Shown here: piece after piece, positions 1 to 64,000 of the stretch | How the letters are laid out: every line of letters starts with the position of its first letter | Position numbering within the stretch: position 1 is the stretch's first letter | NCBI GenBank assembly: GCA_029204225.1 | Contig: CM055092.1 | Coordinates: forward strand, 99,325,460-99,389,459 | Direction: 5' to 3' | DNA: 64,000 nucleotides | DNA from: Diphasiastrum complanatum | Lineage: Eukaryota; Streptophyta; Lycopodiopsida; Lycopodiales; Lycopodiaceae | Made by a program: the position numbers and the translations under genes | The notes under the pieces: generated by a model | What the model saw: only the letters and a program-made list of their open reading frames with translations | Told to the model about the DNA's origin: nothing | Databases searched by the model: none

Positions 1-1139
1 TGCAGAAATCTACCGTAAAGTGGTCCTCTTTCAAGTTCAGTTGACCAAGTGTTGACCGACCAAAACTTTTGACTGGCCATAACTTCTTTCTGGAAACTGG
101 GTCATGTTGGGTGTCATTGAAAAGCTCTCGGTGATCATAATGGCACCATAATCGTCGTTCAAAAGTTACACTATTTTTTTGTTGAGTTGCATACTATACT
201 ACAAATAAAATGGCTTATTTACGGGCTGTCCTTGACGCAAAATTATAGTTCTTTAAAAAAAAAAAAACAAATCAATTTGAAAGAGCTATGTTGAGAAAAA
301 AAATAAAGAGTATCCTTTTGAAAGGCCTCTTTTGTGTTCAGATTTTCTCTAATGATGGGGACGATTCAGCTGCAACCTTGTTGGTATCCAATCTTATAAT
401 CGGCATTCGTGTATTTTTACTCAAAATCTCTTTGCTATAAAAACACGAATGCAATCATTTAGATACGAAACATGATTAGTAATGAAAAACATATCTAAAA
501 TAATTATAATAAAATCAAACTAAAAAAGAAAAACTTACAAATTGGGCTTGTAAATTGGATTTCCCACCCGAGCCAAGGTGAGATTGGCCCAAGAGATTGA
601 TCTCGTTGTTGTTTGAAGCAATCAATATTGGGATGCTTGGACTCATGTATCATCTTTGCCCAATCTTTCTTTGAAGCCCACGCCGGCCTTTTTTTGCCAT
701 TTTAACATATCTTCGTAAGGATTGATGCTTATGACGAATATGGATACACATATTTGTCAATGCCCACACCTCCCCAGATCTATTTGATTGAAGAAACTCA
801 CTATTCAAAATTGCAAGTATCTTATTCTTGTCATCTTGGTCTTGTTGCTCTCAAGGAGTGAATAAGTTGTGGCCAAAATATTTGAGTGCAAGGTCATGCA
901 TACTATTGATGACGACATTTCCCTTGGTATCTTTGATGATGGAACCATCATCTTCTAAATTATAAAACAAATTGTATGATTCCTCCAATGGGATATCCAT
1001 CGTAAGATTACCTCTATTGAAATCGGGCTCTTCTTCGAAAAGACAAAGATATTTCAATTTCTATGTTGACAGCACAGAAGTCAAGCTAGAAGGTGATGTA
1101 GGCATTATTACCAAAGCAATATGCAGCCATGATTGAATT
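1..1139. other. Unassigned left edge
   Basis: No known family was recognised here. The only sizeable reading frame is on the minus strand (1057 to 851, 68 codons, acidic N-terminal half). Beyond its stop, the same strand still reads into a lysine/arginine-rich stretch near 730-660, which hints at a decayed coding sequence. Short A-tracts lie at 250-305. It could be the edge of an element that extends outside the window. Confidence 0.3.
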
Positions 1140-1574
1140 TTGGCTCTAGGTTGAATTTTGACTCAGGGTCGAATTTGAATCGTTCATCTTTCCAACCAAA
1201 GTAGAAACTATTCTACAAATACTATAAGGACCTGGACATTAAATCAAGGGCTGCAAAACTTTGAAATATAAAAATGAGAAGAAGAAGTAGTACCAACAAC
1301 AAGCCCATATGACCAAGGTCGGAGAACAACATAATATCTATTCCTGATATTTCGATTCTGGAGCAACACAACATATGACTCACCACCAAGACTGGTTCAA
1401 ATATTATAAATCTTTCACCCACTCTTGAGTTGTGCAACTAGGAGACAACTCATCACATTCGATCCATGATGAAGGAACAATAAGGGTCGAATTTTAGAAG
1501 GGTGATGTCAAGTTGCTATCCAAATTTCTACACGTACTAAATCTAACCAAGAACCTGCTCTCAGTTAGCAAAAT
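1140..1574 (+). pseudogene. Ty1/copia gag-protease remnant (DSGATQHMT family)
   Basis: The plus strand reads a decayed copy of the same copia segment seen at 10,494-10,960 on the minus strand. First comes the ruined zinc-knuckle region (an LFYKYYK stretch where Cys residues have become Tyr), then the aspartic protease active-site motif DSGATQHMT, then an LGDNS and a LTKNLLSVSKI stretch. In a live element the protease cuts the Gag-Pol polyprotein. Here stops break the frame (for example TAG-like loss after FTHS), and the reading ends where the small LTR element begins at 1575. It is a fragment only, with no integrase or reverse transcriptase attached. Confidence 0.75.
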
Positions 1575-1730
1575 TGTAAAAATGTTTTATTCTTGGTGTG
1601 TGTGGTTGGCGGGCTAGGGATTGAACCTAGGACTTCCCCCATTCCAGTGGGGTGCTCTACCACTAACCTACCCATCCATTTGTGTTCCAAGAGTGTTGTG
1701 CAAGGGCTATAGCCTTGACACTTTCTAACA
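1575..1730 (-). repeat. LTR of the miniature element
   Basis: 156 bp, bounded by TG..CA on both strands, with the polypurine tract directly adjoining its 5' end. Nearly half of it is a tRNA-like sequence with pol III type internal promoter boxes, which is unusual for an LTR. Confidence 0.65.
1607..1678 (-). tRNA. tRNA-like sequence inside the LTR (degenerate acceptor)
   Basis: The minus strand folds as a class I tRNA. There is a D arm with GTGGTAGAGC, an anticodon stem CCCC/GGGG with a 7-nt loop CTGGAAT (U33 kept, anticodon read as GGA), a 5-nt variable region, and a T arm CTAGG-TTCAATC-CCTAG with a perfect stem. An A box (1660-1670, one mismatch to consensus) and a perfect B box (GGTTCAATCCC, 1617-1627) are present. 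The acceptor stem has two mismatches and no serine-type long variable arm fits the GGA anticodon. A working tRNA is therefore doubtful, but a pol III promoter is plausible. Confidence 0.55.
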
Positions 1731-1742
1731 CTCCCCCTCTAG
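1731..1742 (-). promoter_or_regulatory. Polypurine tract of the miniature element
   Basis: On the minus strand this reads CTAGAGGGGGAG immediately before TGTTAG of the LTR, the normal position for plus-strand DNA priming. Confidence 0.65.
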
Positions 1743-1791
1743 GCATAGCCCTTTATAGCTACTGCCCACCTTAATCACACCCACAACCATG

Positions 1792-1803
1792 GCTCTGATA
1801 CCA
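1792..1803 (-). promoter_or_regulatory. Primer-binding site, initiator tRNA-Met type
   Basis: Minus strand TGGTATCAGAGC is exactly the canonical plant copia site and abuts the LTR end ..TTTCACA. Confidence 0.8.
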
Positions 1804-1939
1804 TGTGAAAGTTTACACTTGGTGTGCATGGTCGGGCTTACAAGTTGTAATATGGATTGCATTTGATTTCTTTAAGTTTTACAACTTCCATATATCACAC
1901 GTGTCTCATTTGTGGACCGAATATTGATGCTCGACACTC

Positions 1940-4174
1940 ACATTATCTAAGCAAAGTTGTATATGAAAATCATCGCAAATACTTGCATGAGATCATTCGT
2001 TTCGAAATACACAAAGAAAGGGATTAGGAGGAAAGACGGAAACAAGGATGCCTCCAAAGAGAATGTCCATGGCAGATTGGCACAAGCTCTAGATCGAATC
2101 TGAGACCAAGCCAATCAATGGTATGAAAAGACTATCTATCCTTCATTGTCTACCATATTGGAATAAACTTTTGATCAATCACTTGCTTGATCATATGGAT
2201 ATATTCAAAAATGTGAGTGAATCATTATGGAAACACTTGGTGGGCAAAAAAGATAGTATTAATGCAAGACAAGACCTACAAGAATCAAAGACAAAAGAAG
2301 AGTATTGGTGAAAGTTGGGTATAGATGAAAATACTCATATCATTCAAAGAGCCCCTTGGATTCTTACCAAGGAAGAGTACAAGTATGTACGCATTTGCGA
2401 GATGAGAACGCCAATTGGTTTTGCTCATTCACTATGAACATCATTCACAACAAAAGAAAAACTTCATGGTCTTAGATCTCTTGATTGCTTGAAGATGCAT
2501 GTGTAAATCTTTCCAATGTGTGTTCGTGGTTGTGTAATTGATCAACTCACAATACCATTTACAAATAAGCATCCATTGTCAAGTACTTACATTTCTTTCA
2601 TTTACGTTTTATGCTATTGCATATTTATTTTACATGCAAGTTTGATAAAGTCATAAGATGATGATCATATACTACAAATATGATGTAGATGGATGTGTGA
2701 CAAGAAGATTTGTGAGATCGATGTGGAAAAAAAACATGAAGATATAGTGGAGGCTATATGTATGCTTGAGAGATATTTTCCAACCTCCATCTTGGACATA
2801 CAAGTGCATTTGGTTGTGCACTTGGTCCAAGAAATTGATATTGTTGGTCCTATGTGCACTCAAGGTACAAAATATATGATTTTGAGTTTTGTGACCTCAA
2901 TGTATTTAGCATCATTTTTTTACTATGTCATTGACCACTGCTCTCATCATTGCAATAAATGTTTATAACTAGATGTTTTTTTTGGAGAGATTCATGAAAG
3001 TTTTGAAAGATTTTGTGCGTCAAAAGACAAGACCAGAGGGAAGCATGGTCGATGGGTGGTTAGTGCAAGAATCTCTTATCTATGTCACTAAAATTTTGCT
3101 TCAAATACATCCATCTACTCCATGGCTATGGAATGATGAGAAAAACAATGAGATAAAAGGCAAAAAAACCCCAAGGTATAGGTTCTCTTGAGAAAAGGAC
3201 CCTTTTCTAAGAGAAAATTTTTCTTCTTTCATGCTCTATAATTCTAAAGTGATGGATAAGTGGTTGGAATTATACGAAGGGACAAGTCATATCTGGCACG
3301 GAATGGGAATTCGCAAGAGGATGTGGTTGGAAGATTTGTTTATTGTTTTTTTTTTAGTAAAAATACAATGTGCATGTATAAAAATTGATTATTGTCCTAA
3401 TTACAGTTAATATGTGGCAGTATCGAAAGTATAGTGCAATGTAGGCATATGGTCGTCGTCATCGCGTTGAACGAGTTGACATGAAACGAGAAACTTATGA
3501 TTGTGTTGTGATGGCATCTTTCAATCAAGAAAGTCCAAGTAGTGCACGAGACCAACGTCCAATCTCTGGAGAGCTTGAGTATGTAGGAATTATTCAAGAT
3601 ATATATGAAGTGTGTTTCAGTGAAAATGGTAAATAGTTTTTGTTTGATGTGAAATGGTTCAAAATCAATTATCAAGGGTCAAATGCAACCGTGAAAAGAG
3701 ACCGTAGTGGATTTTTTGCTATTGATTCAACCAAGACATTAAGCATGGATTTTTTAAACACGTTGGTGTTGTCTTGTCATTGTACACTATTTCATTGCAA
3801 TTCCATGACATTGTTCGAACAAACATTTTAACTTAACATTGTTAAATGTGCAGGTATTTTTCAACCAGATCGACTAAACAACAAGTGGTGATATGTTGTT
3901 CAAGTTAGCCACACGCAAGACATGTATTTGAAAATGCATACATTGAGAATGAAATGGATGACTTGAATATTGACAACACAAACATGGACGTTGTTGAGGA
4001 TATAAAGCTATCTCCAAGGCTTTTAAATATTATAGAAAATACTATAAATGAATCGAATGGTTCTGACACAATCGACAATATTGAGAGAGTCCGATTACTA
4101 TAGTACTGATGATGAAATTCATCTAAGCAGAGATGAGTTGCAAGATGTACCAGCTGATAAATTTGAATCTTGGT
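1940..4174 (+). pseudogene. CACTA (En/Spm) transposase remnant, C-terminal half
   Basis: The plus strand, read across stops and frameshifts, shows the end of a TNP2-type transposase in the normal order. A KVVYENHRKYL stretch is followed near 2250-2560 by INARQDLQ, the LTKEEYK block, LHGLRSLDC and MCVRGCV, typical of the TNP2 tail. Then comes a DUF4218-like block (2690-3190) with FPTSILDIQVHLVVHLV and FFLERFMKVLKDFV followed by RPEGSM. Last is a DUF4216-like block (3560-3900) with VGIIQDIYEV and FDVKWFKINYQG. The acidic tail runs to about 4110. CACTA transposases cut and paste elements with CACTA ends; no terminal inverted repeats were found here. The copy is dead: several TGA/TAG stops and a frameshift near 2880-2970. 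Confidence 0.75.
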
Positions 4175-4384
<210 letters not shown>

Positions 4385-5337
4385 TTATGATAAAATAATA
4401 GTATGCATTCTTGTATTTTTCAAGTTCATCTTGAGTTCTATCTGACAATCACTTATGATTCATTTTAAATCAAATGCTTTCGCCGCAATCTATATCTTAT
4501 TAAAGATCTAGCTAAAATTGATTGACCAAATAAAACAATTAGTGAACATACGTTGATCATTTATATACGCTTCAAAACTAATTATCTTTTGAAACATCCT
4601 TACTATACTGAAAATCTATATATTAAAGCAATATCTTCATATCTTCACTTTGGTTGAAATAATTTTTCTTTTCAAAAAAAAAAAAAATTGTAGATATATA
4701 CTTGTTGGTTTCAACTTTTGTTTGCTCAATCCACAATGTTGACATTGCAATTCATCACAATCAAGTATGCACAATCATGCGAATTATATATTCACATAGT
4801 CATGCACAATCATGCAAATTATATATTCACATAGTCATCATATATTCACATTATAATATGAGAGATAATAATGAACTTTTTCATAGTGTTCGATTATTCA
4901 TTCATCTTTGCTACCACACAAATGTATATAACATTGCTTTTTTTTCATCAACAAATTTTTGGAACATAACGATTTCGTCAGAGCATAATAATTTGACATC
5001 ATAATCATCTAATTTTTAGTTCAAAATCATGATTATATAATAATCATTTTATTATTAGTCAACACTTATTCAAAATCTCAAAAGAAGTCTTATTCAAATT
5101 AATCCAACTTTAGAATTCTCTGGAAATTTGCCACGCGTGACAAATCTCCATAATTACACTTCTAGTGAAAGTTGGTTAAATAACAGTCATGCATGGCACT
5201 TCCATGCATGGCTCAACCATGACAATCACTTTGGCACTCATTTTTTAAAACTCTATTTCAAAAACATCTCTAGTCGAGTTTTCTCACATGGATTTTCTCT
5301 CTACCTGAGAGAAGGGCAGTTGTACAAGTAGCTAAAT
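4385..5337. other. AT-rich unassigned stretch
   Basis: No gene family was recognised. There is a 12-A run near 4675 and a short imperfect repeat of a 'cacaatcatgc.aattatatattcacatagtca' type phrase at 4770-4840. It ends abruptly where homology to the gypsy integrase tail starts. Confidence 0.5.
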
Positions 5338-8300
5338 CATGATAAGTCTTTGCAACTATGTCATGAAGTGTTGCACAAATTGTGTGAAACAAGATTGATG
5401 CCATTAATGTATTAGCAGTTGAGAAAGCCCGTCGTAAGGAAATTGAAGTTTACTGATGAAGGCCCGTATAGAGTGAAGGAAATTCTGAACTATGGAGCAG
5501 TGATTCTTGACCACTTGGACGGAAAACGGTTTGATACTTTTGTGAATGGCAGCTGATTATGCAAGTTATGGTAGCATGCTCCGCTAGTTCAACAAGCATG
5601 ATGCAAATGATCTCATGCCAACACATAGGGTCATGTCACACACCAAATCTCTACTTGACAATGTTGGATTTTAGTGGATTCAGAGATGATCGACTGGTGT
5701 CGGATTAGTTGATATCTAGACAGATTATCTAATACGAAGTCAAAATTAGTGAAAATGGTGGTGAGCAGTGGAAATGGAGCAGTGGAAGTGGTGAGCAGCG
5801 GAAGTTGAGCAGGTGGTGCGTGGATCCGAAGTGCGTCAGTTATCAACTATGAGCAAGTTCAAGATGGATCAAATAACTACAATGCACAATAGAAAAAAAT
5901 AGTAGCGTAGACACAAAAACTGCACTCTGATAATAATCGACACTTAGTACAAGAGCTTGAAGCTAGTGCAAATCAGTGGGCTCTAATCAGTCTTTAGGTG
6001 AGTTCGTTGATGGCTAACTAATTGATTCAAAAACTTAACTTGACTGGTTACAACAAATTGCCTACAAGATAATAACCTGATCAGAGAGCTGACTCCAGTA
6101 GATCTTTCTTGATGATTGGAAGTCAGATGATCAGTACATTAAAAGCTACCATTAATCTACTTGATTAACTACATTTGTCCTATAGTAGAGAGCCGTCGTT
6201 TTTGCCAAAGAGTTATGTATAGAAGTAGGCGGACTGTCAACGTCGCGACGTGGGTTGGATTTTTTAGTTGACAGTACAAAAGGTCGGAGTATTATAAAGA
6301 GTCTGATTTATACAAAGTGTCAAAAAATATATAAAGGGTCAAAAAATATACAAAGGCTCGTATTTTTTCAGGGTGAGAAATATTAGAACCGATATGTACC
6401 AAACAGGTCAACGACTCTTGGAAAAATTAGGCTTGATCTAGGGTCAAAAACATTAGAACCGATCCAACCCGACCAGGGGTTGAAAAATCTCTCTTTGACA
6501 AGAATGACATTGGGTCAAAAATAGTCTTGGGTTGAAAAAATTTGATACTGAATTTTTTTTATCTTCAAGTAAAAATCAAGCCCCCTCTATTTTTGTAGTT
6601 TTTCAAGAATAAGTATAAATAGGTTTTTCAGGATGTTCATTACCTAATGGAATTGGACTTGAGCATAGAATTCCAACTCTCCTCCTTGATGTGGATCTTG
6701 AAAATTTTTGATCTTCAGATTTAATAAATTGTTAAATCTGAGTTGGTACTCCATGGCGAAGTAATCTGTTGCCATAAACTCTGTCCTATAGTAAACCAAA
6801 GAAATTATCCTTGTGATTTGGTTGTCATAGTAGATAAATGTCAGATGTGACTGAATAAAATTGGTATCGATAGGTAGGTTCCTTAGTCAAGTCACCTCCT
6901 TGGTAGCATTTGTGCAAGCTATGAAATCTGACTCTGTGGAGGATAATGTTAGTGAGGTCTAGCTGTTACATGAGATTGGACCTTGATTGAACTTAAATCC
7001 ATAAGTTGATATTCTAGTGTCGATACTTTCTATTCAATCTACATATGTGTAGCCTTTGAGAATGTTGGCTGATGGGCCGGATTTTTGTTGACTGATCGAA
7101 ATCAGTCTATTGGGCCGGATTCAAAAAATGTACTCCAGTGCTGACATGCATTTCAGATCCTTCATTGAGTTAAAATTGTTACTGAGTAATAAAACTCATC
7201 TACATAATGAGCAGTGATAATAGAAAGATGTGATATAGACTTAAAGTAGATATTCGAGTCTACCGAGTTAAGATGGAAAACATTCTCATTTTGAAGTGCA
7301 AGTTTGGTGTCATATTTTGTTTTGCACTAGTCAGCATCAATAGTTGACTTTGCCTCTTAAATAGTGTTGAGTTCCTGCATAAAGTAGCAGGCCGGATCAT
7401 CCACGAATCGTGATGGAGGCTATCTGGATCGATTCGATCTTCTTGTTGACAGATCCTCTACTCCAGAGGATCTGTTGGTTATTTTTTTGCTTTTTCTTCA
7501 AATTGTTTCTTGCCTGTTACCAGGCTCGTTTGGACATTACTTGTTTGTTTTCTTATGTCGGATGCAAACAAAATGCGGTGTCGCTTGGGGGACAAGGTAG
7601 TTCGGTCGAAATGGAAATCAGGGATGTCGCTTGAAAGTTTTGTGATCTGGCCTAGATTTGGTCCGGTTGAGATGGTGTGGGACCCCTTCGGTCGAGATTT
7701 GATAGAATCTTTTTGGTTGAGATTTGATACAGTCTCTTCAGTTGAGATTTGAACAATGGGCTCTGGTTAAGAGGTTGACAGTGGCCGTCGGTTGAGATTT
7801 AACATTGGCCGTTGGTTGAGATTTAACACTGGCCGTCAGTTGAGATTTGACACTTGTCGTCGGTTGAGATTTGACCCTGGCCGTCGGTTGAGATTTAACT
7901 CTGGCTGTCGGTTGAGATTTAACACAGGCCATCAGTTGAGATTTGAAGGGAATGGAGCATGAAGGACGGCTGAAGTAGTGTGGGGTTTAGGGGTTGAGCA
8001 TGGAGGTCTATCTGGGAGGAATACGGGGTAACAGTTGAATGTGGTCGGTTGGGATGGAATGTAGTCGCAACGCTTGTATGGGGTCGGTTGGAATAGAATG
8101 CGGTTGCAATGGGTGTATGTGGTCAGTTGGGATGGAATGCGGTCGCAACGGGTGAATGCGGATGGTTGCGATGGAATGCGATCGCGACAGATGGAGGTGG
8201 AAGGTGATCCGTTTGTGATGGAATGTGGTCTGATGTGATTCAATGACGGATGGAGGTGGAAGGTGATCCGTTTGTGAGGGAATGCAGCTATTGCGGTTCA

Positions 8301-9430
8301 ATGGCAGATGGAGGTGGAAGGTGGTCTGGTTGCGATGGTGAGGAACCCCATCAGTTGAGACGTGATAGAATCTCTTTGGTTGAGATTTGAACGAGCGCTC
8401 CAGTTGAGAATTGAGCAATGGGCTCTGGTTGAGATTTAACAGAGTGCATTGGTTGAGATTTGACAGAGTGTGTCAGTTGAGATTTAATAGATCACTCCGG
8501 TTGAGATTTGATACAGGTGCTTCGGGTGAGATTTCACTGAGGGGCTCTAGTTGAGAATGGAAGCGTGAGGGGACGGGAGGAGCGTGAGCTTGTGTTGAAG
8601 AAAATCTAGCTCTATTAGTGCGTTTGCTAACAATGAGACAGCCAATAGATTTGTGAGTGTATCAGTCAGTGGATATGGGCAATGATGTAGCTATATATGT
8701 GGCTCTGTCTAGTTTGTAGAAACTCAAATGTGGCGAGAGATTGGGAGTTTGTTTACATGGATCTGAGCGTGGACAATGTTGCAGTTCTTTGGGATGTAGA
8801 ATGCATTGGAGTTCAAGTGGCAACGTTGTCAAATGTTGACAGATCCCCTACTCCAGAGGATCTGTTGGTTATTTCTTTGCTTTTTCTTCAGAACTATTTA
8901 TTGTCTGTTACCAGGCTCGTTTGGGCGTTACTTGGCTATTTTCTTATTTGTTACAATGCTCAAGCCAGACAGCAACTGACTGAATATCTTTGTAGTATAA
9001 TGTCCTGCCTGTCAGAGTACAACTCAAGGTCGTTCTCTCTTGAAAACCCTCACATTCAAACAGAGATGCAAGCCATGAGCATTCATTTACAGATCAACAT
9101 GTAGCCCAAATCAACATTCAATTGATTCTACAGCTACCTACTCTAAAAATGAACTGAATCAGATCCTACACTTTACTAAAACTGAGCTACACTTGCACTA
9201 ATCCACAAAGCTAAAACAAGAACTAATCTACAGCAATTTAGAAGTCCAAGACAAGAAACCAACCAGTGTTTTGATTCTTGGACATCCCAAGAACATCAAA
9301 AACTAGAATGTTGAAGGATATGCAAGATTTATATCACATTTCTAGCCTATTTAGTTTACTTGAATGCTGGTTCCTACATTAATCCACAAACAAGAAAAAA
9401 AACTAATCCACTCTAGGAAAGCAACAAATC
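5338..9430 (+). mobile_element. Ty3/gypsy 3' part, fourth partial copy
   Basis: This stretch matches 55,346-58,027 nearly base for base apart from an insert of about 1.4 kb. The first ~250 bp encode the extreme C-terminal part of the integrase region (SLQLC, LHKLCETRLM, EGPYRVKEIL, VILDHLDGK), with a small rearrangement after CETRLM. The rest is the non-coding 3' region with GGGTC/GGTCAAAAA-rich stretches at 6240-6560. No 3' LTR could be recognised at the end. The insert is the minisatellite block at 7557-8832. The left end starts sharply at 5338 inside coding sequence, so this is a truncated copy. Confidence 0.7.
7443..8955. repeat. Minisatellite block flanked by a ~115-bp direct repeat
   Basis: The phrase beginning TGTTGACAGATCC at 7445 recurs at 8834 with ~90% identity over more than 110 bp, but occurs once in the sister copy (57,452). 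Between the repeats lie units built on GGTTGAGATTT (7660-7960 and 8340-8560, roughly 25-36 bp each) around a second array built on GGAATGCGGTCGCAAC-like units (8020-8330). Reading frames across this block on the minus strand only echo the repeat and are not genes. The piece 8690-8832 is non-repetitive and unassigned. Confidence 0.75.
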
Positions 9431-9568
9431 TAAATGCTTTTGTTGCATGTGAATGATTTTGTGAATGAATTTTTTTATTCATTATTTCAAGTTTAATTTT
9501 ATTTCATTTAAGTTTTTTCAAGACTTGTTTTATGTAAAAGTAAAGTTAGTAAGTTCAAGATCCTAAAG

Positions 9569-10964
9569 TTAGTAAGTAACCCTCCCTTGAAATTCACAAG
9601 TAGTGATATGACTGAAAGCGAAACATCCAAACACTCTGATATGGTTGAGTAATGGCTTCAATCTTGTCCACACCTGATAAAGTGTCTTGCCATTCAAGGC
9701 CTCTGAAATGGATCGATTTTGAAGGTAGGCTGTTGTAGTAACAGCTTCTGCCCAGAACTTCTTTGGAAGAGATGCATAGGCCAGCATGCTCCTTGCACTT
9801 TCAATGAGTGACTGAGTCTTCCATTTAGCTGCACCATTTAACTGAGGTGAGCTTGTTGTAAAATGTTGTTGTATTCCAGTTGCCTTGTAGAAGTCTTCGA
9901 GTTTGTTGGAGATAAATACTCCCTCTACATCTGAGTGTAAAAGCTTTGATTCTTCTCTGGGTCGATTTTCTGATGATGCTTTGAACTGCATGAAGAACTT
10001 GAGAGTATTGGATTTGTTCTTCAAGAAATATGTTATAGTCCTTTGAGAGAAGTCATCAATAATAGTCAACAAATAGACAGCTCCTTTTGTGGAACTAGTC
10101 TACATAGGACCACAAATGGCCATGTGTACAAGATCTAGCAAACTTTTAGAAATACATTCTGGATCTGAAATGATTGAACTTCTAACATGCTTGCTAGAAA
10201 TACAGCTTTTACATGGAGTATCGGATTTGCTAATGAAGGGTAAATTTTGTACTAAGTTTTGTTCTAACATTTGTTGATTACAACTAGAATTTAAATGGCC
10301 TAATCTATGACATATCATTTGAATCAGAAGTAGTAGTAAAAAGAGCTTGACTACTTGTAGAATAGGAGTGACTGAGTTTGTGCAAATTGCCACATCTTCT
10401 ACTAAAAGCAAAAAATTTCCTATATTCATCAAGAATAGTGCAGCCATGTCTATCGAATTCGACCCTCTGACCTGAATCTGTAATTTTGCTAACTTAGAGC
10501 AAGTTTTTGGTCAGATTTGGAATGTGAAGAACATTTGACAAAAACATTACATCACCTTTCTGGAATTTGATTATGACTGTTCCTTCACCCGCAATGGAAT
10601 CAGTTGAGTTGTCTCCAAGTTGCACAACTCTAGACTGGGTGTATGACTTGTAGTCATGGAACCAGTCTTGATCGTGAGTCATGTGTTGTGTTGCACCTGA
10701 GTCCAAATACTAGGAATCGATATCATGTTGTTCTTCGACTATGGTAAAAAATGTAGCTTCATCTTTCTCTTCATGCTAGATCGAGTAACTGGTTGAGGCA
10801 GCATTTGCTTGTTGTTGGGACTGCATCTTCTTTTCATTGTTGTACTTGAGTATTCTGCAATTCTTGATGAGATGGCCAATCCCTTTAAAATATTTGTAGA
10901 ATAGGTTCTGCTTTGGCTATAATAATGAAGAAGAATCCATGTTTCACTCGAGCCAGTATTTGAC
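9569..10964 (-). pseudogene. Ty1/copia remnant: zinc knuckle, protease, pre-integrase, integrase
   Basis: Reading the minus strand from 10,960 down: a ruined zinc knuckle (LFYKYFKGIGHLIKNCR, with Cys to Tyr changes), protease DSGATQHMT (near 10,700), LGDNSTDSI, LHIPNLTKNLL, a pre-integrase segment with the CKSCISSKH metal-site pattern (10,200-10,250), then the integrase core starting LTIIDDFSQRT at 10,070. Within the core LHSDVEGVF holds the second catalytic Asp, and SPQLNGAAKWKTQSLIE replaces the usual QQNGVAERKNR. This change, a frameshift at about 10,090 and stops at about 10,490 and 10,710 make it inactive. Reverse transcriptase and RNase H are absent. The element would have inserted cDNA into the nuclear genome. 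Confidence 0.85.
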
Positions 10965-11636
10965 CCTGAGTTAAAATTCTACCTAGACTACAAGGATGTT
11001 TCACTTAATCTCAAGAGAAGTTTACAAATTGCCTCAAAACATGTAAAAACATGATTTTTCACACTATGAGTAACAAACTCATTCTTGCTCTTACTAGATC
11101 CAAGAGCATACATTTGATGAGACAACCACTTGCTTTCAAAATTATTTGGAAACATATCTAAGCCATCAATGACAAGAAATACGTCCATATAATAGCCATC
11201 ATACAAAACTAGTATTGCCTTACTTGAACTTTGAGATGTAGAAATCTCAATAAACCAAGATGGTATATCAAATAATGGAAGAGAAGCATAAGTGAGAATG
11301 TTGGAGTAGATACCACTTGAAACTTGCCCCTCTTTGCCATGAAAAGTGAGCCACATAGACTCGGCCTTGACTCTTGAATATTTCCATCAAACCATGTGTT
11401 GAAAAGCCTCCTCCTCAAGTCTTGGCAAATCTCCATCATACACTTGGATTTTTGGTAGATTTGAAAATCCTACCATCATCCTCTAGATTGAGATTAGATC
11501 CTCCTTATTCCTTAATTTCAAATGAATGTTGACAAAGCATATGGCTCTAAAGATCCCCAATGTATCAACTATTGCAATCTTCATATCAAGCACCTTTCAT
11601 AGGAGATACCTCCAATTGAAGTCTTTAAGTAATAAG
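10965..11636 (-). other. Unassigned stretch between two copia remnants
   Basis: Minus-strand open frames (11,356-10,988 and 11,439-11,209) overlap in two phases, suggesting a decayed coding sequence with a frameshift (ESRPSLCGSLF in one frame and MWLTFHGKEGQV in the other). No family was recognised. It lies downstream of the gag remnant on the same strand, so it may be part of that element or a separate insertion. Confidence 0.3.
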
Positions 11637-12356
11637 TCACATGAAATAATAACTCTCCATGTGTTTTTGGCAAAGCACCATCTTCATGAGCCTCACCGTC
11701 TTGGAACATAGGTTGAGGTAGATTACTTGCCTTCTCCTCCTTGAGATGATCCAAGCTCCTCTCGGCCACACGTCCACAAGGATTAACATCAATCTTGAAA
11801 TATTACCACATCTAGTCCCACTTGCTACCACATCACCATCCCTCTTAAACTCTTTATTCTTGTAACAATTAGAAGCAAAATACCCATTCTTACCACAAAA
11901 GTAGCACTTCTTGTTGGATTTGCAACTTTTTTGTGATGACTCCTCATCACTCTCCTCCTTTGATTTGTCCTTCTTGAAATGTTGATGTTGCTCTTTGACA
12001 CTTCCTCTTGGCTTGTCCTTCTTGAAGTAAGCTTTCACCTCTCCATCATCCTTCAATGTGTTCTTTTCATAGATGAATTTCAATGTGTCCCAAGCCTCCT
12101 TGGATGAGGTGCATGAGCCAATCTCCCACAACACTTCATTGGAAACATTCGTCTTTATGATATGTAGGGACATCCTAGCCCTTTTCTTGTATTTTTGGAC
12201 CTCTTGGAGCTCTTGAGACTCCTCCTCAAGTCCTAGCACAATCTCCATCACATCTTGGGGCACCAAAATGGAGTCCATCCTCACCTTCCGAATGTCATAA
12301 TTGGAGGTGTTCAATCTCTCACTTGACATTAATAGGAAGGAACCTATGGAAGCCAT
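11637..12356 (-). pseudogene. Ty1/copia Gag (UBN2-type) with broken zinc knuckle
   Basis: A 239-codon open frame starts MASIGSFLLMSSERLNTSNY (start at 12,356). The region around residues 80-95, with SSKEAWDTLKFIYE, is typical of copia capsid proteins. A Lys/Glu-rich linker leads to a zinc knuckle CYFCGKNGYFASNC near residue 155, in which the conserved His is Tyr. Gag would package the element RNA. After about residue 185 the similarity to Gag is lost and the frame probably shifts. The leader (12,357-12,970) and primer site lie directly upstream, and an LTR piece follows at 12,982, so the 5' end of the element is in order. Confidence 0.75.
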
Positions 12357-12970
12357 GAAAAGTGAAAATGATGTCTTGTAATGGATCAGAAGGTGTTGCT
12401 TTTATCTCAATAATGGATCCTTAAAAGGTGCACTACTAACTCCAATGTGAGACTTGGTGTGAGACCTATCTCATTAGCTCTACCAATCTTTCTCAAACTA
12501 GATCAAACTCTCATCCCAAGATGGAGCATGGACAAAGTTTGGGTCAACTTGACTCAAGCACTCAAAAGCACTCAAAAACATTCACAAATGACTCAAATAC
12601 AATTGTATTGCATGAAACTATGTGGTTATGACCTCAAAAAATTATCTAGATCTCAAATAGAGAATATTGGCAAGCTTTCCCTTAAGTTTTTGGATCAAAA
12701 AGCAAGAAGTGAGCCTAAATTAATGTGTCTACATAGGTTAGGTGCCCTACCTACATCACTTCGAGGAACATCCAATTGACTTGAAATCAATTGCACTAGA
12801 AACTACATTTACTAGTTGCTTTTCAACAAGCAATCAAGCACTCGATTCGGATCTACCTTGAAGAAACACCAACCATTCTAATTTTGGTAGATGCAAGTTT
12901 ACTCAAAAAGTATTGATTTCAAGGCAAATTTTCACATTCAATTGACATATGCATGGATATCTTAGGCTAG
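12357..12970 (-). other. 5' leader of the copia gag element
   Basis: Non-coding sequence between the primer-binding site and the gag start on the minus strand. The plus-strand open frame across it (12,447-12,779) shows no recognisable family. Confidence 0.5.
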
Positions 12971-12981
12971 TTTTGATACCA
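12971..12981 (-). promoter_or_regulatory. Degenerate copia primer-binding site
   Basis: Minus strand TGGTATCAAAA, close to TGGTATCAGAGC, directly after the LTR end ..TTTCAACA. Confidence 0.6.
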
Positions 12982-13150
12982 TGTTGAAATTCACACATGT
13001 GGGAGTGCCACAAAGTGTGTTATTGATCTCCTGAGACTTTGTGATTGCACATATATCACACATAGATTGAAAATCAAGAACTATTGCATAAATCTAAGGC
13101 AAGAGCACTTTCTACCCATGTAGAAATCATCAAGACAAGTACATTCACAA
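12982..13150 (-). repeat. Truncated 5' LTR of the copia gag element
   Basis: On the minus strand it ends ..GTGAATTTCAACA right before the primer site. It is lost at about 13,150, where gypsy sequence takes over. The outer end (TG) is not present, and the exact breakpoint is uncertain by tens of bases. Confidence 0.5.
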
Positions 13151-13154
13151 TATC

Positions 13155-14840
13155 GGGCCTAAGATCCTCGTGTAGCAGGATGAATAGGACCAATATAATC
13201 CAGTCTCCATTTTTCAGATGGTGCTTTCGATAAAACCAGATGTAAAGGTTCATAGTTCTATCTAGTAGGCCATCATGCTCGCTGGCAAACATCACATGTC
13301 TGAATATAGTTTTCTGTGTTCTTATGAAGCGTAGGCCACCAACAATCTAATTGAAAAAGTTTGCGAAAAATAATATCTATAGAGAAGTGTCCTCTGTCCA
13401 TGCCATCATGTGAAAACGTGATTAAATCTGATATTTCATGCGATAAGACACATCTATGTAGAATATTGTCTGATCCATGACGATACTATTTTTCTGCAAT
13501 CAATTGATAAGGTTCAACCTTATGAATCAATTGCATCTTTTGTACTTTTGTCAAAGAGTCATTCGGTTGTCCTAGCATCAGGTACTCAACAATATCTGCT
13601 GCCCACTCAGGTATCGCTTGTACATAGAATAATGTAGCGTCTGGTAACTCATCATCCACTTCAGTATTAACTAGTGCGGATTCAATTCGCGAAACATGGT
13701 CGTCTAGATAATATTGCTTTTCCTTATGAACCACAATTTTAAAGTCAAATTCAGTCAATAATAGTAACCATCTTGCAATACACCCAGTATTGCACGTCTT
13801 GTTTAACAAGTTAAGTAACGGCTGGTGATCCGTATAAAATGAAAAGTGCATTTCCATGAGGTAATGCCGAAATGGCACCAACTTTAGGAACTCTCCCAAC
13901 GAAATATTGATCTTACTAGAAAAAATATTCATGAGCAGTTTTGTTTGCGGTGCTTCTGGTTCAGTCATCTTGAACGGTTCTTCATGATAATGCAACTAGG
14001 CATTCACTTTTGTTCGTGAATTTTTCGGTTGCTGCAATGGTGAAGAACGAACTTCGACTGTTGCTCTAGTCGCTTCAAGCTTCTCTTCTTCTTGCAGATA
14101 TTTAATCCATTACCTCAGATCTTGATATCTTCTTTTTTCTACATGAAGATTTGGATAGACTCCAAATGTTGTTGGTATATCAGTTAATGGTATAGAATCA
14201 GCAGGTACTGGATCTGCTACCAGTTCTTCCTACTTTTGTGCCATGGTGACCACCATCAAGGGTACACTTGGTTTATTTTGAGCTACTTGTCTTTGCTTAG
14301 TTGTTATCAAATTTGCAAGAGCTGTAGCCAGCGGTGGCTTTGGTTTTGCTGGACACTCGTTATAGCAATGCCCATAACCACAGTCACGACAGAATGGTAC
14401 AAATTTTTTTTTATTTGGACATTCTGCAACTCTGTGATTTTTTCCACATGCAAAGCATCCAAGTGGTGTTCTGGTCCAGTTTCTAGATGCTGCTTGTTGC
14501 GCGACAGCCTAAATAGCATATTGTTCTGAACATCCACCTGCTTGATCATTACCATAGTTCCATTGCTCGGCACTTTTGTAAGGTTCTGGTTCCATCAAAT
14601 TGGTAGGAGGAGCGGGGTGCTTTGGTGGGGCAAGTAAGACTAACCGTTCCGAGTATCCAAGAGTAGATTGACGAAGGCTAGCTGCCGGATTTCCTCCATA
14701 ATGTGGTTCTTGATATCCCATATGGGCATACCGTTGCTGAATTATCTGAGGATTGAAGTTGCAAAAAGCGGTCTCATGATTAGGCGAATTACACAAATGA
14801 CATATACTGATTTTCATTCATTTTTTCAACTGAGCCATCC
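13155..14840 (-). pseudogene. Ty3/gypsy gag-pol remnant, composite copy 1
   Basis: Read on the minus strand: a gag tail with zinc knuckles (14,815-14,300; the plain CFACGKNHR and CGYGHCY patterns appear when the frame is followed), a proline-rich segment, LGEFLKLVPFR (about 13,870), then a direct jump to RNase H: FYTDHQPLLNLLNK, GCIARWLLLLTEFDF and HYLDDHVSRIES (ending near 13,680). It continues into the spacer before the integrase zinc finger (13,500-13,160). Protease and reverse transcriptase are missing, as in copy 3. Shared stops with copies 2 and 3: TAG at 14,230-14,232 (all three copies) and at 13,996-13,998 (copies 1 and 3). The part between LTR and zinc knuckle (about 2.5 kb in copy 3) is deleted here at 14,840. 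Confidence 0.85.
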
Positions 14841-15056
14841 AAATTGGAGGGAAACCCAGCTTTATTCACTAACTTGACATTTAGGCCCTACGACATTAAA
14901 AGTCCCGCAAAAAGGCCTAAAGTCCTTTTTATTAACTTTCTAATTAATCAAATCTCTATGTGATCATCGGGTTGGACTTACACACGCAGGGTGCCAAATC
15001 CCTCTCACTTATTAACTAGAGTTATGGTTGCCTTGGGATCCGCAAACCCTCCAACA
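14841..15056 (-). repeat. Gypsy LTR B, 5' part only (copy 1)
   Basis: On the minus strand it starts TGTTGGAGGGTTTGCGG at 15,056. It matches the first ~215 bp of the full LTRs at 25,994 and 50,506 and then breaks off into gag. The last two thirds of the LTR and the primer site are gone. Confidence 0.75.
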
Positions 15057-15624
15057 GAGTTAGGGTCCAATCAAAAGAGAGATATTCATCAATTTGCCCC
15101 AATCAAGTTTGAGGGCTCATGTGTCACTCAACCAATAGGCTTTAGAGGAGGAAAAGAAGGGGTCCAATTATATTTCACTCCCTTTCATGTTAAATCACTA
15201 CATTAGGAAAAATATGGCTCAAAATGGGCCCTTTAAAAGATTTCACTTTAGAGATAGGTCATGTAGAGACATAATACGAATCGTTAACTTTTGGTCGTTG
15301 TTTTTTGAGTTTTTAGCCTTGCTTGATGTTTAACTAGTATGGTTAACTTCAAACATTAGTTAGTTAAGCATGAGATATAATAACTTCTCTGTATGCTCGT
15401 TTCAAAATTCGAGGCTAGAGCTTAAAGACTGTAAATCTTGGTGTGCTCATTGCAAAAACTGAATTGGGAGTAGCAGCACCTTTGAAATTTTTGTATGCTT
15501 ATAGTGAAATATGAGGTGGGACGATTTTTTAGCGTAACATAGACATTACAAAAGTAAGATATGCTAGATCTATTCAATTTGGCTTATTGTAGTTTGAAGT
15601 ATTTATGGATCGTAGCTTGCAACA
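15057..15624. other. Conserved spacer between LTR B and ORF X (copy 1)
   Basis: The same spacer is present in copy 3 (49,940-50,505), and a shortened one in copy 2. It contains no gene I can identify. A 'region upstream of ORF X' role is inferred only from position: its end adjoins the ORF X start. Confidence 0.5.
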
Positions 15625-16910
15625 ATGGCATTGTTCCATTTGCATGTTGCACTTCCTATGGAATGCACTCCAATTATTAAGAAAAATTCGAAAGTTGTAG
15701 AGAATGTTGTTGAAATAGTTAGAGAATTGAGAATGAATAATCATAAGAATATAGATTTGTGGGTGGATAGATCAATTTATCCTAATGATCCAGGTATGAA
15801 TTTGTGTCCAAATTTTAAGTCCGTAACTCATCTTCTCAGATTTGTATGTGAAGAAAATAACGGCTTACTTGGATATTGTCAAAGGTTGCATGATATTGAA
15901 ATGCATAGCATATCTTGTCTTAATAAGCAATTACAGTTTGCTAATCAACAATTGCAACATGGAAATCAAGAATTGTTTCATAATGTGCAATACACTAGTG
16001 CTGAAAATAATGCACTCAAGCATGCTATGTCAGAGTTGAATGCTATAGTCACTACTCTTCGGGGATCAAACCAAAAAATGTTAGAATCCCTGGAGAAGTT
16101 GCGATCTGATAGTTTAAAATATGTTTGTTGATATAAAAGTTATCGAAAAGGCAATGATGAAAAGGAAAAGAAAGAGAGTACCAAAGAAGAATATTAATGA
16201 CTTATCTACAGATAGCGGCAATAAAAAAAAAGGATTCGAGCATTTAAGTATGTTTTCTTTGTTTCTTATAAACAATTTATTTGATTTGTTTTGGTCATAG
16301 AAGTTTCAATTGCATTTGATAATATGCATTATCAAATTATTAAACATAATTTGAATTTTATATGTCTTTTGCAGATCATGTTTGTGGCAAAGAACTATTT
16401 AACAGATCGTTCATGCATCAGATCTTCTTTAAGTCATGTTTTACCAAGAAAGTCAATAAAGGCAATGATGAAAAATGCTCACTCTCTAAAAATGAAAATG
16501 AAATTGTAGAAACTGTTTTGAATAAGGTTGAAACTTACTTGGATGCAACTGTAATACTAGGTGCATGTGATGTTTCTGGAATAAGCAGAAATGCTTATCC
16601 TACTTTTTTTAGATTAGTTAAAAAAGTCTTTTCTCAAGTGATGGTGAAGAAAACTTATCCTCCTCGTCCATATCAGGTAAGATTAGCAAGAAATTATTAT
16701 AATGACAGAATGTTCAAAGTAGTTGGGCAACCACTTCATATAGCTAAATTATACAAATTAGAATATAGTGAGTGCAATTACAACGATTGCAATAATATTT
16801 ATCTTGATATTGAAAATGTTCTAAAATATATTATTCGATTCTATAAACTAGACGAACATCAAGTAAATGGAAAGATCACCAGATTCAATGTATCTAACAT
16901 TCAAATTTGA
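15625..16910 (+). CDS. ORF X, unidentified two-exon gene carried in the composite (copy 1)
   Basis: Exon 1 opens at ATG 15,625 (MALFHLHVALPMECTPIIKK) and gives 168 codons. Residues 1-75 look globular; residues 90-165 are a Gln/Asn/Leu-rich likely coiled coil. After a stop at 16,129 a frame shift leads into a basic Lys/Arg stretch (KRKRKRVPKK), resembling a nuclear signal. A likely intron runs from GTATGT at about 16,249 to CTTTTGCAG at about 16,373. Exon 2 follows to the TGA at 16,908-16,910, with LDATVILGACDVSGISRNAY, PPRPYQVRLARNYYND, VGQPLHI and a conserved YxLDIENVLKYIIRFYKLD stretch. I do not recognise the family. It lies opposite in strand to the retroelement around it. The exon 1 stop is shared with copy 3, so either an intron is missed or all copies are broken. 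Confidence 0.55.
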
Positions 16911-16924
16911 ATGTGTCCTAATTC

Positions 16925-17088
16925 GACTTTCGACTTTCTCTCACTTTCTAAAAGTGGTAATTTCACATGTACTTTGACTAAAAATAACTTCATAAAGTTT
17001 ATCTCAAAGTATAAAATGCATATTGGCCAAAATTTCCAACTAATCCACATAGACCAAAATAGATCAAACTGGTTAATAGTTTCTCACA
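16925..17088 (-). repeat. Copia 3' LTR piece (copy 1)
   Basis: On the minus strand it starts TGTGAGAAACT right after a purine run (GAAGAGGGAC, 17,098-17,089) and ends near 16,925, where it abuts the 3' end of ORF X. The same junction exists in copies 2 and 3. Confidence 0.65.
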
Positions 17089-17907
17089 GTCCCTCTTCAA
17101 CTAGTTTAGAATAGACTTTGAGAATACTCCAAGTGAAGTCCTGTGCTTTAAAGGTAAACATGTCTTTTCCAAGTGCTTTGGTGAAGATATCAGCTACACA
17201 TTCCATTGAAGACACATGTTGAAGCTCCACCTCCTTTGCCATGGCTTGTTCTCTCACAAAGTGATATGCCACCTCAATATGCTTGCTCCTAGTATGAAAG
17301 ATAGGATTGTTTGCCAACTTTTGGGCTGAAAGGTTGTCACAAAAGATGATTGGACTCTCTAAAAATTCCAGCAAGTTAAGATCCTTTATCATCCTCTTGA
17401 TCCATATATCTCTTTTGTGTAATGAGTAAGAACTTTGTAATCGGCCTCACTAGATGACAATGAGAGAGTGGTTTGTTTCATCAACATCCATGATATAGCT
17501 CCATCATCTATGAAAATACAATGTGCACTTGTGGATTTTCTATCCATTTGATCTCTAGCAAAGTCTAAATCTGAAAAACCATACAAGTTTGGTGATGATC
17601 CCTCATACAATATGCCAAAATCTCGAGTGCCCATGATGTATCTCAAAACTCTTTGCTCTAGCTTCGAATGCTCTTCACTAGGATCTGACATAAATTGGCT
17701 TAATCTATCAACAAAATAGCTTATATCTAGTCTTGTGATGGTTAGATATATAAGTGAACCAACTAGCTTTCTATAGAGAGTAATTTCCTCGAAGGATCTT
17801 TCATTACCTCTTATAGTCAGCTTTACATTTGACTCCATAGGTGTATCACAACACTTTGCATCTACCATATGAGGGTCAGCATATGAATCCCAACAAAGCG
17901 ATAGCAT
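17084..17907 (-). pseudogene. Ty1/copia reverse transcriptase end plus RNase H (copy 1)
   Basis: The minus strand reads the C-terminal end of copia Pol. DAKCCDTPMESNVKL (connection region, about 17,850) is followed by LYRKLVGSLIYLTITRLDI and then RNase H. The RNase H acidic residues are visible: Asp in GFSDLDFA, Glu in LSSSEADYK, Asp in IFCDNLSAQ, and Asp in VADIFTKAL. RNase H degrades the RNA strand during reverse transcription. A stop/frameshift at about 17,390 (after KEIYGSRG) splits it. The polymerase palm with YVDD is absent. The final EEGL-stop codon overlaps the first bases of the LTR. Copies 2 and 3 carry the same truncated piece. Confidence 0.9.
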
Positions 17908-17929
17908 ATTTCAAATTTCAGCATGAATG

Positions 17930-18306
17930 GAAGATCCACATCTAACTCTAACATCCATCAACCCTAAGCATTAACACTAAGATCCACAATAAAGACTACT
18001 CGAGTTGGTCCCATTTTATTATAGAGAGGAGAACCCTGGCCTCATAATGCTATTGGTCCATTTCTACCTCCCTAATTATTCAAATTTAAAAAAGAGTGGG
18101 AACTATTCAAATTGGAGGGAAACCCAACTTTATTTACTAACTTGACATTTAGGCCCTACGACATAACAGTCTCGCAAAAAGGCCTAAAGTCCTTTTATCA
18201 AATAACTATGTGATCGTTGGGTTGGACTTACACACGCAGGGTGCCAAATCCCTCTCACTTATTAACTAGGGTTAGGGTTGCCTCGGGATCCGCAAACCCT
18301 CCAACA
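17930..18306 (-). repeat. LTR-like module A (copy 1)
   Basis: Minus strand from TGTTGGAGGGTTTGCGG at 18,306; similar to LTR B over its first ~220 bp and again near its end (AATGCTTAGGGTTAATGGATG and TATGCTATCGCTCTC), but with a different centre. It joins the copia module at the TATCGCTCTC phrase and lacks a primer-binding site. A reduced or second-subfamily LTR is the best guess. Confidence 0.6.
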
Positions 18307-18783
18307 CAATCACAACCGGATGCCAACAACTCACATCTCAACCGAATGGCAATCTTGACCGGATACCAACAACTCAAATCTCAACTGAATGGCAATCTCG
18401 ACCGGATGCCAACAAAGACAAAATCTCGACTAGATCAAAGTCATTACATATCGATCGAATCACCTATTTTAAATCTCGACCGGATCAGAGTCATCACATA
18501 TCGACCGGATCACCTGTTTAAAATTTGTACCAGAGCAGAGTCATCACATCTCGACTAGATCCAAAGAAAAAATCTCGACCGGATCACCTATTTTAAATCT
18601 CGACCAGAGCAGAATCATCACATCTCGACTGGATCCAAAGAAAAAATCTCGACCGAATCCAAATACAAAATCTCGACCGGATCAAAGTTAACACATCTCG
18701 ACCGGATCCAAAAGAAAAAATCTCGATCGGATCAGTATATCAAATCTTGACCGGATCACCTGTTTAAAATCTTGACCGGATAC
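18307..18783. repeat. GGTCGAGATTT minisatellite, copy 1
   Basis: About 20 imperfect units of roughly 18-35 bp around CCGGTCGAGATTTT (seen here as AAAATCTCGACCGG). Units alternate with short spacers such as GATCACCTATTTTAA and AGAGCAGAGTCATCACATC. The plus-strand open frame through it only reflects the repeat. Confidence 0.9.
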
Positions 18784-19165
18784 CATGTGATGGTTTTGCT
18801 GGAGTGAAATTAGATGTATGTGATGGTTTTGTTGGAGTGAAATTAGATGTATAATAGGATTGAGAGTACATGAAAAAGAGGGCGTCTAATGTGTATTCAT
18901 TTTTGACAAAGTCCATCATCAGAGAATGTTCTTCTACATAGAGTACACAAGTAAAACATACAGCCCCAAGAGGGAGTACACTTTTAGGGGTGAATTTCAA
19001 CTAGAAGTAAGTACCCCATATCTCCCTTCATAATCTTTATAGTCATTGTTGGCACCTGCAGTAGTCTTGCCATGCATATATAGTATTGTTGGTTCTCTCC
19101 GAGAAGACTTAGACTGCAGTGCCACCGCCACCTCTCCTTCACCCTTAACCCTTCATCCTTACACG
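18784..19165. other. Inner flank of inverted repeat, left side
   Basis: Inverted match to 22,737-23,086 (and to 46,404-46,753). It includes GATGGTTTTGTTGGAGTGAAATTAG at about 18,825, here tandemly duplicated once. No gene was identified; the open frames here are not conserved outside the copies. The match ends at 19,165, which sets the inner boundary of the inverted repeat. Confidence 0.6.
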
Positions 19166-19459
19166 CGAGAGGGAATATGAGAACTTTCAGAGGGAATATT
19201 CTAGATTCCCCAATTCGGTGCGGCGTCAACAGATTTTCAATCTGTCTGATGCTGCCCTGGCCTTTTTGATGCCTCCGGGACTGTGCTTTCGTTCCCCACT
19301 GATGATTTTGAGCTCCAACCCTACAAAATACACCAAAGAAGAATTTCTTCCAGTCGTTTTTGTCTCTCCAAGCTTTCACCTCCCGTGAAGGACTTTCTCA
19401 CTTCGTTGCGGAGCTTGTGACAAGCTGTATCCACTGATCAGGCACTCAGGACTATTGCT
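19166..19459 (-). other. 5' leader of a minus-strand copia element
   Basis: The non-coding or unassigned leader directly after the primer-binding site. Its sequence recurs in every unit of the 36-43 kb array. It is cut off at 19,165 with no gag attached. Confidence 0.6.
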
Positions 19460-19471
19460 GCTCTGATACCA
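19460..19471 (-). promoter_or_regulatory. Primer-binding site, initiator tRNA-Met type
   Basis: Minus strand TGGTATCAGAGC, a perfect plant copia site, next to the LTR end ..AATTCTTGACA. The same site precedes the LTRs at 37,838, 39,916 and 41,994. Confidence 0.85.
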
Positions 19472-19733
19472 TGTCAAGAATTAGATATGCAACATCAAGC
19501 ATTTACCATAAGCAATCACCAAAAGAAGGCGGAAGAAGAACACGCACTGTCACTCTATCACACTACCACATACAGAATGTAAAATGTACAAATAAACCCT
19601 GAACCTTGATAGAGAGAGAAAACCTACGAGTAGACTGATAGACTAGCCTACGGCTATTGACAGCTGGTCACAGCTGTCAACATTAATGTGCGTCGTAAAC
19701 AGTAACAATGAAGTTTATCATTGATTTCTAACA
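19472..19733 (-). repeat. 262-bp copia LTR
   Basis: On the minus strand it starts TGTTAGAAATCAATG and ends ..AATTCTTGACA, directly followed by the primer site. Exactly the same length as the three LTRs in the tandem array. It lies next to plus-strand copia sequence, so the minus-strand element probably inserted into an older copia copy. Confidence 0.85.
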
Positions 19734-20590
19734 AGAATGTTATGCAAATTGTGTCTTCGGTTGAGTTGTGGCACAAGAGATTGGGACATCCAATTTAGAT
19801 GCATATATTAATTGGTCAATTATAATCTAACCGGTCTACCTCTTTATTTTTTTACAATATACAACACATGTTCACTTTTCTAGGAAAAGAGTGTTTTACA
19901 ACACATGTTTACTACAAAACAATATACAACACATTTGATACATTGATTATTAATGACAATAGTAGGCATACATGGATATACTTACTTAAGAGCATGGAAC
20001 AAGTGAAGGAGACATTCTTTAAGTTTATATCTATGATGGAGAACCAACTCAACATCAAGATCAAAATATGGACAAGAGATAAAATAGAAGTTTTCAAGTG
20101 TTCTAAAGCTCCCACTTTAAGTGGATGAGACAATGAATTACACTTAACTTCATTTCAAATAGGCCACCACTTGCTCCACTTGATGGTAAGTTATCTTATG
20201 CAATTCTTTAAGGTAAATACCTCAAAGTGTTTTCATGCAAAAAAGCTGGTTTGCCTTAAAACAAAAGAACACTTGTATGGCCGCAAGCAATCCCCAAGAT
20301 ATTTGAATGCTCGATTCGAAATTTCTAGCTTGGGCTTTAGTTCATTGTGAGTGAGCATAATGCATTTTCTTAACATCACATTTATGATTGATGAATTTAA
20401 CATCAAATTTTTATACTATATGTTGATGACACTGTTCAAGAAAGATAGTCATGGAGAAATTGTAAAGATCAAGCTAGCACTTAGCCAAGTGTTTGAAATA
20501 AAGCTTGGTTTAAGAGATAGTAAGCGAGGTATAAGAGATAGAGAAGCAACCTCTGAAGACACTACTCTCTATAAAAGCTCATGAGCAGGC
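19734..20590 (+). pseudogene. Internally deleted Ty1/copia pol remnant
   Basis: Pieces of copia Pol follow each other with gaps. Pre-integrase VELWHKRLGHP (about 19,760) comes first, then the integrase start DTLIINDNSRHTWIYLLKS (about 19,940) to NIKIKIWTRDKIEVFK, then reverse transcriptase EHLYGRKQSPRYLNARFEIS (about 20,265). The palm-like FLYYMLMTLFKKDS (where YVDD is expected) and QVFEIKLGLRDSKRG follow near 20,415-20,530. The integrase core end, most of the polymerase and RNase H are missing. Stops occur throughout. The same remnant is repeated in each array unit at 36-43 kb. Confidence 0.75.
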
Positions 20591-21478
20591 TCATATAGTT
20601 AACAACTAATGGATTCATGAATCATTTTCTGGAATTTACTTTTGGCCTTTAATTTGTTAGACAAAAGTTGCCTCAATTAGTCACATCTATGTTAATTTAA
20701 AGGGCATTCCTTAGTGTAATACACCAAGATTTCTAGTATATGTAGCAAGCAATTAGTAATGCAACTCCTCGTAATATAGCTAATAATACTTGCAATGCTC
20801 CTTTCGATCCCAAGTTATTTGCATCTACACGATTCATAGAAAGATACTAAAATGATCTCAAAAGCTCCAAGAACAAAGGATTCCAGATATAATTCTACAA
20901 GAGAGAAGAAATTCAGAAAGGTATCCTTAAGTATATTTCAGGGAATTTGTCATATTAAATATCAAGTAGCTTTATGTGCGCATTGTAGATCAAGTAGCTT
21001 CATGTGGGATCGTCATGAAAATTTCACCTTCCATGCAGCCCTTAATTCCAAAAAAAAAAAGAAATTGGACAGCATGTTAATGCTCAAAAAGGTAATAAAA
21101 TAGAATGTTATGAGCTCTGGAGACAGAAAATTAACTTCATAGTTATATTCCAGAACTCCCTGGTGTGACAATTCATCATCTAGATAAATATATGCCTTGT
21201 ACAAGCACAGAACTTATCCAGGTGAATGGAAAGAATCCCGCTCATTTTCTATGATTGTATAAGTTTTGTACTGTACTAATCAATAGTATATCTAACTAAT
21301 ATATCCTGCGAATTAGGAGCGTCTTAAAAAACGAGATATGCCGATATAAACTAATCTATAACTGGGTATTTATGTGGTCCGGCCACAGCCGCTAGAGATA
21401 TTTTCAGGACAGCTATATAAGAGATCCAACAGCCACCATCTTGGCTGGAAAAAGTCTGTTAACAGACTAGACTGGCTG
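20591..21478. other. Unassigned region downstream of ARD copy 2
   Basis: Shared with 43,130-44,342 except for a ~324-bp segment missing here at about 20,886. No gene identified. It probably contains the 3' flank of the ARD gene on the minus strand. Confidence 0.4.
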
Positions 21479-22208
21479 TCACTGAGTGGTAATCCGGTGT
21501 CTATGAACGGCAGCAGGGTTATTCAGCACTTTGTCCACGTATTCTTTCCTGTACCACGATCCAGACAATGAGAGCTGCGTAAAAGAGCTTGGTTTTTTTC
21601 GTGGTAGTCGAGAACTTTATGAATGCTAAGACAATTTGCGAATGTTACCCATGCTCAAGCTGGCTTTCTTACCTTGCAGCACTTTCACTCTCCGCTCCAT
21701 GCTGAGTCCGGTATGGAACGTCTGTGTACAAGAGAAGCGCCTGTACCCAAGTATGCAGGCTTTAGAGTGTAACACTAGCACTGCAATCAACAAGATTCTG
21801 AAATCGTTATGACGGGAAAAAGTTTCATACATGGTTGCATTACCTTGATATAATTGTTCTCATCAATCGTAAACCTGTGAAACATTCCTGGAGGAAGAAC
21901 AATCATATCACCCTTAGTTACGCGGAAACGAATCCATTTACCATCATAATCTCGAATGTCCCAGTAGCCTGCAAACGCAAGATCAACCCATTACGGCTAA
22001 ATTGTTCTTGCAATCACTAAATTTTACTGAAAACACAGACAAAACAACATATTCTAATTTTTAAGCTAATATTCGTTAATGGCCTCTTCTGACCGTTGCC
22101 ATCAAGTATCAACCGTATTTCCTCTTGAGAATGCATATGTTCTTGGAAAAATCCTTTCACTTTTTCTTCGAAATCTTCCATCTCTTTGGGCCAAACAGTC
22201 ACGACCTC
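21479..22208 (-). pseudogene. ARD: Acireductone dioxygenase, exons 3-6 (5' exons deleted)
   Basis: ARD oxidises the acireductone intermediate of methionine salvage in the cytosol using one bound Fe or Ni. Four minus-strand exons with GT..AG introns are visible: 22,208-22,094, 21,968-21,844, 21,740-21,673 and 21,548-21,479 (stop TGA 21,479-21,481). Their phases join cleanly. Exon 3 reads KEMEDFEEKVKGFFQEHMHS followed by QEEIRLILDGNG: the cupin metal ligands His-x-His and Glu are present. Exon 4 reads YWDIRDYDGKWIRF and IVLPPGMFHRFT, giving the last His ligand. Exon 6 reads RKEYVDKVLNN. Exons encoding the first ~65 residues, present at 45,187-45,505, are missing through an ~840-bp deletion at about 22,213. 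No intact ARD start remains. Confidence 0.85.
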
Positions 22209-22736
22209 CTAGTGCTACGAAATATACAATTACTTACAACCAACTATCAACACATAGCATTGACGAAAACTCCTGCTGCGAAAGAGCATCACAAAAACAA
22301 GTGTGTAAACACGCACCTGAACGTGAATCTGGGCAATATCCATGCTGAAATTGAATATACTGAGATAAGACCGACCAAAAAACACTATGCAGCAGAAGCC
22401 CAAAATGCTGTTAGAGCTAGTGAGTGCCATAGTAGGCTTTATACAGGAACAATGCATCAGAATTGGTCCTGGTATCGGTGGTGCAGAGAGCAGCAGTGCA
22501 GTGGTGGCGTTGGAGACAGGAAACTTCTCCCGATCAGTGGGCGACGGTGTAGTTTTTTGAGCAATAGCAGCGGACTAGCTAGCAGTATCTTTAGCTATAG
22601 AGCAATAGTGTGGTAGTTTCTCCACCGTCAGTGATATGTATGCGCGCACGAGAGCAAAAGCAACCAAAAGATCGAGAGATCGAGAGAGAGATTTCCCAGA
22701 TTTCGAAGTAGCGTAATAGATCGAGAAGGTCAGAGC
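22209..22736. other. Region upstream of ARD copy 2
   Basis: Matches 45,881-46,403 almost perfectly. On the minus strand there is a TATAAAG phrase near 22,440 and splice-like signals (GTGCGT and TTCGCAG near 22,318 and 22,282), which could belong to an upstream ARD exon or promoter. I could not tie a start codon to the ARD frame. A GATCGAGA-rich stretch lies at 22,670-22,695. Confidence 0.35.
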
Positions 22737-23086
22737 CGCGTGTAGGGATGAAGGGTTAAGGGTGAAGGAGAGGTGGCGGTGGCACTGCAGCCTAAGTCTT
22801 CTCGGAGAGAACCAACACCCAACCTTTATATATGCATGGCAAGACTACTGCAGGTGCCAACAATGACTATAATGATTATGAAGGGAGATATGGGGTACTT
22901 ACTTCTAGTTGAAATTCACCCCTAAAAGTTTACTCCCTCTTGGGGGTTTATGTTTTACTTGTGTACTCTATGTAGAAGAACATTCTCCAATGATGGACTT
23001 TGTCAAAAATGAATACACATTAGAGGCGCTCTTTTTCATGTACTCTCAATCCTATTATACATCTAATTTCACTCCAACAAAACCAT

Positions 23087-23579
23087 CACATGGTATCCGG
23101 TCAAGATTTTAAAGAGGTGATCCGGTCGAGATTTGAGATACTGATCCGATCGAGATTTTGTCTTTTGGATCCGGTCGAGATGTGTTAACATTGATCCGGT
23201 CGAGATTTTGCCTTTGGATTCGGTCGAGATTTTTTCTTTGGATCCAGTCGAGATGTGATGACTCTGCTCTGGTCGAGATTTAAAATAGGTGATCTGGTCG
23301 AGATTTTTTCTTTGGATCCAGTCGAGATAAGATGACTCTGCTCTGGTACAGATTTTAAACAGGTGATCCGGACGATATGTGATGACTTTGATCCGGTCGA
23401 GATTTAAAATAAGTGATTTGGTTGATATGTGATGACTTTGATCTAGTCGAGATTTTGTCTTTGTTGGCATCCGGTCGAGATTGCCATTCAGTTGAGATTT
23501 GAGTTGTTGGTATCCGGTCAAGATTGCCATCCTGTTGAGATGTGAGTTGTTGGCATCCGGTTGCGATTGTGTTGGAGGG
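23087..23579. repeat. GGTCGAGATTT minisatellite, copy 2
   Basis: Inverted counterpart of 18,307-18,783. About 20 units of CCGGTCGAGATTTT with spacers such as GATGACTCTGCTCTGG. It ends at TTGCGATTG right before LTR-like module A. Confidence 0.9.
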
Positions 23580-23970
23580 TTTGCGGATACCGAGGCAACC
23601 CTAACCCTAGTTAATAAGTGAGAGGGATTTGGCACCCTGCGTGTGTAAGTCCAACCCAACGATCACATAGTTATTTGATAAAAGGACTTTAGGCCTTTTT
23701 GCGAGACTGTTATGTCGTAGGGCCTAAATGTAAAGTTAGTAAATAAAGTTGGGTTTCCCTCCAATTTGAATAGTTCCCACTCTTTTTTAAATTTGAATAA
23801 TTAGGGAGGTAGAAATGGACCAATAGCATTATGAGGCCAGGGTTCTCCTCTCTATAATAAAATGGGACCAACTCGAGTAGTCTTTATTGTGGATCTTAGT
23901 GTTAATGATTGTAGTGTTAATGCTTAGGGTTAATGGATGTTAGAGTTAGATGTTGATCTTCCATTCATGC
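23580..23970 (+). repeat. LTR-like module A (copy 2)
   Basis: Starts TGTTGGAGGGTTTGCGG at 23,580. Related to LTR B at both ends but not in the centre, and joined to the copia module at CTATCGCTCTC (about 23,980). No primer site. Confidence 0.6.
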
Positions 23971-23983
23971 TGAAATTTAAAAT

Positions 23984-24802
23984 ATGCTATCGCTCTCTTG
24001 GGATTCATATGCTGAAATTTATATGGTAGATGCAAAGTGTTGTGATACACCTATGGAGTTAAATGTAAAGCTAACTATAAGAGGTAATGCAAGATCCTTC
24101 GAGGACATTACTCTCTATAGAAAGCTAGTTGGTTCACTTATATATCTAACCATCACAAGACTAGATATAAGCTATTTTGTTGGTAGATTAAGCCAGTTTA
24201 TGTAAGATCCTAGTGAAGAGCATTGGAAGCTAGAGAAATGAGTTTTGAGATACATCATGGGCACTCGAGATTTTGGCATATTGTATGAGGGATCATCACG
24301 AAACTTGTATGGTTTTTCAGATTTAGACTTTGCTAGAGATCAAATGGATAGAAAATCCACAAGTGCACATTGTATTTTCAGAGGTGATGGAGCTATATCA
24401 TGGATGTCGAAGAAACAAGCCACTCTCTCATTGTCATCTAGTGAGGCCGATTACAAAGTTCTTACTCATTACACAGAGGAGATATATGGATCAAGAGGAT
24501 GATAAAGGATCTTAACTTGCTGGAATTTTTAGAGAGCCCAATCATCTTTTGTGACAACCTTTCAGCCCAAAAGTTGGCAAACAATCCTATCTTTCATACG
24601 AGGAGTAAGCATATTGAGGTGGCATATCACTTTGTGAGAGAACAAACCATGGAAAAGGAGGTGGAGCTTCAACATGTGTCTTCAATGGAATGTGTAGCTG
24701 ATATCTTCACCAAAGCACTTGGAAAAGACATGTTTACCTTTAAAGCATAGGACTTCACTTGGAGTATTCTCGAGGTCTATTGTAAACTAATTGAAGAGGG
24801 AC
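23984..24802 (+). pseudogene. Ty1/copia reverse transcriptase end plus RNase H (copy 2)
   Basis: Same segment as 17,084-17,907 on the opposite strand. It runs from DAKCCDTPME through LYRKLVGSLIYL to RNase H with GFSDLDFA, LSSSEADYK, IFCDNLSAQ and VADIFTKAL. A TAA follows LSQFM at 24,203 (before DPSEEH) and a TGA follows YGSRG at 24,500, so the frame is broken at least twice. The purine run and LTR start follow at 24,793-24,803. Confidence 0.9.
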
Positions 24803-24985
24803 TGTGAGAAACTGTCAACCAATTTGATCTATTTTGGTCTATGTTGATTAGTTGGCAATTTAGGCCAATATGCATTTTATACTTAGAGATAAAATTTATG
24901 AAGCTATTTTTAGCCTAAGTACATGTGAAATTACCACTTTTAAAAAGTGAGAGAAAGTAGAAAGTCGAATTAGGACACATTCAAA
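24803..24985 (+). repeat. Copia 3' LTR piece (copy 2)
   Basis: TGTGAGAAACTGTCAACC start after the purine run GAAGAGGGAC. It ends near the ORF X stop region, with a short palindrome CATTCAAATTTGAATG at about 24,978-24,993. Confidence 0.65.
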
Positions 24986-25100
24986 TTTGAATGTTAGATT
25001 CAGTGAATCTAGTGATCTTTCCATTTACTTGATGTTCGTCTAGTTTATAGAATCGAATAATATATTTTAGAACATTTTCAATATCAATATAGATATTATT

Positions 25101-25679
25101 TCAACCGTTGTAATTGCACTCACTATATTCTGATTTGTATAATTCAGCTATATGAAGTGGTTGCCCAACTACTTTGAACATTCTGTCATTATAATAATTT
25201 CTTGCTAATCTTATTCGATATGGACGAGGAAGGTAAGTTTTCTTCACCATCACTTTTTTTAAGTAATCTAAAAAAAGTAGAATAAGCATTTCTGCTTATT
25301 CCAGAAACATCACATGCACCTAGTATTATAGTTGCATCCAAGTAAGTTTCAACCTTTGATTAGCAAACTGTAATTGCTTATTAAGACAAGATATGCTATG
25401 CATTTCAATATCATGCAACCTTTGACAATATCCAAGTAATCTGTTATTTTCTTCACATACAAATCTGAGAAGATGAGTTACGGACTTAGAATTTGGACAC
25501 AGATTCATACCTGGATCATTAGGATAAATTGATCTATCCACCCACAAATCTATATTCTTATGATTATTCATTCTCAATTCTCTAACTATTTCAACAACAT
25601 TCTCTACAGCTTTCGAATTTTTCTTAATAATTGGAGTGCATTCCATAGGAAGTGCAACATGCAAATGGAACATTGCCAT
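25101..25679 (-). pseudogene. ORF X, internally deleted (copy 2)
   Basis: Starts MAMFHLHVALPMECTPIIKK at 25,679 and keeps residues 1 to about 108. A ~580-bp deletion then joins the coiled-coil region to exon 2 at CTTGGATGCAACT (about 25,345). The intron and the basic region are lost. The remaining exon 2 is further shortened at about 25,265 (between RLVKK and VMVKKT), and similarity continues to its YSECNYN end and beyond to about 25,000. The family is not recognised. The full-length relatives are at 15,625 and 49,937. Confidence 0.6.
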
Positions 25680-25993
25680 TGTTGCAAGCTACGATCCATA
25701 AATACTTGAAACTAAAATAAGTCAAATTGAATAGATCTAGCATATCTTACTTTTGTAATGTCTATGTTGGGCTGAAAAATCGTCCCGCCTCGTATTTCAC
25801 TATAAGCAGTGAAATTTTCTTAAAGGGCCCATTTTGAGCCATATTTTTCCTAATGTAGTGATCTAACATGAAAGGGAGTGAAATATAATTGGACCCTTCC
25901 TCCTGTGAATCCTATTGGTTGAGTGACATATGAGCCCTCAAACTTGATTGGGCCAAATTGATGAATATCTCTCTTTTGATTGGACCCTAACTC

Positions 25994-26681
25994 TGTTGGA
26001 GGGCTTGCGGATCCCAAGGCAACCCTAACTCTAGTTAATAAGTGAGAGGGATTTGGCACCCTACGTGTGTAAGTCCAAACCGATGATCACATAGAGATTT
26101 GATTAATTAGAAAGTTAATAAAAGGATTTTAGGCCTTTTTGCGAGACTTTTAATGTCGCAGGGCCTAAATGTGAAGTTAGTGAATAAAGCTGGGTTTCTC
26201 TCCAATTTGGATGGTTCCCACTCTTTTTTAAATTTGAACAATTAGGGAGACAGCTTGAGTTTGTTACACATGTACATATCTTTATTTCAAAAAAGCAGAT
26301 TGGTTCTCTTGTGAAATGGGTTTATGAATGTTCTTGTTCTCTATCACTTTTCCTTGATCTCTCATTCCTTTATTGTATTTTGTTAATTGTTGAATTTGAT
26401 TGTTATTAGGATTGCATGTTTTGTACTTTTTATGAGAGGGAAAGGGAGAGAGAGAAAGAGTAAGCTATCTTCATTGTGGATATAATGTTAATGGATGTAG
26501 TGTTAATGCTTAGGGTTAATGGATGTTAAAGTTAGATGTGAGTCATCCATTCATGCTAAAATCTAAACTATGCTATCGCTCTCATGGGAACGAATCTACG
26601 CATGACAACTAACTTCATCTCCTCGATGCTAGATTGATTAGATCTTGGGTTGAGGATAGGCAAGGAAATAAACCCACTACA
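25994..26681 (+). repeat. Gypsy LTR B, full (copy 2)
   Basis: 688 bp, starting TGTTGGAGGGCTTGCGG and ending AACCCACTACA, followed after 4 nt by a tRNA-Asp primer site. Matches 50,506-51,184. A GAGAGGGAAAGGGAGAGAGAG stretch lies at about 26,434-26,456. No matching 3' LTR was found in the window. Confidence 0.75.
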
Positions 26682-26685
26682 ATTT

Positions 26686-26704
26686 TGGCTCCGTTGTCGG
26701 GGAC
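26686..26704 (+). promoter_or_regulatory. Primer-binding site, tRNA-Asp type
   Basis: TGGCTCCGTTGTCGGGGAC differs at three positions from the plant tRNA-Asp complement TGGCGCCGTTGCCGGGGAT, a site used by several plant gypsy lineages. Confidence 0.8.
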
Positions 26705-27880
26705 CTACACCAATTTCTTAGTTTGCAGCATGTTTGTTGGATGGTTAGCTTGCATTAGGCATCTTGTCATGGCATGAATAGTGTTAAATCTGCATTTAGG
26801 ATTAGTTTGGGAGTGATTTTGCCTGATTTAAGTGGATTTTCTTGTTTGAAATCTAATCTAATTGTGAAACAGAGAAAGCTATTCAAATCACCAATCTTAA
26901 GATCCATTTGGATTTGAAATATCAGAATAAACAACAAAATCGGTCAAATCTGCCAAATTTTGGTCAAAAGGAGACAAAAATCGTCATCAAAGCTGATAAA
27001 TTTTTGCCCTATTTTAGAAAACGTTTGCCGAGTTGCAGGCACCTTTAGTTTTGATCACAGAACCTTCAGTTTGAAGGGCAAACAATCCTTCTCAGCAGAT
27101 ATCTAGAAACATAAAGAAAACCATAAAAAACTATCAAAAAATCACAAAAACCCTAAATAAAAAAAGAACCTTCACTCGATTCACTGTTCATAGGTGTGAT
27201 TCAGATCTATTTACTGCCAGGTCGATGAAAAATTATATCATAAACAGAAGATTTCTCAGAGGATCAGTTGTCATATTGTCATATTTTTGTCAAAAAAATT
27301 TCTTTTTTGCAAAAATACCAGTATTACTCTTGATTCTTTGCCAGAACCTTCGCCGAGTTTTCATATTATTCTATTTAGAATAATTTACTATTTTTGGGTT
27401 TGGCGAATATTCATCCTATTCAGATCATAGAAAATCTTTACTTTTACCCTCGTCAAACTACAAAAACTTTGCTTTTGTGTGTCCGAAACTTTCGCCAGTT
27501 CTACCCTAGCTTTATCTTGTCTCAGATTCTGAGTCTGAGAGTGCGGCAAAGGTTATTTCCATAGAAATTGTCAAAAAAATCTGATTAAAGAGTTTTTTTA
27601 AAAAATAGCACTATTGAATCTTCACTGAGTGAATCTTCCCCTAGGGAACCTTCGTTAGGTCAATTTTTAGGTTCTGATTTTCTAGATCAAGTCCTTGTCA
27701 AATTTGGGTCAAATCTGATACAGTCTAATTTTGATTCTAAGAATTTTTTTTTTTTTGTGAATTCACGATATAGGAATCTAATTCTTGTCAAGTGAAAGAG
27801 ATCTAGCAAATCTAATCTGAGATAGTTTCGATTGAAAATCTAGATCCAATCTCATTGTCTGCTTGATTTAATCTGTAAAG
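26705..27880 (+). other. Gypsy 5' leader (copy 2)
   Basis: 1.2 kb of AT-rich untranslated leader between the primer site and gag. It recurs at 51,208-52,371. The phrase 'aaccttc' recurs with irregular spacing. No gene. Confidence 0.6.
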
Positions 27881-29335
27881 ATGGCTGTCCCTGGAGGTGC
27901 TCCTCGAGAAGTCAATCCAATCATTATTAGAAGAGCACACCGTTTGGATCTACCCAAATATAATGGATTAATAGATCTAGTTAGATTTCTTCAGATCTAT
28001 TCTGAATCTTTTGAAGTCTATGGCGAAGTTTTTTTCTAGGATAAACTTAAGGTTTTTTTCTATGGCCTTAACAGGCGCAGCACAAGATTGGTACTATAAT
28101 CAAGATGAAACTGAGCACACATATTGAAAGACTGTTAAACGAGCCCTTATCACACGGTTCAAACCTTGGAAGTTTATGGAAGACCTTTTTCTAGTTTTAT
28201 GTAAAATTAAAATGGGAAGGCAGAAAATGGTTCAAGACTACATTGAATGGGTGAAACGCCTAAAATCTGAGTGCGAACTTGAGCTAATTAACAAAAATGT
28301 CATGATTATGTGATTTTGTCAGGTTTACCTAAAAGGATCAAACGTGAGCTGAAACGTCATAATGAGTACACACTTTTGCAACATGCCATGGATGATGCAA
28401 TTTGGGAGGACGATGAAGATTCAGACGATGAGCCGAATATCAATATGTTGCCTTATACAGCAGGGCAGACCACTATGACATCCAACACTATTGCATCAAC
28501 GAATGTCAATGCTGCTACAAAAATGATGCTCAATGAGTTCGAGAAACTTGGAAAGAACCAGTAGAAACAGATGAAAAAGTTGTAGTCGCAATTTGATGAG
28601 AAGATCAAAGCATTGGAAGATTTCCATGGACAAGCGAACAAGGAACCCGAGAAGTTTGCAAAGACTTTTCCTACTAGAAAAAATGTCTAATGTTCTATTG
28701 GTACAGGAAATCACACAATGAATGAATGTCCTCAATTGAGAAAATGAATGGAAATCAGTATATGCCATTTGTGTAATTTGCCTGATCATGAGACTGCTTT
28801 TTCCAACTTCAATCCTCAGATAATTCAGCAACGATATGTCCATATGGGATTTCAAGAACCACATTATGGAGGAAATCCGGCAGCTAGACCTCGTCAATCT
28901 ACTCTTGGATACTCGGAACGGCTAGTCTTACTTGCCCCACCAAAGCACCCCGCTCCTCCTACCAATTTGATGGAACCAGAACCTTACAAAAGTGCCGAGC
29001 AATGGAACTATGGTAATGATCAAGCAGGTGGATCTTCAGAACAATATGCTATTTAGGCTGTCGTGTAACAAGCAGCATCTAGAAACTGGACCAGAACACC
29101 ACTTGGATGCTTTGCATGCAAAAAAAATCACAGAGTTGCAGAATGTCCAAATAAAAGAAAATTTGTACCATTTGGTCGTGACTGTGGTTATGGGCATTGC
29201 TATAAGGAGTGTCCAGCAAAACCAAAGCCACCATTGGCTACAGCTCTTGCAAATTTGATAACAACCAAGCAAAGACCAGTAGCTCAGAATAAAACAACTG
29301 TACCCTTGATGGTGGTCACTAGGGCACAAAAGTAG
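27881..29335 (+). pseudogene. Ty3/gypsy Gag with two zinc knuckles (copy 2)
   Basis: Start MAVPGGAPREVNPIII at 27,881, then PKYNGLIDLVRFLQIYSES typical of a gypsy capsid. A TAG at 28,036-28,038 (Gln codon CAA in copy 3) and a frameshift follow. Later pieces: GLPKRIKRELKRH (28,320), an acidic DDEDSDDE run, NQ-stop-KQMKKL-stop-SQFDEK (TAGs at 28,562 and 28,583), then the proline-rich part. The zinc-knuckle region (29,090-29,230) shows Cys-to-Ala damage (LGCFACKKNH and CGYGHCYKEC). TAG at 29,333 is shared with the other copies. Gag would form the element's capsid. The copy is cut at about 29,440. Confidence 0.85.
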
Positions 29336-29444
29336 GAAGAACTGGTAGCAGATCCAGTTACTGCTGATTCTATACCATTAACTGATATACCAACAACATC
29401 TGGAGTCTATCCAAATCTTCATGTAAAAAAAAGAAGATATCAGC

Positions 29445-30195
29445 TCTCCATATCCCTCGCTCTCTAATTTTGTATTCCATCCATTGTCAACTCCCAAGGT
29501 GCACCAATGCAAATGGCGAGTTCATGTTCCTCATCTTCAGATGATGAGACAAGACCATCACATATAGGATCAGAGGCCTAGTTACACCAGAGAATACCAT
29601 GCCCATGTGCACGATGTAAGTATGCACTGCGACGAGAGCGACATACCAGTATATCACATGTTCACACGTATGGTCAAATTGAGAGAGAGTCATTATCTGT
29701 GCGGACAGTCAGTTCTACTTTGCAAAGCTCTTTGTATTGCTAAAGACATCACTGCATGCTTCTTTTCCATGTATGTTGTTTGGCGCCCTTTCTGATTGGA
29801 GGAATATTCTATTATTCTTGATTGTTTGTTTCACTTGTATTGTGTAGGATGATGACTCACACTCATTTGACTATGAAAGAATTCAACCCGATGTTGCCAT
29901 GCAATCCACAAGATTCAGACATGCAAGCGCACGAGAGCAACCACTTTCCTCGCATACACCACCTGTGTACTTGCACAAAGATATGTCCCGAGGAGACACA
30001 ACACACAAGGATGCATTCTTCACAGACCCACCTGAGGCCACATTGACAAGGGAAGAAGAGATGATGCATGCCTTGGCATCTATTCCTTTGTATGAGGGTG
30101 CACAAATGTCCAAGTTGCGAGCTTGTTTGTTACTTTTGAACTTGCAAACTAAGTATGGGTGGTCAGATACGAGCATCACGAAGTTGTTTGGGTAA
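29445..30195 (+). pseudogene. CACTA (En/Spm) transposase N-terminal fragment
   Basis: Frame from about 29,510: an acidic SSCSSSSDDETRP stretch, then the transposase-associated zinc-type motif IPCPCARCKYALRRERHT (29,596-29,650) with the later HVHTYGQ, then an apparent intron ending TTGTGTAG at about 29,847. A second exon follows: DDDSHSFDYERIQPD, then LASIPLYEGAQMSKLRACLL and LQTKYGWSDTSIT, which is the block found before the TNP2 core. A probable donor follows KLFG at 30,191 (GTAAGC). The catalytic TNP2 core is absent. It is a different piece from the fragment at 1.9-4.2 kb (no overlap). Confidence 0.7.
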
Positions 30196-30332
30196 GCTTG
30201 CTAGCTTCATGTGTGCTATATACAAATTGCTCTAATCTCATTTTATTTTTAATTCATGCGTTATCCTTGGGGAACGATCTAAATACTACATAAATATAAC
30301 AATTTTGTGTTGGTATATTGCGTCATATACCA
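30196..30332 (+). repeat. 3' end of an unplaced gypsy LTR
   Basis: The sequence ending ATATACCA at 30,332 lies five bases before a tRNA-Asp type primer site, the position of an LTR end. The LTR's 5' end is not visible: a CACTA fragment lies upstream. Confidence 0.4.
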
Positions 30333-30337
30333 ATTTT

Positions 30338-30356
30338 TGGCACCGTTGTCGGAGAT
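30338..30356 (+). promoter_or_regulatory. Orphan primer-binding site, tRNA-Asp type
   Basis: TGGCACCGTTGTCGGAGAT, three to four changes from the tRNA-Asp complement. No gag follows on this strand; an antisense gene remnant starts within 200 bp. Confidence 0.7.
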
Positions 30357-30529
30357 TACCAAACAAGTTGATGCAAACTGACATTTCTATCTCCATCCCT
30401 AATGCATGTCAGATAGAACTATTTCTTCAATTCCTTGGGCGTTTGAAGGGACTTGTGGATGCCTGTCAGCCAGTCTTGGTCGACCCACGCTTGGAATCTG
30501 CACGTCCAGAGATCACCAAGGAATGCAGC

Positions 30530-33345
30530 TCAGTAATAGACTCGAAGGACTGGCAGTTGATCTTCGACTTTGTCGGAGGCGAGCACCTTATTAGGATCAA
30601 AGAATATGCGGGGGAGAAAATTGTCCCATTTGGTTTCAATCCCCATTAAATGTTCTAAGTCCCGGGCATAAGTGGCTGCCGCGTGGACTGTTGGATCAGG
30701 GTAGTTGAAATATTTACTGGCAAATATGGTGAGAGCCCTTTGGGCATCTACATTTGTATCCCAACCATGCTCTGATGGAATTCGTGGCCAATTGAAATTT
30801 TGAATTGTGAGCTTGTCTAGAGGATGCCGCATTCCGCCCATTTGGATTGTCGTGTGCATGATAGGAAGTGCGCGCTCACCACTTGTCACATAGGCCCTGA
30901 TGGCCATTGTTTCTCTTTCAAAGAGCTGTTGACGCCACTCTGGTTGTGGTTGGAGGGCGGGTAGTGCTTGCATGTCGTTGGCCTTTATTGTCTGAGCTGA
31001 AAATGATATATGCCAGCCGCCTCTGGATGACTCGTGGGGATACTTAGCTAGAAATTCGTTTATTTTCCACTCCACAGACTTTGGTTTTCGGAAGGCTTGG
31101 GTGGTACATATGGTGTGCGAACCTCTTGATGATGAGGCATGTCCTTCCTCTTGGCTTTGGCTTGGACCTACGTCTTGGCCTTGATCACGCGTCTCAGCAC
31201 CCTTATTAGCTGGTCCTTGGTCTTGGCCTTTGGACCCTTGATCTTGACTGAACCCCCCTGCTGCTTGGTGGCCTTGGTCCTGGCTCGTAATTATCTATGC
31301 AGCATCAAAAATAGGTGACGTTGTCATCACCACTGGGGTAGGTTGGGTCTTCTTCTCCATATACTACTGGCAAGCCTTGAGGGCTTGTTTGGCCTGGGCG
31401 AGCTCTTGAGTTGCGCTTGTCTGGTACTTGTCGAACTCTGCCTGTAGTTGTTTAACATGTGGCTATATACATGTACCTGACGCCTGGAGAGATTCACATC
31501 TGCTTGAGAGAGCGGCCTTGAGTCTGGTGCAGGTTGAGATAGCCAGACGAGTTTTTCACTTTGTAAGGTTTTCACTTCCACCCCCAGGCGGATTTTTTTA
31601 CTGCTTCATAAATTTGTAGTTGTGTCTGGAGGGGAGCCAGCCGTTGGGACGATTTGGATTGAAGCTACCGCACCTTCATGGAGGCCTCTGTCAGCGCCTT
31701 GGATAGGCTTTGGATATATAGGTTGAGGCCATCCTCCTTTTGCTACAACTTGGTGATCTCTGGGTGCCCTTGATGTTCATGTTGTTGAGTTACAATTAGC
31801 TCTTGCTACAGCTTTGTGAGTTCCGCTCGTAGCTGGGTGTTGCTTGTCGCCAGATGGAGTACCCGGCTGTCCAAAATGGCCTTAGCTGCTACCACTTCCA
31901 AGATGTATGTCCCCAAGGCTTGGTATGTCGTCATTAAGTCTGTTGGAATAACCGGTATGCTGGCACTGATAGGGGCTTGTGTGGTAGTAGCCCCGACGAC
32001 TTGTGGAACGTTGTTGTCATTGTCTTCAATCAGGTTCTCAGGGGACCTGTTGTCATCTGGGGCAGTGGGATCTGTCCGATCTGGCGATGGTATGGAAATT
32101 GTCTGAACAAATGCGTCATCAGACAACGGTTGGTTGCTTGGCAACCTTTGGTGGCAAAACAAGTGGTGTGAGAGAAAAAGCAGTGGAAACGGGAGTGGGG
32201 ACTATTTGTCCAAACGAGAGGATGGGAGGAATAGAGAGGAACTAAAGTGTGGTGTGGAGCACGAAAGGTGAGGATGGAGCAGAAATGGTCTGACATGGGG
32301 GTGAAAAGTTGATGACTTGCATTCACGCCAGAGTGTCTAGAGACAACTGAGAAGTAAAAGGGATTAAACTAGAGAGGAGCAATGGAGGATGCGATAATGA
32401 TGGAAGGGGTAGTGGATAATGGAACAAAAATGGAAGTGGTATCAATAGAGGAAGCGGGAATGGAAATAGAAGTAGTCGTGGATGGAATAGAAAGAGGAGT
32501 AGTGACAACAGAGACAAGAGGAGGAGGTTGTATGAAAGAAGAAGTGGCGGTGGTTGATGGAGTGGTTACTGATGTGGCTGTGGTACGTCGTCTGGTGGTA
32601 GGTGGGAGATGAGGAGGAAGGGGTAGTGCCACTCATTCTTTTGCTGGCCGTTGTGTCAGTAACTGCAGGTTGGGATGATGTCAATGCGGCAGATGGCAGA
32701 TAAATGTTAGTGTGCGGCACGATGGAAGATAGAAGGCTTGAGCGACAAAAACCGCGCACTTTCACCTCGAGAAGTGCGCAGACAAAATTACATAAGAAGG
32801 GACTTGCTGTGATATGCTCACGGTTGTTAGGTTTGATGGAAATGGTTAGTTCATGAATGAGGAAGGCATGCCAGTCGTATGGCACAACCGTGGGGCCTGG
32901 GAATGCCAGAAAGGATTCCACTATCTGACTCAACAACATGGACTGGATTCTGTCCTTGCAAAATGTTGAAATAACTAGAAAGTTGTTCAACAGATGCGCA
33001 GCCACATATTTGATTGGTTCCGTGATAGCCTCTATCAGGTAACCGTTGTTAGTTTGGATGGGCATCTCTGGTGTAGTCTTGGCGACGAAAGGTTTGATTA
33101 GGCTTTTTGCCTGACAATGGGACATGGGCTGACGGTCACCGGACATAATGCCAATGGTGACCATCGAGTATGCGCTAATCCTAACCTTGTACGTGGTGGT
33201 ACCTTGGTACAAGAAGTGGAAACACGACTTTGACACATCCCAGGTGGCGTAAGCGTGAAGGGTGAGGCCCATGTTAATCTCAGAATGGAAAAGCGCCGGG
33301 AAAAAACCCATTGCCTGGACCGACTGTTTGAATCCATGGTTGAAT
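30530..33345 (-). pseudogene. Large unidentified protein, broken (about 900 codons)
   Basis: Read down the minus strand: an N-terminal domain of ~215 residues (from about 33,340; FKQSVQAMGFFPALFHS, GLTLHAYATWDVSKSCFHFL, VVPYDWHAFLIHELTISI); a Ser/Thr/Pro-rich part (32,640-32,370); an acidic DDNRSPENLIEDNDNN part; a coiled coil (about 31,900-31,400; ILDSRVLHLATSNTQLRAEL); a Gln-rich linker (repeated DQGQDQG); and a C-terminal domain of ~180 residues (VEWKINEFLAKYPHESS, HGWDTNVDAQRALTIF, RIFFDP) ending near 30,530. TAG stops interrupt it at 31,806, 31,743, 31,665, 31,364 and 31,295, plus frameshifts. I do not recognise either domain. It may be an extra antisense gene of a gypsy element or a captured host gene. 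Confidence 0.5.
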
Positions 33346-33415
33346 CACAATGTTAGAGGGTAAGGGCGAAATATGTGTGGCTGAGGGAATTTCTTCTGAG
33401 GAACAAAATGTTTTC

Positions 33416-35661
33416 TCAGGTTTGTCCCATCTCATCAAAAGTAGCATCTCTAGAAATCACAATCTTTTGTGCATCTGTGTCATACATCCTGTATGCCTTG
33501 GCTCTTTCATCATATCCAAGGAAAATACACTTAACAGCTTTTGCATCTAGCTTCTTTTGTCTTTCATCAGGTACATGAGCGTAAGCATCACAACCAAATA
33601 TTCGTAAATGAGAAATATTAGGTTTCTTTCCAGTAAAAGCTTCGTAAGGTGTCTTACCCTCCATGGACTTCGTAGGACACCGATTCAAGATATGAGTAGT
33701 TGTGTTGCATGCTTCTGCCCAAAAAGTATTTGGCAAACCCTTGCTCTTAAGCATTGCCCTATCCATCTCCACAATGGATCTGTTTTTCCGTTCTGCAACT
33801 CCGTTCTATTGTGGTGAATAGGGTGTAGTGCTTTGTCTCTTGATCCCCTGATCCTTGCAGAAATTTATAAACTCTGCTGAAAAATACTCACCGCCACCAT
33901 CTGATATGAGGGTCTTAATATAACAACTTGTTTGTTTTTCAACTAGAGCCTTGAACTCTCTAAACTTGGCAAAAGCATCAGATTTCTTGCTGAAATAAAT
34001 CCAGATATGTCTACTATAGTGATCAATGAATGTGACGAAATAGTAACAACCACTAAAGGACCTAGTTTGTATTGGTCCACACAGATCACTATGAACAAGA
34101 TCAAGAATGCCATTGGCTCTTCTTGCTCCATCTTTGGAAAATCTCTCTCTATGTTGTTTTCCCAAAATGCAACCCTCACAAATTTTTTCTTCAAAAGAGA
34201 TATCAGGCAATCCAACAACTAGATTATCTCTTTTAAGGATTTGCAAGCTTTGAGCACTGATATGACTAAACCTTTGATGCCAAAGATCACTTCGACTATC
34301 AACAATGCTTACCATAGCTTGAGTAAAAGATCTCGCATTCAAGTTGTAGAGTCGATTCCCGTTGACTCTAGCTCCTATAACAATCACTTTGTAGTGATTC
34401 TTGATGTCTTTGACAAGACATTTGTCACTGTCAAACTCAACCTTGAGTTGTTGATCAGCCATCATCCCAACAAATAGTAGATTGTTAGCTAAGTCAGGTA
34501 CATATTGCACATTGCTTATATGCTTTATCTTCCCGTTGGCTAACTTCACTGGTACCACTCCAACTCCTTTAACAGATAGCAATTTGTCATCAGCTTGTCC
34601 AACTTCATCACCATTGTCAGTTTTCTTGAGTTCTGAAAACCACTCTTTCCTTGAAGTCATGTGCTTGGATGCACCACTATCAATGTACCAGGTATCCTTG
34701 GCTTCATCACTTGTCATTAATGATGTAATGAACTATTTTGAGCTCTCACCTGTATCATCTTCATCAGCATAATTTCCCGCTTGCCATTTGTCTTTTCTTT
34801 GTTCCATCTCCTTTTGTTTCTTGAAGCATTCACGCTCCCAGTGACCAGGTTTGTTGCAGTACCTACAATTTCCAGGTTTATTCTCTCTTGAATAGCCGTG
34901 TCCTTGACCTCGGTCTTGATTCCAATTACCTCGATTCGGTCTATCATTGATTTGCTCATAAAATTTTTGAAATGATCCTCGACTTGAGTTTCCTCCTCTC
35001 GATTGATACTTTCCACGACCAAATCTTCCACCTTGTCCTCTAACTGCAAGATCTTGATCATAGCTCTTGTTATGAGGATTCAAGTTCTCTTGACGTTGTT
35101 CTTCTTGCAAAAGCAATCCACCTGGTTCTTCATAGGTTGGAAGATTTTCTCTTGTGGCTATACTCGTCACAAACATCTGATGTGACTCACTCAGACTATT
35201 CAATGTCAATTGCACGATCTCACGATCTTGTACTCGCTCTCCAACTGCTACTTATTGATCACGGATCTCTTTGATCTCAGTATGTGATCGGCAATAGTTG
35301 CACCATCATCCATTTGCAATGTATGCAACTTTGTCTTTAGAAATAGTATTCGAGATGTATTTGTCGTTTCAAACAATGCCTTCAATGTATTCCATGTTTC
35401 TTTTGGTCCTTCTGAATCTGAAATATATGGAATAATTGCATCTCTAACTGATAAGTTGATGACATTTTGGGCTTTATGTCTTCTCCTATCAAATGTCCGC
35501 TGATCTTCTTCAATCACTGGCCTTGTCTCTTCACCTGTCACGATCTCCCATAGATCCTTTTCCATCAAAATGTTCTTTAGTTTGAATTTCCAAACTGCAT
35601 AGTTGCCGACACCTTCCAATTTACTTGACTCATTAAGGACACTCTCGCTTAGAGTTCCCAT
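33416..35661 (-). pseudogene. Ty1/copia Gag, protease, pre-integrase and integrase
   Basis: Start MGTLSESVLNESSKLEG at 35,661, followed by copia capsid motifs (YAVWKFKLKNILMEKDLWEI and KETWNTLKALFETT). A 1-nt shift at about 35,270 and a stop at 35,248 precede a Gly/Arg-rich region and the zinc knuckle CRYCNKPGHWEREC (about 34,860). After a TAG at 34,733 comes protease YIDSGASKHMTS (34,690), pre-integrase LWHQRFSHIS with CEGCILGKQH, and integrase HSDLCGPIQT, ISDGGGEYFSAEF and SPQ-stop-NGVAERKNR. The DDE residues are kept, but the invariant Gln codon is TAG at 33,806-33,808. It ends after SRDATFDEMGQT at 33,416; reverse transcriptase is missing. This is the best preserved copia gag-integrase in the window. 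Confidence 0.9.
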
Positions 35662-35732
35662 TACTAGATAGATGAGTTTGGATCACAAAATTGATTCACA
35701 CCACATAACTGTAAATTTTTGGTTGTACACCT

Positions 35733-35984
35733 GATATCGGTACGATGCACGGGAGCATGACTGCTGAGGATTCTCTTTATCTCTAGCGCATTGCTCTGAT
35801 ATTGCTACTGATATGTGATATCGGGATGACGCGTGAATGTACGACTGCTCTTGGTTTTCTTTACCTCTGGCGCATCGATCCGATATTGGTACGGATATGC
35901 AATATCTGTTTGACGCGTGGATGTATGACTGCTCAAGATTTTTCCTACCTCTGGCATGTCAATCCAATATTGGTATGGAAAAGA
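35733..35984. repeat. 84-bp tandem repeat, three copies
   Basis: Units start at 35,733, 35,817 and 35,901 (GATATCGG, GATATCGG, AATATCTG). Each contains a GACTGCT..TTCTTT/TTTCCTACCTCTGGC phrase. The first unit carries a copia primer-site-like sequence on the minus strand (ATATCAGAGC, 35,793-35,802) at the expected place before the Gag start at 35,661. Confidence 0.8.
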
Positions 35985-35996
35985 TTAAAAATAGAG

Positions 35997-36112
35997 AGAA
36001 TATGAGAACTTTCAGAGGGAATATTCTACATTCCTCACTTCGGCGTGGCGTCAACAAATTTTCAATCTGTTTGATGCTGCCCTGGCCTTTTTGATGCCTC
36101 CGGGACTGTGTA
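35997..36112 (-). other. Copia leader fragment at array start
   Basis: Matches 19,175-19,290 (leader of the minus-strand copia). It is fused directly to the array body at 36,113, with the rest of the leader, primer site and LTR deleted. Confidence 0.65.
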
Positions 36113-37837
36113 ATCTAACCGGTCTACCTCTTGATTTTTTTACAATATACAACACATGTTCACTTTTCTAGTAAAAGAGTGTTTTACAACACATGTTTAC
36201 TACAAAACAATATACAACACATTTGATACATTGATTATTAATGACAATAGTAGGCATACATGAATATACTTACTTAAGAGAATGGAACAAGTGAAGGAGA
36301 CATTCTTTAGGTTTAAATCTATGATGGAGAACCAACTCAACATCAAGGTCAAAATATGGACAAGAGATAAAATAGAAGTTTTCAAGTGTTCTAAAGCTCC
36401 CACTTTAGGTGGATGAGACAATGAATTACACTTAACTTCATTTCAAATAGGCCACCACTTGCTCCACTTGATGGTAAGTTATCTTATGCAATTCTTTAAG
36501 GTAAATACCTCAAAGTGTTTTCATGCAAAAAAGCTTGTTTTCCTTAAAACAAAAGAACACTTGTATGGGCTCAAGCAATCCCCAAGATATTTGAATGTTC
36601 GATTCGAAATTTCTAGCTTGGGCTTTAGTTCATTGTGAGTGAGCATAATGCATTTTCTTAACATCACATTTATGATTGATGAATTTAACATCAAATTTTT
36701 ATACTATATGTTGATGACACTGTTCAAGAAAGATAGTCATGGAGAAATTGTAAAGATCAAGCTAGCACTTAGCCAAGTGTTTGAAATAAAGCTTGGTTTA
36801 AGAGATAGTTAGCGAGGTATAAGAGATAGAGAAGCAACCTCTGAAGACACTACTCTCTATAAAAGCTAATGAGCATGCTCATATAGTTAACAACTAATGG
36901 ATTCATGAATCCTTTTTTAGAATCTACTTTTGGCCTTTAATTTGTTAGACAAAAGTTGCCTCAATTAGTCACATCTATGTTAATTTAAAGGGCATTCCTT
37001 AGTGTAATACACCAAGATTTCTAGTATATGTAGCGAGCAATTAGTAATGCAACTCCTCGTAATATAGCTAATAATACTTGCAATGCTCCTTTCGATCCCC
37101 AATTATTTGCATCTACACGATTCATAGAAAGATACTAAAATGATCTCAAAAGCTCCAAGAACAAAGGATTCCAGGGAAGCTATGATCATCATCCACGTGA
37201 CTATAGCCATAGTATGCACTTTCACATAAGAATTCAAACCTTCAGCACATAAGAATGTATGGGAACTAAACCACGACGAATTTGAAGGATATGTCAAGCC
37301 TCAAATTTTGCTTCAGGGTAGAATAATAGTTCAGGTTGTTTGATCTACAATGCCCTCAGAAGTTAGTATTTCTTGTTGCAGTTATCCAAAGAAGGAATAA
37401 TAACTTCTGAGATTTGGGCCCATAGAAAGACATCTAGATCTGAAGCTCACTTCCGATAGACAGGAATATGTATTATGTTGAAGAACAAAGGATTCCAGAT
37501 ATAATTCTACAAGAGAGAAGATATTCAGAAAGGTATCCTTAAGTATATTTCAGGGAATTTGTCATTCTACATTCCTCACTTCGGCGTGGCGTCAACAGAT
37601 TTTCAATCTGTTTGATGCTGCCCTGGCCTTTTTGATGCCTCCGGGACTGTGCTTTCGTTCCCCACTGATAATTTTGAGCTCCAACCGTAAAAAATACACC
37701 AAAGAAGAATTTCTTCCAGTAGTTTTTGTCTCTCGAAGCATTCGCCTCCTGTGAAGGACTTTCTCACTTCGTTGCGGAGCTTGTGACAAGCTGTATCCAC
37801 TGATCAGGCACGCATGACTATTGCTGCTCTGATACCA

Positions 37838-38099
37838 TGTCAAGAATTAGATATGCAACATCAAGCATTCACCATAAGCAATCACCAAAAGAAGGCGGAA
37901 GAAGAACACGCACTGTCACTCTATCACACTACCGCATACAAAAAGGAAAATGTACAAATAAACCCTGAACCTTGATAGAGAGAGAAAACCTACGAGTAGA
38001 CTGATAGACTAGCCTACGGCTATTGACAGCTGGTCACAGTTGTCAACATTAATGTGCATCGTAAACAGTAACAATGAAGTTTATCATTGATTTCTAACA
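37838..38099 (-). repeat. Copia LTR in array unit 1
   Basis: 262 bp, TGTTAGAAATC..CTTGACA on the minus strand, with a perfect TGGTATCAGAGC primer site at 37,826-37,837. Confidence 0.85.
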
Positions 38100-39915
38100 A
38101 GAATGTTATGCAAATTGTGTCTTCGGTTGAGTTGTGGCACAAGAGATTGGGACATCGAATTTAGATGCATACATTATTTGGTCAATTATAATCTAACCGG
38201 TCTACCTCTTGATTTTTTTACAATATACAACACATGTTCACTTTTCTAGTAAAAGAGTGTTTTACAACACATGTTTACTACAAAACAATATACAACACAT
38301 TTGATACATTGATTATTAATGACAATAGTAGGCATACATGAATATACTTACTTAAGAGAATGGAACAAGTGAAGGAGACATTCTTTAGGTTTAAATCTAT
38401 GATGGAGAACCAACTCAACATCAAGATCAAAATATGGACAAGAGATAAAATAGAAGTTTTCAAGTGTTCTAAAGCTCCCACTTTAGGTGGATGAGACAAT
38501 GAATTACACTTAACTTCATTTCAAATAGGCCACCACTTGCTCCACTTGATGGTAAGTTATCTTATGCAATTCTTTAAGGTAAATACCTCAAAGTGTTTTC
38601 ATGCAAAAAAGCTTGTTTTCCTTAAAACAAAAGAACACTTGTATGGGCTCAAGCAATCCCCAAGATATTTGAATGTTCGATTCGAAATTTCTAGCTTGGG
38701 CTTTAGTTCATTGTGAGTGAGCATAATGCATTTTCTTAACATCACATTTATGATTGATGAATTTAACATCAAATTTTTATACTATATGTTGATGACACTG
38801 TTCAAGAAAGATAGTCATGGAGAAATTGTAAAGATCAAGCTAGCACTTTGCCAAGTGTTTGAAATAAAGCTTGGTTTAAGAGATAGTTAGCGAGGTATAA
38901 GAGATAGAGAAGCAACCTCTGAAGACACTACTCTCTATAAAAGCTAATGAGCATGCTCATATAGTTAACAACTAATGGATTCATGAATCCTTTTTTAGAA
39001 TCTACTTTTGGCCTTTAATTTGTTAGACAAAAGTTGCCTCAATTAGTCACATCTATGTTAATTTAAAGGGCATTCCTTAGTGTAATACACCAAGATTTCT
39101 AGTATATGTAGCGAGCAATTAGTAATGCAACTCCTCGTAATATAGCTAATAATACTTGCAATGCTCCTTTCGATCCCCAATTATTTGCATCTACACGATT
39201 CATAGAAAGATACTAAAATGATCTCAAAAGCTCCAAGAACAAAGGATTCCAGGGAAGCTATGATCATCATCCACGTGACTATAGCCATAGTATGCACTTT
39301 CACATAAGAATTCAAACCTTCAGCACATAAGAATGTATGGGAACTAAACCACGACGAATTTGAAGGATATGTCAAGCCTCAAATTTTGCTTCAGGGTAGA
39401 ATAATAGTTCAGGTTGTTTGATCTACAATGCCCTCAGAAGTTAGTATTTCTTGTTGCAGTTATCCAAAGAAGGAATAATAACTTCTGAGATTTGGGCCCA
39501 TAGAAAGACATCTAGATCTGAAGCTCACTTCCGATAGACAGGAATATGTATTATGTTGAAGAACAAAGGATTCCAGATATAATTCTACAAGAGAGAAGAT
39601 ATTCAGAAAGGTATCCTTAAGTATATTTCAGGGAATTTGTCATTCTACATTCCTCACTTCGGCGTGGCGTCAACAGATTTTCAATCTGTTTGATGCTGCC
39701 CTGGCCTTTTTGATGCCTCCGGGACTGTGCTTTCGTTCCCCACTGATAATTTTGAGCTCCAACCGTAAAAAATACACCAAAGAAGAATTTCTTCCAGTAG
39801 TTTTTGTCTCTCGAAGCATTCGCCTCCTGTGAAGGACTTTCTCACTTCGTTGCGGAGCTTGTGACAAGCTGTATCCACTGATCAGGCACGCATGACTATT
39901 GCTGCTCTGATACCA

Positions 39916-40177
39916 TGTCAAGAATTAGATATGCAACATCAAGCATTCACCATAAGCAATCACCAAAAGAAGGCGGAAGAAGAACACGCACTGTCACTCT
40001 ATCACACTACCGCATACAAAAAGGAAAATGTACAAATAAACCCTGAACCTTGATAGAGAGAGAAAACCTACGAGTAGACTGATAGACTAGCCTACGGCTA
40101 TTGACAGCTGGTCACAGTTGTCAACATTAATGTGCATCGTAAACAGTAACAATGAAGTTTATCATTGATTTCTAACA
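39916..40177 (-). repeat. Copia LTR in array unit 2
   Basis: Exact periodic copy, 2,078 bp after the previous one, with its primer site at 39,904-39,915. Confidence 0.85.
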
Positions 40178-41993
40178 AGAATGTTATGCAAATTGTGTCT
40201 TCGGTTGAGTTGTGGCACAAGAGATTGGGACATCGAATTTAGATGCATACATTATTTGGTCAATTATAATCTAACCGGTCTACCTCTTGATTTTTTTACA
40301 ATATACAACACATGTTCACTTTTCTAGTAAAAGAGTGTTTTACAACACATGTTTACTACAAAACAATATACAACACATTTGATACATTGATTATTAATGA
40401 CAATAGTAGGCATACATGAATATACTTACTTAAGAGAATGGAACAAGTGAAGGAGACATTCTTTAGGTTTAAATCTATGATGGAGAACCAACTCAACATC
40501 AAGATCAAAATATGGACAAGAGATAAAATAGAAGTTTTCAAGTGTTCTAAAGCTCCCACTTTAGGTGGATGAGACAATGAATTACACTTAACTTCATTTC
40601 AAATAGGCCACCACTTGCTCCACTTGATGGTAAGTTATCTTATGCAATTCTTTAAGGTAAATACCTCAAAGTGTTTTCATGCAAAAAAGCTTGTTTTCCT
40701 TAAAACAAAAGAACACTTGTATGGGCTCAAGCAATCCCCAAGATATTTGAATGTTCGATTCGAAATTTCTAGCTTGGGCTTTAGTTCATTGTGAGTGAGC
40801 ATAATGCATTTTCTTAACATCACATTTATGATTGATGAATTTAACATCAAATTTTTATACTATATGTTGATGACACTGTTCAAGAAAGATAGTCATGGAG
40901 AAATTGTAAAGATCAAGCTAGCACTTAGCCAAGTGTTTGAAATAAAGCTTGGTTTAAGAGATAGTTAGCGAGGTATAAGAGATAGAGAAGCAACCTCTGA
41001 AGACACTACTCTCTATAAAAGCTAATGAGCATGCTCATATAGTTAACAACTAATGGATTCATGAATCCTTTTTTAGAATCTACTTTTGGCCTTTAATTTG
41101 TTAGACAAAAGTTGCCTCAATTAGTCACATCTATGTTAATTTAAAGGGCATTCCTTAGTGTAATACACCAAGATTTCTAGTATATGTAGCGAGCAATTAG
41201 TAATGCAACTCCTCGTAATATAGCTAATAATACTTGCAATGCTCCTTTCGATCCCCAATTATTTGCATCTACACGATTCATAGAAAGATACTAAAATGAT
41301 CTCAAAAGCTCCAAGAACAAAGGATTCCAGGGAAGCTATGATCATCATCCACGTGACTATAGCCATAGTATGCACTTTCACATAAGAATTCAAACCTTCA
41401 GCACATAAGAATGTATGGGAACTAAACCACGACGAATTTGAAGGATATGTCAAGCCTCAAATTTTGCTTCAGGGTAGAATAATAGTTCAGGTTGTTTGAT
41501 CTACAATGCCCTCAGAAGTTAGTATTTCTTGTTGCAGTTATCCAAAGAAGGAATAATAACTTCTGAGATTTGGGCCCATAGAAAGACATCTAGATCTGAA
41601 GCTCACTTCCGATAGACAGGAATATGTATTATGTTGAAGAACAAAGGATTCCAGATATAATTCTACAAGAGAGAAGATATTCAGAAAGGTATCCTTAAGT
41701 ATATTTCAGGGAATTTGTCATTCTACATTCCTCACTTCGGCGTGGCGTCAACAGATTTTCAATCTGTTTGATGCTGCCCTGGCCTTTTTGATGCCTCCGG
41801 GACTGTGCTTTCGTTCCCCACTGATAATTTTGAGCTCCAACCGTAAAAAATACACCAAAGAAGAATTTCTTCCAGTAGTTTTTGTCTCTCGAAGCATTCG
41901 CCTCCTGTGAAGGACTTTCTCACTTCGTTGCGGAGCTTGTGACAAGCTGTATCCACTGATCAGGCACGCATGACTATTGCTGCTCTGATACCA

Positions 41994-42255
41994 TGTCAAG
42001 AATTAGATATGCAACATCAAGCATTCACCATAAGCAATCACCAAAAGAAGGCGGAAGAAGAACACGCACTGTCACTCTATCACACTACCGCATACAAAAA
42101 GGAAAATGTACAAATAAACCCTGAACCTTGATAGAGAGAGAAAACCTACGAGTAGACTGATAGACTAGCCTACGGCTATTGACAGCTGGTCACAGTTGTC
42201 AACATTAATGTGCATCGTAAACAGTAACAATGAAGTTTATCATTGATTTCTAACA
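41994..42255 (-). repeat. Copia LTR in array unit 3
   Basis: Exact periodic copy, 2,078 bp after the previous one, with its primer site at 41,982-41,993. The sequence to its right is the left end of composite copy 3. Confidence 0.85.
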
Positions 42256-43130
42256 AGAATGTTATGCAAATTGTGTCTTCGGTTGAGTTGTGGCACAAGA
42301 GATTGGGACATCGAATTTAGATGCATACATTATTTGGTCAATTATAATCTAACCGGTCTACCTCTTGATTTTTTTACAATATACAACACATGTTCACTTT
42401 TCTAGTAAAAGAGTGTTTTACAACACATGTTTACTACAAAACAATATACAACACATTTGATACATTGATTATTAATGACAATAGTAGGCATACATGAATA
42501 TACTTACTTAAGAGAATGGAACAAGTGAAGGAGACATTCTTTAGGTTTAAATCTATGATGGAGAACCAACTCAACATCAAGATCAAAATATGGACAAGAG
42601 ATAAAATAGAAGTTTTCAAGTGTTCTAAAGCTCCCACTTTAGGTGGATGAGACAATGAATTACACTTAACTTCATTTCAAATAGGCCACCACTTGCTCCA
42701 CTTGATGGTAAGTTATCTTATGCAATTCTTTAAGGTAAATACCTCAAAGTGTTTTCATGCAAAAAAGCTTGTTTTCCTTAAAACAAAAGAACACTTGTAT
42801 GGGCTCAAGCAATCCCCAAGATATTTGAATGTTCGATTCGAAATTTCTAGCTTGGGCTTTAGTTCATTGTGAGTGAGCATAATGCATTTTCTTAACATCA
42901 CATTTATGATTGATGAATTTAACATCAAATTTTTATACTATATGTTGATGACACTGTTCAAGAAAGATAGTCATGGAGAAATTGTAAAGATCAAGCTAGC
43001 ACTTAGCCAAGTGTTTGAAATAAAGCTTGGTTTAAGAGATAGTTAGCGAGGTATAAGAGATAGAGAAGCAACCTCTGAAGACACTACTCTCTATAAAAGC
43101 TAATGAGCATGCTCATATAGTTAACAACTA
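42256..43130 (+). pseudogene. Ty1/copia pol remnant of the last array unit
   Basis: Same pieces as at 19,734-20,590: VELWHKRLGH, DTLIINDNSRHT (with WIYLL changed to a stop-free NILT-type reading), KEHLYGLKQSPRYLNVRFEI and FLYYMLMTLFKKDS. It has the same internal deletions and stops, including a TAG at 43,045. Confidence 0.7.
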
Positions 43131-44342
43131 ATGGATTCATGAATCCTTTTTTAGAATCTACTTTTGGCCTTTAATTTGTTAGACAAAAGTTGCCTCAATT
43201 AGTCACATCTATGTTAATTTAAAGGGCATTCCTTAGTGTAATACACCAAGATTTCTAGTATATGTAGCGAGCAATTAGTAATGCAACTCCTCGTAATATA
43301 GCTAATAATACTTGCAATGCTTAATAATACTTGGAATGCTCCTTTCGATCCCCAATTATTTGCATCTACACGATTCATAGAAAGATACTAAAATGATCTC
43401 AAAAGCTCCAAGAACAAAGGATTCCAGGTAAGCTATGATCATCATCCACGTGACTATAGCCATAGTATGCACTTTCACATAAGAATTCAAACCTTCAGCA
43501 CATAAGAATGTATGGGAACTAAACCACGACGAGTTTGAAGGATATGCCAAGCCTCAAATTTTGCTTCAGGGTAGAATAATAGTTCAGGTTGTTTGATCTA
43601 CAATGCCCTCAGAAGTTAGTATTTCTTGTTGCAGTTATCCAAAGAAGGAATAATAACTTCTGAGATTTGGGCACATAGAAAGACATCTAGATCTGAAGCT
43701 CACTTCCGATAGACAGGAATATGTATTATGTTGAAGAACAAAGGATTCCAGATATAATTCTACAAGAGAGAAGATATTCAGAAAGGTATCCTTAAGTATA
43801 TTTCAGGGAATTTGTCATATTAAATATCAAGTAGCTTCATGTGGGCATTGTAGATCAGGTAGCTTCATGTGGGATCGTCATGAAAATTTCACCTTCCATG
43901 CAGCCCTTAATTCCAAAAAAAAAAGAAATTGGACAGCATGTTAATGCTCAAAAAGGTAATAAAATAGAACGTTATGAGCTCTGGAGACAGAAAATTAACT
44001 TCATAGTTATATTCCAGAACTCCCTGGTGTGACAATTCATCATCTAGATAAATATATGCCTTGTACAAGCACAGAACTTATCCAGGTGAATGGAAAGAAT
44101 CCCGCTCATTTTCTATGATTGTATAAGTTTTGTACTGTACTACTCAATAGTATATCTAACTAATATATCCTGCGAATTAGGAGCGTCTTAAAAAACGAGA
44201 TATGCCGATATAAACTAATCTATAACTGGGTATTTATGTGGTCCGGCCACAGCCGCTAGAGATATTTTCAGGACAGCTATATAAGAGATCCAACAGCCAC
44301 CATCTTGGCTGGAAAAAGTCTGTTAACAGACTAGACTGGCTG
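43131..44342. other. Unassigned region downstream of ARD copy 3
   Basis: Includes a 17-bp direct repeat (43,411-43,427 and 43,735-43,751). The segment between the repeats is absent from the sister region at 20,870. No gene identified. Confidence 0.4.
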
Positions 44343-45505
44343 TCACTGAGTGGTAATCCGGTGTCTATGAACGGCCGCAGGGTTATTCAGCACTTTGTCC
44401 ACGTATTCTTTCCTGTACCACGATCCAGACAATGAGAGCAGCGTAAAAGAGCTTGCTTTTTTTCGTGGTAGTCGAGAACTTTATGAATGCTAAGATAATT
44501 TGCGAATGTTACCCATGCTCAAGCTGGCTTTCTTACCTTGCAGCACTTTCACTCTCCGCTCCATGCTGAGTCCGGTATGGAACGTCTGTGTACAAGAGAA
44601 GTGCCTGTACCCAAGTATGCAATCAACAAGATTCTGAAATCGTTATGATGGGAAAAAGTTTCATACATAGTTGCATTACCTTGATATAATTGTTCTCATC
44701 AATCGTAAACCTGTGAAACATTCCTGGAGGAAGAACAATCATATCACCCTTAGTTACGCGGAAACGAATCCATTTACCGTCATAATCTCGAATGTCCCAG
44801 TAGCCTGCAAACGCAAGATCAACCCATTACAGCTAAATTGTTCTTGCAATCACTGAATTTGACTGAAAACACAGACAAAACGACATATTCTAATTTTTAA
44901 GCTAATATTCGTTAATGGCCTCTTCGGACCGTTGCCATCAAGTATCAACCATATTTCCTCTTGAGAATGCATATGTTCTTGGAAAAATCCTCACTTTTTC
45001 TTCGAAATCTTCCATCTCCTTGGGGCAAACAGTCACGCCCTCCTAGTGCCACACATCATTGAGAATATTAGCATCTCCCTCCTATTTATGGCCTATAATT
45101 TAATATTGCGATTCCAATAACAAACTCAAGCTGATATAAACTCCAGAGTCACAAACCAACTGAATCAATTTAGGCGAGGACAATACCGAGTATTTGTACC
45201 CACGATCCATCTTGATTGTTTCTAGCAAAGTGTTCTTTTCCCATTCGTCTACATCAAGCTTCCATGTCAGCACTCCCAGCTCTGACAGTCAAAACTTGCA
45301 TAGTTAGTAAATTCAGCTTGAATTTGCTCCTTTCATATCCTCTCCAATATCTCCAATAGGTACAAGCAAAACTAATCTTAGTAGTTGCTTGTTGAGTGTG
45401 AATACCGTGGATGTGTTCCTGTGGCACTGGACGATTGGGACTAAACTTGTGCGTAAGCCGGTGATCCTCATCGTTTGCATTGTACTCCCAAGCTTCCAAC
45501 TCATT
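44343..45505 (-). pseudogene. ARD: Acireductone dioxygenase, five further exons plus 3' end, frameshifted
   Basis: Six minus-strand exons with GT..AG joints and matching phases: 45,505-45,406, 45,281-45,187, 45,042-44,930, 44,804-44,680, 44,604-44,537 and 44,412-44,343 (TGA). Exon 1 reads NELEAWEYNANDEDHRLTH, exon 2 ELGVLTWKLDVDEWEKNTLL, both typical of the ARD N-terminus. Exon 3 is 113 bp against 115 in copy 2: two T are lost at about 44,990, so the frame shifts just before the His-x-His metal site and soon reaches a stop. Exon 4 (YWDIRDYDGKWIRF, IVLPPGMFHRFT) and the C-terminal exons are otherwise intact. Exon 1 begins at an acceptor (TGTAG), so a start-codon exon lies further upstream and was not identified. 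ARD acts in methionine salvage. Confidence 0.88.
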
Positions 45506-46403
45506 CTACATTCAGCGAAAACAATATAATTACCATTCAGTATCAGTCCATTTATAGGTTGCTGTGTCCATCTTAGAAAAATGCTGGCAAGACTATGTGA
45601 AGTTATGAAGGAAAGAAAGCGATGTGTACTGCTTGCATGGGCTTTGGATCAAACCATCTTTCGACTCAAAAACATGTTCTCACCAATTCCGAAAGAAAAA
45701 CCTTTTCTGACAAGCTAATATATAGAAGTGCAACCGAATGCAAGAGAAATTAATTAGAGTAAGTGACGGATCGTGGAACAGCAAGTTGAATTAAACTCAC
45801 CCTCTGGCCAGTCTATGTTCAATAATTATCCCACACTACTAAGCAATGACCACCCAGGTGCCCGTACACACTCCCAAATAGCTACGAAATATACAATTAC
45901 TTACAACCAACTATCAACACATAGCATTGACGAAAACTCCTGCTGCGAAAGAGCATCACAAAAACAAGTGTGTAAACACGCACCTGAACGTGAATCTGGG
46001 CAATATCCATGCTGAAATTGAATATACTGAGATAAGACCGACCAAAAAACACTATGCAGCAGAAGCCCAAAATGCTGTTAGAGCTAGTGAGTGCCATAGT
46101 AGGCTTTATACAGGAACAATGCATCAGAATTGGTCCTGGTATCGGTGGTGCAGAGAGCAGCAGTGCAGTGGTGGCGTTGGAGACAGGAAACTTCTCCCGA
46201 TCAGTGGGCGACGGTGTAGTTTTTTGAGCAATAGCAGCGGACTAGCTAGCAGTATCTTTAGCTATAGAGCAATAGTGTGGTAGTTTCTCCACCGTCAGTG
46301 ATATGTATGCGCGCACGAGAGCAAAAGCAACCAAAAGATCGAGAGATCGAGAGAGAGATTTCCCAGATTTCGAAGTAGCGTAATAGATCGAGAAGGTCAG
46401 AGC
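45506..46403. other. Region upstream of ARD copy 3
   Basis: Expected to hold the first ARD exon and promoter. A strong donor GGTGAGT lies on the minus strand at about 45,800, with upstream ATGs, but the frame does not join ARD cleanly. The part 45,881-46,403 equals 22,209-22,736. Confidence 0.35.
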
Positions 46404-46753
46404 CGCGTGTAGGGATGAAGGGTTAAGGGTGAAGGAGAGGTGGCGGTGGCACTGCAGCCTAAGTCTTCTCGGAGAGAACCAACACCCAACCTTTATATAT
46501 GCATGGCAAGACTACTGCAGGTGCCAACAATGACTATAATGATTATGAAGGGAGATATGGGGTACTTACTTCTAGTTGAAATTCACCCCTAAAAGTGTAC
46601 TCCCTCTTGGGGGTTTATGTTTTACTTGTGTACTCTATGTAGAAGAACATTCTCCAATGATGGACTTTGTCAAAAATGAATACACATTAGAGGCGCTCTT
46701 TTTCATGTACTCTCAATCCTATTATACATCTAATTTCACTCCAACAAAACCAT
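46404..46753. other. Composite copy 3, left flank of minisatellite
   Basis: Near-identical to 22,737-23,086 and inverted 18,784-19,165. No gene identified. Confidence 0.55.
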
Positions 46754-47236
46754 CACATGGTATCCGGTCAAGATTTTAAAGAGGTGATCCGGTCGAGATT
46801 TGAGATACTGATCCGATCGAGATTTTGTCTTTTGGATCCGGTCGAGATGTGTTAACATTGATCCGGTCGAGATTTTGCCTTTGGATTCGGTCGAGATTTT
46901 TTCTTTGGATCCAGTCGAGATGTGATGACTCTGCTCTGGTCGAGATTTAAAATAGGTGATCCGGTCGAGATTTTTTCTTTGGATCCAGTCGAGATGTGAT
47001 GACTCTGCTCTGGTACAGATTTTAAACAAGTGATCCGGTCGATATGTGATGACTCTGATCCGGTCGAGATTTAAAATAGGTGATTCGGTCGATATGTGAT
47101 GACTTTGATCTAGTCGAGATTTTGTCTTTGTTGGCATCCGGTCGAGATTGCCATTCAGTTGAGATTTGAGTTGTTGGTATCCGGTCAAGATTGCCATCCG
47201 GTTGAGATGTGAGTTGTTGGCATCCGGTTGCGATTG
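46754..47236. repeat. GGTCGAGATTT minisatellite, copy 3
   Basis: About 20 units of CCGGTCGAGATTTT, nearly the same unit order as 23,087-23,579. Confidence 0.9.
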
Positions 47237-47640
47237 TGTTGGAGGGTTTGCGGATCCCGAGGCAACCCTAACCCTAGTTAATATGTGAGAGGGATTTGGC
47301 ACCCTCCGTGTGTAAGTCCAACCCAATGATCACATAGTTATTTGATTAAAGGACTTTAGGCCTTTTTGCGGGACTTTTATGTCGCAAGGCCTAAATGCCA
47401 AGTTAGTAAATAAAGTTGGCTTTCCCTCCAATTTTGGATATTTCCCACTCTTTTTTAAATTTGAATAATTAGGGAGGTAGAAATGGACCAATAGCATTAT
47501 GAGGCCAGGGTTCTCCTCTCTATAATAAAAAGGGACCAACTCGAGTAGTCTTTATTGTGGATCTTAGTGTTAATGATTGTAGTGTTAATGCTTAGGGTTA
47601 ATGGATGTTAGAGTTAGATGTTGATCTTCCATTCATGCTG
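47237..47640 (+). repeat. LTR-like module A (copy 3)
   Basis: TGTTGGAGGGTTTGCGG start. It contains TTTAGGCCTTTTTGCGGGAC and the AATGCTTAGGGTTAATGG end phrase shared with LTR B, with a different centre. It runs into the copia module without a primer site. Confidence 0.6.
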
Positions 47641-47651
47641 AAATTTAAAAT

Positions 47652-48480
47652 ATGCTATCGCTCTCTTGGGATTCATATGCTGAAATTCATATGGTAGATG
47701 CAAAGTGTAGTGATATACCTATGGAGTCAAATGTAAAGCTAACTATAAGAGGTAATGCAAGATCCTTCGAGGACATTACTCTCTATAGAAAGCTAGTTGG
47801 TTCACTTATATATCTAACCATCACAAGACTAGATATAAGCTATTTTGTTGGTAGATTAAGCCAGTTTATGTAAGATCCTAGTGAAGAGCATTGGAAGCTA
47901 GAGAAAAGAGTTTTGAGATACATCATGGGCACTCGAGATTTTGGCATATTGTATGAGGGATCATCACGAAACTTGTATGGTTTTTCAGATTTAGACTTTG
48001 CTAGAGATCAAATGGATAGAAAATCCACAAGTGCACATTGTATTTTCAGAGGTGATGGAGCTATATCATGGATGTCGAAGAAACAAGCCACTCTCTCATT
48101 GTCATCTAGTGAGGCCGATTACAAAGTTCTTACTCATTACACAGAGGAGATATATGGATCAAGAGGATGATAAAGGATCTTAACTTGCTGGAATTTTTAG
48201 AGAGCCCAATCATCTTTTGTGACAACCTTTCAGCCCAAAAGTTGGCAAACAATCCTATCTTTCATACGAGGAGTAAGCATATTGAGGTGGCATATCACTT
48301 TGTGAGAGAACAAACCATGGAAAAGGAGGTGGAGCTTCAACATGTGTCTTCAATGGAATGTGTAGCTGATATCTTCACCAAAGCACTTGGAAAAGACATG
48401 TTTACCTTTAAAGCATAGGACTTCACTTGGAGTATTCTCGAGGTCTATTGTAAACTAATTGAAGAGGGACTGTGAGAAAC
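47652..48480 (+). pseudogene. Ty1/copia reverse transcriptase end plus RNase H (copy 3)
   Basis: Same piece as at 23,984, a few changes apart (DAKCSDIPME for DAKCCDTPME). All four RNase H acidic positions are still readable (GFSDLDFA, LSSSEADYK, IFCDNLSAQ, VADIFTKAL). The same TAA after LSQFM and TGA after YGSRG as in copy 2. The purine run GAAGAGGGAC and the LTR start at 48,471 follow. Confidence 0.9.
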
Positions 48481-48655
48481 TGTCAACCAATTTGATCTAT
48501 TTTGGTCTATGTTGATTAGTTGGCAATTTAGGCCAATATGCATTTTATACTTAGAGATAAAATTTATGAAGCTATTTTTAGCCTAAGTACATGTGAAATT
48601 ACCACTTTTAAAAAGTGAGAGAAAGTAGAAAGTCGAATTAGGACACATTCAAATT
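48471..48655 (+). repeat. Copia 3' LTR piece (copy 3)
   Basis: TGTGAGAAACTGTCAACC start, truncated at the ORF X 3' end. Confidence 0.65.
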
Positions 48656-48768
48656 TGAATGTTAGATTCAGTGAATCTAGTGATCTTTCCATTTACTTGA
48701 TGTTCGTCTAGTTTATAGAATCGAATAATATATTTTAGAACATTTTCAATATCAATATAGATATTATT

Positions 48769-49937
48769 TCAACCGTTGTAATTGCACTCACTATATTCTG
48801 ATTTGTATAATTCAGCTATATGAAGTGGTTGCCCAACTACTTTGAACATTCTGTCATTATAATAATTTCTTGCTAATCTTACCCGATATGGACGAGGAAG
48901 ATCAGTTTTCTTCACCATCACTTGAGAAAAGACATTTTTAACTAATCTAAAAAAAGTAGAATAAGCATTTCTGCTTATTCCAGAAATATCACATGCACCT
49001 AGTATTACAGTTGCATCCAAGTAAGTTTCAACCTTATTCAAAATACTCTCTACAATTTCATTTTTCATTTTTAGAGACTGAGCATTTTTCATCATTGCCT
49101 TTATTGACTTTCTTGGTAAAACATGAATTAAAGAAGATCTGATGCATGAACGATCTGTTAAATAGCTCTTTGTGACAAACATGATCTGCAAAAGACATAT
49201 AAAATTCAAATTATGTTTAATAATTTGATAATGCATATTATCAAATGCAATTGAAACTTGTATGACCAAAACAAATCAAATAAATTGTTTATAAGAAAAC
49301 AAAGAAAACAAACTTAAATGCTCAAATCCTTTCTTTTTTATTGTCGCTATCTGTAGATAAGTCATTAATATCCTTCTTCGGTACTCTCTTTTTTTTCCTT
49401 TTCATCATTGTCTTTTTGATAACTTTTATATCAACAAACAGATTTTAAACTATCAGATTGCAACCTCTCCATGGATTCTAACATTTTTTCGTTTGATTCC
49501 CAAAGAGTAGTGACTGTAGCATTCAACTCTGACATAGCATGCTTGAGTGCATTATTTTCAGCACTAGTGTATTGCACACAATGAAACAATTGTTGATTTT
49601 AACGTTGCAATTGTTGATTCGCAAACTGTAATTGCTTATTAAGACAATATATGCTATGCATTTCAATATCATGCAACCTTTGACAATATCCAAGTAATTC
49701 GCTATTTTCTTCACATACAAATATGAGAAGATGAGTTATGGACTTAAAATTTGGACACAAATTCATACGTGGATCATTCGGATAAATTGACCCATCCACC
49801 CACAAATCTATATTCTTATGATTATTCATTCTCAATTCTCTAACTATTTCAACAACATTCTCTACAGCTTTCGAATTTTTCTTAATAATTGGAGTGCACT
49901 CCATAGGAAGTGCAACATGCAAATGGAACATTGCCAT
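48769..49937 (-). CDS. ORF X, unidentified two-exon gene (copy 3)
   Basis: Start MAMFHLHVALPMECTPIIKK at 49,937. The N-terminal domain (NIDLWVDGSIYPND, CEENSELLGYCQRLHDIEMH) and the Gln/Asn-rich coiled coil follow; one TAA interrupts the coil at 49,599 (after QQLQR). The basic region (KRKKKRVPKK-like, about 49,400) is reached only by a frame change, as in copy 1. The intron ends at CTTTTGCAG (about 49,190). Exon 2 reads LDATVILGACDISGISRNAY, PRPYRVRLARNYYND, FKVVGQPLHIAELYKSEY, and similarity runs on past 48,769 to about 48,660. A stop (TGA at about 48,769) follows ECNYNG where copy 1 continues. Family not recognised; antisense to the gypsy element. Confidence 0.5.
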
Positions 49938-50505
49938 TGTTGCAAGCTACGATCCGTAAATACTTCAAACTACAATAAGTCAAATTGAATAGATCTAGCA
50001 TATCTTACTTTTGTAATGTCTATGTTGGGCTGAAAAATCGTCCCGCCTCATATTTCACTATAAGCATACAAAGATTTCAAAAGTGCTGCTACTCCCACTT
50101 CAGTTTTTGCTATGAGCACACCAAGATTTACAGTCTTAAAGCTCTAGCCTCGAATTTTGAAACGAGCATACAGAGAAGTTATTATATCTCATGCTTAACT
50201 AACTAATGTTTGAAGTTAACCATACTAGTTAAACATCAAGCAAGGCTAAAAACTCGGAAAACGACGACCAAAAGTTACCGATTCGTATTATGTATCTACA
50301 TGACCTCTCTCTAAAGTGAATTTTCTTAAAGGGCCCATTTTGAGCCATATTTTTCCTAATGTAGTGATCTAACATGAAAGGGAGTGAAATATAATTGGAC
50401 CCCTTCTTTTCCTCCTCTGAATTCTATTGGTTGAGTGACATATGAGCCCTCAAACTTGATTGGGCCAAATTGATGAATATCTCTCTTTTGATTGGACCCT
50501 AACTC
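49938..50505. other. Conserved spacer between ORF X and LTR B (copy 3)
   Basis: Counterpart of 15,057-15,624. Copy 2 lacks about 270 bp of it (50,065-50,320). It holds no recognisable gene. Confidence 0.5.
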
Positions 50506-51184
50506 TGTTGGAGGGTTTGCAGATCCCAAGGCAATCCTAACTCTAGTTAATAAGTGAGAGGAACTTGGCACCCTGTGTGTGTAAGTGCAACCCGATGATC
50601 ACATAGAGATTAGAAAGTTAATAAAAGGACTTTAGGCCTTTTTGCAGGACTTTTAATGTCGCAGGGCCTAAATGTCAAGTTAGTGAATAAAGCTGGGTTT
50701 CCCACCAATTTGGATGGTTTCCACTCTTTTTTAAATTTGAATAATTAGGGAGACAGCTTGAGTTTGCTACACATGTACATATCTTCATTTCAAATAAGCA
50801 GATTGGTTCTCTTGTGAAATGGATTTATGAATGTTCTTGTTCTCTATCACTTTTCCTCAATCTCTCATGCTTTTATTGTGTTTTGCTAATTGTTGGATCT
50901 GATTGTTATTAGGATTGCATGTTTTGTACTTTCTATGAGAGAGAAAGGGAAAGAGAGAAAGAGTAAGCTATCTTCGTTGTGGATATAGTGTTAATGGATG
51001 TAGTGTTAATGCTTAGGGTTAATGGATGTTAGAGTTAGATGTGAATCTTCCATTCATGCTAGAATCTAAACTATGCTATCGCTCTCATGGGAACGAATCT
51101 ACGCATGACAACTAACTTCATCTCCTCGATGCTAGATTGATTAGATCTTGGGTTGAGGATAGGCAAGGAAAGAAACCCACTACA
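50506..51184 (+). repeat. Gypsy LTR B, full (copy 3)
   Basis: 679 bp, TGTTGGAGGG..CCCACTACA, followed by the tRNA-Asp primer site. Matches 25,994-26,681. Confidence 0.75.
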
Positions 51185-51188
51185 ATTT

Positions 51189-51207
51189 TGGCTCCGTTGT
51201 CGGGGAC
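51189..51207 (+). promoter_or_regulatory. Primer-binding site, tRNA-Asp type
   Basis: TGGCTCCGTTGTCGGGGAC, identical to the copy 2 site at 26,686. Confidence 0.8.
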
Positions 51208-52371
51208 CTACACCAATTTCTTAGTTTGCAGCATGTTTGTTGGATGGTTAGCTTGCATTAGGCATCTTGTCGTGGCATGAATAGTGTTAAATCTGCATTT
51301 AGGATTAGTTTGGGAGTGACTTTGCCTGATTTAAGTGGATTTTCTTGTTTGAAATCTAATCTAATTGTGAAACAGGGAAAGCTATTCAAATCACCAATCT
51401 TAAGATCTATTTGGATTTGAAATATCAGAAAAAACAACAAAATCGGTCAAATCTGCCAGATTTTGGTCAAAAGGAGACAAAAATCGTCTTCAGAGCAGAT
51501 AAATTTCTGCCCTATTTCAGAAAACGTTCGTCGAGTTGAAGGAACCTTCAGTTTTGATCATAGAACCTTCAGCTTGAAGGGCGAACAATCCTTCCCAGCA
51601 GATTTTTAGAAACATAAAAAAAATCCATCAAAAAATCACAAAAATCCTAAACAAAAAAAGAACCTTCACTCGATTCACTGTGCATAGGTGTGATTCAGAT
51701 TTATCTACTGCCAGGTCGACGAAGAATTATATCATAAATAGAAGGTTTCTCAGAGGATTAGTTGTCATATTGTCATATTTTTGTCAAAGAAGTCTCTTTT
51801 TTGCAAAAATACCAGTATTGCTCTTGATTCTTTGCCAGACCTTCGCCGAGTTTTCATATTATTCTATTTAAAATAATTTACTATTTTTGAGTTTGGCCAA
51901 TATTCATCCTATTCAGATCATAGAAAATCTTTACTTTTACCCTCGTCAAATTACAAAAACTGTGCTTTTGTGTGTCCGAAACCTTCGCCAGTTCTACCCT
52001 AGCTTTATCTTGTCTCAGATTCTGAGTCTGAGAGTGCGGCAAAGGTTATTTCCATAGAAATTGTCAGAAAAATCTGATTAAAGAGTTTTTTTCAAAAATA
52101 GCACTATTGAATCTTCACTGAGTGAATCTTCCCCTAGGGAACCTTCGTTAGGTCAATTTTTAGGTTCTGATTTTCTAGATCAAGTCCTTGTCAAATTTTG
52201 AGTCAAATCTGATACAGTCTAATTTTGATTCTAAGAATTTCTTTTTTGTGAATTCACGATATAGGAATCTAATTCTTGTCAAGTGGAAGAGATCTAGCAA
52301 ATCTGATCTGAGATAGTTTCGATTGAAAATCTAGATCCAATCTCATTGTCTGCTTGATTTAATCTGTAAAG
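51208..52371 (+). other. Gypsy 5' leader (copy 3)
   Basis: Non-coding leader, ~96% like 26,705-27,880 by eye. Confidence 0.6.
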
Positions 52372-53804
52372 ATGGCTGTCCCTGGAGGTGCTCCTCGAGA
52401 AGTCAATCCAATCATTATTAGAAGAGCACATCGTTTGGATCTACCCAAATATAATGGATTAATAGATCTAGTTAGATTTCTTCAGATCTATTCTGAATCT
52501 TGTGAAGTCTATGGCGAAGTTTCTTTCCAAGATAAACTTAGCTTTTTTTCTATGGCCTTAACAGACGCAGCACAAGATTGGTACTATAATCAAGATGAAA
52601 CTGAGCACATAGATTGAAAGACTGTTAAACGAGCCCTTATCAGACGGTTCAAACCTTGGAAGTTTATGAAAGACCTTTTTCTAGTTTTAAGTAAAATTAA
52701 AATGGGAAGGCAGAAAATGGTTCAAGACTACATTGAATGGGTAAAACGCCTAAAATCTGAGTGCGAACTTGAGCTAATTAACGAAAATGTCATGATTATG
52801 TGATTTTGTGAGGTTTACCTAAAAGGATCAAATGTGAGCCACTTTTGCAACATGCTATGGATGATGCAATTCCGGAGGAGGATGAAGATTCAGACGATGA
52901 GACGAATATCAATATGTTGCCTTATACAGCAGGGCAGACCACTACGACATCCACCACTATTGCATTAATGAATGTCAACGCTACTACAGAAATGATGCTC
53001 AATGAGTTCGAGAATCTTGGGAAGAACCAGTAGAAACAGATGAAAAAGTTGTAGTTGCAATTTGATGAGAAGATCAAAACATTGGAAGATTTCCATGGAC
53101 AAGAGAACAAGGAACCTGAGAAGTTTGCAAAGACTTTTCCTACAAGGAAAAATGTTTGATGTTCTATTGGTACAGGAAATCACACAATCAATGAGTCTCC
53201 TCAATTGAAAAAATGAATGAAAATCAATATATGCGATTTGTGTAATTCGCCTGATCATGAGACTATTTTTTGCAACTTCAATCCTCAGATAATTCAGCAA
53301 CGGTATGCCCATATGGGATATCAAGAACCACATTATGGAGGAAATCCGGCAGCTAGACCTCGTCAATCTACTCTAGGATACTCGGAACGGCTAGTCTTAC
53401 TTGCCCCACCAAAGCACCCTGCTCCTCCTACCAATTTGATGGAACCATAACCTTACAAAAGTGCCGAGCAATGGAACTATGGTAATGATCAAGAAGGTGG
53501 ATCTTCAAAACAATATGCTATTTAGACTGTCGCGCAACAAGCAACATCTAGAAACTGGACCAGAACACCACTTGGATGCTTTGCATGTGGAAAAAATCAC
53601 AGAGTTGCAGAATGTCGAAATAAAGAAAAATTTGTACCATTCTGTCATGACTGTGGTTATGGGCATTGCTATAAGGAGTGTCCAGCAAAACCAAAGCCAC
53701 CACTGGCTACAGCTCTTGCAAATTTGATAGCAACCAAGCAAAACCAAGTAGCTCAGAATAAAGCAAGTGTACCCTTGATGGTGGTCACCATGGCACAAAA
53801 GTAG
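52372..53804 (+). pseudogene. Ty3/gypsy Gag with two zinc knuckles (copy 3)
   Basis: MAVPGGAPREVNPIII start, capsid motif PKYNGLIDLVRFLQIYSES, MALTDAAQDWYYNQDE, then TGA at 52,615 where Trp (TGG) is likely. The frame continues with KTVKRALIRRFKPW and KMVQDYIEWVKRLKSE. A 24-bp deletion near 52,840 precedes the acidic part. TAG stops at 53,031 and 53,052 fall in Gln positions of a coiled stretch (NQ-stop-KQMKKL-stop-LQFDEK). Zinc knuckles CFACGKNHRVAEC and CHDCGYGHCYKEC lie at 53,579-53,690. TAG at 53,802 closes the frame, as in the other copies. Confidence 0.88.
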
Positions 53805-55560
53805 GAAGAACTGGTAGCTGATCCAGTACCTGCTGATTCTATGCCATTAACTGATTTACCAACAACCTCTGGAGTCTATCCAAATCTTCATGCAGAAAAA
53901 AGAAGATATCAGGATATGAGGCAGTGGATTAAACATCTACAAGTAGAAGAGAAGCTTGAAGCGACTAGAGCAACAGCCAAAGTTTGTTCTTCACTATTGC
54001 AGCAACCGAAAAATTCACGAACAAATATGAATGCCTAGTTGCATCATCATGAAGAACCCTTCAAGATGACTGAACCAGAAGCACCGCAAACAGAACTGCT
54101 CATGAATATTTTTTCTAGTAAGATCAATATTTCGTTGGGAGAGTTCCTAAAGTTGGTGCCATTTCGGTATTTCGTGAAGGAAATGCACTTTTCATTTTAT
54201 ACGGATCACCAGCCGTTACTTTACTTGGTAAACAAGATGTGCAATACTGGGTGTATTGCAAGATGGTTACTGTTATTGACTGAATTTGACTTTCGAATTG
54301 TGGTTCATAAGGAAAAGCAACATTATCTAGACAACCATGTTTCGCAAATTGAATCTGCACGAGTTAATACTGAAGTGGATGATGAATTACCAGACACTAC
54401 ATTATTCTATGTACAGGCAGTACCTAGGTGGGCAGTGGATATTGTTGAGTACCTGATGCTAGGACAACCGAATGACTCTTTGACAAAAGTACAAAAGATG
54501 CAATTGATTCAAAATGCTGAACCTTACCAATTGATTGCAGAAAAATTGTATCTTCATTGATCAGACAATATTCTACGTAGATGTGTTTTATCGCATGAAA
54601 TATCAGATTTAATCATGTTTTCACATGATGGCATGGGCAGAGGACACTTCTCTATAGATATTATTGTCCGCAAACTTTTGCAATCAGGTTGTTGGTGGCC
54701 TACGCTTCATAAGGACACAAAAAATTATATTCAGACATGTGATGTTTGCCAGCGAGCACGACGGCCTACTAGATAGAATTATGAACATTTACATCTGGTT
54801 TTATCGCAAGCACCATTTGAAAAATGCAGACTGGATTATATTGGTGCTATTCATCCTACCGCGTGAGGATCTCAGACCCAATATATTATCATAGCAACTG
54901 ATAATATGACCAAGTGGGTTGAAGCCAAAGCTGTCAAAGTTGCTAATGCGAAATCTATGGCCAAGTTTCTCTCTGCAAATATTATTAATAGATTTGGATG
55001 TCCGATCGAGATTGTCAGTGACCGAGGTACACACTTTGCTAATCAAACGATAGAGTGTTTACTGGAAGAGTTTTTTGTTATACACAATTTTAGTACTCCT
55101 TATCCTAGAGGGAATGGCCAAGCCGAATCTTCCAATAAGATTCTCTACACTATTATGATGAAAATAGTGAGTCGATCTGATTGGGAACATAAACTGCATG
55201 CAACATTATGGGCATTCAGAACTGCTTACAAAAGTAGTAGAAATCAAACACTATTTCAACTAGTTTATGGTCAAGATGTTGTCATGCCGATTGAATTTTT
55301 AATACCATCTCTACGTATAACATCGACAAAGCAGCTAAATGATGATAAGTCTTTGCAACTATGTCGTGAAGCATTGCACAAATTGTGTGAAACAAGATTG
55401 ATGGTAGTTCATGCGTTAGCAGTAGAGAAAGCCCGTCGTAAGGAAATTGAAGTTTACCGATGAAGGCCCGTATAGAGTGAAGGAAATTCTGATCTATGGA
55501 GAAGTGATTCTTGAGCACTTGGACAGAAAACAGTTTGATACTTTTGTGAATGGCAGCTGA
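53805..55560 (+). pseudogene. Ty3/gypsy Pol: RNase H and integrase, protease and polymerase deleted (copy 3)
   Basis: After a spacer and TAG at 54,036 the frame reads LGEFLKLVPFR (pre-protease) and jumps straight to RNase H: FYTDHQPLLYLVNK, CIARWLLLLTEFDF, HYLDNHVSQIES (to about 54,355). The integrase zinc finger (HDGMGRGHFS and CDVCQRARRPTR, 54,625-54,775) follows, then the catalytic core: LDYIGAIHP (54,835), TDNMTKWVEAKAV, IVSDRGTHFANQ (55,010), PRGNGQAESSNKIL (55,110), so all three DDE residues are present. FQLVYGQDVVMPIEF and the tail KARRKEIEVYR end near 55,463. Stops at about 54,774 (TAG) and 54,866 (TGA). Integrase would join element cDNA to the genome. Confidence 0.9.
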
Positions 55561-58027
55561 TTTTGCAAGTTATGGCAGTCTGCTTCGCCAGTTCAGCAAG
55601 CATGATGCAAATGATCTCATGCCAACACATAGGGTCATGCCACACACCAAATCTCTACTTGACAATGTTGGATTTTAGTGGATTCAGAGATGATCGACTG
55701 GTATCGGATTAGTCGATATCTAAACAGATTATCTAATACGAAGTCAAAAATTAGTGGAAATGGTGGTGAGCAGTGGAAGTGGAGCAGTGGAAGTGGTGAG
55801 CAGCGGAAGTTGAGCAGGTGGTGCGTGGATCCGAAGTGCGTCAGTACCAACTATGAGCAAGTTCAAGATGGATCAAATAACTACAATGCGCAATAGAAAA
55901 AAATAGTAGTGTAGACACAAAAAATGCACTCTGATAATAATCGACACTTAGTACAAGAGCTTGAAGCTAGTGCAAATCAGTGGGCGCTAATTAGTCTTTA
56001 GGTGAGTTTGTTGATGGCTAACTAATTGATTCAAAAACTTAACCTGACTAATTACAACAAAACGCCTACTAGATAATAACCTGATCAAAGAGCTGACTCT
56101 AGTAGATCTTTCTTGATGATTGGAAGTCAAATGATCAGTACATTAAAAGTTACCATTAATCTACTTGATTAATTACATTTGTCCTACAGTAGAGAGCCGT
56201 CGTTTTTGCCAAAGAGTTATGTATAGAAGTAGGCGGACTGTCAACGTCACGACGTGGGTCGGATTTTCGAGTTGACAGTACAAAGGGTCGAAATATTATA
56301 AAGGGTCTGATTTGTACAAAGGGTCAAAAAATATACAAAGGGTCAGAAAATATACAAAGACTTGTATTTTTTCAGGGTCAGAAAAATTAGAACCGATTTG
56401 TACCGAACAGCTTCGACGGCTCTCGAAAAAATTAGACTTGATCTAGGGTCAAAAAAATTAGAACCGATCCAACCCAACCCAGGGTTGAAAAATCTCTCTT
56501 TCACAAGAATGACATTGGGTCAAAAATAGTCTTGGGTCGAAAAAATTTGATACTAAATGTTTTTGATCTTCAAGTAAAAATTAATGCCCCCTCTATTTTT
56601 GTAGTTTTTCAAGAATAAGTATAAACATGTTTTTCAAGATGTTCATTACCTAATGGAATTGGGCTTGAGCATAGAATTCCAACTCTCCCCCTTGATGTGG
56701 ATCTTGAAAATCTTTTATCTTCAGATTTAATAAATTGTTAAATCTGAGTTGGTACTCCATGGTGAAGTAATTTGCTGCCATAAACTCTGTCCTATAGTAA
56801 ACCAAAGAAATTATCCTTGTGATTTGGTTGTCATAGTAGATAAATGTCAGATGCGATTGAATAAAATTGGTATCTACAGGTAGGTTCTTTAGTCAAATCG
56901 CCTCCTTGGTAGCATTTGTGCAAGCTATAAAATCTGACTCTGTGGAGGATAATGTTACTGAGGTCTAGCTGTTACATGAGATTGGACCTTGATTGAAAAT
57001 AGATCCAGAAGTTGATATTCTAATGTCAATACTTTCTATCCAATCTACATCTGTGTAGCCTTTGAGAATGTTGGCTGATGGGCCAGATTTTTGTTGACTG
57101 ATGGAAATCAGTCTACTGGGTCGGATTCAAAAAATGTACTCCAGTGCTAACATGCATTTCAGATCTTTCATTGAGCTCAAATTGTTACTGAGTAATAAAA
57201 CTCATCTACATAATGAGCAGTGATAATAGAAAGATCTGATATAGACTTAAAGTAGATATTCGAGTCTACTGAGTTCAGCTAGAAAACATTCTCATTTCGA
57301 AGTGCAAGTTTGATGTCATCTTCTGTCTTGCACTAGTCAACATCAATAGTTGACTTTGCCTCTGAAATAGTGTTGAGTTTCTGCACAAAGTAACAGGCCG
57401 GATCATCCACGAATCGTGATGGAGGCTGTCTGGATCGATTCGATCTTCTTGTTGACAGATCCTCTACTCCAGATGATCTATTGGTTATTTCTTTGCTTTT
57501 TCTTTAGGTTTGTTGCCTGTTACCAAGCTCATTTGGGCATTACTTGTCTGTTTACTTATTTGTTACAATGCTTAGGTCTGGCAGAAACTGATTGAATATC
57601 TTTGTAGTATAATGTCCTGCCTGTTAGAGGACAACTCAGGGTCGTTCTCTAAATAGAGATGCAAGCCATGAGCATTCATTTACAGATCAGCATGCAGCAT
57701 AAATGAACATTCAATTGATTCTACAGCTACCTACTCTAAAAATGAACTGAATCAGATCCTACACTTTACTAGAACTGAGCTACACTTGCATTAATCCACA
57801 AAGCTAAAACAAGAACTAATCTACAACATTTTAGAAGTCCAAGAATCAAGAAACCAACCAGTCTTTTGATTCTTGGACATCCCAAGAACATCAAAAAATA
57901 GAATGTTGGAGGATATGCAAGATTTATACCACATTTCTAGCCTATTTAGTTTATTTGAATGCTAGTTCTACATTATTTCACAAACAAGAAAAAAAAACTA
58001 ACCCACTGTAGGAAAGGAAGAAATCTA
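55561..58027 (+). other. Gypsy 3' non-coding region (copy 3)
   Basis: Matches 5,570-7,556 and 8,955-9,430. GGGTCAAAAA-rich stretches lie at 56,280-56,540. A 3' LTR like LTR B is absent, which is odd for a gypsy element. Similarity ends at about 58,027. Confidence 0.6.
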
Positions 58028-59820
58028 ATCCAGTCCACAATCCACAACCACACATAAGTGGGGAAGGGCAGGATCATGAATGCATCACTCAAGAAACAAG
58101 CATGATCAAGGAGCTCAATTAATGACCAAACTCGTGAAGGCTCTTCTCATTTCAGCATGGAGTAGATACAATACACAAAAAGCTCCTCTTCACAAAGAGA
58201 GAGTCTCTTAAATAAGCAAGAGAACTCCTTAGGTGGCATCATAGTGGAATTTTCACATTTCACAAATTACAAGTGAAATGATGCTCTCCACTAGTGGTCA
58301 CCATCAAAAGGTGGCTCACTCTACTTTCTTTAAGAGGGGTCTATTTGCATTTATTACACTAGCCTAAAAATAGTAGTTCCTACATGGTCATTCCATGTTT
58401 CGGGATTTACCACGAGGCTTACACTATTCTTGCTTGTCATTCCTAACTAGCATTTCTCGGCTCTTATACTCGGCTCTCAGTCTTCATTAGTCTCGTCTTC
58501 TCAGGGACCTCCTCAGTCTAAGGTGAGAGGTGCTCTTGAGTTGCTCTGTCTGAGTATCTTGGGGATTTATCAAAATCAGCCAATATCATCTCACCCCTAA
58601 TGTGTTGCAGGACCCACTGCAACTCATATTGGATGATGTCGTTCCACTTCCACATTGGCATCTTCGATCGACACTTGGAAAAGCGTAGATCCTCGTTCGC
58701 TTACATAAAATCAAGTGCTTCTTGTCGCCAGTCTTTATCACAAAATTTGTATTTCACAAATTTCCGCAGTTGGATCAAAATGTTTTATTGCTATAGGTGG
58801 TTGACATTCTCAAAATTGGAGAGCTCTCAGCAGCTTTACAACTTGCAAGCTCGAGTGCTTTCCATGTGATTCTTTGTTTTGTCACTTGTATCTGCCATTG
58901 ACGATTTTATCTTTGGCTTTTTGGCAGGTTCTAACATTTGGGAGGTCTGTATCTTCCATTTGCTTGTGGGTGTTTCCATGGTTCTTCTCTCAGTTGAAGT
59001 TCCAGTCTCAAGGAAAACCTTTGATTTGCAGGTTACACAAACTTCGATTATCAGTCTCAAGGGGATGGACTCATCATAAAAAATTGGTGATAGGAATAGA
59101 TTTGGGTGGATGGTTTGGTAATGGTAAGGAAACATGATGAAGGCTTGGTCGAAGGTTGAAAGAACAGATAGTTCTACAGTTGCAGCCTTGGAACCTTGCA
59201 ATGTCGAGCTTTGACCACCACTTGCTGGGTCCATTACTTTTGGATCTCTTTGGGCTTCATAGGAGGGGATTCAACTATAATTGCTGCAAAGAGTTTCTTT
59301 TGATCAAGATTGATCTTACTTATCTATTGTTTAAGATTTGTCCTTTTCTCCTCACCTTCTTTGCTTATTTTCTTTATGTCTTCTAGCTACTTCACCTACT
59401 TCTCAGATCTGCATTTGACTGATCAACCATTGTAGGTGGTCTCCGTAGGACACAATGATCTATCAGCTGCTTCAGTAAGTATAAAAAATTGGGAATTTTT
59501 CAGAAGAATAGTGAAATGATGATAAACAAACAGATGGAAGGTAGGGTGGAGGTGGTGTCATCTGTAGATGGTGTGAACGATAGGCATGAGAATGGGCGCA
59601 TAAGTATGGCAAGAAATCGATTGAAGGAGAATGATTTTCCAATGCTTGTGTTTCTCTTTCTGAAGGATCCTCATTGTGACTGGCGTACTTCTTCTGATTG
59701 AGTCTCTTTGAATTGCCCATCTGTCTTTTTAGCCTTGTCTTTTTCATATTTGACTTGTGACCTTGGCTGTCGATCTTGTTGTTGCTGGCAGCGTAACTGC
59801 CCTAGTGGATCCAAGCAGAT
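58028..59820. other. Unassigned region
   Basis: Several overlapping open frames on both strands (for example 58,600-58,869 plus, 59,234-58,836 minus) match no family I know and lack strong coding character. They could be remnants of an unidentified element. Confidence 0.35.
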
Positions 59821-59825
59821 CCAAC

Positions 59826-59854
59826 CCCCCCCCTCCCCCCCTCCCCGCCCCCCC
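59826..59854. repeat. Poly-C tract
   Basis: 29 bases, nearly all C on the plus strand with two T and one G. It separates two unassigned stretches. Confidence 0.9.
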
Positions 59855-59869
59855 AAGATCTGTTGGTGG

Positions 59870-61190
59870 GGATGTTGTTAGTGGTAACTGTGCATGCTCA
59901 AGATTGGATCGGTGTGTTTAACACGTAATTGAAAACACGTTGAACATGTGACTGGACTAAAGATTGAACAAATTTTAACTAAATTTGTTTCGATCTTGCT
60001 GAAGTTGACTCAAAGATTAATATGGCAATGAGATGTAGCAATCAACTCTAGCTTGACATGGGTTTCTCATATTTTTCGAAAATCCTAAGCTGCTGTACAA
60101 GGGGATCTGAAGATGGATAGATGAATGAAAATGTGTTTTGGTGATGCACTACAGAATACTCTCGTGCAGTATCTATTCCTCATGCAAAAATCAATCAACA
60201 CAAAATAGGTGAAGAGAAACAATGAAATAAACAAATGTTATAGAGTGAGAACTGTATGGCACATGTCGAACAAAACTTGCATTTATCAATATTGATAATC
60301 TACCTAAGTGAGCATGCAAGAGAGTGATAGGCAGGTGAGTCTTGAGAAGGCCACTAAGTCTGAGGAGGTAGCACTATCAATGTTTAGCGACCAACTTCTG
60401 AAAAATATAGTACTAAGAACCATAAATGGATCTTTGAATGATCCACAAGGTTGATTGTGTGCTTGTTAAACAATCTATCAGAAACTAGTCATCAGAAACA
60501 AGATCTAGTTTAGCAGCTTGATAGAAAAGTAAAGACAATCAGAGCATTGATCAAAAACTATAATCCAGCTCCACACATGTGGAAACAAGACTATAGTACG
60601 GCCTGTTGGCAGTATTTAGAATGTTTCGAAGTTGGGTTTCATTGGAATCAAAAGTAATCACCATACAATGAGAGGAAACTCAAGTTTCTCCTTCAGGCTC
60701 CAACTAGTTTCTATCTTCTCACTATGGAAAATGACAATTGCAATATTTCATTGTTTGTAGAGTAAGGAGATTTACTCTCACATGCCCTTGTCAAAACAAG
60801 ACAGGGTTGGTGATACTAAAATCTACCATCATTGATAGCAGATGTTGTAAGATATAGCTTGAGATGCAGGTATGGTTGAGGTACTTTGTCCTGAGTACCT
60901 CTCTGAACAAGATATTCAGAACCAAATCTCTATCTTGATTTTTGAATCCTAGATTTATTGTGTATTGGCACATTAGAAATCTTATCAGCATGTGGAAAGA
61001 CAAGTAGATTTGAAGTCGTATAAGGGGAGAAAAACTGTCAATTCTCTATGGAGGTTGCTAGTGGTTGGATAAACTGTCATTTCATAATGTCTTTTTGCAT
61101 TATGGAGCTAGTGTATTGTGCAGTATTGTAGAAGTTTACAAGAAACTTCTCGCTTGAGCAGCAAGGTTAACTGTTGGCTGCTATGGTGCT
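59870..61190. other. Unassigned region
   Basis: I see no conserved domain. The minus frame 61,003-60,791 is open but unsupported. Confidence 0.4.
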
Positions 61191-61199
61191 CATGTGGTT

Positions 61200-62080
61200 G
61201 TCATGAGGATCCTATTGTGATTCATAACTGACGTGACGAGTAGGTAGGATCTTAGTTGGTTATTTCCGATAGTCTTTGAAACTGTGTTTTCTGACACAAT
61301 CGGGACACTCAGCATGGTACTTGGTCTTGACTGAACAATCAACCATGAAGTGGCTGGTTTTTCCATAGATGAAACACCCATTGTTCAATGGCCCTTGTAT
61401 AACGGCATAGCCATCTTGTATGGCTAATGGTTCTAGACTTTCAGATGGATATTCGGGATAAGTCAAGGAATGTCTAGACTGTGATGGTTGTTCTTTATAT
61501 TGTTGGATTGTATGTGTGTGGATAGGCTGATATGAAGGACAAGCATCAGTAGGATGCGTAGCCCTGAAGTGTGGGCACCATATTGGTTTTCATCTATAAG
61601 GTACCTATGAAGTGTTTGGCTGACCAGGCATACTGCTTTGGATAGACTTTAGGGTAGTTTGAAACTCATTGGTGAGTTTTTCCATTTGTAGTTGGTGTTT
61701 CTTATTAAGCAACTCCAACTGGGATTTCCAAAGTTGATAACCAATCACGTGATTTAGCGATCATGGTCATAAAAAATAGTTGGACCATAGCAGCGGGAGA
61801 TGTTTCACCATACACATCACATGCATTCTCAAAGATTTGCAAAAATCGTTGAGGGTCCAAACTACCAGTCAAACTTTGGTAGATCTAGCTTGGGTGTACA
61901 TTTCTCAAGATGAGCACTGTGGGTAGCAGAAGCACCATTAATGCTGGTTTTTGTCCTGTGAGGATTCAGCAGCATAAAAATGGGGACATGTGCATGAGGA
62001 CTCAGCTCTATCAGGTTCTTGTTCCTCGAATGGTTTGTGCATGGCTCTTGGAGTTGGGACCATATTTGGTAGAACATATG
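61200..62080 (-). pseudogene. Second Ty3/gypsy Gag remnant
   Basis: On the minus strand: PKLDLPKFDW (about 61,890), the capsid start motif of gypsy Gag, then a heavily broken capsid. A zinc-knuckle region CFIYGKTSHFMVDC (about 61,380), with its second Cys changed to Tyr, and HAECPDCVRKHSF follow. This double-finger layout resembles the composite element, but the sequences differ, so it is another family. Stops occur throughout. No Pol was seen downstream. Confidence 0.6.
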
Positions 62081-62169
62081 ATGTCAGATTTGATCAACTG
62101 TAGGGGACCTTACCTCGTAAGGATAATCTCCTGGGATTTTAGGATATTTTTGTTGGTCCATTGGGTACT

Positions 62170-62300
62170 AGTGTGTTTATTTTGTATTGTGTATGTGTTT
62201 CTGGTTGTTTTTAGATTTTTGTTTTTTTTTTTTGGTTTTGTTTTTTTTCTTTTTTTGGTGTGGTCTGATTTTTGGTGTTTTTGGTGTTTTTTTTTGGATT
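62170..62300. repeat. T/G-rich low-complexity tract
   Basis: Long T runs broken by GG or GTG (TTTTTTTTTTGGTTTTG and similar). Reading frames here are artefacts. Confidence 0.85.
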
Positions 62301-62399
62301 TGTTAAGGGTTTGTAAGGAAGGCAATGGGAGACCTTAGTATGAAAAGGGCTTCTAATGGTATGGGTTTTATTTTTTTGGAAATTTTTGTGGTGTCAGAT

Positions 62400-63477
62400 G
62401 CAAAAATGTGGGATGCAAATGGAATGCAATGTTGGATTCAAGTTGTTGGATGTAGCGTTGGAATGCAACGTCAGATGCAAAAATGTGGGATGCAAATGGA
62501 ATGCAATGTCAGATTCAAGTTGTTGGATGTAGCATTGGAATGCAACGTCAGATGCAACATTGGGTTTAAGATCGTCAGATGCAAGATCATTTATGCTGCA
62601 TCTTCATTATAGTGTAGGTGTGGTCTATTTCGGTGGTAATGGACTGCGGGTGCAGTGGCAATGTGATGTTATGCCATTGGGATGTAGTGCAAGGGCGGAA
62701 TGCGGTGCAAGGACGGTCGGATGCAGTGCAAGGTCAGGATGTTGTGCAAGGGCAGTCGAAAAGTAGTGTTAGGGCGGTCAGAATGCGGTGGCTACGGTTC
62801 AAGGGCGAAATGTGGTCTGTTTGTGGTGGGATGCAGTCGCTACGATTCAAGGGCAGGGTGTAGTTGGGGTGCGGTCTGCTGTGGGTGTAATTCGGTGGGA
62901 GTGCAGTCGTAATGTGAGGCAAGTGTGGTTGTAATGTGATGTTTGCGGTTGAATGTGGCCTGAGTGCAGTCGTAAGGTGGTGCAAGTGTGGTCGTGATGT
63001 TTGCTGTTGAATGCGGCCCTGAGTGCAGTCGTTAAGGTGGTGTGAGTGCGGTCGTGATGTTTACAGTTGAATGCAGCCTGAGTGCATTCATACAGGTAGT
63101 GCGAGTGCGGTTGTGATGTTTGCGGTTGAATGCGGCCTGAGTGCAGTTGTAAGGCTTGTGCGAGTGCGGTCATGTTGTTTGCGGTTGAGTGCATTCGTAA
63201 GGGCTGTGCGAGGTGGTCGTGATGTTTGCAATTGAATGTGGCCTGAGTGCAGTCATAAGGTGGTTTGAGTGTGATCGTGATGTTTGCGGTTTGAATGTAG
63301 CTTCAGTGCAGTCGTAAGGTGGTGCGAGTGTGTTCATGATATTTGCGGCTGAATGTGGCCTGAGTGCAGTCATAAGGCATGCGAGTGTTGTCATGATGTT
63401 CGAGGTTGAATGCGTCCTGAGTGAAGTCGTAAGGGTGTACGAGTACGGTCATGATGTTTGTGGTGAATGCGGCCTGA
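62400..63477. repeat. G-rich satellite: GATGCAAATGGAATGCAATG units then a ~58-60-bp array
   Basis: 62,400-62,590 holds units around GGATGCAAATGGAATGCAATGT. 62,600-62,890 has irregular GTGCAAGGGCGG units. From 62,938 the phrase GATGTTTGCGGTTGAATG recurs at 62,938, 62,996, 63,056 and 63,115 and on to about 63,470, i.e. 58-60-bp units, about nine in number. Minus-strand Thr/His-rich frames here are repeat echoes. Confidence 0.9.
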
Positions 63478-63665
63478 ATTTCCTAGATTCGTCAACAATA
63501 GTGCAGCCTTGTCTATCGAATTCGACTCTCTGACCTGAAGCTGTTGATTTTGCTAACTAAGAAGCAAGTTTTTGGTCAGATTTGGAATGAGAAGAACATT
63601 GGACAAAAACATTACATCACCTTTCGGGAATTTGATTCTGACTGTTCCCTTCACCCGCAATGGAA
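63478..63665 (-). pseudogene. Short copia protease-region fragment inside the satellite
   Basis: The same segment as 10,400-10,600 (minus strand), covering the part after DSGATQHMT that reads VIIKFQKGDVMFLSNVLHIP and TKNLL; the active site itself is lost. Satellite-type units flank it on both sides. Confidence 0.75.
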
Positions 63666-64000
63666 TGAGTTTGTGTGTGGATGAATGCGGTTTATTTGCA
63701 ACTACGTATGAATGTGGTTTTTTTGCGACTTCAGATCAATGCGGTCTGTTTGCGATTCAAGGGTAGATGTGGCCTATTTGCGGTGGAATGCGATAGTTGG
63801 AGGCTGGTTGCAGTTGCCTATGATTTGTGGTGGTGCAGTTGGGCGGTTTGTGTGGATCGTCAGATATGACTCCGAACAACGTCTGATATAGATCGTCGAT
63901 TCAAGCTATTGGATGTACCATTGATCAAAAAATATAAATGGGATGCAGATGGGTGTCGGATGAAAACAGGTGGTAGAGGCATTAAAGGCAAACAGAGTCA
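63666..64000. repeat. Irregular GAATGCGGT repeat and unassigned end
   Basis: Units such as GAATGCGGTTTATTTGC, GAATGTGGTTTTTTTGCGAC and CAATGCGGTCTGTTTGCGA run to about 63,800. The rest is unassigned. Confidence 0.7.

Follow-up and report, generated by a model that had tools for sequence, protein, structure and literature searches.

TRIMs that carry tRNA-like sequence in their LTRs were named Helenus by Kojima in 2024 (PMC10886601). Helenus elements have been reported from fungi and animals; Selaginella moellendorffii is the one plant for which that study gives them, and its Helenus-1_SMo combines an LTR of 120 bp and an internal region of 85 bp with 5-bp target duplications (PMC10886601). In that study, the insertion of a SINE into an ancestral LTR was suggested as the origin of Helenus, and its transcription by RNA polymerase III (pol III) was left unproven (PMC10886601). 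Tandem forms with multiple LTRs have been described for the plant TRIM Cassandra and for many other TRIMs (PMC4717578). Moreover, this survey of plant TRIMs gives 5S rRNA sequence for Cassandra only, and the word tRNA does not occur in its main text (PMC4717578). Accessory signals known from plant tRNA genes include TATA and CAA motifs on the upstream side and T runs on the downstream side, and TATA precedes 22-32% of the genes (PMC11700998).

In the present study, a small LTR element was analysed in a 64-kb stretch of the genome of the clubmoss Diphasiastrum complanatum, the whole of which is referred to as the window. The family to which the element belongs is Helenus by structural definition, the comparison with Helenus-1_SMo being one of descriptions only. 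With Helenus and Helenus-1_SMo it shares TRIM size, tRNA-like sequence in both LTRs, a primer binding site (PBS), a polypurine tract and 5-bp target duplications, as well as a tRNA part that is unlikely to be a working tRNA (PMC10886601). The proportions differ, with an LTR of 153 bp and an internal part of 73 bp in the clubmoss against the shorter LTR and longer internal region of Helenus-1_SMo (PMC10886601). Cassandra likewise has a small pol III gene-like sequence in its LTR, is non-coding and occurs in tandem multi-LTR forms (PMC4717578), but its LTR is 5S rRNA-like whereas that of the clubmoss family is tRNA-like. Membership in Cassandra was rejected, as neither the window nor 19 scanned loci of the family gave a 5S rRNA match that reached the Rfam gathering score. 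SMART and ordinary plant TRIMs also share the small size, the two LTRs, the PBS and the polypurine tract (PMC10886601) but differ in LTR content, tRNA-like sequence going unmentioned in the main text of the plant TRIM survey (PMC4717578). The tRNA-bearing kind of TRIM was already known (Helenus, 2024), and the clubmoss family is an additional plant family of it. In the titles and abstract beginnings of the literature on Helenus LTR retrotransposons from 2024 on and on tRNA-like TRIMs, no printed record of the clubmoss family was found; those on tRNA-like TRIMs also yielded no further plant case.

Structure of the copy in the window

The element in the window lies on the minus strand and consists of a 5' LTR remnant, an internal region and a full 3' LTR (Table 1). 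The preliminary description of this DNA had reported an internal part of 73 bp, a polypurine tract and an LTR of 156 bp, all of which were confirmed at the positions given in the table. It had further described a near-complete tRNA fold with A and B boxes and proposed a run of a tRNA covariance model. The fold was recovered by both Rfam and ARAGORN and the B box is intact, but the A box, TAGGTTAGTGG, is degenerate. In the Rfam scan, the match of the window LTR to RF00005 scored 38.2 bits (gathering score 29), and no other Rfam match in the 64 kb reached its gathering score. ARAGORN placed its call at 1677-1603, with an anticodon that could not be assigned. Over about 14 nt, the PBS probably matches the 3'-terminal sequence of the initiator tRNA-Met of plants. 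The 3' LTR exceeds that of L050, a copy with two full LTRs, by 3 bp. The window copy itself carries tRNA-derived sequence as a nearly complete unit in one LTR only, the 5' LTR being truncated, and it therefore falls short of the Helenus definition that the family satisfies.

Table 1. Features of the element copy in the window (positions in the window; all on the minus strand)
Feature	Position	Strand	Remarks
Whole element copy	1838-1575	minus	35-bp 5' LTR remnant + 73-bp internal part + 156-bp 3' LTR
5' LTR remnant, about the last 35 bp	1804..1838	minus	upstream part with nearly all of the tRNA-like stretch missing
Primer binding site (PBS), TGGTATCAGAGCCATGG	1787..1803	minus	read from the sequence
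Internal region, 73 bp, too short for protein coding	1731..1803	minus	internal part of L050 also 73 bp
Polypurine tract, GAGGGGGAG	1731..1739	minus	adjoins the 3' LTR
3' LTR, 156 bp, TGTTAG...TTTACA	1575..1730	minus	153 bp in L050
TATA, possible pol III upstream element	1708..1711	minus	34 bp 5' of the tRNA-like part
CAA, possible pol III start motif	1680..1682	minus	5 bp 5' of the tRNA-like part
tRNA-like sequence in the 3' LTR	1607..1677	minus	Rfam RF00005, 38.2 bits; ARAGORN
A box, degenerate, TAGGTTAGTGG	1670-1660	minus	window copy
B box, intact, GGTTCAATCCC	1627-1617	minus	window copy
T run close to the LTR end, possible pol III terminator	1578..1582	minus	read from the sequence

Other repeats were observed in the window. 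The stretch 36111-43818 is a near-perfect tandem array with a unit of about 2,078 bp and about 99.5% identity over the longest self-match; it is probably an LTR element multiplied in tandem, and the stretch 19198-20886 is related to it. Three of the array units contain a PBS-like site (37826, 39904 and 41982). These sites and another at 19460 were considered as kin of the element and rejected, the adjoining LTR sequence being unlike it. A pure AT repeat of 96 units occupies 4184-4375.

Multiplication of the window copy within a larger repeat

The 1.74-Gb assembly was searched with the 271-bp feature as query; the best 40 of 581 first-look candidates were scored, and the 39 places besides the window were compared for the element and its flanks. 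Similarity extended kilobases into the flanks of the window copy at 38 of the 39 places. The exception was L028, where the match covered the element only and the flanks were not similar to those of the window. At 34 of the 39 places, a single alignment spanned the element plus some 100 bp of flank on either side, and at four others (L039, L040, L041 and L045) the match covered the 5' flank and broke off within the tRNA-like part. Moreover, the junction left by the LTR truncation of the window copy lay within the aligned stretch at 38 of the 39 places. These 38 places are one insertion, already without most of its 5' LTR, which was amplified as a passenger of a larger repeat. Because a single insertion was carried along in this way, they were not counted as independent copies, and the reading of the first search as about 40 independent copies of the element was rejected. 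Among the best 40 scored places (window included), 30 lie at 94.6-99.9 Mb of contig C1 (101.6 Mb), in its distal stretch; since they cluster there, the larger repeat, with the truncated element inside it, seems to have undergone local amplification on this contig.

A dispersed family with two full LTRs

L028, which has tRNA-like sequence at both ends, served as query for a second search, in which the best 40 of 826 first-look candidates were scored. The 39 loci analysed besides L028 are the best-scoring places, found with a query containing the tRNA-like part, and are spread across many contigs. The plan of the element is seen in L050, with an LTR of 153 bp, an internal part of 73 bp and a second LTR of 153 bp, 379 bp in all. 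At least two LTRs were present in 39 of 39 loci, and three in L083, L086 and L087. In this best-scoring sample, the tRNA-like part was aligned in each LTR of all 39 loci, one LTR of L070 and one of L075 lacking the first 7 nt of it. These two ends were considered as transcript-like 5' ends and rejected; a deletion of about 39 bp takes away most of the U3 together with the first tRNA-like bases. The Rfam cut-off for RF00005 was passed by 40 of 41 LTRs from 19 loci (L070-L088), with scores from 29.7 to 57.2 bits. As in TRIMs generally, two direct LTRs enclose a short non-coding internal part, the whole remains below 1000 bp, and a PBS and a polypurine tract stand at the ends of the internal part.

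Grouping by shared flanks reduced the 40 loci, L028 included, to 29 distinct insertions. In 29 loci, the divergence between the first two LTRs ranged from 0.7 to 8.5%. A matching 5-bp target duplication was found in 14 of the 29 insertions; in the control, in which 5' and 3' flanks of different insertions were paired, a 5-mer matched in 4 of 812 pairs. One of the 14, L077, sits within a CT repeat and says little. When it was left out, the longest exact flank match was 5 bp in 13 of 28 insertions and 0-2 bp in the other 15. The outer LTR end was not fully aligned in 7 of the 28 (L028, L052, L066, L070, L074, L083 and L086), and among the 21 insertions with two full ends the duplication was present in 13. 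At its true 5' end, L070 gave a flank match of only 4 bp. The length of the duplication lies within the 4-6 bp of TRIM target sites. The element is an LTR retrotransposon without coding sequence, about 379 bp long, with LTRs of 153 bp, an internal part of 73 bp and 5-bp target duplications.

Some copies are tandem LTR-internal-LTR-internal-LTR forms, and an extra internal part before or after an LTR was observed in L068, L083, L086, L087, L110 and L111. In addition, a short PBS-like piece stands directly before TGTTAG in L058 and L065 (TGATACCA) and after the 3' LTR in L060 (TGGTATCATGTGAAAG); the ends of these three copies give the impression of being fused to the PBS of a different LTR element.

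tRNA character and promoter-like signals of the LTR

Signals were counted in 60 LTR copies, TATA and CAA in the 58 that have the site. The A box TAGCTCAGTGG was exact in 44 of the 60 copies and the B box GGTTCAATCCC in 48. TATA at -34 of the first tRNA-like base was exact in 58 of 58 copies and CAA at -5 in 50 of 58, and TTTT occurred within the last 14 nt in 53 of 60. Ranked by exact conservation among the 143 11-mers of the LTR, the A and B boxes came 100th and 78th, without extra conservation, and these copies bear no sign of special constraint on the two boxes.

An anticodon was assignable in 1 of the 60 copies, and identity to host tRNA genes was at most 63% (18 of 63 scored tRNA genes of the same genome). 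With these two results a functional tRNA gene was rejected, and the sequence looks dead as a tRNA. Because anticodons are rare and identity to the host tRNAs is low, an old SINE-like or degenerate source would fit better than a recent tRNA capture. The assembly held 84,948 first-look tRNA candidates, a loose count of which 63 were scored, and one scored match, L109 (49.2 bits), is a copy of the LTR at 96% identity. Since L109 is an LTR copy, the tRNA annotation of this genome may be inflated by the element family, and some of the tRNA-like matches in the genome are probably LTRs.

Proposed mechanism of transcription and transposition

One decayed copy of a Helenus-type TRIM, together with the pol III mechanism proposed here, is an explanation of the window feature in which we have good confidence when the two are taken together, and it is the best one found. 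The loss of most of the 5' LTR of the window copy came first, and its multiplication as a passenger of the larger repeat followed. In intact copies, pol III would start near the tRNA-like +1 of the 5' LTR, with the TATA-like motif at -34, CAA at -5 and the A and B boxes as its signals, and would continue by read-through as far as the T run in the 3' LTR. Both ends of the resulting RNA would consist of the tRNA-like part as R region, the first 53 bp of the LTR being U3. At the PBS, a host tRNA would serve as the primer for reverse transcription, and the RNA would be copied and integrated by proteins supplied by an autonomous LTR element, which may be Copia, with Gypsy also possible.

Judged from sequence signals, transcription of the element by pol III is plausible. 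The stronger proposition, that the LTR is a complete plant-type pol III gene (TATA, CAA, A box, B box and TTTT) that makes the genomic RNA, with the tRNA-like part as R, is given about an even chance. The TTTT in the 5' LTR should stop pol III ahead of the PBS, and full-length RNA would need read-through for that reason. If this proposition holds, the output of pol III would be divided by the terminator of the 5' LTR: one product would be a short RNA of tRNA-like sequence, the other a read-through RNA competent for transposition.

Transcription of a Helenus-type TRIM by RNA polymerase II, as in other LTR elements, with the tRNA-like part a passenger without promoter function, is the alternative that survives best, and we hold it to be possible if somewhat doubtful. 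It agrees with A and B boxes that are no better conserved than the remaining LTR and with a TTTT that would shorten pol III transcripts in the 5' LTR. The upstream TATA and CAA, however, stand at positions possible for plant tRNA genes (PMC11700998), which speaks for the pol III reading.

An autonomous partner element was not found in the sequences searched. Because GGGGGAG stands before L074, a longer partner sharing this LTR was considered. No second LTR copy was found in the 5 kb upstream of L074 (L089), and two open frames about 4 kb from L074 in the same direction, Copia RNase H-like by eye, had no Pfam match at E 0.001.

The tRNA-like part as a regular component of the LTR

Both LTRs carry the tRNA-like part in 39 of 39 loci. 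The preliminary description had proposed a TRIM whose LTR regularly includes the tRNA-like sequence, much as that of Cassandra includes 5S rRNA, and this proposal is supported by the 39 loci and by the 40 of 41 LTRs that pass Rfam. The structural parallel stands, but as a new kind of element the proposal was preceded by Helenus (Kojima 2024). The preliminary description had also called for a genome-wide search for LTR pairs 73 bp apart with 5-bp duplications; the spacing of 73 bp is seen in L050, and the duplications in 14 of the 29 distinct insertions.

A sample free of tRNA bias was obtained by searching for exact matches to 35 bases that span the boundary between LTR and PBS. This junction occurred 74 times and its reversed control 0 times. 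Among the 74, 26 lay in loci of the earlier samples, and 8 of the other 48 were examined, all on small contigs. The 5' LTR retained at least part of the tRNA-like sequence in 7 of the 8 copies. In L110-L115 (L113 and L115 share flanks), the 5' LTR has both ends, with deletions within the tRNA-like part; in L116 it is cut inside that part, and in L117 its last 22 bp remain. The Rfam tRNA cut-off was passed by 1 of the 8 5' LTRs, and ARAGORN called none of the 8. With a single copy passing the cut-off, the tRNA-like part is damaged in older copies. The 3' LTRs examined for six of the 8 copies all contained tRNA-like sequence (for L112 judged from its second half). Furthermore, the 3' LTRs of L110, L111, L113 and L114 at the matching site lack the deletion of the 5' LTR; the deletions in older 5' LTRs therefore look like later, private events, and reverse-transcription errors are disfavoured as their source. 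The 5' LTR deletions of L110-L115 were observed to fall mostly within the tRNA-like part, though the cases are few.

The rival given in the preliminary description was that an ordinary TRIM copy had received a SINE or a piece of tRNA in one of its LTRs, in which case the tRNA-like part would be foreign to the family. The window copy, with the part in one LTR only, invites this reading. It was rejected for the present family and is now very improbable: both LTRs carry the part in all 39 loci, for which the search query itself included tRNA-like sequence, and the junction-chosen copies, free of that bias, retain some of it in all but one 5' LTR, of which the end alone is left. Since two-ended copies carry the tRNA-like part in both LTRs, its absence from the second LTR of the window is the truncation of that copy. 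Intact copies with LTRs lacking the tRNA part, named beforehand as evidence against the regular-component proposal, were sought as an LTR with that part cleanly missing, and one exact pattern search (exact arms, gap of 0-8 bases) gave 0 matches. The 39-locus and 8-copy samples and the pattern search revealed no complete LTR devoid of tRNA-like sequence; such LTRs may exist as a rare class, and a SINE or tRNA insertion is possible at the distant origin of the family. A tRNA-derived SINE mobilised by a LINE is the least credible reading of all. A tRNA-like head with A and B boxes speaks for it, as does the 5' repeat of L028, which starts at the tRNA-like +1, but the PBS, the polypurine tract, the TG...CA ends, the paired 153-bp repeats and the 5-bp duplications contradict it, and the L028 breakpoint, rejected also as a transcript-like end, is one such case among four 5'-truncated 5' LTRs (L028, the window copy, L116 and L117) and not beyond chance.

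Conclusions

In the paper that defined it, Helenus in plants rested on one spikemoss family (PMC10886601), and the clubmoss now provides another. If the proposed role of pol III is true, this would be the second plant case of a TRIM driven by a tRNA-type pol III promoter, alongside Helenus-1_SMo. The dispersed family, with its range of LTR divergence and its target duplications, offers a practical system for the study of pol III as the maker of the genomic RNA of an LTR retrotransposon.
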